From positions 434,001-498,000 of the forward strand of contig NZ_LNBE01000002.1 of assembly GCF_001445655.1 (NCBI RefSeq): 64,000 nucleotides of DNA, in the 5' to 3' direction. The stretch is from Streptomyces roseifaciens. GTDB lineage: Bacteria; Actinomycetota; Actinomycetes; Streptomycetales; Streptomycetaceae. Under the pieces are notes generated by a model. That model searched no databases, had not been told where the DNA came from, and worked only from the letters and a program-made list of their open reading frames with translations. The position numbers were made by a program, and so were the translations under genes. Each line of letters opens with the position of its first letter. Within the stretch, counting starts at the first letter, position 1. Shown here in pieces: positions 1 through 64,000 of this stretch.

Positions 1-27
1 GGAGACGGGGGTGGTGGGGCGGCGGGG

Positions 28-732
28 TCAGAACCGGGAGGCGAAGCCCTGGATGACCTTGGTCCGGTCCCTCAGCACCGGGCCGGCGCCCGTCCACTCG
101 TAGCGCTGCCGGGCGATGCTGTCGTTGTGGTAGCCGGTGTTGCCCTCGACGGTCGTGACCCGGGTGCCGGAGACGCCGACCACGACGGCGACGTGCCCCG
201 CGTGGTTCCGGCCGGCCCACATGAGGACGTCGCCGGGCTGCGGCAGCCGGTCGGCCGCGTACGGGTGCCACCGGTCGCCGGTGCCGCTGCGCCAGCCCCG
301 GCTGCTGCCGGGGTCGGCGGGCACCCCGCGGTTCGCCCACATCCTGGCGGCGAAGAAGCCGCACCACTGGCGGTGGTTCGGGTTCCTGGCGTAGCCGTTG
401 TACTCGTTCATGTTGGCGTTGCTGTTGCCCTTGCCGAGGTAGTTGGTGTCCCGGTCCGGGTGCCCCGGCCGGCTCAGGTGCACGGGCCCGCCGCGCTCGA
501 GGCGGAAGCGCTTCGGGGTGGTCAGGGCGTCGAGGGCGCGGTCGACGATCTTCTGCCGCTCGGCCGTCCCGGCGCCGTCCGGTTCCGGTGTGGCCCATGC
601 GGCCGGGGCCATGGTGACGGCGGTGGGTGCGCCCTCGGCGAGGGCGGCCGTGGCACCGGTGAGGGTGAGGGCGAGGAGTACGACGGCGGTGGGAAGGACG
701 AGGGTGCGGTTGCGGAGGCGACGGTTGTTCAC
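28..732 (-). CDS. Secreted CHAP/NlpC-P60-like cysteine amidase or peptidase
   Basis: A 234-residue exported protein. The GTG at 732 is preferred because AAGGAG lies a few bases upstream; the frame stays open further upstream but has no such site. The N-terminus is basic followed by a hydrophobic stretch (LPTAVVLLALTLTG), a signal peptide ending near ALAEGA. The C-terminal half carries QWCGFFAARMW, with the likely nucleophile Cys, and NHAGHVAVVVG, with the likely catalytic His, in the order expected of CHAP or NlpC/P60-like peptidoglycan amidases. No cell-wall-binding repeat is seen. The family assignment rests on these motifs only; the substrate (peptidoglycan amide or peptide bond) is inferred. 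The gene stands alone, with no same-strand partner close by. Confidence 0.7.
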   Translation of the reverse strand: MNNRRLRNRTLVLPTAVVLLALTLTGATAALAEGAPTAVTMAPAAWATPEPDGAGTAERQKIVDRALDALTTPKRFRLERGGPVHLSRPGHPDRDTNYLGKGNSNANMNEYNGYARNPNHRQWCGFFAARMWANRGVPADPGSSRGWRSGTGDRWHPYAADRLPQPGDVLMWAGRNHAGHVAVVVGVSGTRVTTVEGNTGYHNDSIARQRYEWTGAGPVLRDRTKVIQGFASRF

Positions 733-945
733 GGGGGCTCCTTGTCTCGGCTGAGGCTGTGTCACCGGGGGTGGTTTCACCCTTGTTGTCCCGGTACTTC
801 GAGTCTCGGAGCGGGGCAGTGGTGCGGAACAGGGGTTTCCTGTTGCCTCGGCGGACAAGGCGGCGGGCAACCCGCGCCCCACCGGCCGTGATGCGCATGT
901 GGGTGAAGTGCCGCCGGTGGAAGGGAAAGCGGGCGCTCAGGAGCG

Positions 946-1012
946 GCCGGGGATCAAGAGCAGCCGGGGATCAGGAACGGCCGGGATCAGGAACGGCCGG
1001 CGATCAGGGGCA
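946..1012. repeat. Four imperfect 16-17 bp tandem repeats
   Basis: Four head-to-tail units based on GCCGGGGATCAGGAACG lie at 946-962, 963-979, 980-995 (one base shorter) and 996-1012. The last unit runs into the stop codon of the nSTAND gene (1004-1006). They may come from replication slippage; no function is evident. Confidence 0.8.
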
Positions 1013-4000
1013 GCCCGGCGCGTAGGGCACGTCCGGCAGCAGGCGCTGCCACAGCGGCCGGTCCGTGGCGCTGCCCAGGGCCTTGCAGGTGCGGGCGAGG
1101 ACCTCCGGCACGTCCAGGTTCCACCAGCGCACCGTCCCGTCCTCCGCCACCGACACCACCGGGCCGTCGTCGCCGAGGAAGGCCGCGGCCCGGACCCGGC
1201 CGGTGTGGCCGGTCAGGGTCAGCAGCAGGCGGCCGTCGCGCGGGTCCCAGATCCGTACGGTGTTGTCGCGGCCGGTGGTCACCAGCCGGGTGCCGGCGGG
1301 GTTGAAGGCCGCGGACGTGACGGGCCCGGTGTGCCCGGCCAGGGTGCGCAGGCTCGTGCGGCCCTCGGGGTCCCAGAGTTTGACGGTGTGGTCGCGGCTC
1401 GCCGTGGCGAGGACGCCGTCGCGGCTGCGGGCCAGGCCGAAGACGGTGTCCTCGTGTTCCGTCAGGCTGCGCAGCGCACGGCCGTCGGAGTAGCGCCAGA
1501 TGCGGACGGTGTTGTCGAGGCTGCCGGTGGCGAGGGTGTCCCGGCCGAGGAAGAGCACGCGGTAGACGCCGTCGTCGTGGCCGAGCAGCGTCCGCTCCGG
1601 CAGGGCGGCGTCCCCCGCGAACCGCCACAGCTTCGCGCTGTGGTCCTCGGAGGCGGTGGCGAGCGCTCCGGCGTCGCCGGGGCGGAAGGCGAGCGAGGTG
1701 AGGGCCCGGCCGTGCGCCCGCCAGCGGTGGAGCGGTCGGCGGAGATCGGCGGTGCGCCACACGGTGGCGGTGCCGTGTTCGTCGCCCGTGGCGACCAGCG
1801 ACCCGTCGTGGCTGAACGCCACCGCGCGCACCGGGTCCTTCCCTGCCCGCACCGTGCGCAGGCTGCGGTCGGCGGTGCGCAGCAGGCGCAGCGTGCCGTC
1901 CTGACCCGCGACGGCGAGGAGGGAGCGGTCGGGACTGAGGGCCCCGTCCTGCCAGGCCGATCCCGGCAGCGGGGTGGTGACGGCGGCCTGCGGGGTCCAC
2001 AGGCGCACCGAGCCGTCCTCCCCGGACGTCGCGAGGGTGCGGCCGTCGGAGGAGTAGGCGATGGCGTAGACGGGGCCGATGTGGCTGGCGAGTTGCGCGA
2101 TGCGGCGGTGCTCGGAGAGGTCCCAGATGCCGGCGGTGTCGTCCTGGCTGGCCGCGGCGAGCCGGGTGCCGTCGGGGGAGAAGGCCACGCCGAAGACGGA
2201 GTCGGAGGGCCCTTCGAGGGCGGCCTCGCGCTTGCCGGTGCGGGTGTCCCACAGGCCGATGCGGTTGAGCCACTCCCCGGTGGCCAGGCGGCGGCCGTCC
2301 GGCGAGAAGGCGAGGGCCCGTACGCGGCCGAAGTCCCGGCTGCCGACCACCTTTGACCGCCCGCTGTCCACGTCGAGCACCCACACCCGCCCGTCGAAGC
2401 CGGCCGCTGCGACCTGTTCGCCGTCCGCGCTGACCGCGGCCGCGTACAGCCATCCCAGCCCGGCGTCCCGCACCTCGGTGCGGGCCGGGCCGCCGCCCAG
2501 GCGCGTCAGGCGCACCGTGCCGTCCTCGCCCGCCGTCACCAGCAGGTCCCCGCGGTCCGACAGGGCCGCTCCCCGGACGGGCCCGCGGTGCCTGCTCTGC
2601 GGAGGCAGCGTCACGGTCCGCCCGACCGTGCCCTCCCGCAGGGTGACGACGCCCGCCTCGTCCCCCCAGGCGGCCAGGTTCCGCTGCCGAGCCGCGGCCA
2701 GGGCGCGCACCGCCGCCCCGCTCCGCGCCGCCCCCACCTGCCGGCGCGTCCGCACGTCCCACTCCCGGACGGTGGCGTCCGCGCCCGCAGACAGCAGCCG
2801 CTTCCCGCCCGGCAGCCAGGCCACGGCGTGGGCGCGCTTGCGGTGCCCGGCCAGCCGCCCGGCGTACGGCTGCGCCTGCGTGCTCAGCACGGCGCTGGCG
2901 GCGGCCGGGGTGTGGGCGTCGCGCCAGGCTCCGGTGGCCAGCAGCATGGCCACCTCGGGCCGGGGCGCACTGCCCGAGACGGCGCGGAAGGCCAGCTCCT
3001 CCGAGCGTGCCGCGTGCCGCTCGGCCTCCGCCCGCAGGCCCTGGTGCACCGCCGCCACCCCGCCGGCCAGCGCCAGGACGAGGAGGACGGCCATGGACAC
3101 CAGCAGCCGGTACAGCCGCCGGGCCCGGCGCCGCTCCGTCTCCTGCTCGGCGGCGGCCAGCGCCGTCGCCGCATCCAGGAACGCCCGCTCGACCCCGCCC
3201 ACCGCCGCCAGGGGATGGCTCGCGATCTCGTGCGCGGCGGCCAGCCTGCTGCCCCGCGGCAGCAGCGCGGGGTCGCGCCCCTCGGCCTCCCACTGCCCGG
3301 CCGCGGCGCTCAGCTGCTGCCAGCCGTGCAGGGCCGCCGCGTCCGCCTCGATCCACGTCTGCAGCCGCGGCCACGCCCGCAGCACGGCCTCGTGGGCCAG
3401 CGTGACCTGGTCGGCGTCGACGGTGAGCAGGCGCGCCCGCGTGAAGGCCTCCACCACCTCCGGCGCCGCCCCGGCCTGCGCCCCGAGGTCCTGCGACAGC
3501 CGCTCGCGCGACACCCGCCGGCGCGCCGACCGCCCGTCCTGGTCCACCCGCACCAGCTGCAGCAGGACCGCCCGGGCGGCCTCCCGGCAGCCGGGCGACA
3601 GACGCCCGTACGCCCGCTCCGCCGTCGCCGCGACCGCCCCCGCGATCCCGCCCGCCTGCTGGTAGCCCGCCACGGTCAGGAGCCTGCCGCTGCGCCGCTG
3701 CCAGGTCGCCAGCAGGGCGTGGGAGAGCAGCGGCAGCGCACCGGGCTCGTACCCGCCGCCCTCCCGCTCCCCGCCCTCGTCCCCGGCGCCCAGGTCGCGC
3801 AGGATCAGCTCGGCCAGGCCCGGCTCCAGCTCCAGGCCCACCGCGTGGGCCGGCCGCACCACGGCGTCGCGCAGCTCCTGCGCCCGCAGGGGCTCCAGGG
3901 GGAGCTGGCCCGAGCGCAGCGCCGCCGCCAGCTCCGGGAACGCCAGGCACCTGCCGTAGAAGTCGGCCCGCATGCCCAGCACCACCAGCGCCGCGGAACC

Positions 4001-4876
4001 CTCCCGGCCGTCGGCGGGAGCGGGGCCCGTGGCCAGGGCGTGCAGCGCGCGGACGAAATCCGCGCGCTGCCGGGCGTCCGGGCACAGCGTGAAGACCTCC
4101 TCGAACTGGTCGACGACTAGCACCACCCGGGCCGGCTCCGTCCCCTCCGCGCCCGCTGCTCCCGCTCTCCCGGCGCCCCGCGGACGGCGGTTCAGCGCGG
4201 CGTGGACGGCGCGGGCCAGCGCCCCCGCCCCGCCGCGGGCCAGCGCCCTGGTCAGGTGGTCGGGATCCGCCGCGGCGGCGTCCGCCACCCGGCCCAGCAG
4301 CTCGTCGAGGGGGCGTTCCCCGGGGCGCATCGTGACCACGGGCCAGCGGTTCGACCCGGGCACGGGCAGGACGCCCCGGCGCAGCTCGGGCACCAGCCCG
4401 GCGTGCAGCAAGGACGTCTTGCCGGTGCCCGACGCGGCGACCACGGCGGTCGGCCCGGAGCCGTCCAGACGCTCGGTCAGCTGACGGACGAGGGCGGCCG
4501 TCGCCCGGTCCCGGCCGAAGAACCAGCTCGCGTCCGCGGCGTCGAACGCGGCCAGGCCCCGGTACGGGCACACCTCCAGGAGCCCGTTGCGCGCGGAGCG
4601 CCGCCCCTCGGCCGGCTCCGGCACCAGGCCCGACAGCACCCCGCCGGCGCCGAGGGCCTCTTCGCACCGCCGGGCCACCTCGGGCGTCATCGGCTTCTCG
4701 CCGGTCTCGACCCGGCTCAGATAGCCCTTGGTGTAGTGGACGACGCGCGACAGCCCGGCCAGGGACATGCCCCGCTCCTGCCGCAGCCGGCGCAGCTCCT
4801 CTCCCGGCGACGCGGCCACGGACGGCGGGGGGCCGCCCCGGTCACGGTCGTCTCCGCGTGGCTGCACGGTCCCCAC
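1004..4876 (-). CDS. XRE-nSTAND1 NTPase with transmembrane segment and WD40 propeller
   Basis: A 1290-residue signalling ATPase. Residues about 25-80 form an XRE helix-turn-helix (ELRRLRQERGMSLAGLSRVV). A conserved CPYRGLAAFDAADASWFFGR block near 103-122 opens an nSTAND1 P-loop domain with Walker A AASGTGKTS (147-155) and Walker B VVLVVDQFEE (251-260). A single hydrophobic segment (591-610) follows, and then many WD40 repeats from about 660 to the C-terminus (LWDTRTGK, VRLW, VKLWDPEG and similar). This order is common in Streptomyces. Such STAND proteins are thought to sense a ligand through the repeats and oligomerise, and some act in stress or phage response. The target here is unknown. It is a single gene; the upstream 160 bp hold no obvious operator. 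Confidence 0.9.
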   Translation of the reverse strand: MGTVQPRGDDRDRGGPPPSVAASPGEELRRLRQERGMSLAGLSRVVHYTKGYLSRVETGEKPMTPEVARRCEEALGAGGVLSGLVPEPAEGRRSARNGLLEVCPYRGLAAFDAADASWFFGRDRATAALVRQLTERLDGSGPTAVVAASGTGKTSLLHAGLVPELRRGVLPVPGSNRWPVVTMRPGERPLDELLGRVADAAAADPDHLTRALARGGAGALARAVHAALNRRPRGAGRAGAAGAEGTEPARVVLVVDQFEEVFTLCPDARQRADFVRALHALATGPAPADGREGSAALVVLGMRADFYGRCLAFPELAAALRSGQLPLEPLRAQELRDAVVRPAHAVGLELEPGLAELILRDLGAGDEGGEREGGGYEPGALPLLSHALLATWQRRSGRLLTVAGYQQAGGIAGAVAATAERAYGRLSPGCREAARAVLLQLVRVDQDGRSARRRVSRERLSQDLGAQAGAAPEVVEAFTRARLLTVDADQVTLAHEAVLRAWPRLQTWIEADAAALHGWQQLSAAAGQWEAEGRDPALLPRGSRLAAAHEIASHPLAAVGGVERAFLDAATALAAAEQETERRRARRLYRLLVSMAVLLVLALAGGVAAVHQGLRAEAERHAARSEELAFRAVSGSAPRPEVAMLLATGAWRDAHTPAAASAVLSTQAQPYAGRLAGHRKRAHAVAWLPGGKRLLSAGADATVREWDVRTRRQVGAARSGAAVRALAAARQRNLAAWGDEAGVVTLREGTVGRTVTLPPQSRHRGPVRGAALSDRGDLLVTAGEDGTVRLTRLGGGPARTEVRDAGLGWLYAAAVSADGEQVAAAGFDGRVWVLDVDSGRSKVVGSRDFGRVRALAFSPDGRRLATGEWLNRIGLWDTRTGKREAALEGPSDSVFGVAFSPDGTRLAAASQDDTAGIWDLSEHRRIAQLASHIGPVYAIAYSSDGRTLATSGEDGSVRLWTPQAAVTTPLPGSAWQDGALSPDRSLLAVAGQDGTLRLLRTADRSLRTVRAGKDPVRAVAFSHDGSLVATGDEHGTATVWRTADLRRPLHRWRAHGRALTSLAFRPGDAGALATASEDHSAKLWRFAGDAALPERTLLGHDDGVYRVLFLGRDTLATGSLDNTVRIWRYSDGRALRSLTEHEDTVFGLARSRDGVLATASRDHTVKLWDPEGRTSLRTLAGHTGPVTSAAFNPAGTRLVTTGRDNTVRIWDPRDGRLLLTLTGHTGRVRAAAFLGDDGPVVSVAEDGTVRWWNLDVPEVLARTCKALGSATDRPLWQRLLPDVPYAPGCP

Positions 4877-5035
4877 ACCCTTCCGTCCGGGCCTGCAGGC
4901 CGGTCGTATCCGTCAGGCCTGCATAACGGCTCCGGGGAGGGCGACTCACCCGCAATGGCGGCAAAACAGCCCATCGAGTGACCAACCACCCCGGATTCGG
5001 GGAGTGGGTGTGGCGCTCCGGCCGGGTGCGGTGTC

Positions 5036-5470
5036 TCAGTCGAGCGGTCTCGCGGAGGCGTTGTAGCGCAGCAGATAGCCGGCGAAGCGGTCCAGGTCGG
5101 CCTCGTCCCAGTCGGCGAGGCGCTCCCGGAAGGCCGCCCGGCGGTTGGCGGTGACCTGCGCGAGGGTCGCGGCGCCGCGGGCGGTCAGGTGCAGCACCTG
5201 GGCGCGCTGGTCCTCGGGGGCGGGCCGCCGCTCGACGAGGCCGAGCCGCTCCAGGGCCGCGATCTGCCGGCTGACGGTGGACTTGTCCAGCAGGTAGTGC
5301 GCGGCCAGGTCCGTGGCGCGGCACCCGCCGCGGTCCTCCAGGTGGGCGAGGAGGGTGAAGGAGACCAGGGAGAGCTCGGGGTGCATGCGGGCCGCCGCGG
5401 ACCGGGCGCGGCGGGCGAAGGCGGTCAGCTCGCGCTGGATGGTCTCCACGGAGGCGTCACGGTCGGGCAC
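5036..5470 (-). CDS. MarR-family transcriptional regulator
   Basis: A 144-residue winged-helix regulator. The GTG at 5470 is chosen because AAAGGA precedes it; an in-frame ATG at 5506 lies inside the operator and would be an unlikely start. The core reads LLAHLEDRGGCRATDLAAHYLLDKSTVSRQIAALERLGLVERR, a MarR DNA-binding helix pair followed by the wing (PEDQRAQVLHLT). It is divergent from a membrane protein gene at 5569, and the ~100 bp between them carry overlapping palindromes that are probably its binding sites. The likely role is ligand-relieved repression of itself and of the membrane protein. The ligand is unknown. Confidence 0.92.
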   Translation of the reverse strand: MPDRDASVETIQRELTAFARRARSAAARMHPELSLVSFTLLAHLEDRGGCRATDLAAHYLLDKSTVSRQIAALERLGLVERRPAPEDQRAQVLHLTARGAATLAQVTANRRAAFRERLADWDEADLDRFAGYLLRYNASARPLD

Positions 5471-5492
5471 GGCGGCTTCCTTTCGAGGTCTG

Positions 5493-5524
5493 GTTGTATA
5501 GTACAACTTAAAGGGAAAGTTGTA
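5493..5524. promoter_or_regulatory. Probable MarR operator in a divergent promoter region
   Basis: GTTGTA-TAG-TACAAC (5493-5507) is a perfect inverted repeat. The right half-site is reused in a second, wider repeat, TACAACTT (5502-5509) and AAGTTGTA (5517-5524) with a 7 bp spacer. This gives three half-sites in 32 bp of AT-rich sequence between the MarR gene and the membrane protein gene, suited to cooperative dimer binding over both promoters. Confidence 0.75.
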
Positions 5525-5568
5525 AAAGCCAACTACTTTGCCGGTCGGTCCGGCAGGGGAAGGACACG

Positions 5569-6597
5569 ATGGGACCCGCCACCCGTGGCGCGCTGCGCCA
5601 CGTACTGAGCCACCTGCTCACCCCCTTGCTGATGTGCATCGGGATGGGCCTCGCCTACCTGGGCGCGTTCGCCCAGCCCACGCCCCACGAACTGCCCGTC
5701 GCCGTCGTGGAGTCCGGCCCGGGCGCGGGGACCCTGGCGCGGGGCATCGCCGACAAGGCGGGGGACCGGCTCGCCGTCCGCACCGTCGCCGACCGCGACG
5801 AGGCCGTCCGCGCGCTCCGCCACCGCGACGTCTCCGGCGCGTACATACCGGACCGGCACGCGCCCGAACTGCTCGTCGCCTCCGCCGGGTCCGACACCAC
5901 CGCCATGGCCGTGCAGAAGGTCTTCGCGCCCGTCGCCGCCCGCACCGGCGCCCCCCTGAAGGTCACGGACGTAGCGCCGCCCGCCGAGGGCGACCCGACC
6001 GGCCAGGGCATCTTCTTCCTGCTGGTCGCGGTCAGCATCGGCTCGTACGCCTCCGTCGCCGTGCTGGGCGCCGCGGGCGGCGCGCTGCCCATGAGGCTGC
6101 GCGCCGCGCTGGCGGTGGCGACGTCGTTCGTGGTCGGCGTGATCGGCGCCGCGCTGGCCGGGCCCGTCTTCCACCTCGTCGACCACGGCCTGTGGGGGCT
6201 GTGGGGGATGGCCTGGGCCTACTCGGCGGGCATCCTGCTCGTCGGCGTCGGCCTGCACACCTTCCTCAAGCGCTGGACGACGCTGGGCATGATGGTGCTG
6301 TTCGTGATGCTCAACTTCACCAGCGCGGGCGGCGTGTACCGGCCCGAGCTGCAGAACGGCTTCTTCGCCGCGCTGCACTCCTTCTGGAACGGTGCCGGCT
6401 TCGTCGAGGGCACGCGCAGCCTCGTCTACTTCGACAGCACCGGACTCGGCCGCCACGTCGCGACGCTGGCGCTGTGGCTGGTCCTGGGCGCCGCCGTGAC
6501 CGCCGTCGCGTGGGCCGTCGAGGCGCGCAGGGCCCGCCCGGCCGCCCGGACCGGGCCCGCGGCCGAGGAGGAGATGGAGGAGACGGTCGGGGTCTGA
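5569..6597 (+). CDS. Membrane protein of the ABC-2 permease / YhgE-Pip-like type
   Basis: A 342-residue protein with one N-terminal membrane segment (HLLTPLLMCIGMGLAYLGAF), an extracytoplasmic region of about 125 residues (PVAVVESGPGAGTLARGI, AVRALRHRDVSGAYIPD), and then about five membrane segments from residue 145 on. This layout matches ABC-2/YhgE-Pip/DUF3533-type membrane proteins, in which the loop resembles that of ABC-2 exporters. No ATPase is encoded beside it. It is preceded by a good ribosome binding site (GGGGAAGGA) and the palindromic MarR operator, so it is probably the regulated target of the divergent MarR gene and may help export or resist a small molecule. The substrate is unknown. 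Confidence 0.75.
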   Translation: MGPATRGALRHVLSHLLTPLLMCIGMGLAYLGAFAQPTPHELPVAVVESGPGAGTLARGIADKAGDRLAVRTVADRDEAVRALRHRDVSGAYIPDRHAPELLVASAGSDTTAMAVQKVFAPVAARTGAPLKVTDVAPPAEGDPTGQGIFFLLVAVSIGSYASVAVLGAAGGALPMRLRAALAVATSFVVGVIGAALAGPVFHLVDHGLWGLWGMAWAYSAGILLVGVGLHTFLKRWTTLGMMVLFVMLNFTSAGGVYRPELQNGFFAALHSFWNGAGFVEGTRSLVYFDSTGLGRHVATLALWLVLGAAVTAVAWAVEARRARPAARTGPAAEEEMEETVGV

Positions 6598-6623
6598 CCC
6601 CGGCGGGCGCCCGCCTCACGGCC

Positions 6624-6911
6624 TCACAGCGGCCACCCGTACATCGGCGACCGCCTGGGCTCGGGGGCCGCGCCCACCGCGGCGACGTCGTGCTCCGCGG
6701 CGTGCAGGAGCTGTTCGCCCAGGTCGCGCAGGGCCCGGCCGGCCGCGAACTCGTCCCCGATCGCCGGGATGTCCTTGTCGCCCGGCGCGCACGTGGCGGT
6801 CCCGCTGCCCGTGACGGTCGTCGCCCCGGTGTCGAGCGTGGCGCGGGCCCTCGTCCTGCCGTCCTCCTCGACCAGGTCGAGGTGGACGTTCCATTCGGCT
6901 GTGTGCGGCAT
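6624..6911 (-). CDS. DUF1876 domain protein
   Basis: A 95-residue soluble protein. The ATG at 6911 is used since GAGGAG lies just upstream. The sequence starts TAEWNVHLDLVEEDGRTRARATLDTG and continues with GSGTATCAPGDKDIPAIGDEFAAGRALRDLGEQLL, the pattern of DUF1876 proteins, which are small and frequent in Streptomyces. The family has no established biochemical function. It converges with the membrane protein gene; a self-complementary GGCGGGCGCCCGCC lies between the two stops. Confidence 0.85.
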   Translation of the reverse strand: MPHTAEWNVHLDLVEEDGRTRARATLDTGATTVTGSGTATCAPGDKDIPAIGDEFAAGRALRDLGEQLLHAAEHDVAAVGAAPEPRRSPMYGWPL

Positions 6912-7129
6912 CGTCGGCTCCTCTGTGCTCGGCCCCTCCGCCCGCCTCTCCCTCCGGTCTCCTTCCAGCTTCGCCCATGCGACGCCGTCCGGCACGGGGC
7001 CGGGACCGCTCCCGGCGGCCCGGCCCCCGTCACGGCCCGCCGGCGCTTCCGCGAGCCGTGGCGGCCCGGCACGGGCTGACCGAAGCTGGGAGGGAGGGAG
7101 ACCCGCCGGCGACCGTCCGGGAGGCGGCC

Positions 7130-8137
7130 TTGGGTGAGCGCACGCGGAACGTCATCGACATCGTCTCGCTGACCAAGCGCTACGGCCGCACGACCGGCGT
7201 CGAGGGACTCGACATCGGCGTCGGCGAGGGCGAGGTCTTCGGCTTCCTGGGGCCCAACGGGGCGGGCAAGACCACCACGATGCGCTGCCTCGTGGGGCTG
7301 CTGCGCCCCACCGAGGGCCGGGTCCGGGTGCTCGGCCGCGACCCCTTCACCGAGCACCTGAGGCTCGCCCCGTTCCTCGGCTACCTCCCCGGGGAGCTGC
7401 GGCTCTACCCCGAGCTCACCGGCCGCGAGACGCTGCGGCTGCTGGCGGCGCTGCAGGGCGCCCCCGCCCGCCTCCAGGACGAGCTCTGCGCGCGCCTGGA
7501 CCTCTCCGGCCCGGACCTGGACCGCCCCGTCCGCGCCTACTCGCGCGGCATGAAGCAGAAGCTGGGCCTGGTCCAGGCCCTGCAGCACGAACCCGAGCTG
7601 GTGATCCTCGACGAGCCCACCGAAGGGCTCGACCCCCTCGTCCAGGAGGCCTTCTACGCCCTGCTGGCGGAGGTCCGCGCGGCCGGGCGCACCGTCCTGC
7701 TCTCCAGCCACGTGCTCCCGGAGGTCCAGCGCACGTGCGAGCGGGTGGCGATCGTCCGGGCCGGCCGGCTGGTGACCGTCGGGGCGGTCGCCGCCCTGCG
7801 CGAGGCCCGGGCCCGCAAGGTGCGCCTGACCTTCGCCGACGGCCTCGGCCGGCGGCCGCTCGGCGGCGCCGACCGCTGGTCGCCCGACTGGCACGGCGAC
7901 CAGGCCGTGCTGATGATCCCGCCGGACCGGACGGTCGCCGTCCTGCGGGAGCTGCTGGCGCTGCCGGTGCGCGACCTCACGGTCGAGGAGGCCGGGCTGG
8001 ACGAGGCGTTCCTCGACCTCTACCGGAACGACCGGGGTGGCAGGAGCGAACGGAGCGACAGGGACGAACGAAGCGGCCGGGACGGGCGGGACGGCCGGGG
8101 CAGCCGGAGCGATCCGGACGAGGGGACGCTCCCGTGA
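7130..8137 (+). CDS. ABC transporter ATP-binding protein (ABC-2 exporter, DrrA type)
   Basis: A 335-residue ATPase. The TTG at 7130 is chosen because GGGAGG precedes it by a few bases and the conserved domain begins right after it (IDIVSLTKRYG). Walker A is GPNGAGKTTT, the signature is YSRGMKQKLGL, Walker B is LVILDEPTEGLDP, and the switch His is in SSHVLPEV. After the nucleotide-binding domain comes a region typical of drug and lantibiotic exporters, then a low-complexity tail rich in Arg, Asp, Ser and Gly. The stop overlaps the start of the permease gene (GTGA), so the two form a two-gene exporter. The substrate cannot be read from the sequence. Confidence 0.93.
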   Translation: MGERTRNVIDIVSLTKRYGRTTGVEGLDIGVGEGEVFGFLGPNGAGKTTTMRCLVGLLRPTEGRVRVLGRDPFTEHLRLAPFLGYLPGELRLYPELTGRETLRLLAALQGAPARLQDELCARLDLSGPDLDRPVRAYSRGMKQKLGLVQALQHEPELVILDEPTEGLDPLVQEAFYALLAEVRAAGRTVLLSSHVLPEVQRTCERVAIVRAGRLVTVGAVAALREARARKVRLTFADGLGRRPLGGADRWSPDWHGDQAVLMIPPDRTVAVLRELLALPVRDLTVEEAGLDEAFLDLYRNDRGGRSERSDRDERSGRDGRDGRGSRSDPDEGTLP

Positions 8138-8955
8138 CCGGCGGCTTCCCCCTGCTGCGGCTGGCCCTGCACCGCCGCCGCCGGATGATCACCGCCCTGG
8201 CCGTGGGCATCGCCGCCTTCGAGGCCCTCATCGTGGTGATCACGACGACCGTGACGCCGGACCAGATCTTCGGCGCGAGCGGGCGGAAGCTCCCGGACGC
8301 CTTCAAGGCGTTCAGCGGATCGAACGGCGACGTGTCGATCGCGAGCTACCCCGGCCTGCTGGGCGCCGGGCTCACCCACCCCTTCTGGATCGCCATGCAG
8401 CTGACGGCCGTCGGCTCGCTGGCCGCCGCCGCGGTCGCCGCGGACGTGGAGGCGGGCACCATCGAGCTGCTGATGGTCCGCCCCGTCTCGCGGGCGCGGC
8501 TGCTGGCCGAGCGGACCGCCGCGCTCGTCCTCGTCTCCCTGCTGCTCAACGCGGCCGCGACCCTCGCCGTGTCCGCCGGCGTGGCGCTCCTGCCCGACCT
8601 GGGCGACGCCGTCCCCCAGAGCGGGGTCTACGCGGCCGGGCTGCTGGGATTCGGCTTCGCGCTGTGCCTGGCGGGCCCCGCCCTGGCCGTCTCGGCGGCG
8701 GGCCGGAGCAGGACGCGTGTCATGGGGGTGACGATCGCCGTCGGCGCGGTCGGGTTCGCGGTCAACTTCGTGGCCATGGCCTGGTCGAAGGCCGCGCCGC
8801 TGCGCTTCGTCAGCCCCTTCCACTACTACACGCCGGGCGACGCCCTGGCCCACGGCACCGTGCCCTGGGGACAGTTCGGCGTCCTCGCCGGCGTCGGCGC
8901 CGCGGGCATCCTCCTGGCGTTCGGCCTCGTCGCCCGCCGCGACCTCGCCCCCTGA
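8134..8955 (+). CDS. ABC-2 family exporter permease subunit
   Basis: A 273-residue membrane protein starting at the GTG that overlaps the ATPase stop. The N-terminus is LLRLALHRRRRMITALAVGIAAF; six membrane segments follow, with EAGTIELLMVRPVSRARLLAER as the cytoplasmic coupling region typical of ABC-2 permeases. A large loop after the first segment (residues about 40-80) lies outside. It partners the ATPase encoded immediately upstream. Export of an unknown lipid or drug-like compound is the usual role of such pairs. Confidence 0.9.
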   Translation: MTGGFPLLRLALHRRRRMITALAVGIAAFEALIVVITTTVTPDQIFGASGRKLPDAFKAFSGSNGDVSIASYPGLLGAGLTHPFWIAMQLTAVGSLAAAAVAADVEAGTIELLMVRPVSRARLLAERTAALVLVSLLLNAAATLAVSAGVALLPDLGDAVPQSGVYAAGLLGFGFALCLAGPALAVSAAGRSRTRVMGVTIAVGAVGFAVNFVAMAWSKAAPLRFVSPFHYYTPGDALAHGTVPWGQFGVLAGVGAAGILLAFGLVARRDLAP

Positions 8956-9075
8956 GGCGCTCCGCGCCACCACGTGCCGGACACCCCGATCACCCTCCGT
9001 GAAACGATGGCCGCGTCCGAGGAGTAGACTCTCGCCGGTACGGCGGCGGTCGGTGACACCAGGAGGAGGCCCGCC

Positions 9076-9198
9076 ATGAGCGAGAAGCGGGCGGAGCGGC
9101 AAGTCGCCTTCCGGGTCCTCATCTACGTCTTCGTCACCCACCTCTTCGCCGGTTTCATCTGGCTGCTGTTCTACCTCGGCGGCCACGCCGACAAGTGA
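9076..9198 (+). CDS. Small single-span membrane protein (DUF6126-like)
   Basis: A 40-residue protein with a strong ribosome binding site (AGGAGGA) five bases or so before the ATG. It has a charged N-terminus (MSEKRAERQVAFR), one membrane helix (VLIYVFVTHLFAGFIWLLFYLG) shown here in part, and a short polar end GGHADK. The pattern matches the DUF6126 small membrane proteins common in Streptomyces; that name is from memory and was not searched. Function unknown. It lies 120 bp after the ABC permease and probably has its own promoter. Confidence 0.75.
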   Translation: MSEKRAERQVAFRVLIYVFVTHLFAGFIWLLFYLGGHADK

Positions 9199-9219
9199 CG
9201 GGCGCCCCCGCCCCCGTCC

Positions 9220-9426
9220 TCAGCCGACCACCGGCACCGCCTGCCCCGTCACCCGCACCCGCGCGTCCGCCGGGTCGACCGCGACGAGCAGATCGCTGGG
9301 GCGTCCCATGTCCTCGCCCTGGCGGACGCGGATCGTGGTGGCCTCGGTGACCTCGCCGATCGCCCGCAGGTAACCGCCGAGCGCGGCCGCGGCCGCCCCG
9401 GTGGCCGGGTCGCCCACGAGCCGCTG
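9220..9426 (-). pseudogene. C-terminal remnant of a PhzF-family isomerase
   Basis: Only the last ~67 residues remain: LVGDPATGAAAAALGGYLR and then QGEDMGRPSDLLVAVDPAD, with an end like AVPVVG, the usual C-terminus of PhzF-type epimerase/isomerase proteins (full length about 260-300). Similarity stops near 9420, where sequence of a LysR gene on the opposite strand begins. The N-terminal catalytic Glu region is missing, so the remnant cannot be active. Confidence 0.75.
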
Positions 9427-9835
9427 GTGCTGCTCTGCGCTCCCGGGCACCCCCTCGCCCGCCGGGCCGCGCCGGTCACCTGGGAGGACCTGGCGCGCGA
9501 GACCTTCTCCCTCCACGAGCAGGGCTGCTCCTACAGCGACCGCCTGGCCGACCGCCTCCTCTCCGTCCCCGGCGCGCGCATGCGGCTGACCCGCTTCGGG
9601 AGCATCGAAGCCGCCCCGGTCCTGCGTGGCGGCGGGGCTCGGACTGACGCTCCTGCCGCGGGCCACCGCCGCGGACGCCCTGCGCGAAGGCCGCCTGGCC
9701 GTGGTGGCCGGGCCCCCGTTCCCGGACGTGCCCGTCCAGGTGGCGCGGCACCGCAGGCGCTGGGTCTCCCCGGCCGCACAGGCCGTCGTCGACGCACTCG
9801 CACGGCACTTCCCGGCCCGGGCGGCCGCCGGCTAG
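9418..9835 (+). pseudogene. 5'-truncated and frameshifted LysR-family regulator
   Basis: The reading frame EPLVLLCAPGHPLARRAAP begins inside a LysR substrate-binding domain; the DNA-binding half is absent. It continues to RLTRFGSIEAA and then loses the frame. Removing one C from the run at 9614-9617 restores RSCVAAGLGLTLLPRATAA, exactly the expected continuation, which then runs to the stop at 9835. The gene therefore has lost its N-terminus and also has a one-base insertion. With the phzF remnant it forms a deletion scar of a divergent regulator-target pair. Confidence 0.8.
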
Positions 9836-9841
9836 CCGCCC

Positions 9842-11932
9842 CTAGCGGGCCCGTTCCAGGCCGGCCAGGAGCTTCTCCGGCAGTACGGGCAGGTCGCGGA
9901 CCCGTACCCCCGTCGCGTGGTGCACCGCGTTCGCGATCGCCGCGGCGGTGCCGACGATGCCGATCTCCCCGATGCCCTTGCTCCCCATGGGGTTGAGCGA
10001 CGGGTCGTGCTCGTCGATCCAGTGGGCCTCGATGCCGCGGGCGTCCGCGCACGTCGGCACGTGGTACGACGCGAAGTCCCGCTCGGCGAAGTCGCCGAAG
10101 CGGGCGTCCATCGTGCTGCCCTCCATGAGGGCCATGCCCATGCCCATGGTCATGGCCCCGATGAACTGGCTGCGCCCGGTGCGGGCGTTGAGGATGCGTC
10201 CGGCGGCGAAGACGCCCAGCAGCCGGCGGACGCGCACCTCCCCGGTGTCGGTGTCGACCGCCACCTCCGCGAACTGCGCGCCGAAGGCGGCCTTCGCGTG
10301 CGGCGGGTCGGACGCGATGTCGTCCTTGGTGTCGGCCGTGGCGGTCAGGCCGTCCGGCGGCAGCGTGCCCCCGCGCTCGTCGATCATCCCGTTGAGCGTG
10401 CGGCAGGCCTTGTGCACGGCCCATCCCCACGAGGCGGTGCCGGCGGAGCCCCCGGCGAGCGAGGCCGCCGGCAGCGCCGTGCTGCCGATCTCGACGGCGA
10501 CCAGGTCCGGCGCGACGCCCAGCGCCTCGGCCGCGATCTGTGCGAGGACGGTCCGCGCTCCCGTGCCGATGTCGGTGGCGTTGACCCGCACCAGGTAGCG
10601 GCCCGCCCCGGTGACCTGCGCCTGCGCCGTGGAGGGCATGACGTAGACGGGGTAGAGGGACGACGCCACCCCGGAGCCGATCAGCAGGCGGCCCTCGGTG
10701 CGCGAGCGGGGCCGCGGGTCGCGGGCGTCCCACCCGAAGCGGCGGGCCCCCTCGCGCAGGCACTCCACCAGGTGCCGGCTGCTGTACGGCTTTCCGCTGT
10801 CCGGTTCGGTCGCGGTGTCGTTGCGGACCCTCAGTTCGACCGGGTCCACCCCGGCGGCGCCGGCGAGTTCGTCCATCGCGCACTCCAGCGCGAACATCCC
10901 CGAGGCTTCGCCCGGCGCCCGCATCCACGACGGGCTCGGGACGTCCAGCGCGGCGACCTGGTGCGTGGTGCGGCTGTTGGGGGACACGTACATCGCGCGC
11001 GAAGGGGCCGCCGCCTGCTCCACGAACTCGCGGACGGTGGACGTTTGGGTCGTGACCTCGTGCGCGAGCGCCGTGATCACCCCGTCCTCGCCCGCGCCGA
11101 GCCGCAGACGCTGGACGAGCGGCGGCCGGTGGCCGACCACGGCCGCGAGCTGCGCGCGCGGCAGCACGGTCTTCACCGGCCTGCCGGTGTGCCGGGCGGC
11201 CATCGCGGCGAGGACGATCTGCGGGCGTGGCGTGCCCTTGCAGCCGAAGCCGCCGCCCACGTGCTCGGCGACGACCGTGATCCGCTCCTCGTCCATGCCG
11301 AACAGGGCGGCCAGGGTCTCCCGGACGGCCGTCGTGCCCTGGCAGGAGTCGTGGGCGAAGAGCCGGCCGTCCTCCCAGCGTGCGGTCGAGGCGTGCGGCT
11401 CCATCGGGTGGTTGTGCAAGCCGGGCAGTGTGTACGTGGCGTCGATGCGGACGGGCGCGCGCTCGTAGGCGCCGTCGAAGTCACCGCGCTCGCGGCAGGC
11501 CGGGAGGCCTGCATTGACCACCTCGGGGACGAACAGGCGCGGATGGTCCGGGGTCAGCACGGCGTCGTGCTCCTCGGGCGCGTACGCGACCCGCACCGCG
11601 GCGGCCATGGCCCGCGCCGCCTCCAGTGTCTCGGCCACGGCCAGTGCCACGTACCAGCCGCGGTGCGGCACCCGGTCGTCCTGGAGCAGGAGCAGGGTGC
11701 GGTCCTCCGCGTCCTTCAGGCGCGGCGCGTTCTCGTGCGTCAGCACGGCCAGGGCGCCGGGCTCGGCCATGGCCTCCGAGGTGTCGACCGACAGGACCCG
11801 GCCGAGGGGGACCGTCGCGGGCACGGGCCAGCCGTACGCGGTGCCGGGCGGGGTGTGCTCGGCGGCGTAACGGGCGGACCCGGTGACCTTCTCGCGGCCT
11901 TCGAGGCGGACGGGGCCGGGGGTGCTGCTCAT
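9842..11932 (-). CDS. Molybdenum hydroxylase large (molybdopterin-binding) subunit, PaoC/YagR-like
   Basis: A 696-residue catalytic subunit of the xanthine dehydrogenase/aldehyde oxidoreductase family. It opens with VRLEGREKVTGSARYAAE, has the GGGFGCKG cofactor loop, GMFALECAMDELAGAAGVDP, and ends with GSKGIGEIGIVGTAAAIANA, the region holding the catalytic Glu (KGIGE). The length and motifs are closest to the PaoC/YagR branch, which oxidises aldehydes. The start overlaps the FAD-subunit stop (ATGA), so the three subunits form one operon in the order FeS, FAD, Mo. It probably acts in the cytosol. No molybdenum chaperone gene is next to it. Confidence 0.9.
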   Translation of the reverse strand: MSSTPGPVRLEGREKVTGSARYAAEHTPPGTAYGWPVPATVPLGRVLSVDTSEAMAEPGALAVLTHENAPRLKDAEDRTLLLLQDDRVPHRGWYVALAVAETLEAARAMAAAVRVAYAPEEHDAVLTPDHPRLFVPEVVNAGLPACRERGDFDGAYERAPVRIDATYTLPGLHNHPMEPHASTARWEDGRLFAHDSCQGTTAVRETLAALFGMDEERITVVAEHVGGGFGCKGTPRPQIVLAAMAARHTGRPVKTVLPRAQLAAVVGHRPPLVQRLRLGAGEDGVITALAHEVTTQTSTVREFVEQAAAPSRAMYVSPNSRTTHQVAALDVPSPSWMRAPGEASGMFALECAMDELAGAAGVDPVELRVRNDTATEPDSGKPYSSRHLVECLREGARRFGWDARDPRPRSRTEGRLLIGSGVASSLYPVYVMPSTAQAQVTGAGRYLVRVNATDIGTGARTVLAQIAAEALGVAPDLVAVEIGSTALPAASLAGGSAGTASWGWAVHKACRTLNGMIDERGGTLPPDGLTATADTKDDIASDPPHAKAAFGAQFAEVAVDTDTGEVRVRRLLGVFAAGRILNARTGRSQFIGAMTMGMGMALMEGSTMDARFGDFAERDFASYHVPTCADARGIEAHWIDEHDPSLNPMGSKGIGEIGIVGTAAAIANAVHHATGVRVRDLPVLPEKLLAGLERAR

Positions 11933-12930
11933 GAGACGGTCCCCTCCTCGCCCGGCGCGGCGAGCCCGGCGAGCACCCGGACGGCCAGGTTGCGGGCCAG
12001 TCGCACCTTGAAGGCGTTGTCGCGCAGCGGCTCGGCGGCCGCCAGCTCGGCCCCGGCGGCCTCCGCGAAGGACTCCTCGGTGGCGGGGGCGCCGCGCAGC
12101 GCGTCCTCCGCTACGCGCGCCCGCCAGGGCTTGTGGGCCAGGCCACCGAAGGCCAGGCGCACGTCTTCCACCCGGCCCGCGCGGACGTCGAGGGACGCCG
12201 CGACGGAGGCGAGCGCGAAGGCGTACGAGGCCCGGTCGCGTGCCTTGCGGTAGGCGGACCGGCCGGGCGGCGGCGCCGGCAGCTCCACCGCGACGACGAG
12301 TTCGGCCGGGCCGATGACCGTGTCACGCGCGGGATCGTCCCCGGGCAGCCGGTGGAAGTCGCAGAGCGGGACCGTGCGTTCGCCGCCGGGCCCGCGCAGG
12401 TGGACGACCGCGTCGAGCGCCGCCAGGGCCACGGCCATGTCGGAGGGGTGCGTGGCGACGCACTGCGGCGAGTGGCCCAGCACCGCGAGATCGCGGTGCA
12501 CCCCTTCGCGGGCCGGGCAGCCGCTCCCCGGCACCCGCTTGTTGCACGGCTTGCCCACGTCCTGGAAGTACAGGCAGCGGGTGCGCTGGAGGAGGTTGCC
12601 GCCCGTGGTGGCCGTGTTGCGGATCTGCCCGGAAGCGCCTGCCAGCACCGCCTGGGACAGAGCGGGGTAGCGCGTCCGCACGGCCGGGTGGGCGGCGAGG
12701 TCGCTGTTGCGGACGTTGGCCCCGATGCGCAGCCCTCCGTCCGGCGTCCCCTCGATCTCGGTGAGCGGCAGGCGGCTGACGTCCACCAGCAGCGCGGGGG
12801 AGGCGACGCCCAGCTTCATCAGGTCGACCAGGTTGGTGCCGCCTCCGAGGAACACGGCGCCGGGGGAGGCCGCGAGGGCGGCGATCGCCCCGTCCACGTC
12901 GTCGGCGCGCGTATAGGCGAAGGCTTTCAC
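11929..12930 (-). CDS. Molybdenum hydroxylase FAD-binding subunit, PaoB/YagS-like
   Basis: A 333-residue flavoprotein subunit. The GTG at 12930 overlaps the FeS-subunit stop. FAD-binding loops are GAVFLGGGTNLVDLMK and ATTGGNLLQRTRC. Between them and the C-terminal domain is a cysteine-rich insertion (RTRCLYFQDVGKPCNK, GSGCPAR, SPQCVATHPSD), four Cys in the arrangement known to bind an extra [4Fe-4S] cluster in E. coli PaoB. It relays electrons between the molybdenum site and acceptors. The presence of the insertion supports an aldehyde oxidoreductase rather than a xanthine dehydrogenase. Confidence 0.9.
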   Translation of the reverse strand: MKAFAYTRADDVDGAIAALAASPGAVFLGGGTNLVDLMKLGVASPALLVDVSRLPLTEIEGTPDGGLRIGANVRNSDLAAHPAVRTRYPALSQAVLAGASGQIRNTATTGGNLLQRTRCLYFQDVGKPCNKRVPGSGCPAREGVHRDLAVLGHSPQCVATHPSDMAVALAALDAVVHLRGPGGERTVPLCDFHRLPGDDPARDTVIGPAELVVAVELPAPPPGRSAYRKARDRASYAFALASVAASLDVRAGRVEDVRLAFGGLAHKPWRARVAEDALRGAPATEESFAEAAGAELAAAEPLRDNAFKVRLARNLAVRVLAGLAAPGEEGTVS

Positions 12931-13457
12931 TGCGCCACGTCCCCGATCGCGGCGACGATGTTCACGTACGCGCCGCAGCGGCACAGATTGCCGCTCATCC
13001 GCTCGCGGATCTCGTCGGGGGAGAGGGGGACGGGAGTTCCGGGCCGCGCCGCCGCGAGGGGCGTCACGTGGGAGGGCGCGCCCTCGCCCGCCTCGGCGAT
13101 CATTCCCACCGCGGAGCAGAGCTGGCCCGGCGTGCAGTAGCCGCACTGGAAGCCGTCGCGTTCGAGGAACGCCTCCTGGAGCGGGTGCAGCGCGTCCCCT
13201 CCGGCCAGCCCCTCCACCGTGGTGATCTCCGCGCCGTCGTGGGCGACGGCCAGCAGCAGACAGCTGTTGGCCCGCCGTCCGTCGACGAGCACCGTGCACG
13301 CCCCGCACTGCGCGTGGTCGCACCCCTTCTTGGCCCCGGTGAGCCCCAGGTGCTCGCGCAGGGCGTCGAGCACGGTCGTCCGGTGGTCGAGTTCCACTTG
13401 GTGCGCGACGCCGTTGACGTGCAGGGTCACGGGGGAGGTGGTCTGCGGTGCGGCCAC
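12927..13457 (-). CDS. Molybdenum hydroxylase [2Fe-2S] subunit, PaoA/YagT-like
   Basis: A 176-residue small subunit with two [2Fe-2S] clusters. The plant-type cluster is GCDHAQCGACTVLVDGRRANSC; shown in part, its ligands are in CDHAQCGAC and NSC. The second cluster is GFQCGYCTPGQ and GNLCRCGAY. E. coli PaoA has a Tat signal; here the N-terminus (MAAPQTTSPVTLHVNG) has no twin-arginine leader, so the enzyme is probably cytosolic. A stretch of about 25 residues between the clusters (GEGAPSHVTPLAAARPGTP) is longer than usual. It is the first gene of the three-subunit operon, divergent from the SDR gene. Confidence 0.92.
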   Translation of the reverse strand: MAAPQTTSPVTLHVNGVAHQVELDHRTTVLDALREHLGLTGAKKGCDHAQCGACTVLVDGRRANSCLLLAVAHDGAEITTVEGLAGGDALHPLQEAFLERDGFQCGYCTPGQLCSAVGMIAEAGEGAPSHVTPLAAARPGTPVPLSPDEIRERMSGNLCRCGAYVNIVAAIGDVAQ

Positions 13458-13639
13458 GGTGCCTCGCCTTCACTGGTTCCCTCCGGCACCGTCACGAGGT
13501 CCCCGCTCCGTCTCCGTGCAAACGCGCGGGGCCGGCACTGCACCCGTTCGGTGCAGCCGAGGATCCCCGGCAAGGGAATGAAACGATCATGGTTGGCGGT
13601 TCGGGACAGGAGAGTCCGCGACCACCGGAAGGCGCCCGC

Positions 13640-14428
13640 ATGACCAGCTCGCATTCCCCCGTTCCTGCCTCCGACCCCGCCTGCGACCCTGCAACAACGC
13701 CTCCCGCCGCCGCTCCGCTGGCCGGCCGTGACGTCGTCATCGTCGGCGGCGGGTCGGGCATCGGCCTGGAGGTCGCGCGGCGCGCGGTCGCGGCCGGCGC
13801 GCGCGTCGTGCTCGGCGGGCGGAACGAGGACAAGCTCGCCGCGGCCGCGCAGTCGCTCGGGGACCGGGCGGGCTGGGGAGCGGTGGACACCACCGACAAG
13901 GAGTCCCTGGCCCGCTTCTTCGACGGCATCGAGCGGATCGACCACCTCTTCACCCCGGCCGCCTCCTACCGGGTGGGCCCCATGCTCGAGTTGAGCGACG
14001 GCGACGCCGAGAGCCCGTTCGTGTCGAAGTTCTGGGGTCAGTACCACGCCGTCAAGTACGCGGCGCCCAGGCTGACGGAGAACGCCTCCGTCGTACTGAT
14101 GTCCGGCGCCGCGAGCGTACGCCCCCCGGCCGCGGCACCCGCCTACGTGGCCTGCAACGCGGCGATCGAGGGGCTCGGACGCGGGCTCGCCGTGGAGCTC
14201 GCGCCCGTGCGCGTCAACGTCGTCTCGCCCGGAACGGTCGACGGCAACCTGTGGGCGCAGCGCCCGGCGGAGGTGCGCGAGGCGAGCTTCGCGCAGTACG
14301 GCAGGGACAGCCTGCTGCACAGGCCCGGGACGGAGCGCGAGATCGCCGAGGCGGTGCTCTTCCTCTTCACGAACACCTTCATGACGGGCTCGGTGCTCTA
14401 CCCGGACGGCGGGTACGCCCTGCGCTGA
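13640..14428 (+). CDS. SDR-family oxidoreductase with atypical YxxxN site
   Basis: A 262-residue short-chain dehydrogenase. The ATG at 13640 has GGAAGG upstream; the longer frame to 13448 overlaps the divergent FeS gene and is not used. The cofactor site is VVIVGGGSGIGLEVAR, with VLGGRNEDKL behind it, which suggests NADP(H). The catalytic segment reads SGAAS then AYVACNAAIEGL: the Tyr is present but the usual Lys of YxxxK is Asn. The proton-relay chemistry may be altered, or this is a branch that has settled on Asn. It ends with a normal SDR C-terminus (TGSVLYPDGGYALR). The substrate is unknown. Confidence 0.88.
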   Translation: MTSSHSPVPASDPACDPATTPPAAAPLAGRDVVIVGGGSGIGLEVARRAVAAGARVVLGGRNEDKLAAAAQSLGDRAGWGAVDTTDKESLARFFDGIERIDHLFTPAASYRVGPMLELSDGDAESPFVSKFWGQYHAVKYAAPRLTENASVVLMSGAASVRPPAAAPAYVACNAAIEGLGRGLAVELAPVRVNVVSPGTVDGNLWAQRPAEVREASFAQYGRDSLLHRPGTEREIAEAVLFLFTNTFMTGSVLYPDGGYALR

Positions 14429-14430
14429 CG

Positions 14431-14471
14431 CGAAGGGGCCCCGGGCCGTTCCCCGGCCCGGGGCCCCTTCG
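14431..14471. terminator. Bidirectional stem-loop terminator
   Basis: A perfect 17 bp stem (14431-14447 with 14455-14471, each arm beginning or ending CGAAGGGGCC) closes a 7-base loop between two convergent genes whose stops flank it within a few bases. There is no T-run, as is usual in Streptomyces. Confidence 0.9.
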
Positions 14472-14483
14472 TTCCACCCGGTG

Positions 14484-14870
14484 CTACGCGCCGCTGCCGT
14501 ACGGGCGGGTGAGCACCTCGAGGTAGTGACCGGACGGGTCGGGGAAGTAGACGCCCCGTCCGCCGTCGTGGTGATTGATCTCGTTGGGCCGGGTGCGGTA
14601 CGGGTCGGCCCAGTACGGCACGCCTGCTTCCTTGATCCGGGCGAAGATGCCGTCGAAGGACTCCTCCGGGACCAGGAACGCGTAGTGCTGTGGGACGATC
14701 TCCGGCTGGTCGCTGGTGGCGAAGTCCAGCGTGACGCCGTTGCCCGTGACCACGGGGGCGAAGGGCCCCATGTCGGGCGCGACCTCAAGGCCCAGGATGT
14801 TCGCGAGGAACGCGGCGGACTCGCGCTTGTCCCGGGAGTGAACGATGGTGTGATTCAACTCGACTGACAC
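14484..14870 (-). CDS. VOC (glyoxalase/dioxygenase-fold) protein
   Basis: A 128-residue protein. The GTG at 14870 is used because GGAGG precedes it by about nine bases. It begins VELNHTIVHSRDKRESAAFL, with the metal-ligand His in NHTIV, and ends with YFPDPSGHYLEVLTRPYG, with the ligand Glu in YLEV; a middle His (PQHYAFLV) fits the beta-alpha-beta-beta-beta pattern. Members range from glyoxalases to antibiotic-binding proteins, so the specific role is open. It stands alone between a terminator and the MBL gene promoterward region. Confidence 0.85.
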   Translation of the reverse strand: MSVELNHTIVHSRDKRESAAFLANILGLEVAPDMGPFAPVVTGNGVTLDFATSDQPEIVPQHYAFLVPEESFDGIFARIKEAGVPYWADPYRTRPNEINHHDGGRGVYFPDPSGHYLEVLTRPYGSGA

Positions 14871-15036
14871 GATGCAATGCCTCCACAGGCATCTCCCGGA
14901 CACCGGCCGCGTTCCACCCGGATGGTGAAGGCGCCCCGATGCCCGGGATAGACCGTAATCGGCCGACCCGTGCGATGTCATCGGGCTTTGGACCTACTCC
15001 GGGAGACCCGCCCGCAGACCGGTCGGGCGTCCCGTG

Positions 15037-15663
15037 TCAGTGCCCGCGCGCGATCCACTCCGGCAGGGCCGGGGCCTCGCCGTCGACCGTCGTGCTCTCC
15101 CCGTGGCCCGTGCGCACCACCGTGTCCGGCGGCAGCGACAGCAGGCGCTTGCGGATCGAGTCGATGATGGTGGGGAAGTCCGAGAAGGACCGGCCCGTCG
15201 CGCCCGGCCCGCCGTGGAAGAGGGTGTCGCCGGTGAAGACCGTGCCCAGCGCCGGCGCGTACAGGCAGACGCCGCCGGGGCTGTGGCCGGGGGTGTGCAG
15301 CACCTTCAGCTCGACGCCCGCCACGGACAGCACCTGGCCGTCCGTCAGGTCCCCGTCGGGCGCGGTGTCCGGGTGGGTCTGGTCCCACAGCATCCGGTCG
15401 TCCGGGTGGAGCAGGACCGGAGCGCCCGTGCGCGCCGCGAGCTCCGGCGCCGCGTCGATGTGGTCGTTGTGCGCGTGGGTGCACAGGATCGCGACGAGCC
15501 GGCGGTCGCCGACCGCCCCTGCGATCGCCTCGGCGTCGTGGGCCGCGTCGATGACGACGGCCTCCCGGTCGTCGCCCACGATCCAGACGTTGTTGTCGAC
15601 CTCCCAGACGCCGCCGTCCAGGGCGAACATGCCGGACGTGACGAGGTGTTCGATGCGGGCCAT
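15037..15663 (-). CDS. MBL-fold hydrolase partnered with mycothiol-dependent formaldehyde dehydrogenase
   Basis: A 208-residue metallo-beta-lactamase-fold hydrolase. Metal ligands are in THAHNDHID, HTPGHSPGG, FTGDTLFHGG and RTGHGEST, the glyoxalase II-like set. Its ATG shares one base with the stop of the upstream dehydrogenase gene (TGATG), so the two are translationally coupled. In actinobacteria this pair is constant, and the hydrolase is thought to release formate from S-formylmycothiol. That role is taken from context, not from a residue unique to this protein. Confidence 0.9.
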   Translation of the reverse strand: MARIEHLVTSGMFALDGGVWEVDNNVWIVGDDREAVVIDAAHDAEAIAGAVGDRRLVAILCTHAHNDHIDAAPELAARTGAPVLLHPDDRMLWDQTHPDTAPDGDLTDGQVLSVAGVELKVLHTPGHSPGGVCLYAPALGTVFTGDTLFHGGPGATGRSFSDFPTIIDSIRKRLLSLPPDTVVRTGHGESTTVDGEAPALPEWIARGH

Positions 15664-16802
15664 CACACGGTCCCCGGCGCGGCCGTCGGCGTCGCGTGGG
15701 ACGAGGCCTCCGCCGTCGGCATCAGCACCACCGAGCGCAGCACCTCGCCCTTCTCCATCCGGTGGAACGCCTCCTCCACCCCGTCCAGCGCGATCGTCTC
15801 GCTGACGAACGCGTCGAGGTCGAGGCGGCCCTGCAGGTAGAGGTCGATCAGCATGGGGAAGTCGCGGGAGGGCAGGCAGTCGCCGTACCACGAGGACTTC
15901 AGGGCGCCGCCGCGCCCGAAGACGTCCAGCAGCGGCAGCTCCAGCTTCATCTCCGGCGTGGGCACGCCCACCAGCACCACGGTGCCGGCCAGGTCACGCG
16001 CGTAGAAGGCCTGGCGGTACGTCTCCGGGCGGCCGACCGCGTCGATGACGACGTCGGCGCCGAAGCCCCCGGTCAGCGACCGGATCGCCTCGACGGCGTC
16101 CACGGAGGTGGAGTTGACGGTGTGCGTGGCGCCCAGGGCCTTGGCCTGCTCCAGCTTGGCGTCGGAGAGGTCCACCGCGATGATCTTCGCGGCGCCGGCC
16201 AGCCGGGCCCCGGCGACCGCCGCGTTGCCCACGCCGCCGCAGCCGATGACCGCGACCGAGTCGCCCCGGCCCACCTGGCCGGTGTTGATGGCCGCGCCCA
16301 GGCCGGCCATCACGCCGCAGCCCAGCAGGCCGGCGGCCGCGGGCGCCGCGGCGGGGTCGACCTTGGTGCACTGCCCGGCGGCCACCAGCGTCTTCTCCGC
16401 GAACGCCCCGATGCCCAGCGCGGGCGAGAGCTCCGTGCCGTCCGTCAGCGTCATCCTCTGCTTGGCGTTGTGCGTGTTGAAGCAGTACCAGGGGCGGCCG
16501 CGCAGACACGCCCGGCACTGGCCGCAGACCGCGCGCCAGTTGAGGATCACGAAGTCGCCCGGAGCCACTTCGGTCACTCCGGCACCGACCGACTCGACCA
16601 CACCGGCGGCCTCGTGGCCGAGGAGGAACGGGAATTCGTCGTTGATCCCGCCTTCCCGGTAGTGCAGGTCGGTGTGGCACACCCCGCACGCCTGGATCTT
16701 CACGACGGCCTCGCCCGGGCCCGGGTCCGGGACGAGGATCGTCTCGACCCGCACGGGATCGCCCTTGCCTCGTGCGATGACACCGCGTACTTCTTGCGCC
16801 AT
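15663..16802 (-). CDS. mscR: S-(hydroxymethyl)mycothiol dehydrogenase (MscR type)
   Basis: A 379-residue zinc-dependent class III-type alcohol dehydrogenase. Catalytic zinc ligands lie in [13 protein letters not shown] and GHEAAG, structural zinc Cys in [15 protein letters not shown], and the NAD site is [20 protein letters not shown]. The start [17 protein letters not shown] and the [13 protein letters not shown] block match actinobacterial mycothiol-dependent formaldehyde dehydrogenases. It oxidises the spontaneous formaldehyde-mycothiol adduct and also acts on S-nitrosomycothiol in characterised members. The coupled MBL hydrolase completes the pathway. The C-terminal 20 residues are a low-complexity extension. 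It supports the actinobacterial origin of the window. Confidence 0.92.
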
Positions 16803-16905
16803 GGGGGTGCTGCCTTTCTCGGTGGTCGGATCTTGTGGTCGGACCGTCCCCCACTCTGCGCGGGAAACCGGACCGTGTCCAACATCCCTGACCGATCACA
16901 TTCAG

Positions 16906-16945
16906 CAGTTCTCCTGATCAGTCAACAGTTCTCCTGATCAGTCAT
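16906..16945. repeat. 20 bp tandem duplication spanning the LysR stop codon
   Basis: CAGTTCTCCTGATCAGTCAA (16906-16925) is followed directly by the same 20 bases with one change at the end (16926-16945). Each copy contains the palindrome CTGATCAG. The duplicated unit covers the last codons of the LysR gene, yet either copy encodes ...ENC followed by a stop, so the protein end is unchanged. Confidence 0.9.
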
Positions 16946-17803
16946 GGCCAGCAGCGCACGGGCGGCCGCGGTCGGCTTGCCCGCCGCCGGCACGGCCACG
17001 GCCACCTTCCACAGCGTCGGCCCCTCCAGCGGCACCGCACTGAGCCCGCGCGCCTGCTCCTTGACCGTCACCGGGCGCGGCACGACCGCCGCGCCCAGGC
17101 CGCGCGAGACGAGGTCGAGCAGCGTATAGACGTCGTTGACCTGCAGCGCGACCTTCCGGGCCACGCCCGCGTCGGCGAACGCGAGGTCGGCGGCCCGGCG
17201 GGCGCCCCAGTCCGGGTGGAGGTCCACGAACACCTCCCCGGCCAGCCGCGCCAGGGGGACCGGCCCGCTGAGGCCGGCCAGCGGGTGGTCCGCCCGGCAC
17301 AGCAGCATCAGCGGCTCCTCCGCGACCGGCCGCAGCCGCACCCCCTCGTGGAAGCCGTCGTGCACGACGAACGCCACGTCGAGCTCGCCGCGCCGCACCT
17401 GCTCCAGCAGCCGGCCCGAGCCCGCCTGCTCCATGTGCACCTCCACCTGCGGGTGCAGCGCGTGGAAGGAGGCCAGCAGCGCGGCGGCGTCCACGGTGCC
17501 CATGCACTGCTCGGTCCCCACCGAGAGCGTGCCGCCCATCAGCCCCTGCACCGCCGCGACGGCCTCCCGGGCCGCCGCCGCGCACGCCAGCGTCCGCCGC
17601 GCTTCCACCAGCAGCGCCCGCCCGGCGTCCGTCAGTCCCACGCGCCGCGTCGTGCGCAGGAACAGCTCGGCGCCCAGCTCCCGTTCCAGGGCCCGCACCG
17701 AGGCCGACACCCCCGACTGCGCCACCCGCAGCCGTTCCGCCGCGTGCGTGAAGTGCTGCTCCTCCGCGACGGCGACGAAGTGTTCGAGGTGTCTGAGTTC
17801 CAT
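16922..17803 (-). CDS. LysR-family transcriptional regulator
   Basis: A 293-residue regulator. The N-terminal winged helix is MELRHLEHFVAVAEEQHFTH with RLRVAQSGVSASVRALERE as recognition helix, followed by the linker helix and the substrate-binding domain (GTLSVGTEQCMGTVDAAALL). Cys in TEQCMG and LLCRADHPLAG could matter for redox sensing, but this is speculation. It lies upstream of and in the same direction as the mscR gene, 119 bp apart, so it could control formaldehyde detoxification; a divergent target is not evident. The 3' end is duplicated over 20 bp without changing the product. Confidence 0.9.
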   Translation of the reverse strand: MELRHLEHFVAVAEEQHFTHAAERLRVAQSGVSASVRALERELGAELFLRTTRRVGLTDAGRALLVEARRTLACAAAAREAVAAVQGLMGGTLSVGTEQCMGTVDAAALLASFHALHPQVEVHMEQAGSGRLLEQVRRGELDVAFVVHDGFHEGVRLRPVAEEPLMLLCRADHPLAGLSGPVPLARLAGEVFVDLHPDWGARRAADLAFADAGVARKVALQVNDVYTLLDLVSRGLGAAVVPRPVTVKEQARGLSAVPLEGPTLWKVAVAVPAAGKPTAAARALLAMTDQENC

Positions 17804-18106
17804 GATTCAGCATCGTAAGTGCTGGATCACGGCCTCCCCGCGGGGCCCTTGCAGGCCGTGCCCCCGGCGCGTGCCTCCGGCAAGGCCGCTCTGGCCGATA
17901 GAGGGTTCTCCGATGCGGCACCTCGGCCATTCGAACGCCCCGTCACACCCGCCCCGACAGTACTTCCCGGCCAACTCCTGCACCTGCGGAACCAGTGCCT
18001 CCCAGCCCACACCTGCTCCGGAGGCCTCAGCGGCCTTCTCGCGCGTGGCCGGTCCTCTACCTGCGGTGCAGTCAGGACGCGAAGTGCCTGTCTACTCTCC
18101 CGGGCC
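17804..18106. other. Intergenic region without a supported gene
   Basis: About 300 bp between the LysR start and a secreted-protein gene. Short open frames on both strands lack ribosome binding sites and recognisable products. It should hold both promoters. I see no strong palindrome in it apart from CCCCGCGGGG near 17832. Confidence 0.5.
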
Positions 18107-18658
18107 ATGCGCAGATCACTGTTCGGACGCCTCGGGCTGTCCGCCACTCTCGCCTCCGTCGTCGCCCTGCTGGGCCTGGCCCAGCCGGCCTCCGCCGCCG
18201 ACACCCCTCCGATGACCGTCACCGTCGACAAGGCGTCCGCGACGCCCGGCTCCACGGTGAGCATCACCCTCAAGTTCACCAACGACCAGTCCACGAACAC
18301 CCAGTTCGTGTACCAGTCCATACAGCCGACGTGGAGCACGTCGCAGGACCCCGCGCTGAAGTACGCGTTCGCCTCCTGCACCGGCGACGTGACCAGCTGC
18401 AACGTCACGGGCAAGCAGAGCGGCTCGATGAACTACGCCGTGCCGATCCTCCCCGGCGCCAGCCGCACCGTGACCCTGACCTACAACGTCGCCGCGGACT
18501 CGGCCTGCGGCCCGAGCCGCCGCATCGAGTTCTACACCTACCTGTACTACGAGTACCAGGGCGGCCAGGCCAAGAAGGACGGCGTCAACTCGGTCGGCAC
18601 CGACATCGCCTGCAACACGTCGGGGACCCTCGGGAAGGCAGCCGGCGCCGGGCACTGA
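18107..18658 (+). CDS. Secreted protein of unknown function
   Basis: A 183-residue exported protein. The ATG at 18107 gives a classic signal peptide: MRRSLFGRLG, then a hydrophobic core, then AQPASAAD with cleavage likely after ASA. The mature part starts PMTVTVDKASATPGSTVSIT, an Ig-like beta-sandwich opening as in DUF11/CARDB-type domains, and holds two Cys pairs (SCTGDVTSCNV, DSACGPS and DIACNTS), probably disulfides. No catalytic motif is seen. No clear ribosome binding site precedes the ATG. A strong bidirectional terminator follows. Confidence 0.75.
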   Translation: MRRSLFGRLGLSATLASVVALLGLAQPASAADTPPMTVTVDKASATPGSTVSITLKFTNDQSTNTQFVYQSIQPTWSTSQDPALKYAFASCTGDVTSCNVTGKQSGSMNYAVPILPGASRTVTLTYNVAADSACGPSRRIEFYTYLYYEYQGGQAKKDGVNSVGTDIACNTSGTLGKAAGAGH

Positions 18659-18695
18659 GCCACGCTGGACCCTCGCTGCACGAAGCCGTAGGTCC

Positions 18696-18726
18696 GGCCC
18701 GGCCAGGAGCGCGCCCTGGCCGGGCC
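18696..18726. terminator. Bidirectional stem-loop terminator
   Basis: GGCCCGGCCAGG (18696-18707) and CCTGGCCGGGCC (18715-18726) form a perfect 12 bp stem with a 7-base loop between the convergent secreted-protein and dienelactone hydrolase genes. Confidence 0.85.
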
Positions 18727-18783
18727 CGGGCGGGGCGCCGGCATCCGGTCGCCCGCCGGCCCTCCGCCGCCGGCCGGTCCGCG

Positions 18784-19521
18784 TCAGTCCGCGGCCAGGT
18801 GCTCCGCGAAGAACGCCTCGATGCGCCGCCACGCGTCCGCGGCCGACGCCGGCTCCGGGCCGATGCCCATGACCGCGCGCATCACCGGCCGCATCAGGAG
18901 CGGCACGTTGTCGGCGTGGTTGAAGAACGAGTGCCCGGCATCCGGGTAGACCTCGACGTCGTGGGGGACGCCCGCACGCTCCAGCGCATTCCGGAGCGGG
19001 TCCGCGTAGCCCCGGAAAGCCCGGTCCTTCGCACCGTAACTGGCGATCACCGGGCACGCGCCCCGCATCGCCGTCTCCAGGTCGTCCGGCGGCCGCCCGT
19101 AGTTGGCCGAGGCCGCGTCGTACCCGCCCCGGCCCGCCAGGACGAGCGCGAAGCCGCCGCCCATGCAGAACCCGATGACGCCGACCTTGCCCGTACAGCC
19201 GGGGTCGGCCAGCAGCCGCTGCCGGGCGGCCTCGATGTCCCCGTACACCGGGCCGCGGCCGGACATCAGCGACCGCATCGCCGGCACCAGGCAGCGGTAG
19301 GGGGACCGGCCGCGGTAGAGATCGGGCATCAGCGCCAGGTAACCCGCCTCGGCCATCCGCTCGTTGAGCCGGCGGTTGACCGCATCGGCGCCCGCCGCTT
19401 CGAAGAGGACGACCACGCCCGGCCGGGGTTCCTCCCCCGGGGGCCGCGCGAGGTGGCCATGAAGCCCGGGGGCCCCGCCGTACCGGACGCTGAGCTCCGA
19501 CAGATCAACGAGTTCGGCCAT
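18784..19521 (-). CDS. Dienelactone hydrolase family protein
   Basis: A 245-residue alpha/beta hydrolase. The nucleophile is the Cys of GVIGFCMGGGFAL, the acid is the Asp of ASYGAKDRAF, and the His is in DAGHSFFNHAD, the Cys-Asp-His triad of the dienelactone hydrolase family. The N-terminal half (RPGVVVLFEAAGADAVNRRL, GYLALMPDLYRG) is likewise typical. Members cleave lactones or esters; the physiological substrate here is unknown. It is a single gene ending at a shared terminator. Confidence 0.9.
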   Translation of the reverse strand: MAELVDLSELSVRYGGAPGLHGHLARPPGEEPRPGVVVLFEAAGADAVNRRLNERMAEAGYLALMPDLYRGRSPYRCLVPAMRSLMSGRGPVYGDIEAARQRLLADPGCTGKVGVIGFCMGGGFALVLAGRGGYDAASANYGRPPDDLETAMRGACPVIASYGAKDRAFRGYADPLRNALERAGVPHDVEVYPDAGHSFFNHADNVPLLMRPVMRAVMGIGPEPASAADAWRRIEAFFAEHLAAD

Positions 19522-19593
19522 CCCGCGACGTTACGCCGGGGGCCCTCGCCTGCGCCACCGAATACCGCCGCATCCGCAGTGCACGGCCCCCCG

Positions 19594-20712
19594 TCACCCC
19601 GCCCACGACGGCCGGACCCACGCGGACGGCGAGTCCGGCGCGGGGCCGTCCCCCTCGGGCGCGGGGTCCGGCAGGTCCAGGGCCCGCGCGGCGAGCCCCT
19701 CACGCGCCCGGTCGCGAACCCGGCCGCCGGTGGTGACGGCCACCGTCCACAGGGGCTCCAGCCGCGCGCCGCGCCGCGACTTGGCCCGGGAGGTGCCGAT
19801 GCCGAGGTGCACGGCACGGGCTCCCAGCTCGTGGGCGAGCCGGAGCGGTTCGTAGAACATCAGGCCGAAATAGCAGCCGCGCGTGCCGGGGCGGGACTCG
19901 TCGACGCCGATCAGCCGCACCCACAGCACGTCGCGGTAGTGGAAGACCAGGTGGCAGCCGACCGTGCGGCCCGCGAGCCGGGCCCGCACGACGTAGGCGC
20001 CGGGGAGCTCGGCGCAGCGGGCCAGATAGCGGGAGAAGCGCGAGCCGGGCCGGTCGTAGACGGAGCCGTACATGCGCTCGTGCAGCGCCAGCAGGTCGCC
20101 CGTGTCGTCGTCGGGGCCGGTCAGCGGGCGGGTGGAGAAGGCGACGCCCGCCATGGTGTACCGCCGCAGGTCGTCCTTCACCTGATTGCGGTGGGTCTTC
20201 TCCAGCCCGGCGAGGTAGCCGTCGAAGCCGGTGCCGGGAACGTCGAGCCAGGCGTCCCAGGCGATCAGGCCGGCCGGGTGGCCCGCCGTCTCGAAGGCCG
20301 CCGCCGGCCCGCTCGGCAGGTACGGCAGGAGGGCGGCCCCGGGCGCCGGCTCCCGCTCCCCGGGGGCCAGCAGGCCCTCGGCGACCTCGTCGGCCGGCAG
20401 CCGCTCCGGCCCGTAGCGCAGTTCGTTGAGGTAGCCCGTGCGGGGCCCGGCGACGACGCAGCGCTCGGCCGGGAGCCGCCCGTGGAGGAGGAAGCCCGGG
20501 TGGTAGCGCGCGGTCTGCACCGACGGGCCGTCGGTGAGCGGGGTCAGGGCCGCCGCGCGCTCCCGCGCGCACATCAGCAGCCAGCGGTAACGGTGGCCGT
20601 GCCCGTGCAGCAGCTCCAGCCAGGAGTCGCTGCTGTACAGGCCGCGCGCCGGGGCCAGGGGATGGCGCGCGGTCGCTTCCGGCAGTGATGCGTACGCGTA
20701 CGAGCCGATCAC
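19594..20712 (-). CDS. FemAB/GNAT-like acyltransferase
   Basis: A 372-residue protein. The GTG at 20712 is chosen because GGAAAGGA lies just upstream; the longer frame would overlap the cold-shock leader. The middle and C-terminal half contain EKTHRNQVKDDLRRYTMAG, AYVVRARLAGRTVGCHLVF and YEPLRLAHELGARAVHLGIG, which fit the GNAT fold of FemAB or BioF2-like acetyltransferases, the type that adds aminoacyl or acyl groups. The N-terminal ~150 residues are less typical. Substrate unknown. It is divergent from the cold-shock gene. Confidence 0.65.
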   Translation of the reverse strand: MIGSYAYASLPEATARHPLAPARGLYSSDSWLELLHGHGHRYRWLLMCARERAAALTPLTDGPSVQTARYHPGFLLHGRLPAERCVVAGPRTGYLNELRYGPERLPADEVAEGLLAPGEREPAPGAALLPYLPSGPAAAFETAGHPAGLIAWDAWLDVPGTGFDGYLAGLEKTHRNQVKDDLRRYTMAGVAFSTRPLTGPDDDTGDLLALHERMYGSVYDRPGSRFSRYLARCAELPGAYVVRARLAGRTVGCHLVFHYRDVLWVRLIGVDESRPGTRGCYFGLMFYEPLRLAHELGARAVHLGIGTSRAKSRRGARLEPLWTVAVTTGGRVRDRAREGLAARALDLPDPAPEGDGPAPDSPSAWVRPSWAG

Positions 20713-20787
20713 TTGGTCCTTTCCGCCGCTGCGGTCACGGACACCCGGAGCGCCGGCCGTCGCCGCCCGTCGCTCCCGGTCGTCGAA

Positions 20788-20883
20788 TATAGCGGGACTG
20801 CGCCGCCAAATGGGGCAAACGCGGACGGGAGACGGGAAGCGGCGGCTTTCCCTCCGAAGGGGTGAAGAGAGGGAAACGGAGGG
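20788..20883 (+). promoter_or_regulatory. Cold-shock gene leader with mutually exclusive hairpins
   Basis: A possible -10 (TATAGC, 20788-20793) precedes a leader of roughly 195 nt. Within it TTTCCCTC (20847-20854) pairs with GAGGGAAA (20869-20876), while CCCTCCG (20850-20856) pairs with CGGAGGG (20877-20883). The two hairpins share bases and cannot form together. Cold-shock genes are known for long leaders that refold with temperature; the start site here is inferred. Confidence 0.5.
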
Positions 20884-20995
20884 CATCTCCGCCCGTCGGG
20901 AGGGGAAAGGTGAGGGACCGGGCCGGCCGTGACCGGCCGCGGCCGGCGGGTGGAGCCCGCCGCGCCGTGCGAGAAGGACGAAGGACTGGAATCAC

Positions 20996-21199
20996 ATGGC
21001 AACAGGCAAGGTGAAGTGGTTCAACGCGGACAAGGGCTTCGGCTTCATCCAGCAGGACGACGGCGGCCCCGACGTGTTCGTCCACTTCTCGGCCATCCAG
21101 ACGCAGGGCTTCAAGGAACTGCACGAGGATGACCGCGTCTCCTACGACGTCACCCAGGGCCCCAAGGGGCCCCAGGCGGAGAACGTCGTCCGTGAGTGA
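20996..21199 (+). CDS. cspA: Cold-shock protein (CspA/ScoF family)
   Basis: A 67-residue OB-fold nucleic-acid-binding protein. RNP1 is KGFGFIQ and RNP2 is VFVHFSAI, both complete; the start [17 protein letters not shown] is the standard Streptomyces form. It acts as an RNA chaperone or transcription antiterminator. It is monocistronic, with a long structured leader upstream and a small GGGGC-CGC-GCCCC hairpin (21200-21212) directly after the stop, shared with the convergent oxidoreductase gene. Confidence 0.96.
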
Positions 21200-21216
21200 G
21201 GGGCCGCGCCCCGGCC

Positions 21217-22224
21217 CTACCGGCCGTCTCCGGCGACCTTCAGCAGGACGCGTCCGAACGGGCGGTCCTCGATGAGGTGACGCTGCGCCCGGGCGGCCTC
21301 CTCCAGGGGGAACTCCCGGGCGACGACGGGGTCGAAGCGGCCCTCGGCCAGCCAGCCGGTCACCGTGCGACGTGCCGCGGCCGCCGTCGCGGGCGGGAAC
21401 ATGTCGAACATGTAGCCGTGGACCCGCGTGGTCCGCCAGATCAGGTCCGTCACGTCGACGGTGCCGCGCGTGCCTCCGGCGTAGCCCACGGAGACGTAGT
21501 TCCCGCCCCGGGACAGGCAGGCGAGGGCGTCGCCCAGCAGGGGCCCGGCGACGCCGTCGACGACCACGTCCACGCCCTTGCCGCCGGTCAGGCGCGCGAC
21601 GCCCGCGCGCAGGGTCTCGCGGGAGAGGTCCACGACGTGGTCGAAGCCGGCCGCGCGGGCCTGCTCGGCCTTGGCTGTGCTGCCGGCCGTGGAGATCACC
21701 AGGGACGCCCCCAGCTCGGCGGCCACCTGGGCGGTGCCCATGCCCACCGCCCCGCCGATGCCCGGGGCGAGCACGCTCTGCCCCGGCCGGATCCGGGCCA
21801 GCTCGGTCAGGGCGAGGTAGGCGGTGACGTGCCCGGCGCCCGCCTGCAGCGCGGCCATCTGCCGGTCCGTCACCCCGTCGGGCACGGGCGACAGGGCGCC
21901 GGGGTGCTCCGCGACGTACTCGCGCCATGTGCCGTCCACGCTCAGGCCGCGGCCCTGCCCGGTGACGGCCACCCGGGCGCCCGCGGCCAGCCCCGACGTG
22001 CCCGGGTCGGCCACCACGCCGACGGCCGCTCCGCCGGGGACGATCGGCAGCGGCTTGTGCAGGTCCGGCGACATCCGCCCCGCGCGGACGGTGTCGTCCA
22101 GCGGGCTGACCGTGCCGTAGGTGATGCGGACCAGGGCCTGCCCCGGCTCCGGCTCGGGCACCGGCAGGTCGACCAGCCGGAGTTCGTCGTAGCCGCCGTG
22201 GTTGCCGTACTGGATCGCGCGCAT
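21217..22224 (-). CDS. Zinc-independent quinone oxidoreductase-like MDR protein
   Basis: A 335-residue medium-chain dehydrogenase/reductase. It starts MRAIQYGNHGGYDELRLVDL and has the NADPH-binding segment VLAPGIGGAVGMGTAQVAAE and the DVVVDGVAGPLLGDALACL stretch of the quinone oxidoreductase (QOR) branch; no Cys set for structural zinc is present. It probably reduces quinones or activated alkenes with NADPH. The upstream Rrf2-type gene is 42 bp away on the same strand and most likely controls it, a pairing known from HypR- and YwnA-like quinone or disulfide stress systems. Confidence 0.88.
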   Translation of the reverse strand: MRAIQYGNHGGYDELRLVDLPVPEPEPGQALVRITYGTVSPLDDTVRAGRMSPDLHKPLPIVPGGAAVGVVADPGTSGLAAGARVAVTGQGRGLSVDGTWREYVAEHPGALSPVPDGVTDRQMAALQAGAGHVTAYLALTELARIRPGQSVLAPGIGGAVGMGTAQVAAELGASLVISTAGSTAKAEQARAAGFDHVVDLSRETLRAGVARLTGGKGVDVVVDGVAGPLLGDALACLSRGGNYVSVGYAGGTRGTVDVTDLIWRTTRVHGYMFDMFPPATAAAARRTVTGWLAEGRFDPVVAREFPLEEAARAQRHLIEDRPFGRVLLKVAGDGR

Positions 22225-22266
22225 GGGTCTCCCTGGTCCGTTCGTGTGCGGCCGGTGCTCCGGCCC

Positions 22267-22704
22267 TCAGCCGGCCCGGCCGGCCAGCGTGCCCCGCAGG
22301 ACGTCGGCGATCGAGGTGCCGCCGAGGGCGCCGCGCACGGCCGCCTCGGCCCCGTCGTAGACCTCTTCCAGGGCCGGCCGGATGCCCGCGCCGATCGGGC
22401 ACTTCTGGTTGGGCTCCGCCCGGTGGAGGGCGAACAAGGGCTCGGTCTCCACCGCCCGGTAGACGTCCAGCAGGGTGATGGCGTCCGCCTCGTGCAGCAG
22501 CCGCCAGCCCGCGCCGGCCCCGTGCAGGGCCTCCACCAGGCCGGCCCTGCGCAGCTCGCCCAGGCTCCGCCGGATGACCACCGGGTTGGTGTTGACGCTG
22601 TCGGCGATCTGATCCGACGTCACCACGTCCCGGCCGCGGCCCTTCACGAGTGCCATCCAGGTCAGCACGTGGACGGCCACGGTGAGCCTGCTGTTCGCGG
22701 CCAT
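22267..22704 (-). CDS. Rrf2-family transcriptional regulator
   Basis: A 145-residue winged-helix regulator. The HTH spans VVTSDQIADSVNTNPVVIRR followed by SLGELRRAGLVEA. Only one Cys is present (QKCPIGAG), in place of the three-Cys set that holds an Fe-S cluster in IscR or NsrR, so it more likely senses oxidants or electrophiles through that thiol. It is co-directional with the quinone oxidoreductase gene, and a perfect palindrome overlaps its own promoter, suggesting autorepression and control of both genes. Confidence 0.9.
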   Translation of the reverse strand: MAANSRLTVAVHVLTWMALVKGRGRDVVTSDQIADSVNTNPVVIRRSLGELRRAGLVEALHGAGAGWRLLHEADAITLLDVYRAVETEPLFALHRAEPNQKCPIGAGIRPALEEVYDGAEAAVRGALGGTSIADVLRGTLAGRAG

Positions 22705-22746
22705 CGCATCCTCCTCGGTTCGTCGGGCGGTTCTCCGGGCGGCGGT

Positions 22747-22780
22747 GTAACTATTTCAGTTACGACACTGGGGTTGTCAA
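22747..22780 (-). promoter_or_regulatory. Rrf2 promoter with overlapping operator
   Basis: On the minus strand TTGACA (22780-22775) is followed after 17 bp by GAAATA (22757-22752), a plausible -35/-10 pair. The -10 sits inside GTAACT-N5-AGTTAC (22747-22763), a perfect inverted repeat and one of the few AT-rich stretches nearby. Bound repressor would block polymerase directly. Confidence 0.75.
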
Positions 22781-22829
22781 GATCTTCTTCCGCCGGCCCC
22801 GGCTGCGCGCCCGCCCCGGAGCCCGCGCC

Positions 22830-24068
22830 TCACCGCCCCGCGGCCACCGCCATCCGGCGCACCGCGTCGGTGAGCACCTCGGGCGAGGCGGCGAAGTTCA
22901 GCCGCACGTGGCCCGCCCCGCCGGTGCCGAAGGGGAGGCCGCTGCTCAGCGCGACCCGGCCGCGCTCCAGGAAGACGGCCGCAGGGTCGTCGCCCAGCCC
23001 GAGCGCCCGGCAGTCCAGCCACGCCAGGTACGTGCCCTCCGGGCGCAGGTACCGGACGTCCGGCAGGTACTGCTCCAGCAGTTCGCCCAGCAGCCGCCGG
23101 TTCCCGTCCAGCGCCGTCAGGACGGCGTCGAGCCAGTCGCCGCCGTCCCGCAGCACCGCGGTGTGCGCCACGACCCCGAAGTGGCTGGGGCCGTGGCCGA
23201 CGATCTGGGGCAGCCGGGCCAGGTCGTCCGCCGCGGCCGGGCCCGCGACGGCCACGGCCGCCTTGAGGCCCGCCAGGTTCCAGGCCTTGGAGGCGGACAG
23301 CAGGCAGAAGGCGTCCTCCGCACCGGGCACCGACAGATACGGCACGTACTCCGCGCCGGGCAGCACCAGCGGGGCGTGGATCTCGTCGGCGACGACGCGT
23401 ATCCCGTAGGCGTTCGCGAGCTCCGCCACCGCCGTCAGCTCGGCGCGGGTGTGCACCGTGCCGGTCGGGTTGTGCGGGTTGCACAGCAGGTACGCGGCAC
23501 GCCGCCCGCCCGCCGTCGCCCGCCGGAACGCGGCCTCCAGGGCGCTCGTGCGCAGCCGCCCGTCCGCGCCCAGCGGCGCCTCGACCACGCGCCGGTCCTC
23601 GTGCTCCACGAACCCGAAGAACGGCGGGTACACGGGAGGGCTGACGACGACCGCGTCGCCCGGCCCGGTCACCAGCTTCAGCATCTCGACCGAGCCGCGC
23701 ATCACGTCCGCGACGGTCGCCGTCCGCTCCGGCACCACGCCGTCCCAGCCCCAGCGCTTCCTGGCGAAGGAGTCCAGGGCCTCGGCGTACCCCGAACCGG
23801 AGGGGTATCCCGTGTCGCCCAGGGCGAGCGCACCGGTCAGGGCCCGCGTCACCGCGCCGGCCGGCATCGCATCCATCTCGGCCACCCACAGCGGCAGGAC
23901 GTCCGGCGGATAGGTGCGCCACTTCGCGCTCGTACGGCGCCGCAGTTCACCGAGGGAGAGCCGGCGCAGGGGGTTGCCCTCCTCGCCGGGCGCGGGGGCA
24001 CCGGATGCCGGGGCACCGGATGCGGGGACATCGGACGCGCGGGCTTCGGACACGCAGTCATCGGACAT
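22830..24068 (-). CDS. MalY/PatB-like PLP-dependent C-S lyase or aminotransferase
   Basis: A fold-type I PLP enzyme of about 412 residues. Typical blocks are [58 protein letters not shown] and [12 protein letters not shown], in which the Lys binds PLP. The MalY/PatB group includes cystathionine beta-lyases, so sulfur amino acid breakdown is the best guess. The start is uncertain: ATG at 24068 is used, with others upstream at 24077 and 24113 and no clear ribosome binding site. The N-terminus has a small repeat ([13 protein letters not shown]) before the domain. Confidence 0.85.
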
Positions 24069-24126
24069 GCAGATCATTGTCCGAACGCGGGGGCGGGGCC
24101 GGTAGTGGGGCATTCGAGCCGGGCGC

Positions 24127-26511
24127 TCACACCTCCGCCGCCCCGCTCTCCTGCCGCCCCGCCGCCCAGCCACGGTGCGCCGGCTGCCGCCCCGCGGGCT
24201 GCGCCGGAGGGGGCGTGTCCGGGACGTGCGGCACCTTCCGGCTCACGATCGCGCCCTGCTTCAGCGTCATCGGCTCCCCGTAGTGCGTGACTTCCAGGGC
24301 GTCGCCGTCCACCAGCTCGTACGTCGCGGTCTGCCCGGTGATCTCGACGTGCAGCCGGCGCTGCAGCACCTGCACCGTGAACGCCAGCTGGCCCAGCTGC
24401 TCGGGGAGCCGCGGGGCGAAGCCGACCGACCCGTCACAGTGGCGCAGCCCGCCGAAGCCCGCGACCAGGGCGATCCACGTGCCCGCCAGCGAGGCGATGT
24501 GCAGGCCGTCGCGCGTGTTGCTCTCCAGGTCGGACAGGTCCATCATCGCGGCCTCGCCGAGGTAGTCGTACGCCAGCCGCAGCTGCCCCACCTCGGCCGC
24601 CATGACGGCCTGGACGCACGCGGACAGCGAGGAGTCGCGCACCGTGAGCGGCTCGTAGTAGGCGAAGTTGTTGGCCTTCTGCTCGTCGGTGAAGGCGTCC
24701 CCGCGCAGGTACATGGCCATGACCAGGTCCGCCTGCTTGATCACCTGCTTGCGGTAGATGTCGAAGTAGGGGAAGTGCAGCATCAGCGGGTACTGGTCGG
24801 GAGCGGTCCCGGCGAAGTCCCACGTCTGGTGGCCCGTGAAGCCGTTGGACTGCTCGTGGACGCCGAGCACCTCGTTGTACGGCAGGTTCATCCGCGCCGC
24901 CGCGTCCCGCCAGGCCGCCGTCTCCTCGTCGTCCACGCCGAAGCCCGCTGCGAGGTCCGGGTGGCGCTCGGCCGCGTCCGCCGCGGCCCGCAGGTTCTGC
25001 TGTGCCATCAGGTTCGTGTAGACGTTGTCGTCGGCGACGGCGCTGTACTCGTCCGGGCCCGTCACCCCGTCGATGTGGAACTGCCCCTGGTGGTCGTGGT
25101 GGCCCAGGGAGCGCCACAGCCGCGCCGTGTGGACCAGCAGCTCCAGGCCGACCTCCCGCTCGAAGGTGGTGTCGCCCGTGGCCAGCTGGTAGCGCACCAC
25201 GGCGTCCGCGATGTCGGCGTTGACGTGGAACGCCGCCGTGCCCGCCGGCCAGTAGGCCGAGCACTCGTCGCCGTTGAGGGTCCGCCAGGGGAACGCCGCG
25301 CCGTTCAGCCCCAGCTGCTGGGCCCGGTTGAGCGCGGCCGGCAGGGTGGCGTGGCGCCACCGCAGCGGCTGCGCCGCCGCCAGGGGCGCGGTGCACGTGA
25401 GCACCGGCAGGACGAAGGTCTCGGTGTCCCAGAAGCTGTGGCCGTCGTAGCCCGGGCCCGTCAGCCCCTTCGCGGCGATGGCCCGGCACTCCGCGCGCGC
25501 CCCCGCCTGCAGCACGTGGAACAGGGCGAACCGCACGGCCTGCTGGATCTCGGCGTCGCCGTCGACCTCGACGTCCGCCCGCTCCCAGAACTCCTGCAGG
25601 TACTGCTCCTGCTCGGCGCACAGCCCCCGCCAGCCGGTGCTCGTGGCGCCCGCCAGGGCCGCGTCCACCTGGTCGCGCATCGCCGGCAGCGAGCGGGTGC
25701 TCGACCAGCCGTAGGCGACGGTCTTCTCCAGCCGCAGCCGCTGCCCCGGCCGCAGCACCGTGGTGACGGTGTACCGGCTGAGGTCGGCGCTGCTCTTGGA
25801 GTACGACTTCGTCTCCTCGGGGCCGTCCACGGCGTGCACGGCGGCCGTCGCGACCCGCAGCCCGCTGCGCTGGGTCCGGTGCACCAGGCGCAGCACGCCC
25901 TCCTCGGCCGAGTGCTCCTCCGGGACGAGCGGCGACTCCAGCACCGCCGCCACCCGGGGGTCCCCGCCGACGCGGGGCAGCTGCTCGTTGGCCACCAGCT
26001 CCGACTGCAGGACGATCCGCGCCTCGCCGTCGACCGGCTCGACCTCGTAGGCGACGGCCGCGACCGCCCGCTGGGTGAAGGACACCAGCCGCGTCGAGCG
26101 CACCCGCACCGTCCGGCCGGAGGGCGACGTCCATTCCACGGTGCGGTGCAGCAGACCGGTGCGGAAGTCCAGCACCCGCTCGTGGTGCAGGAGCCGGCCG
26201 TAGCGCAGGTCGAAGGGCTCGTCGTCGACGAGCAGCCGGACCACCTTGCCGTTGGTGACGTCGATGACCGTCTGCCCCGACTCCGGATAGCCGTAACCGG
26301 CCTCCGCGTACGGCAGCGGGCGCAGCTCGTACACGCCGTTCAGATACGAGCCCGGCAGGCCGTGCGGCTCGCCCTCGTCCAGATTGCCGCGCCAGCCGAT
26401 GTGGCCGTTGGCCAGGGCGAAGACGGACTCGCTCTGCGGCAGCACCTCCAGGTTCAGCTCGGTCTCGCGCAGGCACCACGGCTCGACGGCATAGGCCGGA
26501 TGGGTGATCAC
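24127..26511 (-). CDS. GH65 family glycoside phosphorylase/hydrolase
   Basis: A 794-residue protein starting at the GTG that overlaps the HAD-gene stop. The order matches GH65: N-terminal beta-sandwich ([20 protein letters not shown]), a linker, the (alpha/alpha)6 barrel with [16 protein letters not shown], and the catalytic acid in [16 protein letters not shown]. Phosphorylases of this family split trehalose, maltose or kojibiose to beta-glucose 1-phosphate. Coupling to a beta-phosphoglucomutase-like HAD, which would convert that product to glucose 6-phosphate, supports phosphorolysis over hydrolysis. The exact disaccharide is not readable from sequence alone. Confidence 0.92.
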
Positions 26512-27260
26512 GTGTGCTCGCCCGCCTCTCCCAGCAGCTGCTCCAGGTCCTGGACGACCACGTCCGCGCCGTGGCTGCGCAGGGCCTCGGCCTGGCCCAC
26601 GCGGTCGACGCCGACGACGTAGCCGAAGTCGCCCGCCCGGCCCGCCTCCATGCCCGCCAGCGCGTCCTCGTAGACGGCCGCCTGGGCCGGGGACACCCCG
26701 AGCTCCCGCGCCGCCTCCAGGAACGTGTCCGGGCGGGGCTTGCCGGGCAGCTTCCGCTCGGCGGCGACCACCCCGTCGATCCGCACCTCGAACAGGTCGT
26801 CGATGCCCGCCGCCACGAGCACGTCGTGGCAATTGGCGCTGGAGGAGACGACGGCCCGCCGCAGGCCGGCCGCGCGGGCGGCGTGCACGTAGCGCACCGA
26901 GCCCTCGAAGGCCTCCACGCCCATCTCCTTGATCTTCTCGAGGACGATCGCGTTCTTCCTGGTCCCGAGGCCCTGGACGGTGTCCCGCTCCGGCGGGTCG
27001 TCCGGACCTCCTTCGGGCAGGCGGATACCCCGCGACGCGAGGAAGGAACGCACGCCGTCGGCCCGGGGCATGCCGTCCACGTACCGGTCGTAGTCCTCCA
27101 CCGCGTCGAACGGGCGGAAGCCCTCCCCGTCCCGCGCTTCGAGGAACGCGTCGAACATCTCCTTCCAGGCGGCCGCGTGCACGGTCGCCGTCCGGGTGAG
27201 CACCCCGTCCAGGTCGAACAGACAGGCACGGATGGACTCGGGAAGGCCGAGGCTCGTCAT
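26508..27260 (-). CDS. HAD hydrolase, beta-phosphoglucomutase-like
   Basis: A 250-residue HAD-superfamily protein. Motif I is LFDLDGVLT with the nucleophile and acid Asp, motif II is AVVSSSANC, motif III includes KPRPDTF, and motif IV is VYEDALAGMEAG. The cap contains TATVHAAAWKEMF, with the His and Lys typical of beta-phosphoglucomutases. It is coupled by a 4-base overlap to the GH65 gene, so it probably isomerises the phosphorylase product. ATG 27260 is used; another in-frame ATG at 27302 lies beyond the palindrome at 27281. Confidence 0.9.
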   Translation of the reverse strand: MTSLGLPESIRACLFDLDGVLTRTATVHAAAWKEMFDAFLEARDGEGFRPFDAVEDYDRYVDGMPRADGVRSFLASRGIRLPEGGPDDPPERDTVQGLGTRKNAIVLEKIKEMGVEAFEGSVRYVHAARAAGLRRAVVSSSANCHDVLVAAGIDDLFEVRIDGVVAAERKLPGKPRPDTFLEAARELGVSPAQAAVYEDALAGMEAGRAGDFGYVVGVDRVGQAEALRSHGADVVVQDLEQLLGEAGEHT

Positions 27261-27280
27261 GCGGCCATGATGCCCCGTCG

Positions 27281-27298
27281 GCCGGGCGCGCGCCCGGC
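27281..27298. repeat. 18 bp perfect palindrome upstream of the HAD-GH65 operon
   Basis: GCCGGGCGCGCGCCCGGC lies 21 bp before the HAD start, in the divergent region. It might be an operator or simply a GC-rich hairpin. Confidence 0.6.
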
Positions 27299-27410
27299 GC
27301 ATACACTCGCTTGCGCCCGTCGCCCAGCAGCCGCTCCCGTCCACCCGAAGGCCGTGTACGCCCGGGCGGGCTGGTGCGGAGTGCTCCGTTCAGACCCGTA
27401 AAGTGATCAA

Positions 27411-27929
27411 ATGACCCATCCTGTTGATGCTGTCGATGCCGCCGCGGTCGCCCTGGGCGAGCGCGTCTGGATCCCCCACGACGAGGAGCTGGCCCTCGGC
27501 CGGGCCTTCCTCGCCCACCGCGACGCGGTCGAGCCGCGCCTGCTGCCGGACATGCCCCGCAGCACCGACCCGCAGGGGTGGATCACCCAGCACGTGCTGT
27601 GGCTCGAGGACGTCGCGGCCCTCGCCGAGAACGTCCGCAACCAGTGGTACGCCCACCTGCCGACCAGTCACATGACGGCGCTGATCTCCGCCTACGCCGA
27701 GCACGCCCGCGCCGTGGCACCGCTCGCCGCGCACCTGCGCGAGGCGTGGGCGTCGGAGTCGCCCGCGCCGCGCACGCAGGAGCAGGTCGCATGGTGGGAG
27801 GAATGGCACCTCCCGCCCGCCCAGCGACAGCAGCTCGACGCACTGACCCACCGTCTGATCGTCATCGGCTCGGTGGTCGTCGCGGCGGTCACGGGGGCTT
27901 GGAACGAGGCTCCGGCCGAGGGCGCCTGA
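27411..27929 (+). CDS. Protein of unknown function
   Basis: A 172-residue soluble protein starting at an ATG with only a weak ribosome binding site. It is largely helical, with many Trp (VWIPHD, WITQHVLWLEDVA, QWYAHLP, WWEEWHLPP) and His residues, and ends with a moderately hydrophobic segment (RLIVIGSVVVAAVTGAW). I do not recognise a family. Codon use is ordinary for a Streptomyces gene and no overlapping frame is better, so it is probably real. It is divergent from the GH65 operon. Confidence 0.65.
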   Translation: MTHPVDAVDAAAVALGERVWIPHDEELALGRAFLAHRDAVEPRLLPDMPRSTDPQGWITQHVLWLEDVAALAENVRNQWYAHLPTSHMTALISAYAEHARAVAPLAAHLREAWASESPAPRTQEQVAWWEEWHLPPAQRQQLDALTHRLIVIGSVVVAAVTGAWNEAPAEGA

Positions 27930-28259
27930 GGTTCGGCGGGGCGGAGGCTCGGCGCCCGGTGCCTCGTCCGTCTCGGCACCGGCAGTACCGGAGCCGCCGC
28001 CTCGCCACTCGCGGCGGCGGAACTCGATCACGCCCCGCGGTCCGTAATCCCACCGTCAGCGCGCACCTGCCGGCTGGATGACGATCCCAGGGGGTTTGGT
28101 GGTCGTAGGCGGTCAGGGCGCGCATGATCGGCCGGCCGGTGTGGTCGTTGTGCCGGATCGCGGCGGTGAGCGCGAGAATGCGCTGCAGGGCGCGGACGCA
28201 TGCGGAGGCCCCGCCGGCGCGTCGGGAGGCGCACGGGCGGGGCTGTTCCTGCTGGTTCG
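27930..28259. other. Intergenic region holding an insertion-element remnant
   Basis: Apart from the transposase remnant at 28099-28194 I see no gene here. It separates the sugar-metabolism genes from the candidate peptide locus and may mark an insertion point. Confidence 0.5.
28099..28194 (-). pseudogene. Transposase C-terminal remnant
   Basis: The minus strand encodes RILALTAAIRHNDHTGRPIM followed by RALTAYDH, which resembles the C-terminus of DDE transposases common in Streptomyces (the ILxLTAAIWHN...SLxAYDH ending). The catalytic part, a start and terminal inverted repeats are absent. Assignment is from memory of the motif. Confidence 0.55.
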
Positions 28260-29426
28260 CTATGAGGTCACGCTGACGGGTACGACGTTGCCCGGCGAGT
28301 CCAGCCAGACCCGTTCGCCGTCGCCGTCCACGGTCAGTCCGAAGCGGTTGAACCCCGGCCGTCCCTGGTCGGCCCACCAGCGGTACGCGGCCTCCACCTC
28401 GTCCCAGAGTCGCCGGGGTCCTGACTGGTAGACCTCGAACTCTCCCCGACCCTGCTCGTAGTCGGCCGTGGCCCACGACGTGACCGCCGTGTCCCGGAGC
28501 CACAGCGTGTACGACCCGTCCGGGTAGGACTCCATCCACGGGAACGCGCCGGGGACCTGCACCCCGATGGCGAACATGACGGCCCAGTCTCCAACGTCTT
28601 CCGGGGAAAGAGCGGTCGTGCTGCGAACGCCATCCGCCGGCCACTGCCGACCCTTGAGGTATTCGCGGACGTGCTCCCGCCGCGTGCGCTGATCACGCAG
28701 ACGCATGAACGCAGACGAGCCGACGAACCGCCCCGAAGCCGAACCGTCGTCGGCGACTTCGAGGCGAACCACTGCCTCTCCGCCGTACGTCGGCCCCCAC
28801 GGCGCGACGATGAGACCGCCTGGTTTCGTCTGCGTGATCCATTGGTGGGGGACACTGCCGATGGAGCATGTGGCAATGACGCGGTCGTACGGGGCCTCAC
28901 TGGCGTAGCCCTGCGCTCCGTCCCCGATGACCGACACCGGCTTGTATCCGTTCGCCTCAAGACGGCTGCGCGCCTTGAATGCGCTGTCCGCGTCCACCTC
29001 CACGGTGACGACGTTCTCCGCGCCGATCCGGTGAGACAGCAGCGCGGCGTTCCAGCCGGTACCGGTGCCGATCTCCAACACCCTCTGGCCCTGCTCGACG
29101 CTCAGTGCATCCAGCATCGAAAAGACCATGGTGGGCATGGAATTGGAGCTCGACGGGGTCTTGCCCCTGCCGGGGCCGGTGTACGTTCCGTCGTCCCATT
29201 GAGTCGTGATCGGCGCGTCACGGTAAACGGCCTGCCACCATGCTTCAGGTTCCTCGCGGCGGATCACGCGGTCACTCTGCCGATTCATCCCAGCACGACC
29301 GGGCCAGATCACATCAGGCACAAACAGGTGACGGGGCACTGCCTCGAAGGCAGGCAACCAATCGCTTTTGAGCGCTCCGGCTTCCATGAGCGCGGAGGCG
29401 AGCCCCTGTGGACCCGCCTCCTCCAT
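28260..29426 (-). CDS. PIMT-like O-methyltransferase, RiPP-associated type
   Basis: A 388-residue SAM-dependent enzyme homologous to protein-L-isoaspartate O-methyltransferase. The SAM site is RVLEIGTGTGWNAALL with VVTVEVDADS behind it, and the IMT-like block is YDRVIATCSIGSVPHQWI. PIMT repair enzymes are about 215 residues; this one has about 150 extra at the C-terminus, ending GRPGFNRFGLTVDGDGERVW and WLDSPG. A C-terminal motif like this marks RiPP-associated homologues that methylate Asp so that an aspartimide forms (seen with lasso peptides, graspetides, lanthipeptides and imiditides). The ATG at 29426 lies 17 bp after the peptide stop; a TTG at 29441, one base after that stop, is an alternative. 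It is probably coupled to the peptide gene. Confidence 0.82.
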   Translation of the reverse strand: MEEAGPQGLASALMEAGALKSDWLPAFEAVPRHLFVPDVIWPGRAGMNRQSDRVIRREEPEAWWQAVYRDAPITTQWDDGTYTGPGRGKTPSSSNSMPTMVFSMLDALSVEQGQRVLEIGTGTGWNAALLSHRIGAENVVTVEVDADSAFKARSRLEANGYKPVSVIGDGAQGYASEAPYDRVIATCSIGSVPHQWITQTKPGGLIVAPWGPTYGGEAVVRLEVADDGSASGRFVGSSAFMRLRDQRTRREHVREYLKGRQWPADGVRSTTALSPEDVGDWAVMFAIGVQVPGAFPWMESYPDGSYTLWLRDTAVTSWATADYEQGRGEFEVYQSGPRRLWDEVEAAYRWWADQGRPGFNRFGLTVDGDGERVWLDSPGNVVPVSVTS

Positions 29427-29442
29427 GCTGTGCGCGTTCAAG

Positions 29443-29577
29443 CTACTTACCGTCCGCCGGGTCCTTGCCATCGTTCGTGTTGCCGCCCTCGTCGGAACCG
29501 CCCCCGCCGTGCTTGTTGCCGCTGTTGCTGTCGTCCTGCGGGTTACCTTCGTCAAGCATCGTCAACCACCAAGCCAT
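29443..29577 (-). CDS. Candidate RiPP precursor peptide, 44 residues, Asp/Asn/Gly-rich
   Basis: ATG 29577 has GGAG eight bases upstream and the frame runs 44 codons to TAG. The peptide starts MAWWLTMLDEGNP and then becomes very polar: 7 Asp, 5 Asn, 10 Gly, no Cys, only 3 Ser and 2 Thr. Two Asp-Gly pairs lie near the C-terminus (TNDGKD at 34-39, ADGK at 41-44); Asp-Gly is the sequence most prone to aspartimide formation. It lies directly before the PIMT-like methyltransferase. Lack of Cys rules out a lanthipeptide. A role as its substrate is inferred from position and composition. There is no recognisable homologue known to me. Confidence 0.65.
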   Translation of the reverse strand: MAWWLTMLDEGNPQDDSNSGNKHGGGGSDEGGNTNDGKDPADGK

Positions 29578-29604
29578 GACGCTGACTCCATAGACGCAGT
29601 GTGC

Positions 29605-29629
29605 CGGTACGGAGACCATCCCCGTACCG
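29605..29629. promoter_or_regulatory. Putative operator upstream of the peptide gene
   Basis: CGGTACGG (29605-29612) and CCGTACCG (29622-29629) are a perfect 8 bp inverted repeat with a 9 bp spacer, about 30 bp before the peptide ATG. The left arm with flanks, GTGCCGGTACGG (29601-29612), recurs at 29719-29730. A seven-base match, CGGTACG, also occurs at 31319-31325 upstream of the XRE regulator. This fits binding by that regulator. Confidence 0.55.
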
Positions 29630-29867
29630 CCGTGCGTTGGTACAGCCGCCCGGTCGCCTCACCGCATCGGGCGGTGTCCGTCACTTGAATGACCGGACGG
29701 GGGCTGGTGCCTGCCCCTGTGCCGGTACGGCGGGGCTTCCCTCAGGTCAGCAGCCAGGGCGATGCACTCACGGCCGTCCTCCGGCGCGCCCTGTCAGCGT
29801 CAGTACGCCTCACGTTGCGCTGCATGGGGCACCCTGCTCCGGTCTGCGGGTTGATGACCACGCTGAC

Positions 29868-29913
29868 TCCCTGAGTCCGTTGAGTAGGTCTGAACGACGG
29901 TAGGACTCAGGGA
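29868..29913 (-). terminator. Inverted repeat after the XRE regulator gene
   Basis: TCCCTGAGTCC (29868-29878) and GGACTCAGGGA (29903-29913) form a perfect 11 bp stem with a 24-base loop, 113 bp downstream of the regulator stop. It could end that transcript, or be a binding site. Confidence 0.5.
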
Positions 29914-30025
29914 TGTTGAGCGTCACGAGCGTTTCGTAGCAGCTTGCCACCCCGGTGTTGGCGACCCATACGCAGGGCAGCAGAGGCCCGCTCGGCAGGA
30001 GCCCAACTACTGCGGAACGCGGCAG

Positions 30026-31279
30026 TCAGGCCGTGACCCCCAGCAGTGACATCATCCGACGCATTTCGCCGGTGAGGGTCCTCTTGCGCTTCCTGGCGAT
30101 GCGTTCCATTACATCCGTGGCGGTCCGCTGATGCCGAAGCCATTCGCCGTTCACGTACTCAATGGCCGTCAACCGCTCCATCGCGTTCTCATGATCTCCG
30201 ATTTTCGAATAAGCGGTTGCTACGGTCAGGCGGTGCCGGTTCCATTCTTTGTCGGTTTCAGGGACTCCGGTGGCCTTCATCGACCTGTCAGACAGCGGCG
30301 CCTGTCCTGTCGATTCCTCGATCACGCGGTACGGGTCACCACCTTCTTTGATCAGCTCGTCTTCAAGCCCCTTCATCGTGGCAACCTTGAGGTCGAATCG
30401 GCCGTACCGGTGTCGCGCATCAGCGGACTTTGTTCCGAGCGCAGATGCGGCAGAGGCGGCAATGCGTCGGGCGTCTGTCGCGTGATCTTCTCGGTTGTTC
30501 CGCACGGCTGCGGCTGCGGCTTGGAGTGCCAACCAGCCCCAGACTGCCAGATGTTCGGGAGTAGCCTTCGAAATGCGGGGCTCGATATGGTCTGCTGTTT
30601 CGACGGCCAAGTTTTCCGCGTCATCGAAGCGACCTTGTCGTAGCAGCAGCCACGACATGATGACGATTGCGTACGCTGCCGTGTTCGTATCGTTTACCTC
30701 TTGTGCGTCACGGATGGATCCGGACAGGGCGTGGTAGGCAAGGTCGTATTGCCGAACCTGCGTCAGGTATCGGCCACCTAGCAAGTAGGCTTCGGCGCGC
30801 ACTGAAAGCGCCTTATCGTGTTCGCTACCGTGATCATAGTAGGACACGGCCGAATTAGAATCACTGATGATCTGAGGCAGTGTGGTTGCCACAGATCCAA
30901 ACTTGTCCGAGTCGTAGGCTGCAGACCCTCGTCGTACCACATCAAGGAGGGCCGGTAGACCCGGCTCTTGCTCGGGAGTGTCCATCACTGGGGCTGCGAA
31001 GCCGATAGCGGGGGTGAGAGCATTTCGCAGTTCAACGAGGCCGACCTTTGTCGGGTCCTCTTCTCGGACGGGAGCGGGAGTGTCGGACGCCATCAACTGT
31101 GACGTCTTCACATGCAAGGCGCGGGCGAGCAGATGCAGAGTCTCGATGCGGACGTTTCCGCCCTGCTCCAGTTTGGCCACTGTGGACGGCGCGACTCCAG
31201 CGGCAAGGGCCAAGGCCTCCTGAGTGAGTCCCGCTGTGCGCCGGTGCTTCTTGACGTTCTCCCCGAGTTCCTTCGACAT
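30026..31279 (-). CDS. XRE-family regulator with C-terminal TPR-like region
   Basis: A 417-residue regulator. The N-terminal HTH is ELGENVKKHRRTAGLTQEAL with GVAPSTVAKLEQGGNVR. The rest is helical with tetratricopeptide-like repeats (YDLAYHALSGSIRDAQEVND, RFDDAENLAVETADHIEP, YSKIGDHENAMERLTAIEY), a form common in Streptomyces regulators that sit beside small secreted or RiPP-like genes. Codons ending in A or T are more frequent than in the surrounding genes, suggesting horizontal origin. GGGGAG lies very close to the ATG. It precedes the peptide-methyltransferase pair on the same strand and probably controls it. Confidence 0.85.
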   Translation of the reverse strand: MSKELGENVKKHRRTAGLTQEALALAAGVAPSTVAKLEQGGNVRIETLHLLARALHVKTSQLMASDTPAPVREEDPTKVGLVELRNALTPAIGFAAPVMDTPEQEPGLPALLDVVRRGSAAYDSDKFGSVATTLPQIISDSNSAVSYYDHGSEHDKALSVRAEAYLLGGRYLTQVRQYDLAYHALSGSIRDAQEVNDTNTAAYAIVIMSWLLLRQGRFDDAENLAVETADHIEPRISKATPEHLAVWGWLALQAAAAAVRNNREDHATDARRIAASAASALGTKSADARHRYGRFDLKVATMKGLEDELIKEGGDPYRVIEESTGQAPLSDRSMKATGVPETDKEWNRHRLTVATAYSKIGDHENAMERLTAIEYVNGEWLRHQRTATDVMERIARKRKRTLTGEMRRMMSLLGVTA

Positions 31280-31647
31280 ACTCCCCTGCCTGGAGCCGTG
31301 GTTGATGCCTTGCCGCCACGGTACGCCCGACGCGGGGAGGTCGAGCAGCGAAGAGTCACCCGTCTCTCGGTAAGCGCAGGTCGAAGGTGCCTGGAACCAG
31401 CGAAGGCCCCACGCGCGCCGCCCTGTCGGGTGACGAGCGTGGGGGCTCTGTGGTGCTGCAGGTCAGTCCCACGCGTCCGAGTCGCTGAGTGCGATCCGTC
31501 GTGGGCGGAGTGACGGGGGCGCAGGCGGGCAGGGCTGATCGCCGCTCGGCACCGCCGGTCCGCCGCGTGGGCGTTGCTCGCCGTCGCGGCGGGGTTCAGG
31601 GCGCGGGGCACCCGGGTCCGCCGCAACGGCGCGTCGTCCCCGTCGCG
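31280..31647. other. Intergenic region without a supported gene
   Basis: 370 bp between the HelD-family gene and the XRE regulator. It contains CCCCACGC (31407-31414) and GCGTGGGG (31437-31444), an 8 bp stem with a 22-base loop that could terminate the helD transcript, and the promoter of the regulator. I see no tRNA and no convincing ORF. Confidence 0.5.
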
Positions 31648-33885
31648 TCAGCGGGCGAGCAGGGCGCCCTCCAAGCCCTCCGGAAGCGTGCCCGTGTGCA
31701 CGATCCCCAGGTGCTGCGTCGCCCGGGTAAGGGCCACGTACAGGTCGCTCAGGCCGAATTCCGCCGGTTCCGCCACGATGACCGCGTCGAACTCCAGGCC
31801 CTTTGCCTGCCGCGGATCCAGGAGGACCACCGGCCGCGTCAGGTCCGGGGACGGACCGTGGGCGGCGTCCGGGAGGGCCGTGGCGAGCGCCGCGTGGTGC
31901 GGGCGCGGTGCGATGACCGCCAGGCGGCCCTCGTGCGGGAGCTCCTCGGCGACGGCCTCGGCGACCGCGCGCGGCAGGTCGCCGGTGTGCAGCGCCCAGG
32001 GGCGCACGTCCGTGGAGCGGATCGAGCGCGGGGGTTCGAAGGACGGGTCGGCCGACCGCAGGACGCCCGCCGCGACCTCCATGACCTCGGCCGGCGTCCG
32101 GTAGTTGACGCCGAGCCGCACGTGCTCCCAGCGGTCCCCGACGTACGGTTCGAGGACCGTCCGCCACGCGCCGCAGCCGCCCGGCTCGGACGTCTGCGCG
32201 GGGTCGCCGACCAGGGTCATCGAGCGGGTGGGGCACCGCCGCATCAGCAGCCGCCAGGCCATCGGGGACAGCTCCTGCGCCTCGTCCACGATGATGTGGC
32301 CGAAGGCCCACGTGCGGTCGGCGGCGGCGCGCTCGGCGGCGCTGCGGTGGTCCTCCTCCTCGTGCCGCTCGGCGAGCCGCTCCGCGTCGACGAGGTCGTG
32401 CGCGGCCAGCACCTCGGAGTCCTCGTCCTCCCGGTCCTCGAACTCCTGGGTGCGGGAGCCGTAGGACATGTCGAGCACCCCCTGGGCGTAGGCGACCTGC
32501 CGCTGCCGCTCGGCCTCGGCGGCGGCGCGGGCGGCCGAGTCGTCCTCGCCGAGCAGCTCGGCGGCCTCGTCCAGCAGCGGGACGTCGGCGGGCGTCCAGG
32601 CGCCGCCCTCGCGCCGGACGGCCGCGGCATCGGCCTCGGGGAGGTGGACGGGGTCGGCGAGGTAGTCCGCGATCAGCTCCTGGGGCGTGAGGGCGGGCCA
32701 CAGCTCCTCGATGGCCGCGTGCACCGCAGGGCTGGCGGCGATGGCCTTCCCGAGCTGGGCGATGTCGTCGGGGCCCAGGAAGTTCGGCCCGCCGAAGGGG
32801 TCCGCGCCTATGCGGTCGGCGAGCTGCCGGGTGAGTGCGTCGATGACGTGGAAGGCGAAGTAGGGGCGGGCGAGGTTGTGCGGCAGGTTCGTGGCGCGCG
32901 CGTGGTGCCGCGCGTCGGAGGCGATGTCCGCGTCCAGGTGCAGTTCGCCGTCCTCGTGGTCGATGACGGTCACGGGGCCGGGGAGGGTCTGCCGGTCGCG
33001 GACGTAGGCGGCCAGGGCGCCGGCCATCGCCGCGCCGCCCTTGACCTCGGCGGCCCGCGGCGTGTCGGTGCCGGTCGCGGTCACGCCGGGGAAGAGCTCG
33101 CCGGGGGTGGCGAGCAGCACGCCCGTCTCGCCGAGCGAGGGCAGCACCTCCCCGATGTAGCCGAGGAAGGCGGGGTTGGGGCCGACGATGAGCACGGCGC
33201 GCCGGGCCAGCTGCTCGCGGTGGGCGTAGAGCAGGAAGGCGGCGCGGTGCAGGGCGACGACCGTCTTGCCGGTGCCGGGCCCGCCCTCGACGACGAGGAC
33301 GCCGCGGTGCGGGGCGCGGATGATGCGGTCCTGCTCGGCCTGGATGGTCTGCACGATGTCGTGCATCCGGCCGGTGCGCGCCGCGTCGAGGGCGGAGAGC
33401 AGCACGGCGTCGGCGTCGGAGCCCTCGTGCCCGGTGCGCTCGGTGTCGGCGAGGTCGAGGATCTCGTCGTGCAGGGCGGTGACGCGGCGGCCCTCGGTGG
33501 TGATGTGCCGCCGGCGGCGCAGCCCCATGGGGGTGTGCCCGGTGGCGAGGTAGAACGGGCGGGCGACCTCGGCGCGCCAGTCGATGACGAGCGGGGTGCG
33601 CTCGGCGTCGTCGCGCCGGATGCCGATGCGGCCGATGTGGTGGTCGCGGCCGTCCCGGAAGGCGAGCCGGCCGAAGCACAGGCCCCGCTCGCCGGCGTTG
33701 AAGGCGGAGAGGAGCCCGGACTGCTCGGCCACCATGACATCGCGCTCCAGCCGGGCCTGGAAGGTGCTGCCGCCCTGCGCGAGGGCCTGCTCCACCGCCG
33801 TCTCGGCTCCGGCGCGCAGCTCGGCCAGGCGTTCGTGGAGCAGATCGATGAATTCTTGCTCGTTGCGCATGTCCGCGATTGACAA
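31648..33885 (-). CDS. HelD-family superfamily 1 ATPase (RNA polymerase recycling factor)
   Basis: About 745 residues. The N-terminus (NEQEFIDLLHERLAELR) is a long coiled coil as in HelD proteins that reach into RNA polymerase. Walker A is GGPGTGKTVVALHRAAFLL, the DEAD-like motif is IIVDEAQELSPMAWRLL, and further UvrD/Rep motifs are LVGDPAQTS and DLYVALTRATQ. An acidic insertion (EFEDREDEDSE) lies between. HelD frees stalled polymerase, and the related HelR gives rifamycin tolerance. The start is uncertain: TTG 33885 has GGAG at good spacing; GTG 33897 and ATG 33870 are in frame. A terminator and a hairpin leader lie upstream. Confidence 0.85.
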   Translation of the reverse strand: MSIADMRNEQEFIDLLHERLAELRAGAETAVEQALAQGGSTFQARLERDVMVAEQSGLLSAFNAGERGLCFGRLAFRDGRDHHIGRIGIRRDDAERTPLVIDWRAEVARPFYLATGHTPMGLRRRRHITTEGRRVTALHDEILDLADTERTGHEGSDADAVLLSALDAARTGRMHDIVQTIQAEQDRIIRAPHRGVLVVEGGPGTGKTVVALHRAAFLLYAHREQLARRAVLIVGPNPAFLGYIGEVLPSLGETGVLLATPGELFPGVTATGTDTPRAAEVKGGAAMAGALAAYVRDRQTLPGPVTVIDHEDGELHLDADIASDARHHARATNLPHNLARPYFAFHVIDALTRQLADRIGADPFGGPNFLGPDDIAQLGKAIAASPAVHAAIEELWPALTPQELIADYLADPVHLPEADAAAVRREGGAWTPADVPLLDEAAELLGEDDSAARAAAEAERQRQVAYAQGVLDMSYGSRTQEFEDREDEDSEVLAAHDLVDAERLAERHEEEDHRSAAERAAADRTWAFGHIIVDEAQELSPMAWRLLMRRCPTRSMTLVGDPAQTSEPGGCGAWRTVLEPYVGDRWEHVRLGVNYRTPAEVMEVAAGVLRSADPSFEPPRSIRSTDVRPWALHTGDLPRAVAEAVAEELPHEGRLAVIAPRPHHAALATALPDAAHGPSPDLTRPVVLLDPRQAKGLEFDAVIVAEPAEFGLSDLYVALTRATQHLGIVHTGTLPEGLEGALLAR

Positions 33886-33921
33886 TTCAGCTCCCACCGG
33901 GATACGATGACTTCATAAGGC

Positions 33922-33953
33922 TTCCCCTGCCCTGGTTCACGCAAGGCAGGGAA
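33922..33953 (-). promoter_or_regulatory. Hairpin in the leader of the HelD-family gene
   Basis: TTCCCcTGCC (33922-33931) and GGCAGGGAA (33945-33953) form an imperfect stem with one bulged C and a 13-base loop, about 40 bp before the start. It could be an operator or attenuator. It does not match the rifamycin-associated element I remember beyond a few bases. Confidence 0.4.
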
Positions 33954-33971
33954 ATATTCAATATACGCAGA

Positions 33972-34007
33972 GAAATCCCCCGTCCGTCAATACGGCCGGG
34001 GGATTTC
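33972..34007 (-). terminator. Stem-loop terminator after the MFS genes
   Basis: GAAATCCCCCG (33972-33982) and CGGGGGATTTC (33997-34007) pair perfectly; an inner CCG/CGG adds three pairs after one mismatch. It lies 17 bp after the small-subunit stop and ends the transporter transcript before the HelD-family gene. Confidence 0.9.
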
Positions 34008-34023
34008 CTGCTTTCCGGGCGGC

Positions 34024-34137
34024 TCACCCGGTGAACAATTGCCGAAGCCTCGAGGCGAGTTCGTACACCCCGTAGGCGAAGGGCGCCCCCACCCACAGCC
34101 AGCTGAGCACGAGCACCGCCTTGCGCACGGGTGTCAC
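34024..34137 (-). CDS. MFS transporter small subunit (37 residues)
   Basis: The GTG at 34137 overlaps the stop of the large transporter gene (GTGA). The product starts TPVRKAVLVLSWLWVGAPFA and ends YELASRLRQLFTG, a single membrane helix with a basic tail. Short proteins of this type regularly follow OFA-family MFS genes in Streptomyces and are named MFS transporter small subunits. Its function is not established; it is too short to be seen by length-filtered gene calling. Confidence 0.8.
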   Translation of the reverse strand: MTPVRKAVLVLSWLWVGAPFAYGVYELASRLRQLFTG

Positions 34138-35501
34138 AGCCCCGCCCCCTTCTCCGGTACGGCCGCCGGCGGCCGGCCCCCGCCGCCGGCCGGCTCGTGG
34201 TGGCGCGGGTGCACGGGCCGGACGAGCTCGTTGGCCGCGAAGCCCACGGCCAGCAGCCCGATCATGACGAGGAAGGACGTGGTGTAGAGGCCGGGCCCCG
34301 TCCGGCCCGCGGACTTCCCGGCGTCGGCGACGGAGTTGACGATGAGCGGACCGAGGATCCCGGCCGTGGACCACGCCGTCAGCAGCCGGCCGTGGATCGC
34401 ACCGACCTGGTAGGTCCCGAAGAGGTCCCTGAGGTAGGCGGGCACGGTAGCGAACCCGCCGCCGTAGAAGGACAGCACCACACCGGCGCAGGCGATGAAC
34501 AACGGCTTGGACGAACTGCCGGCCAGGGCGATGACGAGATACATGAGCGCGCCCGCGCCGAGATAGAGCCGGTAGACGTTCTTGCGGCCGGTGATGTCCG
34601 AGGCGGAGGACCAGACGATCCGGCCGAGCATATTGGCGAGCGAGAGCACGCCGACGAATCCCGCGGCCGCGGCCGCACCCACGGGGGAGGAGGAGTCCGC
34701 GAAGAAGTCCGTGATCATCGGGGCGGCCTTTTCCAGAATGCCGATGCCCGCCGTGACATTCGCGCAGAGAACGACCCACAGGCACCAGAACTGCGGCGTG
34801 CGCAGGGCGTTGCGGGCCGATACCTGAGCGCTCGTGACGAGCTCCCGGGACGGCGCGCGGTCCGCCGCTCCTCCCGGCGGCCGCCGGGCATCGGGAGGCA
34901 CCCGTACGAGCAGCACGCCGGGCGTCATGAACACGGCGTACGCCACCCCCATCACCAGGAACGTCCGCGCGATGCCGGAGGAGTCCGTGCCGAAGTGCGA
35001 CAGCAGCGCGGACGACCACGGCGAGGCGATGAGGGCGCCGCCGCCGAAGCCCATGATGGCGATGCCGGTGGCCATGCCCGGGCGGTCGGGGAACCACTTG
35101 ATGAGCGTGGAGACCGGCGAGATGTAGCCGATGCCCAGCCCGGTCCCGCCGATGAGGCCGTAGCCCACCACGACGAGCCAGTACTGGCGCGTGGCCGCCC
35201 CCAGGGCGGCCACCAGGAAGCCGGACGAGAAGCACACGGCCGACACGGACATCGCCCAGCGGGGGCCGTTGCGCTCCACGAGGGTGCCGCCGAAGGCGGC
35301 CGACAGGCCGAGCATCACGATCGCCACCTGGAAGGGCAGCGCCGAGGCCGTGCCGGACAGGCCCAGCGAGGACTCCAGCGGCGGTTTGAACACGCTCCAG
35401 GCGTAGGCCTGGCCGATGGCCAGGTGGATGGACAGCGCAGCGGGCGGGACCAGCCAGCGGCTCCACCCCGGCGGTGCGACGACACCGGATCGGGCAGGCA
35501 T
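34134..35501 (-). CDS. OFA-family MFS transporter (oxalate/formate antiporter-like)
   Basis: A 455-residue membrane protein with 12 predicted helices. The first is LSIHLAIGQAYAWSVFKPPL, the signature start of the OFA family. MFS loops are GTLVERNGPRW after helix 2 and SDITGRKNVYR after helix 8, and GGTGLGIGYISPVSTLIKWF is the glycine-rich helix 4-5 region of the family. Members exchange small organic anions, but substrates in Streptomyces are unknown. It is coupled to the small subunit. It lies on the edge of the polyketide cluster and is more likely a neighbour than part of it. Confidence 0.9.
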   Translation of the reverse strand: MPARSGVVAPPGWSRWLVPPAALSIHLAIGQAYAWSVFKPPLESSLGLSGTASALPFQVAIVMLGLSAAFGGTLVERNGPRWAMSVSAVCFSSGFLVAALGAATRQYWLVVVGYGLIGGTGLGIGYISPVSTLIKWFPDRPGMATGIAIMGFGGGALIASPWSSALLSHFGTDSSGIARTFLVMGVAYAVFMTPGVLLVRVPPDARRPPGGAADRAPSRELVTSAQVSARNALRTPQFWCLWVVLCANVTAGIGILEKAAPMITDFFADSSSPVGAAAAAGFVGVLSLANMLGRIVWSSASDITGRKNVYRLYLGAGALMYLVIALAGSSSKPLFIACAGVVLSFYGGGFATVPAYLRDLFGTYQVGAIHGRLLTAWSTAGILGPLIVNSVADAGKSAGRTGPGLYTTSFLVMIGLLAVGFAANELVRPVHPRHHEPAGGGGRPPAAVPEKGAGL

Positions 35502-35630
35502 GGACGGACGCTACAGCGCCTTCGGGGCCCGCGCCCAGACCGCGGGTGGACCGGCCGCCGGGGAGCCGAGCGCTTCACCGGCAGCCGGGTGCATCACCTG
35601 CAGGCGCACCGCGGCCGGTCGCGCAGCTCC

Positions 35631-35651
35631 CCGCGCCCCTTCGGAGCGCGG
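35631..35651 (-). terminator. Stem-loop terminator after the thioredoxin-fusion gene
   Basis: CCGCGCCCC-TTC-GGAGCGCGG forms a 9 bp stem with one mismatch, 30 bp after the stop. It is preceded by GTCGCGCAGCTCCCCGCGCC, a sequence often found before terminators in Streptomyces. Confidence 0.75.
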
Positions 35652-35681
35652 CCGAACCGCACCGGACTGCGTCGGGCCCGC

Positions 35682-36851
35682 TCAGCCGGCGACGACCCCC
35701 ACCGCGGCCAGCCAACCGCTGATCCGGGCCGCGGGGGCGATACCGCTGAAGCGGAAGCTCTCCTTACCCTTGCGCAGCAGGATCACGGTGGGCACGCCCA
35801 TCGCGTCGAACCGCTCCTGCGCCCAGTCGGCCCGGTCCACATCGATCTTCACTCCGGTCAGGGCGTCGCCGCAGGCCTCGACCACGTCCTCCAGGACGGG
35901 GGTGAGCAGGGAGCACGGGCCGCACCACGGGGCGGTGAGGTCGACCAGGACGGGCACGGGCCCGGCGAGCAGCCGGTCCAGCTCGGCCTCGTCGGTGATC
36001 TCGCGCAGCACGCCGCGCTCCTGCGGCTCCTCGTCCTCCTCGTCCTCCTCGCCTTCGTCGTCCTCGAAGTCCTCCTCGCCCTCCTCCTCGTCCTCGAAGC
36101 CGCCGGTGTCCGCGGCCTCGGCGGCGGCGCGGGCGAAGAGGACCGCGTTCTCCGGCGGCGCGGAGATGCCGTTGACGCTGAGCCCGGCGGCCAGCAGCCG
36201 CTCCAGCACGTCGAGGGCGAGGTCGTGACCGGGGCGCTCGGCCACCGACACCTCGGCGAGGTGCGGCGTGAGCGCGATCAGGGCGTCGGCGAGGGTGTGG
36301 TCGACGCGGACGCCCTCGAAGGCGAGGGAGGCCAGGTGCGGCACCTCCGCCAGGACGGCCAGCGACCGGGGCTCGAACGCCGTGGTGCCGCTGAGGACGA
36401 GGGTGTCGAGGGAGCCGGCCGTCTCGGACCCGGCGAGTGCGGCCAGCCCCGCCCCGGTGAACCGGGGCGACTCCAGCACCAGGTCGGTCAGCTCCGGCAT
36501 GGTGCCCAGCGCCGCGACGCCCTCGTCGGTGAAGTCGCCCGACAGCACGAGCGTCTTGACCGCCCGCTGCCCCGCGACGGCCCGGAGCATGCCGTCCGTC
36601 GCGCCGCCCAGGTCGGCGACGACGAACGCGTCGGACGGCAGCCCGGCGAGGCCGTCCGCGAGGGCCTCCTTGTCGTCCGCCCCGGCATCGGCCGCGTCGA
36701 TCACGTAGACGAGCCGGGAGCCGGAGGACAGCGCCACCGGGCCGCGCGGCTCCACCTCCACGGGCTCGCCCCCGCCCTCCGTGTAGCGGACGAGGGTGCC
36801 TGGAAGGCCTTGCTCCGGGAACTGGATCAGACGCGCATGCATGCGCCCCAT
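35682..36851 (-). CDS. LRR-like domain fused to thioredoxin
   Basis: 389 residues. Residues about 75-235 form a leucine-rich, ribonuclease-inhibitor-like stretch (VKTLVLSGDFTDEGVAALGT, LTDLVLESPRFTGAGLAALA, LDTLVLSGTTAFE). An extremely acidic linker (252-278, almost all Asp and Glu) leads to a complete thioredoxin domain with WCGPC (309-313) and the cis-Pro in GVPTVILLRKG. The ATG follows the ferredoxin stop by a single base, so it is co-transcribed with the P450-ferredoxin genes at least in part. No signal peptide: it acts in the cytosol. Whether it serves the polyketide pathway, for instance in redox upkeep, is open. The fusion is not one I know from characterised clusters. Confidence 0.8.
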   Translation of the reverse strand: MGRMHARLIQFPEQGLPGTLVRYTEGGGEPVEVEPRGPVALSSGSRLVYVIDAADAGADDKEALADGLAGLPSDAFVVADLGGATDGMLRAVAGQRAVKTLVLSGDFTDEGVAALGTMPELTDLVLESPRFTGAGLAALAGSETAGSLDTLVLSGTTAFEPRSLAVLAEVPHLASLAFEGVRVDHTLADALIALTPHLAEVSVAERPGHDLALDVLERLLAAGLSVNGISAPPENAVLFARAAAEAADTGGFEDEEEGEEDFEDDEGEEDEEDEEPQERGVLREITDEAELDRLLAGPVPVLVDLTAPWCGPCSLLTPVLEDVVEACGDALTGVKIDVDRADWAQERFDAMGVPTVILLRKGKESFRFSGIAPAARISGWLAAVGVVAG

Positions 36852-36852
36852 G

Positions 36853-37044
36853 CTATTCGTCGACGCTGATGACCTGGGTCGGGCACGTCATGGCGGCCTG
36901 GCGGACGTCCTCGTGCACCTCTTCCGGCGGAGCCTCCTGGAGGAGGACGACGATCCCGTCGTCGTCCTGGTCGAAGACGTCCGGGGTGAGCATCACGCAC
37001 TGACCCGACCCCACGCACCGCGGGGTCTCCACGCTGACGCGCAT
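36853..37044 (-). CDS. [3Fe-4S] ferredoxin
   Basis: 63 residues: MRVSVETPRCVGSGQCVMLT and later AAMTCPTQVISVDE. Cys 10, 16 and 54 are the three ligands of the actinobacterial P450-partner ferredoxins; the fourth position is not Cys. It lies 26 bp after the P450 gene and is the likely electron donor for both P450s. The reductase is not in the window. Confidence 0.93.
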   Translation of the reverse strand: MRVSVETPRCVGSGQCVMLTPDVFDQDDDGIVVLLQEAPPEEVHEDVRQAAMTCPTQVISVDE

Positions 37045-37070
37045 GGCGGGGAACCTCTCTCCGGAGCCGG

Positions 37071-38291
37071 TCACCAGGTGACGGGCAGTTCGTAGACGCC
37101 GTAGACCATGGCGTCGTCCTTGAACCCGAGCTCTTCCAGGGGCGCGGCCAGGCGCAGGCCGGGGATGCGCCGGAAGAGGGTGCCGTAGACGACCTCCAGC
37201 TCCACGCGGGCGAGGTTCGCGCCGATGCACTGGTGGATGCCGTAGCCGAAGGCGAGGTGGCTGCGGGCCTCCTCGCGGTGGACGTTCAGCGTGTCCGGGT
37301 CGGGGAAGACGGATTCGTCGTGGTCCGCGGAGTTGTTGAGGGGGAGGATGCCCTCGCCGGCGCGGATGACGGTGCCGCCGACCTCGATGTCCTCCAGGGC
37401 CACGCGCGCGGCGCCCGAGTCCGAGATGCTGAAGAAGCGCAGGAGTTCCTCGACGGCGCGGGGCAGCAGGTCCGGGTCGGCCTTGACCGCGTCCAGCTGC
37501 CCGGGGTGCTCCAGCAGCGCCAGCACACCGAGGGCGATCATGTTGGCGGTGGTCTCGTGGCCGCCGACGAGCATCAGCCGCGCCATCGTCACGACGTCGG
37601 TGTGGTCGGCGACCTGCTCCACCCGGTTCTTCTCGATGAACCGGCTGATCAGGTCGTCGCCCGGCCGCTCCTCCTTGCTGGTGACCAGCGCGTCCAGGTA
37701 GCCGTCCAGCGCCTGGACCGCCGCTCCGTACTCCTCGGGGGCGGCGTCGTGGTTCATCATCACCGCCGACCACTCCTCGAACTGCGCGTGGTCCTCGTAG
37801 GGGACGCCGAGCAGCTCGCAGATCACGAGGGAGGGCACGGACAGCGCGAGCGCGGTCACCAGGTCCACCGGGCCGCCCGCGGCGAGCATGGCGTCGATGC
37901 GCTCGTCCACGATCTCCTGGATCCGCGGGCGCATGGCCTTGATCCGCCGCGCGGTGAACTCGGGGATCAGCATGCGGCGCTGGGCGGTGTGGTCCGGGGG
38001 GTCCATCGACAGCAGCATCAGCCGCACCGACTGGAGCATCTCCTCGGGGATGTGGAACTGGTGCGGGTATCCGGGCAGCTTGAGGTTCGAGCTCACTCGG
38101 GAGTCGCCGAGCACCTGCTTGACGTGCTCGTAGGTGGTGACCAGCCAGGCGGGCTTGCCGTTGACCTTGAGGGTGGCCCGGGAGACCGGTTCCGTCGCGC
38201 GGAGCTTGGCGTACTCCTCCGGCGGGCTGAAGGGACAGGTGCGCTTCATCGGGAACGCCGGGTGGCGCGCCCGGTCGGCGGAGTGCGTCAT
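37071..38291 (-). CDS. Cytochrome P450 (CYP105-like), copy 1
   Basis: 406 residues. The I-helix is RLMLVGGHETTANMIALG with the acid-alcohol pair ETT, the K-helix ELLRF includes ExxR, and the haem loop is AFGYGIHQCIGANLARVELE with the ligand Cys. It ends VYGVYELPVTW. It closely resembles the next gene in sequence, ends and leader, so the two are a tandem duplication. It probably hydroxylates or epoxidises the macrolactam, fed by the adjacent ferredoxin. Divergence is concentrated around residues 170-215, in the F-G region that lines the substrate pocket, so the substrates or positions may differ. Confidence 0.93.
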   Translation of the reverse strand: MTHSADRARHPAFPMKRTCPFSPPEEYAKLRATEPVSRATLKVNGKPAWLVTTYEHVKQVLGDSRVSSNLKLPGYPHQFHIPEEMLQSVRLMLLSMDPPDHTAQRRMLIPEFTARRIKAMRPRIQEIVDERIDAMLAAGGPVDLVTALALSVPSLVICELLGVPYEDHAQFEEWSAVMMNHDAAPEEYGAAVQALDGYLDALVTSKEERPGDDLISRFIEKNRVEQVADHTDVVTMARLMLVGGHETTANMIALGVLALLEHPGQLDAVKADPDLLPRAVEELLRFFSISDSGAARVALEDIEVGGTVIRAGEGILPLNNSADHDESVFPDPDTLNVHREEARSHLAFGYGIHQCIGANLARVELEVVYGTLFRRIPGLRLAAPLEELGFKDDAMVYGVYELPVTW

Positions 38292-38326
38292 GGTGCCCTC
38301 TCGAACTCGGTGCGTCGTGCGGATGG

Positions 38327-39541
38327 TTACCAGGTGACCGGCAGCTCGTAGACGCCGAACACGATGGCGTCGTCCTTGAACTGCAGGTCCTCCGGGGAGG
38401 CGGCGAGGCGGAGGCCGGGGATGCGCCGGAAGAGCGTGCCGTATACGACGTCGAGTTCGAGGCGCGCGAGGTTCTGCCCGATGCACTGGTGGACGCCGTA
38501 GCCGAAGGCGAGGTGGCTGCGGGCCTCCTCGCGGTGGACGTCGAGCGTGTCGGGGTCGGCGAAGACGGCCTCGTCGTGGTTGGCCGCGTTGTTGAGCGGC
38601 AGGATGCCCTCGCCGGCGCGGATGACGGTGCCGCCGATCTCGATGTCCTCCAGGGCCACGCGCGCGGTGCCGGAGTCGGAGATGCTGAAGTAGCGCAGGA
38701 GTTCCTCGACGGCCCGGGGCAGCAGGGCGGAGTCCGCCGTCACCGCGGCGAGCTGCTCGGGGTGCTCCAGCAGGGCCAGGGTGCCGAGGGCGATCATGTT
38801 CGCGGTCGTCTCGTGGCCCGTGACGAGCATCAGCCGCGCCATGCTGACGATGTCCGCGTGCTCGACCGCCGGTTCCGCGCGGTTCTTCTCGATCAGCCGG
38901 CTGATCATGTCGTCGCCCGGCTCGCTCTCCTTGGCGGTGACCAGGCCGTCGACGTACCGGTCGAGCTCGTAGTGCGCCCGCCCGCGCTCCTCCTCGCCGA
39001 TGTCGCGGCTCATGATCTGCCCGGCCCAGGTCTCGAACCGGGGGTGGTCCTCGTAGGGGACGCCGAGCAGCTCGCAGATCACGAGGGAGGGCACGGGCAG
39101 CGCGAGTGCGGTCACCAGGTCCACCGGGCCGCCCGCGGCGAGCATCGCGTCGATGCGCTCGTCCACGATCTGCTGGACCCGGGGCCGCAGCTCCCGCATC
39201 CGGCGGACGCTGAACTCGGGCGCCAGCATGCGGCGCTGGACGGTGTGGTCCGGCGGGTCCATCGACAGGAACGTCAGCGGGACGGCCTGCAGCATCTCCT
39301 CCGGCACGGGGACCTGCAGCGGATAGCCCGGCAGCTTCAGGTTGGCGCTCACCCGGGAGTCGCCGAGCACCTTCTTGATGTGCTCGTGCCTGGTGATCAG
39401 CCAGGCGGGCTTGCCGTTGACCTTGAGGGTGGCCCGGGAGACCGGTTCCGTCGCGCGGAGCTTGGCGTACTCCTCCGGCGGACCGAAGGGGCACCGGCGG
39501 GCCATGGGGAATGCGGGGTGCTGCTCGGCAGATGGGTTCAT
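38327..39541 (-). CDS. Cytochrome P450 (CYP105-like), copy 2
   Basis: 404 residues. Motifs are RLMLVTGHETTANMIALG (I-helix), ELLRY (ExxR) and AFGYGVHQCIGQNLARLELD (haem loop, ligand Cys), again ending VFGVYELPVTW. Start ATG 39541; the 5' flank resembles that of copy 1 (…REGTM before each start), so the duplication included the leader. The residue before HETT is Thr-Gly here and Gly-Gly in copy 1, where Ala-Gly is the norm. It is the first gene of the P450-P450-ferredoxin operon and is divergent from the starter-unit operon across 241 bp. Confidence 0.93.
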   Translation of the reverse strand: MNPSAEQHPAFPMARRCPFGPPEEYAKLRATEPVSRATLKVNGKPAWLITRHEHIKKVLGDSRVSANLKLPGYPLQVPVPEEMLQAVPLTFLSMDPPDHTVQRRMLAPEFSVRRMRELRPRVQQIVDERIDAMLAAGGPVDLVTALALPVPSLVICELLGVPYEDHPRFETWAGQIMSRDIGEEERGRAHYELDRYVDGLVTAKESEPGDDMISRLIEKNRAEPAVEHADIVSMARLMLVTGHETTANMIALGTLALLEHPEQLAAVTADSALLPRAVEELLRYFSISDSGTARVALEDIEIGGTVIRAGEGILPLNNAANHDEAVFADPDTLDVHREEARSHLAFGYGVHQCIGQNLARLELDVVYGTLFRRIPGLRLAASPEDLQFKDDAIVFGVYELPVTW

Positions 39542-39782
39542 GGTGCCCTCTCGCACTCGGTACGTCGTACGGGCGGGCACGTGGGAAACGGGCTGCCGCC
39601 GTTCGCACGCTAAACACCCCCGGTGCGCGGGAGCACCCCCTACCGGCCCCAGTTCGACGGCACCGGCGCGGGCGCGGCGGCAACCCCTCCTGCGCTAGGG
39701 GCCGTTAGGGGTCCTGGCGCGCCGCCGCAGCGGGTTAGCGTCGGTCACGACCCCCTGCACGACGTCGAGTGAGGTGCTTGCC

Positions 39783-40679
39783 GTGTCCTCGGACCCCAGC
39801 GCAAAGGGAACGGTCCCTTTCGGGGAGTACCGGACCTGGTACCGGATCACCGGTGAACTCCGTGCGGGCCGGCCGGCCGTCGTCGCCGTGCACGGCGGCC
39901 CGGGCAGTACGCACGACTACCTGCTGGGCCTCACGGCCCTCGCCGACGCCGGCTGGCCGGTCGTCCACTACGACCAGCTCGGCAACGGCGGATCGACGCA
40001 CCTGCCCGACCGCGGCGCGGACTTCTGGACCCCCGAGCTCTTCCTCGCCGAGCTGGACAACCTGCTGGAGCGCCTCGGTATCGCCGGCGACTACGTGCTG
40101 TTCGGCCAGTCGTGGGGCGGGTTGCTCTCCGCCCGGCACGCCTCGGCCCGCCCCTCCGGCCTGCGCGGTCTCGTCATCGCCAACTCGCCCGCCTCGTATC
40201 CCCTGTGGCTCGGCGAGATGGAGGTGCTGCGGTCGCAACTCCCGCCGGGCGTGGACGAGACGCTGCGGCGCCACGAGGCGGCCGGCACGACCGACTCGGA
40301 CGAGTACTTCACCGCGATGCGCGTCTTCTACGACCGGCACGTGTGCCGGGCCCTGCCGTGGCCGCGGGACTTCCTCTCCTCCTTCATGGAGATCTACAAC
40401 GACCCGACCGTGTACTACACGATGAACGGGCCGAACGAATTCCATGTGATCGGCACCCTGAAGGACTGGTCGGTCATCGACGGCCTGGACGCGATCGAAG
40501 CGCCGACCCTGCTCGTCAACGGCCGTTACGACGAGGCGACGGCGGTGACGATGCAGCCGTTCCACGACCGCATTCCGGACGTGCGCTGGGAGGTCTTCGA
40601 GAATTCGAGTCACGTGCCGCACCTGGAGGAGCCGGAACGGTTCACCGAGGTGCTGACCGGATTCCTGAAGAGCCTGTAG
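39783..40679 (+). CDS. Proline iminopeptidase-like amide hydrolase (VinJ-like)
   Basis: 298 residues, alpha/beta hydrolase of peptidase family S33. The oxyanion block is VVAVHGGPGSTHDY, the nucleophile is in LFGQSWGGLLSA, the acid in NGRYDEAT, and the His in SSHVPHLEEPERF. GTG 39783 is chosen because GAGG precedes it at good spacing; GTG 39774 is in frame. In vicenistatin biosynthesis VinJ removes the protecting amino acid from the finished polyketide chain so the freed amine can close the lactam. Position as first gene of the equivalent operon supports that job here. Confidence 0.88.
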   Translation: MSSDPSAKGTVPFGEYRTWYRITGELRAGRPAVVAVHGGPGSTHDYLLGLTALADAGWPVVHYDQLGNGGSTHLPDRGADFWTPELFLAELDNLLERLGIAGDYVLFGQSWGGLLSARHASARPSGLRGLVIANSPASYPLWLGEMEVLRSQLPPGVDETLRRHEAAGTTDSDEYFTAMRVFYDRHVCRALPWPRDFLSSFMEIYNDPTVYYTMNGPNEFHVIGTLKDWSVIDGLDAIEAPTLLVNGRYDEATAVTMQPFHDRIPDVRWEVFENSSHVPHLEEPERFTEVLTGFLKSL

Positions 40680-40695
40680 AGAGGACGTGGCATTC

Positions 40696-41640
40696 ATGGC
40701 CGACCAGACACACAACACCGCCGTCGTCTTTCCCGGCATGGGCCCGTCCGCGTTCACCGACGTCGGCCGGTTCATGGTGGTGAACCCGTTCGCCCGCGAA
40801 CTCGTCGCCGTCGCCGACGACGTGCTCGGCTATTCCCTGGTCGACGAATTCCGCGAGGCCGACGGGGACTATTCCGAGGCGGCGCAGGTCGCCTTCCTCG
40901 TGAACTGTCTCGCCTCCGCCGAATGGGCGCGGCAGAACCTGGGGATCGAGCCCGCCCTCTGCGCCGGGCCGAGCTTCGGCGAGAAGGCGGCGATCGCCTT
41001 CTCCGGGGCGCTGCCGGTGGCCGAGGCGATACGGATGACCGCCGAGCTGGCCCGCTGCATGGACGAGTACTTCCGGCACGAGCACCGCGACATCGTCACG
41101 CTCTCCTTCGTGCGCACCCCGCGCGAGCGGCTCGACGAGATCCTCGCCGACCTGGACGAGCAGGGCGAGTGGCACGACATCTCCTGCTTCATCGACGACG
41201 ACTTCTTCATGCTCTCGCTGGCCGAGGGCCGGGTCGCCTGGTTGCAGGAGCGGCTGCGCGCCGTCGGCGGGATGTCGCTGTACACGATGCGGCCGCCCAT
41301 GCACTCGGCCGCCTTCGCGGGGCTGCGCGCCAAGGCCGAGCGGGAGGTGGTGTCCACCCTGGACTTCGCCGACCCGGAGCTGCCGGTCGTCGCCGACCAG
41401 GACGGCACTCTCCTGCACTCGGCCGACGGCATCCGCACGATGCTGCTGGACAGCTTCACCCGCCCGCTGAACTGGCCGGCGGTCGTGACCGCCCTCAAGG
41501 AGGCCGGTGTCGGGCGGGTCTGCGTCGCGGGCCCGGACAGCCTCTTCGGCCGGGTCGGCCGCACGACGGACAACTTCGAGGTCATCCCGGCCAATCCGCG
41601 GCTGGCGATGACACCACGGCGCCGTGCCGGCGCCGCCTGA
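40696..41640 (+). CDS. Trans-acting acyltransferase for dipeptidyl starter (VinK-like)
   Basis: 314 residues, malonyltransferase fold. It starts NTAVVFPGMGPSAF; the nucleophile Ser is in CAGPSFGEKAAIAFSGA and the His in MRPPMHSAAFAGL. The GHSxGE of extender-unit ATs is replaced by GPSFGE, and the Arg that binds the malonyl carboxylate is not evident, which fits a non-carboxylated substrate. VinK moves an aminoacyl-3-aminoisobutyryl group from the free ACP to the loading ACP of the PKS. ATG 40696 has GAGGAC upstream; GTG 40687 is too close to it. Confidence 0.88.
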   Translation: MADQTHNTAVVFPGMGPSAFTDVGRFMVVNPFARELVAVADDVLGYSLVDEFREADGDYSEAAQVAFLVNCLASAEWARQNLGIEPALCAGPSFGEKAAIAFSGALPVAEAIRMTAELARCMDEYFRHEHRDIVTLSFVRTPRERLDEILADLDEQGEWHDISCFIDDDFFMLSLAEGRVAWLQERLRAVGGMSLYTMRPPMHSAAFAGLRAKAEREVVSTLDFADPELPVVADQDGTLLHSADGIRTMLLDSFTRPLNWPAVVTALKEAGVGRVCVAGPDSLFGRVGRTTDNFEVIPANPRLAMTPRRRAGAA

Positions 41641-41665
41641 GCACCCTCCGACGATGGGATCCATC

Positions 41666-41917
41666 ATGTGGGACGACCAGTTCGAACAGCTGCTGCGCAA
41701 GTTCCTGCCGTTCCTGGCACCGGACGAGCCCCTGGAGAGCGGCACCGCCCTGCGCGACCTGGGGCTGGACTCCCTGGGCGTGGTCGAGCTGCTCGGGAAC
41801 CTGGAGAGCACCTATGACGTGCGGTTCCTCGACGGCGCGCTGGCCATGGAGAACTTCGAGAACCCCGGCATCCTCTGGAAGACCGTGGAGAGCATGCTGG
41901 CCGGCACCGCCGCGTAG
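41666..41917 (+). CDS. Free-standing acyl carrier protein (VinL-like)
   Basis: 83 residues. The phosphopantetheine Ser lies in LRDLGLDSLGVVELLGNLES. Start ATG 41666 has GGGA upstream; ATG 41654 is an alternative. It sits between the acyltransferase and the first adenylation gene and should carry 3-methylaspartate, then 3-aminoisobutyrate, then the capped dipeptide. Confidence 0.9.
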   Translation: MWDDQFEQLLRKFLPFLAPDEPLESGTALRDLGLDSLGVVELLGNLESTYDVRFLDGALAMENFENPGILWKTVESMLAGTAA

Positions 41918-41938
41918 CGGGGGCCGGGGGAGACCACG

Positions 41939-43465
41939 ATGAACGACACCACGGACGCCGCGCTGACCGGCCGCTTCCTGCGAGGCCTGGCCCTGTCGCC
42001 GGACCGCCCCGCGGTCCGGGCCGGCGGAGCCGCGCTGACCTACCGGGAGCTGCACGAGCGCGCGCTGGCGCTGGCGGGCTCGCTGCTGTCCGGGCTGCCG
42101 GAGCGGCCGCGGGCGATCGGCGTGCTGGCGGGCAAGGGCCTCTCCGCGTACCCGGCGGTCCTCGCCGGCCTGTACACGGGGATCACCACGGTCCCGCTGC
42201 AGCCCGCCTTCCCCGCGCTGCGCACCCGGCAGATGACCGAGGCGAGCGGCGTCGGCGCACTGATCGCGGACGACGACGCGCTGCCCGCGCTCACGGCGCT
42301 GCGGGAGGCCGGCACCGAGCTGCCGGTGCTGTTCCCTCCCGGGGGGCAGCCGATGCCGGCCGTGCCGTACGACCCGGCCGCCGCGTTGGTGTCGCCGCAG
42401 CCGGTGCGGGCGTCGGACGTCGCGTACGTCCTGTTCACCTCCGGCTCGACCGGCAGGCCGAAGGGCGTGCCGGTCACGCACGCCAACACCGCGCACTACT
42501 TCGGCCTGCTCGACGAGCGCTACGACTTCGGGCCCGGCGACGTCTTCTCGCAGAACTTCGACCTCAACTTCGACTGCGGGATGTTCGACCTGTTCTGTGC
42601 CTGGGGGGCCGGCGCGACCCTGACCGTCCCGCCGCCGCAGGCGTTCCGGGACATGCCGGCGTTCGCCGCCGCGGAAGGGCTGACCGTCTGGTTCTCCACG
42701 CCCAGCGCCATCGCCCTGATCCGGCGCATGGGCGGGCTGCGGCCGGGGGCGATGCCGTCCCTGCGGTGGAGCTTCTTCGCGGGGGAGGCGCTGAACTGCC
42801 AGGACGCCGAGGACTGGCAGGCGGCGGCGCCGGGCGCGTTCCTGGAGAACCTCTACGGCCCGACCGAGCTGACCATCACGGTCTCCGCCCACCGGTGGTC
42901 CGCCGGGCGGGGGCTGCACGGCGTCGTGCCGATCGGCGCGGTGCACGCCGGGCACGGCGTGCTGCTGCTGGGCCCGGACGGCGCGGAGCGCACGGACGAA
43001 GGGGAGCTCTGTATCGCCGGGCCCCAGCTGACGCCCGGCTATCTCGACCCCTCCGACGACACCGGCCGCTTCTTCCACCGGGACGGCCGGCGCTGGTACC
43101 GCACCGGCGACCGCGTCCGCCGGGCGGACGACGGCGGACTGCTCTACCTGGGGCGGCAGGACGCCCAGGTCCAGGTGCACGGCGTGCGCGTGGAGCTGGC
43201 CGAGGTGGACGCCGCCGTGCGCTCCTGCACCGGCGTGGAGGACGCCGTCACCGTGGCGGTCGCGGCGGGCCACACCTCCGAACTGGTGGTCTTCTACACC
43301 GGATCGGCCGTGCCGCAGGTGCAGCTGGCCCGCGAGCTGCGGAGCGTGCTGCCCCTGGCGATCGTCCCGAAGAAGTACGTGCACCTGGCGGAATTCCCGC
43401 TGAACCCGAACCGGAAGATCGACCGCAAGAAGCTCGCCCTCCGGGCCGCGCCCGCAGCCGGCTGA
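41939..43465 (+). CDS. Adenylation enzyme, amino acid capping (VinM-like)
   Basis: 508 residues, stand-alone ANL enzyme. Core motifs: YVLFTSGSTGRPKGVPVTHA (A3), NLYGPTELTIT (A5), and YRTGDRVRRADDG (A7), with the A10 Lys in NPNRKIDRKKLALR. FNLDFDCGMFD-like text at FDLNFDCGMFD is the A4 region with an Asp for the alpha-amino group. VinM adds L-alanine to the amine of 3-aminoisobutyryl-ACP, protecting it during chain growth. The amino acid used here cannot be fixed by eye. This assignment rests on gene order and on the other adenylation gene matching VinN better. Confidence 0.85.
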   Translation: MNDTTDAALTGRFLRGLALSPDRPAVRAGGAALTYRELHERALALAGSLLSGLPERPRAIGVLAGKGLSAYPAVLAGLYTGITTVPLQPAFPALRTRQMTEASGVGALIADDDALPALTALREAGTELPVLFPPGGQPMPAVPYDPAAALVSPQPVRASDVAYVLFTSGSTGRPKGVPVTHANTAHYFGLLDERYDFGPGDVFSQNFDLNFDCGMFDLFCAWGAGATLTVPPPQAFRDMPAFAAAEGLTVWFSTPSAIALIRRMGGLRPGAMPSLRWSFFAGEALNCQDAEDWQAAAPGAFLENLYGPTELTITVSAHRWSAGRGLHGVVPIGAVHAGHGVLLLGPDGAERTDEGELCIAGPQLTPGYLDPSDDTGRFFHRDGRRWYRTGDRVRRADDGGLLYLGRQDAQVQVHGVRVELAEVDAAVRSCTGVEDAVTVAVAAGHTSELVVFYTGSAVPQVQLARELRSVLPLAIVPKKYVHLAEFPLNPNRKIDRKKLALRAAPAAG

Positions 43466-43497
43466 GCCGGCCGCCCGGGCCGTGCAGGAGGGCTCTC

Positions 43498-43530
43498 ATG
43501 AAAGGTCATACGGGGCGCAGTGAACCGTAA
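43498..43530 (+). other. Ten-codon ORF behind a strong ribosome binding site
   Basis: AGGAGG six bases before ATG 43498 starts MKGHTGRSEP and then TAA. It overlaps the GTG start of the next gene in another frame. It may couple translation, or the true start of that gene may be here with a frame change. Confidence 0.5.
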
Positions 43531-45058
43531 TTCGACATCGGATACCCGTCCGCCCGCGCTGGTCCACGCGCTGCTGGACGAGGCCACGGCGGACACCGCC
43601 CCCGACGCCACGGCGGTCGGGGACGGAGCCGGGCGCTGGACGTACCGGGAGCTCACCGCGTACAGCCACGCGGTAGACGCCTGGCTGGAAGCCCGCGGCA
43701 TCGGCCACGGCGACCGGGTGCTCGTGCAGGTGCCCAGCACCCGCGAACTGGTCGCCCTGTTCTACGGGACCTCGCGGCGCGGCGCGGTGTTCGTGTCGCT
43801 GAACCCGGGGATGAAGGACTTCCACCTCCGCTCGGTGCTCGCCAACGCCGAACCCCGGCTGGTGATCGCGGCCGACGCGGCCGCGGAGCGGATCGCGGAG
43901 TTCTCCCCGGCCCCGGTCGTCGGGACGGAGGAGTTCTGGAGCGGGGTCGCCGCCCTGCACGAGCGGGGAGCGCGGGCCTCGGGCCCGGTCGAGGTGTCCG
44001 CCGAGGACGTCGCGGCGCTGGTGTACACCTCCGGCAGCACCGCCGCGCCGAAGGCGGTCGTCTGCCCGCACGGGCCCATGCTCTTCGCCTCGCACGCGAT
44101 CCACCTCGAACTCGGCTACCGCCCCGACGACGTGGTGTTCTGCCGCTTCCCGATCTCCTGGGACTACGGGCTGTACAAGATCCTCCTGGCCGCCCTCGGC
44201 CGGTCCGAGCTGGTGCTCGCCGACGGTGAGTCGGACCTGGTGCTGCTCAAGCGCATCCGGGAGTCGGGGGCGACGGTGGTGCCCATCGTGCCGTCCCTCG
44301 CCACCATGATCCTGACGCTGGCCGAGCGCGAGCCCGCGCCGGAGGGGACCTCCCGGGTGCGGATGTTCACCAACACCGGGGCCGCGCTGCCGAGGCCGAC
44401 GGCCGACGCCCTGCGCGCGGCGTTCCCCGGCGCCGAGGTGGTACGCCAGTTCGGCCAGACCGAGTGCAAGCGCATCTCCGTCCTGCCGCCGGCGTTCGAG
44501 GACAGCAAGCGCGAGTCGGTCGGCCGGCCCCTGCCGGGCACGAGGGTGTTCGTCCTCGACGAGGACGGGGCCGAGCTCCCCACGGGAGAGACGGGCGAGA
44601 TCGTGGTCGAGGGCCCGCACGTGATGCCCGGCTACTGGCGGGCGCCGGAGCTCACCGCCCGCACGTTCCGGGAGAACCCGGTCACCGGTGCCCGGCGGCT
44701 GCACACCGGCGACTACGGGCACGTGGACGAGGACGGCTTCCTCTACTACGAGGGCCGCCGCGACGACGTGTTCAAGCGCAAGGGCGTGCGCATGAGCACC
44801 ACCGAGATCGAGGCCGCCGCGATGGACGTCCCCGGCGTCCGCGCCGCCGCCGTCCTGCCGCCCAGCGGGGACCGCGACCTCGCGGTGTGCGTCGAGGGCG
44901 ACGTGGCCTCGCACACCGTCCTGCGCGAGCTGGCCCGCCGGCTGGAGCCCGCCAAGGTCCCCGGCCTCTGCAAGGTCGTCGAGGACCTGCCCCTGACCCT
45001 GCACGGAAAGCACGAGCGCAAGCAGCTCGCACTGCTGTTTGAAGGGAACGACCGGTGA
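43520..45058 (+). CDS. Adenylation enzyme for 3-methylaspartate (VinN-like)
   Basis: 512 residues, ANL enzyme. A3 is LVYTSGSTAAPKAVVCPHGP, A5 is RQFGQTECKRIS, A7 is LHTGDYGHVDEDG and the hinge/A8 is YYEGRRDDVFKRKGVRMSTT; the A10 Lys is in LTLHGKHERK. Asp in PISWDYGLYK (215) is placed to bind a beta-amino group, and Lys-Arg directly after GQTEC (317-318) is where, as I recall, VinN binds the extra carboxylate of 3-methylaspartate. So this one should load (2S,3S)-3-methylaspartate on the free ACP. The GTG at 43520 has no clear ribosome binding site of its own. Confidence 0.87.
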   Translation: MNRNSTSDTRPPALVHALLDEATADTAPDATAVGDGAGRWTYRELTAYSHAVDAWLEARGIGHGDRVLVQVPSTRELVALFYGTSRRGAVFVSLNPGMKDFHLRSVLANAEPRLVIAADAAAERIAEFSPAPVVGTEEFWSGVAALHERGARASGPVEVSAEDVAALVYTSGSTAAPKAVVCPHGPMLFASHAIHLELGYRPDDVVFCRFPISWDYGLYKILLAALGRSELVLADGESDLVLLKRIRESGATVVPIVPSLATMILTLAEREPAPEGTSRVRMFTNTGAALPRPTADALRAAFPGAEVVRQFGQTECKRISVLPPAFEDSKRESVGRPLPGTRVFVLDEDGAELPTGETGEIVVEGPHVMPGYWRAPELTARTFRENPVTGARRLHTGDYGHVDEDGFLYYEGRRDDVFKRKGVRMSTTEIEAAAMDVPGVRAAAVLPPSGDRDLAVCVEGDVASHTVLRELARRLEPAKVPGLCKVVEDLPLTLHGKHERKQLALLFEGNDR

Positions 45059-46296
45059 CCGGTTACACCGAGCTCGCCGAGCGCTTCGGCACCCCCGCCT
45101 ACGTCTACGACCTCGACCGCATCGCCGCGGCGAAGCGCGACCTCTTCGCCGCCCTGCCCGAGGAGGCCCACCTCTTCTACGCCGTGAAGGCGAACCCGCA
45201 CCCGGAGCTCGTCCGCGAGATGTGCGCCGGCACCGGGCGCGGCTGCCGGGCGGAGATCAGCTCCGTCGGCGAGCTCGCCGCCGTGCTCGCCGCGGGGGCC
45301 TCCACGGCGGACGTCCTCTACACCGGGCCCGGCAAGACCGAGGGTGAACTGACCGAGGCGCTCAAGGAAGGCGTGCGGCTGTTCTCCGTCGAGTCCCTCG
45401 GCGACCTGCGGCGCATCGGGGAGGCCGCCGGCCGGCTCGGCGTCGTCGCCGACTGCCTGCTGCGGGTCAACAGCGCCTCCGCGAGCGCCTCGACCAGCAT
45501 CCGGATGACCGGCGTCCCCTCCCAGTTCGGCTTCGACAGCGAGACGCTGCCCGGCCTCCGGGACGAGCTCACGGCCGTGCCCGGGACCCGGGTCGCGGGC
45601 GCCCACTTCTTCCCGCTCAGCAACGCCAAGGACGAGGCGAGCCTGATCGCCGAGTTCCGCCACACCATCGGGGTGGCCGCCGGGCTGCAGGAAGAGCTGG
45701 GCGTGCGGTTCCGGTTCGTGGACATCGGCGGCGGCTTCGCGGCCCCGTACGCCGTGACCGGCGAGCGGCCGGTGTACGGCGAGCTGCGCGCCGCCCTGAC
45801 CGAGACGCTGGACGCGCACTTCCCCGGGTGGCGCGAGGGCGCCCCGCGCATCGCCTTCGAGTCCGGGCGGTACCTCGTGGGCGACAGCGGCACGCTGCTC
45901 GCCGGGGTGGTCAACCTCAAGGAGAGCCGCGGCCGGCGCTTCGCGATCCTGGACGGCGGCATCAACACCTTCGGCGGGATGTCCGGTCTCGGGCGGATCC
46001 TGCCGGTGTCCGTGGAGCTCCACGGGCCGCAGGCGCCGGCCGAGCAGGTCGCCAGCCTCGTCGGCCCGCTGTGCACCCCCGGGGACATCCTCGGCCGTGA
46101 CATCCCGCTGCCGGCGCTCGCGCCCGGGGACGTCGTCGCCGTGCCCAACGCGGGCGCCTACGGCCCCACCGCGAGCCTGCTGATGTTCCTGGGCAGGCCG
46201 GCCCCGGTCGAGATCGTCGTGCGCGGCGACGACGTCGTGTCGGCCTCCCGGATCGAGCACACCCGCGCGTACGCGCACGGCCGGGGGGAGCTGTGA
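45055..46296 (+). CDS. PLP-dependent decarboxylase (VinO-like)
   Basis: 413 residues, fold-type III like diaminopimelate decarboxylase. PLP Lys is in HLFYAVKANPHPELVREM; the phosphate loop is VDIGGGFAAPY and the second-subunit Cys is in PLCTPGDILGRD. The GTG overlaps the VinN-like stop (GTGA). VinO and BtrK-type relatives decarboxylate an amino acid while bound to an ACP; here 3-methylaspartyl-ACP would give 3-aminoisobutyryl-ACP. Confidence 0.9.
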   Translation: MTGYTELAERFGTPAYVYDLDRIAAAKRDLFAALPEEAHLFYAVKANPHPELVREMCAGTGRGCRAEISSVGELAAVLAAGASTADVLYTGPGKTEGELTEALKEGVRLFSVESLGDLRRIGEAAGRLGVVADCLLRVNSASASASTSIRMTGVPSQFGFDSETLPGLRDELTAVPGTRVAGAHFFPLSNAKDEASLIAEFRHTIGVAAGLQEELGVRFRFVDIGGGFAAPYAVTGERPVYGELRAALTETLDAHFPGWREGAPRIAFESGRYLVGDSGTLLAGVVNLKESRGRRFAILDGGINTFGGMSGLGRILPVSVELHGPQAPAEQVASLVGPLCTPGDILGRDIPLPALAPGDVVAVPNAGAYGPTASLLMFLGRPAPVEIVVRGDDVVSASRIEHTRAYAHGRGEL

Positions 46297-46781
46297 GCTC
46301 CCCGGCCACGAGGGGGGCGGGGGCTGCGGATCCCGCCGGGGACCGGGCCCCCGCCCGGCGGGACGCCACCGTCGTCGTCACGGGCGTGACCTCCGACTCG
46401 CACACCTGGAACCTGGTCTTCCTGCAACTGCTGCTGGAGGAGCTCGGCTTCGGCGTCGTCAACCTCGGCCCCTGCGTGCCCGAGGAGCTGGTCGTCTCCG
46501 AGTGCCTCGCCCGCCGGCCCGCGCTGCTCGTGGTGAGCAGCGTCAACGGCCACGGCTACCGGGACGGGATGCGGCTGATCAGCCGGCTGCGCCGGCAGCC
46601 CGGGCTGAGCTCCGTGCCGGCGGTCATCGGCGGCAAGCTGGGCATCGCCGGGGCCCAGAGCACCGAGCAGCTCGGCGCCCTGGTCACCGCCGGGTACGAC
46701 GCCGTCTTCGACGACGGCACCGAGGGGATCGCCTCCTTCCGGCGGCTGCTCGACGCGCTCCCGCAGCGGGCGCTGGCGTGA
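46293..46781 (+). CDS. Glutamate mutase small (B12-binding) subunit (VinH-like)
   Basis: 162 residues. The B12 domain begins ATVVVTGVTSDSHTWNLVF: in glutamate mutases this is DxHxxG (SDCHAVG), with His as lower cobalt ligand. Here the Asp and His remain but the Gly is Asn (DSHTWN). Later blocks VVSSVNGHGYRDG and VIGGKLGIAG are standard. The first ~25 residues are a disordered Ala/Arg/Pro stretch. Coupled at both ends by GTGA overlaps. Confidence 0.9.
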   Translation: MSSPATRGAGAADPAGDRAPARRDATVVVTGVTSDSHTWNLVFLQLLLEELGFGVVNLGPCVPEELVVSECLARRPALLVVSSVNGHGYRDGMRLISRLRRQPGLSSVPAVIGGKLGIAGAQSTEQLGALVTAGYDAVFDDGTEGIASFRRLLDALPQRALA

Positions 46782-48076
46782 CCGGGTTCGGCGCGTTCGT
46801 CCGCCGGGCACGCGCCGGCGGCGAACTCGTCGTCCAGCCCAGGATGGGCATGAGCGAACCCGAGCGGATGCGCGCCGGACTGCGGGCGACCAGAGCGGCG
46901 AACGGGCGGACGGTCGGCACGATCACCCTGGACAGCTACACCCGCGTCCGGGACCTGGAGTCCGCCGGACTCGCCCTCCTGGAGGGCGAGTCGCTCAACG
47001 GCTACCCGATCGTCAACCACGACCCGGCCACCACGCGGTGGGTCCTGGACGGCTCCCACGGACCGGACTTCCCCGTCCAGGTCCGGCACGGCTCGGCGGA
47101 CCCCATCGACATCTTCCGGGCGCTGATGACCGTCGGACTCGACGCCTCCGAGGGCGGCCCCGTCTCGTACTGCCTGCCCTACGGGCGCATTCCGCTGCAG
47201 GAGTCCGTGGACAACTGGTCGCGCTCCTGCGAGCTGTTCGTCCGGCTGCGCGAGACCGGCCTGGAGCCGCACCTGGAGACGTTCGGCGGGTGCATGCTCG
47301 GACAGCTCTGCCCGCCGAGCCAGCTGGTGGCGATCAGCGTGCTGGAAGCCCTGTTCTTCCACCGGCACGGCCTGCGCAGCATCTCCGTCAGCTACGCCCA
47401 GCAGACGAGCCCGGTGCAGGACGCCGAAGCCGTCGCGGCGCTGCGCCGGCTGTGCGCGGAACTGCTGCCCGACACCGACTGGCACGTCGTCATCTACGCC
47501 TACATGGGCGTCTACCCGGCCTCGCCGGACGGCGCCTACCGGCTGCTGGGCGAGGCGGCGGAGCTCGCCGCCGCGACCGGCTCCGAACGCCTGATCGTGA
47601 AGACCGTCGCCGAATCCGTACGGATTCCGACGGTCGAGGAGAACGTCGGCGCGCTCGAATTCGCGGCCGCCACCGCGGCCGGGACCCGGCGGCCCGTCAC
47701 CGCCGCCGGTGCGGGTGCCGATTCGCAGACGTATGCGGAAGCCGCCGCCCTCGTGACCGCCGTACTCAATATGGCGTCCGATCTCGGCGAGGCCATGCTG
47801 CTGGCATTCCGCAGGGGATATCTCGACATCCCCTATTGCCTGCACCCCGACAACATGGGGCGCAGCAGGAGTTACATCGACGGAAAAGGACGGCTCCGCT
47901 GGGCGGACATCGGCAGGCTGCCGCTGACCGGCGTGGTGGAAACGCGCGGGTCCCGCACCGTCACCTCCGGCGATCTGCTGGATTCCCTGTCCTACGTGCG
48001 CCGGAAGTTCGACCACGAGCAGGTGTCCGGCACACCGGGCAGGGGAGCGATCGGCCCCGGGGCGCACACGTCCTAG
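46778..48076 (+). CDS. Glutamate mutase large subunit (VinI-like)
   Basis: 432 residues, TIM-barrel subunit. Blocks are VVQPRMGMSEPERMRAGL, SLNGYPIVNHDPATTR, FGGCMLGQLCPPSQLVA and SVSYAQQTSPVQDAEAVAAL, which fit the glutamate mutase epsilon family; it is somewhat shorter than the ~480 residues of clostridial MutE. With the small subunit and adenosylcobalamin it turns glutamate into 3-methylaspartate. The GTG overlaps the small-subunit stop. Last gene before the PKS; 82 bp separate them. Confidence 0.92.
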   Translation: MTGFGAFVRRARAGGELVVQPRMGMSEPERMRAGLRATRAANGRTVGTITLDSYTRVRDLESAGLALLEGESLNGYPIVNHDPATTRWVLDGSHGPDFPVQVRHGSADPIDIFRALMTVGLDASEGGPVSYCLPYGRIPLQESVDNWSRSCELFVRLRETGLEPHLETFGGCMLGQLCPPSQLVAISVLEALFFHRHGLRSISVSYAQQTSPVQDAEAVAALRRLCAELLPDTDWHVVIYAYMGVYPASPDGAYRLLGEAAELAAATGSERLIVKTVAESVRIPTVEENVGALEFAAATAAGTRRPVTAAGAGADSQTYAEAAALVTAVLNMASDLGEAMLLAFRRGYLDIPYCLHPDNMGRSRSYIDGKGRLRWADIGRLPLTGVVETRGSRTVTSGDLLDSLSYVRRKFDHEQVSGTPGRGAIGPGAHTS

Positions 48077-48158
48077 GGGTGCGTAAGGGTGTGGCCCTTG
48101 CCGGGGTCTCACTACTGTCAACGGGAAAACGGTTTCGGCCGAAAGTGGAGATGCGCGG

Positions 48159-59015
<10,857 letters not shown>

Positions 59016-59034
59016 TCAGGGAGCGACACCTACC

Positions 59035-64000
<4,966 letters not shown>

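Follow-up and report, generated by a model that had tools for sequence, protein, structure and literature searches.

A probable imiditide-like peptide-methyltransferase cassette beside an XRE-type regulator in Streptomyces roseifaciens

A short open reading frame (ORF) lying between a regulator gene and a methyltransferase gene raises the question of whether it encodes the substrate of that methyltransferase, and whether the regulator belongs to the same locus. We considered this question for a locus of Streptomyces roseifaciens in the window, that is, the whole stretch of 64,000 nt that was analysed. The best explanation, to which we give a probability of about three in four, is that the peptide and methyltransferase genes together form a cassette of imiditide/type I pamtide kind, controlled by a neighbouring XRE-type regulator. 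The features of the locus are the following:

28260..29426, minus strand: methyltransferase (PAMT) P0002, a RiPP-type PIMT homologue of 388 aa, from profile and structure matches
28356..28376, minus strand: WXXXGXP motif, W351-P357, in the PAMT C-terminal domain
29055..29069, minus strand: GTGTG SAM-binding motif, residues 120-124 of the PAMT
29443..29577, minus strand: precursor peptide gene P0001, 44 aa, from ORF, homologue search and dN/dS
29467..29472, minus strand: codons of Asp36-Gly37, predicted methylation/aspartimide site, proposed from conservation
29586..29589, minus strand: putative ribosome binding site (RBS) of the peptide gene, GGAG, 8 nt ahead of the ATG
29578..30025, minus strand: regulator-peptide intergenic region, expected site of a regulated promoter
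30026..31279, minus strand: XRE-type regulator, 417 aa, with a helical C-terminal part, which may control the cassette

The peptide gene and its methyltransferase

The first-pass annotation had described a short ORF with an RBS and a polar composition, and all these features are present: a recount of P0001 gave 7 Asp, 5 Asn, 10 Gly and 0 Cys, with Asp-Gly pairs at 36-37 and 42-43. Having no Cys, P0001 has no CxxCxGxG zinc ribbon like that of the type II pamtide (cysimiditide). By motif search, 54/54 related loci (L008-L061) had a homologous ORF in the same position, which makes it more than a chance ORF, and 52 of the 54 had a start codon and an RBS-like string. In the window's genus, 29 of 392 genomes contained a peptide match at E<=1e-3. 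Across 80 ungapped coding blocks there were 62 distinct DNA versions and 16 protein versions, with a median pairwise dN/dS of 0.16; judged by these values, the 44-codon ORF is a conserved gene whose coding block is under purifying selection. The predicted precursor is unusual in composition, being Pro-poor and of a Gly/Asp/Ser/His character (means over 75 distinct peptides: Gly 30.8%, Asp 12.7%, Pro 4.2%; mean net charge about -4). A further claim, that the peptide is too short for many gene callers, did not hold, since five phages have their peptide genes annotated, as does a plasmid (WP_328973816.1), each time as 'hypothetical protein'. A search of PHROGs returned no match for the peptides and phrog_13505 for the PAMT.

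A gap of 16 nt separates the peptide stop codon from the PAMT start codon (ATG); in the PAMT both GRPGFNRFGLTV and WLDSPG were found, confirming a methyltransferase with an extended C-terminus after the peptide. By its profile and structure matches this protein is a RiPP-type PIMT homologue with a C-terminal domain and WXXXGXP. Precisely, it matched PF01135, its best NCBIfam model was TIGR04188 (ATP-grasp-system methyltransferase; 349 bits, below the cut-off of 380), and its predicted model has a PAMT-type C-terminal beta/alpha domain, with 1DL5 as top structural match (E 7e-19). In such enzymes GTGTG is described as the SAM-binding motif and WXXXGXP as a motif of the C-terminal domain (PMC13001092); in 29 aligned PAMTs W351 was invariant and G355 and P357 were conserved in at least 90%. 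A defence-system library gave only generic methyltransferase and HTH similarity.

Two target sites had been proposed, 36-37 and 42-43. Among the 75 distinct peptides Asp36 was kept in 74 and Gly37 in 70, whereas Asp42 was present in only 47, so that we favour the first pair as candidate site and disfavour Asp42 as main target. The single peptide without Asp36 appeared to be misaligned. DGxxP occurred in 69 of the 75, and two natural deletion forms (L014 and L026), in which other conserved parts are gone, have kept NTNDGQ.PADGR.

All 31 peptide matches in the 392 genomes had a PAMT <=150 nt downstream, hence the peptide is conserved directly before a close relative of the enzyme elsewhere, as had been proposed for checking. 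Homologous methyltransferases without such a peptide, named beforehand as evidence against the locus, were sought among the clade PAMTs (n=44, near-full-length, >=54% identical; in each genome the four best candidates were scored). Since 31 of these had a peptide match and the other 13 comprised 12 with a divergent homologue and 1 with a C-terminal remnant, no clade PAMT was outright peptide-less. One broken copy outside the 44 (G012:C1:8346881, 62% identical, residues 83-344 only) also had a peptide in frame upstream; L110, which is the same place, was excluded from the trees. Sister PAMTs (43-52% identical) mostly follow Pro-rich ORFs that are type I pamtide-like. In fact, an ORF passing a Gly/Pro/Asp filter preceded the enzyme at 35/40 loci (the five without a usable ORF were L209, L215, L217, L239 and L242, the last having a false ORF that was discarded), with Pro-Asp-Gly in 33/35 and PDGxxP, comparable to the DGxxP of the window-type peptides, in 16/35; these Pro-rich ORFs are also net negative (-2.7). 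The RiPP-type enzyme and the position of its sisters behind such ORFs argue for an imiditide/type I pamtide-like locus and, with the constant peptide partner, support the kind of locus that the first-pass annotation had claimed.

Regulators, phages and cassette movement

The 417-aa protein matched HTH_3 (E 6e-11), and the earlier claim of an XRE regulator stood in part: an XRE-type protein at that place is nearly constant, this particular protein is not. As a conserved third gene it was rejected, a tblastn homologue being found at only 8/54 loci (14/54 in a looser single-linkage cluster). Its family lies mostly away from PAMTs, with 7/50 matches adjoining a clade PAMT (counted by eye), and often beside unrelated genes. 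With an independent profile, derived from 29 further HTH domains of the genome, an XRE-type HTH was found within 3 kb upstream at 46/50 loci and downstream at 3/50 (E<0.1), or at 41 and 2 of the 50, respectively, at E<1e-3. The Fisher value of this asymmetry, 9e-20, is descriptive, as are all such values here, the loci being related and rows from closely related species non-independent. The count replaced an earlier one of 50/50 versus 3/50, because the profiles used for the latter were partly built from the same flanks. The independent profile left 4/50 loci without an upstream HTH at E<0.1 (L014, L028, L029 and L034) and 9/50 at E<1e-3. At the sister loci an HTH was upstream in 26/38 (none in 12/38) and downstream in 4/39; regulators there include DUF5753- and DUF5919-like proteins, of other make than the window's XRE protein. 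Neither a direct-repeat operator (sought in the window's intergenic region and in three phages) nor shared operator repeats were found, and a search for a sigma-70-like promoter in the regulator-peptide intergenic region gave none.

On a careful PAMT tree with 51 labelled loci the regulator type changed 17 times; 15 of these changes involved only the four types that have several members, for which the minimum possible is 3. A quick tree giving 18 changes over 53 labelled loci had included two frame-broken rows and was replaced. Well-supported branches alone force fewer gains and losses (c0 7, c2 4, c7 4 and c5 4, each type taken singly) and loci of one type tend to group together on the tree (a mean of 23.5 changes after shuffling), which indicates that inheritance also contributes to regulator type. 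In 27 pairs of loci with different regulator types and cassettes 78-94% identical, the median length of upstream DNA in common was 12 nt, and only 2 of the 27 shared >=300 nt; at other loci, too, the DNA common to related cassettes begins about at the peptide RBS. Read from these comparisons, the peptide and PAMT genes behave as a cassette whose common DNA starts near that RBS.

Five Streptomyces phages carry the peptide-PAMT cassette, adjoining regulators of three types. When the phages PapayaSalad and Bioscum are compared, no alignment is possible over the regulator gene and its adjoining intergenic DNA, while the DNA to either side is 86% and 94% identical. In four related phages the cassette slot instead contains a DNA-binding protein (annotated as HTH in two of them), a 'histidine kinase' and small genes, a content that may resemble abaA. 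The cassette-bearing phages infect S. venezuelae. When 13 proteins of PapayaSalad and L196 were used as probes on 57 sequences, phage-like flanks of these kinds (other kinds of phage would escape such probes) were found only at L051 and L196 itself, and L056 gave one weak small-ORF match; the window locus may thus still be of prophage origin.

Comparison with known systems and rival explanations

The locus has the two-gene layout of type I pamtides/imiditides (SpaA-SpaM of S. sparsogenes, NmaA-NmaM of Nonomuraea maritima), of which the published set has 1414 members. As in these, a precursor of about 45 residues, Gly/Asp-rich and without Cys, lies directly before a PAMT with a C-terminal domain, with a conserved Asp near the C-terminal part and, in most, a basic last residue. 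Unlike them, the window-type peptides are Pro-poor, net negative and nearly invariant, and have a His-Gly4 block. The locus also recalls the WhiJ-BldB-AbaA/IosA loci of Streptomyces, in which an XRE regulator neighbours a variable cargo gene and activation of iosA requires WhiJ9, which binds the DNA between iosA and whiJ9 (PMC10294661); here, by contrast, the cargo is a peptide with a peptide-modifying enzyme, and several XRE types serve. Prophage TF-smORF modules likewise place a phage-borne transcription factor by a small ORF, with dissimilar factors in the same layout. Their small proteins inactivate the cI repressor (PMC10432266); the likeness drawn here is one of layout, and the cassette adds a modifying enzyme. 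The window's XRE protein recalls the RRNPP regulators (PlcR, PrgX, ComR) in that its N-terminal HTH is joined to a C-terminal part made of helices only. Two of them, PlcR and PrgX, were among its best structural matches, together with other TPR proteins, none of which reached E<=0.001, and query-normalised TM-scores were <0.5 among the matches listed; an RRNPP reading of the modelled protein is thus weak.

In the preferred reading, drawn from the enzyme family and the genes, the regulator would set when the cassette is transcribed and the ribosome would produce a 44-residue acidic peptide, the substrate. The PAMT would grip it via its C-terminal domain and methylate the Asp36 side chain; the backbone amide of Gly37 would then attack the ester spontaneously, and the resulting aspartimide (-18 Da) may persist or open, mainly to isoaspartate. 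Against this, the supposed core is extremely conserved, unlike that of a diversifying antibiotic RiPP, and a net negative peptide with 4.2% Pro departs from type I precursors, which are described as Pro-rich (16.8%) and, in the review PMC13001092, as strongly positive. The missing operator and promoter signals, the mostly distant XRE family and the loci without an upstream HTH also weigh against it.

That near invariance would suit a peptide acting as a small regulatory protein or leader, with another cell protein as the PAMT substrate, and small genes by Streptomyces XRE regulators often encode small partners, such as DUF397 proteins (PMC6262351). However, none of the 31 peptide matches stood without a PAMT, the conserved Asp-Gly recurs in the Pro-rich ORFs of the sister PAMTs, and SpaA-SpaM, a type I pair of the same layout, has been shown to react (PMC10787088), so that we consider this improbable. 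It is also unlikely that the XRE genes are there by coincidence, gathering like the cassette in accessory regions and exerting no control on it: XRE genes are indeed common, with HTH_31 matching at 76 places of this genome, and the window's family occurs mostly elsewhere, but that density predicts about 2.6% per 3-kb side, far from the upstream excess observed, and between PapayaSalad and Bioscum the regulator with its intergenic DNA looks exchanged.

The TIGR04188 match would agree with a graspetide (group 13, ATP-grasp in the cluster) or another RiPP whose primary maturase lies elsewhere, the PAMT acting secondarily on a cyclised peptide. No ATP-grasp maturase (TIGR04187) was over cut-off in the genome, though, the two weak matches being on contig C3 and the window on C2; the one lanthipeptide dehydratase frame found is also on C3. 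Neither of these two kinds of maturase thus lies at the locus, and a scan of representatives of recurrent neighbour clusters gave no maturase either. We rejected the graspetide reading, and regard the whole explanation as very unlikely. Least credible is an ordinary isoaspartate repair enzyme trailing a small ORF by chance; PF01135 and a PIMT-like fold would fit it, but the RiPP-type C-terminal domain with WXXXGXP, the constant peptide partner and the joint mobility of the two genes do not.

Implications for aspartimide-only RiPPs

The connection to biological function has been called the bigger challenge for aspartimidylated RiPPs (2026 review PMC13001092), and the main texts of PMC10787088 and PMC13001092 mention neither regulators nor phages with pamtides or imiditides. 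The 'two-gene cluster' picture of those main texts is here extended by a neighbouring regulator and by phage carriage: the class gains a candidate regulator, of XRE type and upstream of most copies, and a vehicle, the S. venezuelae phages. In these phages the cassette occurs next to regulators of three different types. Regulator and vehicle together make function testable and offer a first lead to the purpose of such modified peptides. Tentatively, XRE loci of Streptomyces and of its phages might use pamtide-PAMT cassettes as exchangeable effector modules: the regulator would sense a signal and release the cassette, and the aspartimide or isoAsp peptide would regulate development, lysogeny or competing elements inside the cell (or on siblings), rather than act as a classical antibiotic. 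If true, this would place aspartimide-only RiPPs in a defined biological setting for the first time.

The precursor gene and its methyltransferase

The locus comprised three ORFs in the window:

30026-31279, minus strand: XRE-type regulator
29443-29577, minus strand: 44-codon precursor ORF with a good ribosome-binding site
28260-29426, minus strand: methyltransferase (PAMT, a RiPP-type PIMT homologue) of 388 aa, starting 16 nt past the peptide stop

The residue counts and motifs reported for peptide and enzyme in the first-pass annotation were correct on recount. The 44-codon ORF is a real gene. Among 392 genomes of the window's genus, the peptide had 31 matches, in 29 genomes, and in all 31 a clade methyltransferase lay directly behind it, within 150 nt. 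We considered as clade enzymes those at least 54% identical to the PAMT and near full length, the four best candidates being scored per genome (n = 44). The pairing would have been doubtful if such enzymes occurred alone; 31 of them had a peptide match, 12 were preceded by a divergent homologue that had both a start codon and a ribosome-binding site, and one had a C-terminal remnant only. We also gathered 54 loci from GTDB genomes by enzyme similarity (titles Streptomyces, Kitasatospora, Streptantibioticus and Streptacidiphilus): the peptide ORF was found in 54/54, with a clear start in 52. Its 24-codon block occurred in 62 DNA versions versus 16 protein versions, with a pN/pS of 0.22 and a median dN/dS of 0.16. 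At three loci (L031, L034, L092) the peptide lacked a clear start or was truncated by a stop codon close to its C-terminus, and the PAMT was still long and similar. In peptides mainly from Kitasatospora (L032, L036-L038, L040, L047, L061), the N-terminus had a KHGGG.G.G stretch resembling a second copy of the NKHGGGGS block.

The PAMT was matched by PCMT family PF01135 and, at 349 bits, by TIGR04188, below the model cut-off of 380. Its AlphaFold2 model (pLDDT 87.7) had a PIMT domain and a C-terminal domain, and the best PDB match was 1DL5 (E 7e-19), the T. maritima PIMT, described as the sole solved enzyme of this clade (PMC10787088). The WXXXGXP motif corresponded to W351-ADQ-G355-R-P357, invariant or nearly so across 29 aligned enzymes. 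In a tree of 81 enzymes, a single branch (SH-aLRT 94) split the window type from the sister type, i.e. PAMTs 43-52% identical and mostly behind Pro-rich type I pamtide-like ORFs. In the window's genome there were two more PAMTs (L002 and L003; 50% and 43% identical). A small Gly/Asp-rich ORF lay immediately before each, that at L002 being of the Pro-rich type. This genome also held two shorter-matching PIMT-like enzymes (L004 and L005), each after a similar 38-39 aa ORF containing RQSGDG(Q/E)VGGPYSSPGDPGNPMP, possibly another peptide-enzyme pair. Elsewhere, a window-type cassette was convergent with a second PAMT (L105, G225:C1:5610906-5613496), and L036 had two PAMT genes within 5.5 kb.

Two Asp-Gly pairs had been proposed as target sites: the pair at 36-37 was favoured, with Asp36 in 74 of 75 distinct peptides (in the remaining one, L104, the alignment seems to be shifted), and the pair at 42-43 was disfavoured, Asp42 being present in 47. 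Also conserved in this set were Gly37 (70), Asp16 (74), Asp15 (73) and His23 (74). The L014 peptide had no QDD stretch and that of L026 no KHGGGGSDEGG stretch, and both kept NTNDGQ.PADGR. A Gly/Pro/Asp-rich ORF, selected by a composition filter, preceded the enzyme in 35/40 sister loci; Pro-Asp-Gly occurred in 33 of these 35 ORFs and PDGxxP in 16. Because of the Asp36 conservation, the L014 and L026 forms and the Pro-Asp-Gly of the sister ORFs, Asp36-Gly37 is the predicted site.

Linked regulators and cassette boundaries

A tblastn homologue of the window's own XRE protein was found in only 8/54 loci. Nevertheless, some XRE-type HTH preceded the cassette at nearly every locus. Searches with an independent HTH profile, built from 29 other HTH domains of the window's genome, placed such a domain less than 3 kb upstream in 46 of the 50 loci with enough flank, and at this distance downstream in 3 (E<0.1; 41 and 2 at E<1e-3), the expectation from HTH_31 density in the window's genome being ~2.6% per side. 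Since sister loci had an HTH upstream in 26/38 cases versus downstream in 4/39 (21 and 4 at E<1e-3), the link extends, less strongly, to this genus's type I pamtide-like loci. Lying upstream in both orientations, the regulators were HTH_31+DUF5753 proteins, HTH proteins with helical repeats (two kinds) and HTH proteins with a weakly DUF5919-like part. On the careful enzyme tree (51 labelled loci) we counted 17 changes of regulator type, 15 of them among four multi-member types (18 changes on a quick tree of 53 loci); well-supported branches alone force fewer. Away from PAMTs, relatives of the window XRE protein (L165-L167, L169-L171) lay before ORFs containing a string of the VLAG..P(V/I)LVHN kind, a sequence that we take to be characteristic of the Hint regions in polymorphic toxins.

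We compared 27 locus pairs with different regulator types and cassettes 78-94% identical. In 24 of them the common DNA began between -60 and +40 nt from the peptide start codon; upstream it had a median of 12 nt and reached at least 300 nt in 2 pairs, versus a median of 768 nt, and at least 300 nt in 24 pairs, for 38 same-type pairs. For S. albus subsp. chlorinus (L008), S. capoamus (L010) and S. musisoli (L011), with cassettes 91-94% identical, similarity was near chance level upstream, rose around the ribosome-binding site and stopped ~50-140 nt past the enzyme gene; shorter separate similar patches also occurred further upstream.

Phages and other mobile carriers

The enzyme was present, at 58-59% identity to the PAMT, in eight records of five Streptomyces phages (PapayaSalad, Austintatious, Alderaan, Bioscum and Ididsumtinwong), directly preceded by the peptide in all five. 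Three regulator types adjoined these cassettes: an HTH_3 protein about the size of the window XRE protein in PapayaSalad, HTH+DUF5753 in Austintatious and Bioscum (the Ididsumtinwong region being 99.8% identical to that of Bioscum), and an HTH with a DUF5919-like part in Alderaan. Regulator exchange was seen most cleanly between PapayaSalad and Bioscum, 86% identical in the DNA up to the regulator and 94% from a point shortly before the first small gene to the tail genes, peptide and PAMT included, with the regulator gene and adjoining intergenic DNA not alignable. Alderaan and Austintatious also differed from PapayaSalad in the regulator, with long flanking stretches 86-95% identical, and had no counterpart of its integrase stretch; Alderaan is described as having no integrase and as possibly lytic (PMC7650747).

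In the four cassette-free relatives examined, SV1, Picard, Mojorita and Tubberson (L200-L203), the slot lay between lysis genes and integrase and held a DNA-binding protein, a 'histidine kinase' and small genes, contents presumably reminiscent of whiJ/abaA loci. On IMG/VR contig L196, which matched the S. albus locus L051, the order was recombinase (57% to the PapayaSalad integrase), XRE, small gene, peptide, PAMT, likely endolysin (by eye) and tail genes; the peptide was present in a second contig (L195) too. A cassette was also found on a Streptomyces plasmid, where its peptide is annotated as WP_328973816.1 and an HTH protein is annotated upstream. In Tubberson, a cluster-mate, immunity repressor and Cro are reported as separate genes (PMC12243558).

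Proposed mechanism and relation to known systems

From its position, the exchange pattern and the precedent of WhiJ9, which binds the DNA between iosA and whiJ9 and without which iosA is not activated (PMC10294661), the XRE-type regulator would control the cassette. By analogy with the SpaA-SpaM and NmaA-NmaM pairs (PMC10787088, PMC13001092), the PAMT would methylate Asp36, and the methyl ester would cyclise to an aspartimide that then hydrolyses largely to isoAsp. A peptide sequence that hardly varies, a link to XRE regulators and transport on phages would fit a product that acts in regulation or inside the cell better than a diversifying antibiotic.

The window locus showed the testable defining features of type I pamtides/imiditides, the stand-alone peptide-PAMT pairs, except for their Pro-rich composition, which its precursor does not share. 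The earlier reading as an imiditide-type locus was upheld as to kind, with the chemistry predicted. The locus differs from the known pairs in precursor make-up, in the linked regulator and in phage carriage; the main texts of PMC10787088 and PMC13001092 mention no regulators, transcription or phages for them. The locus is real and of a known kind, and what is new is its testable biological setting, namely the link to XRE-type regulators and the carriage by phages.
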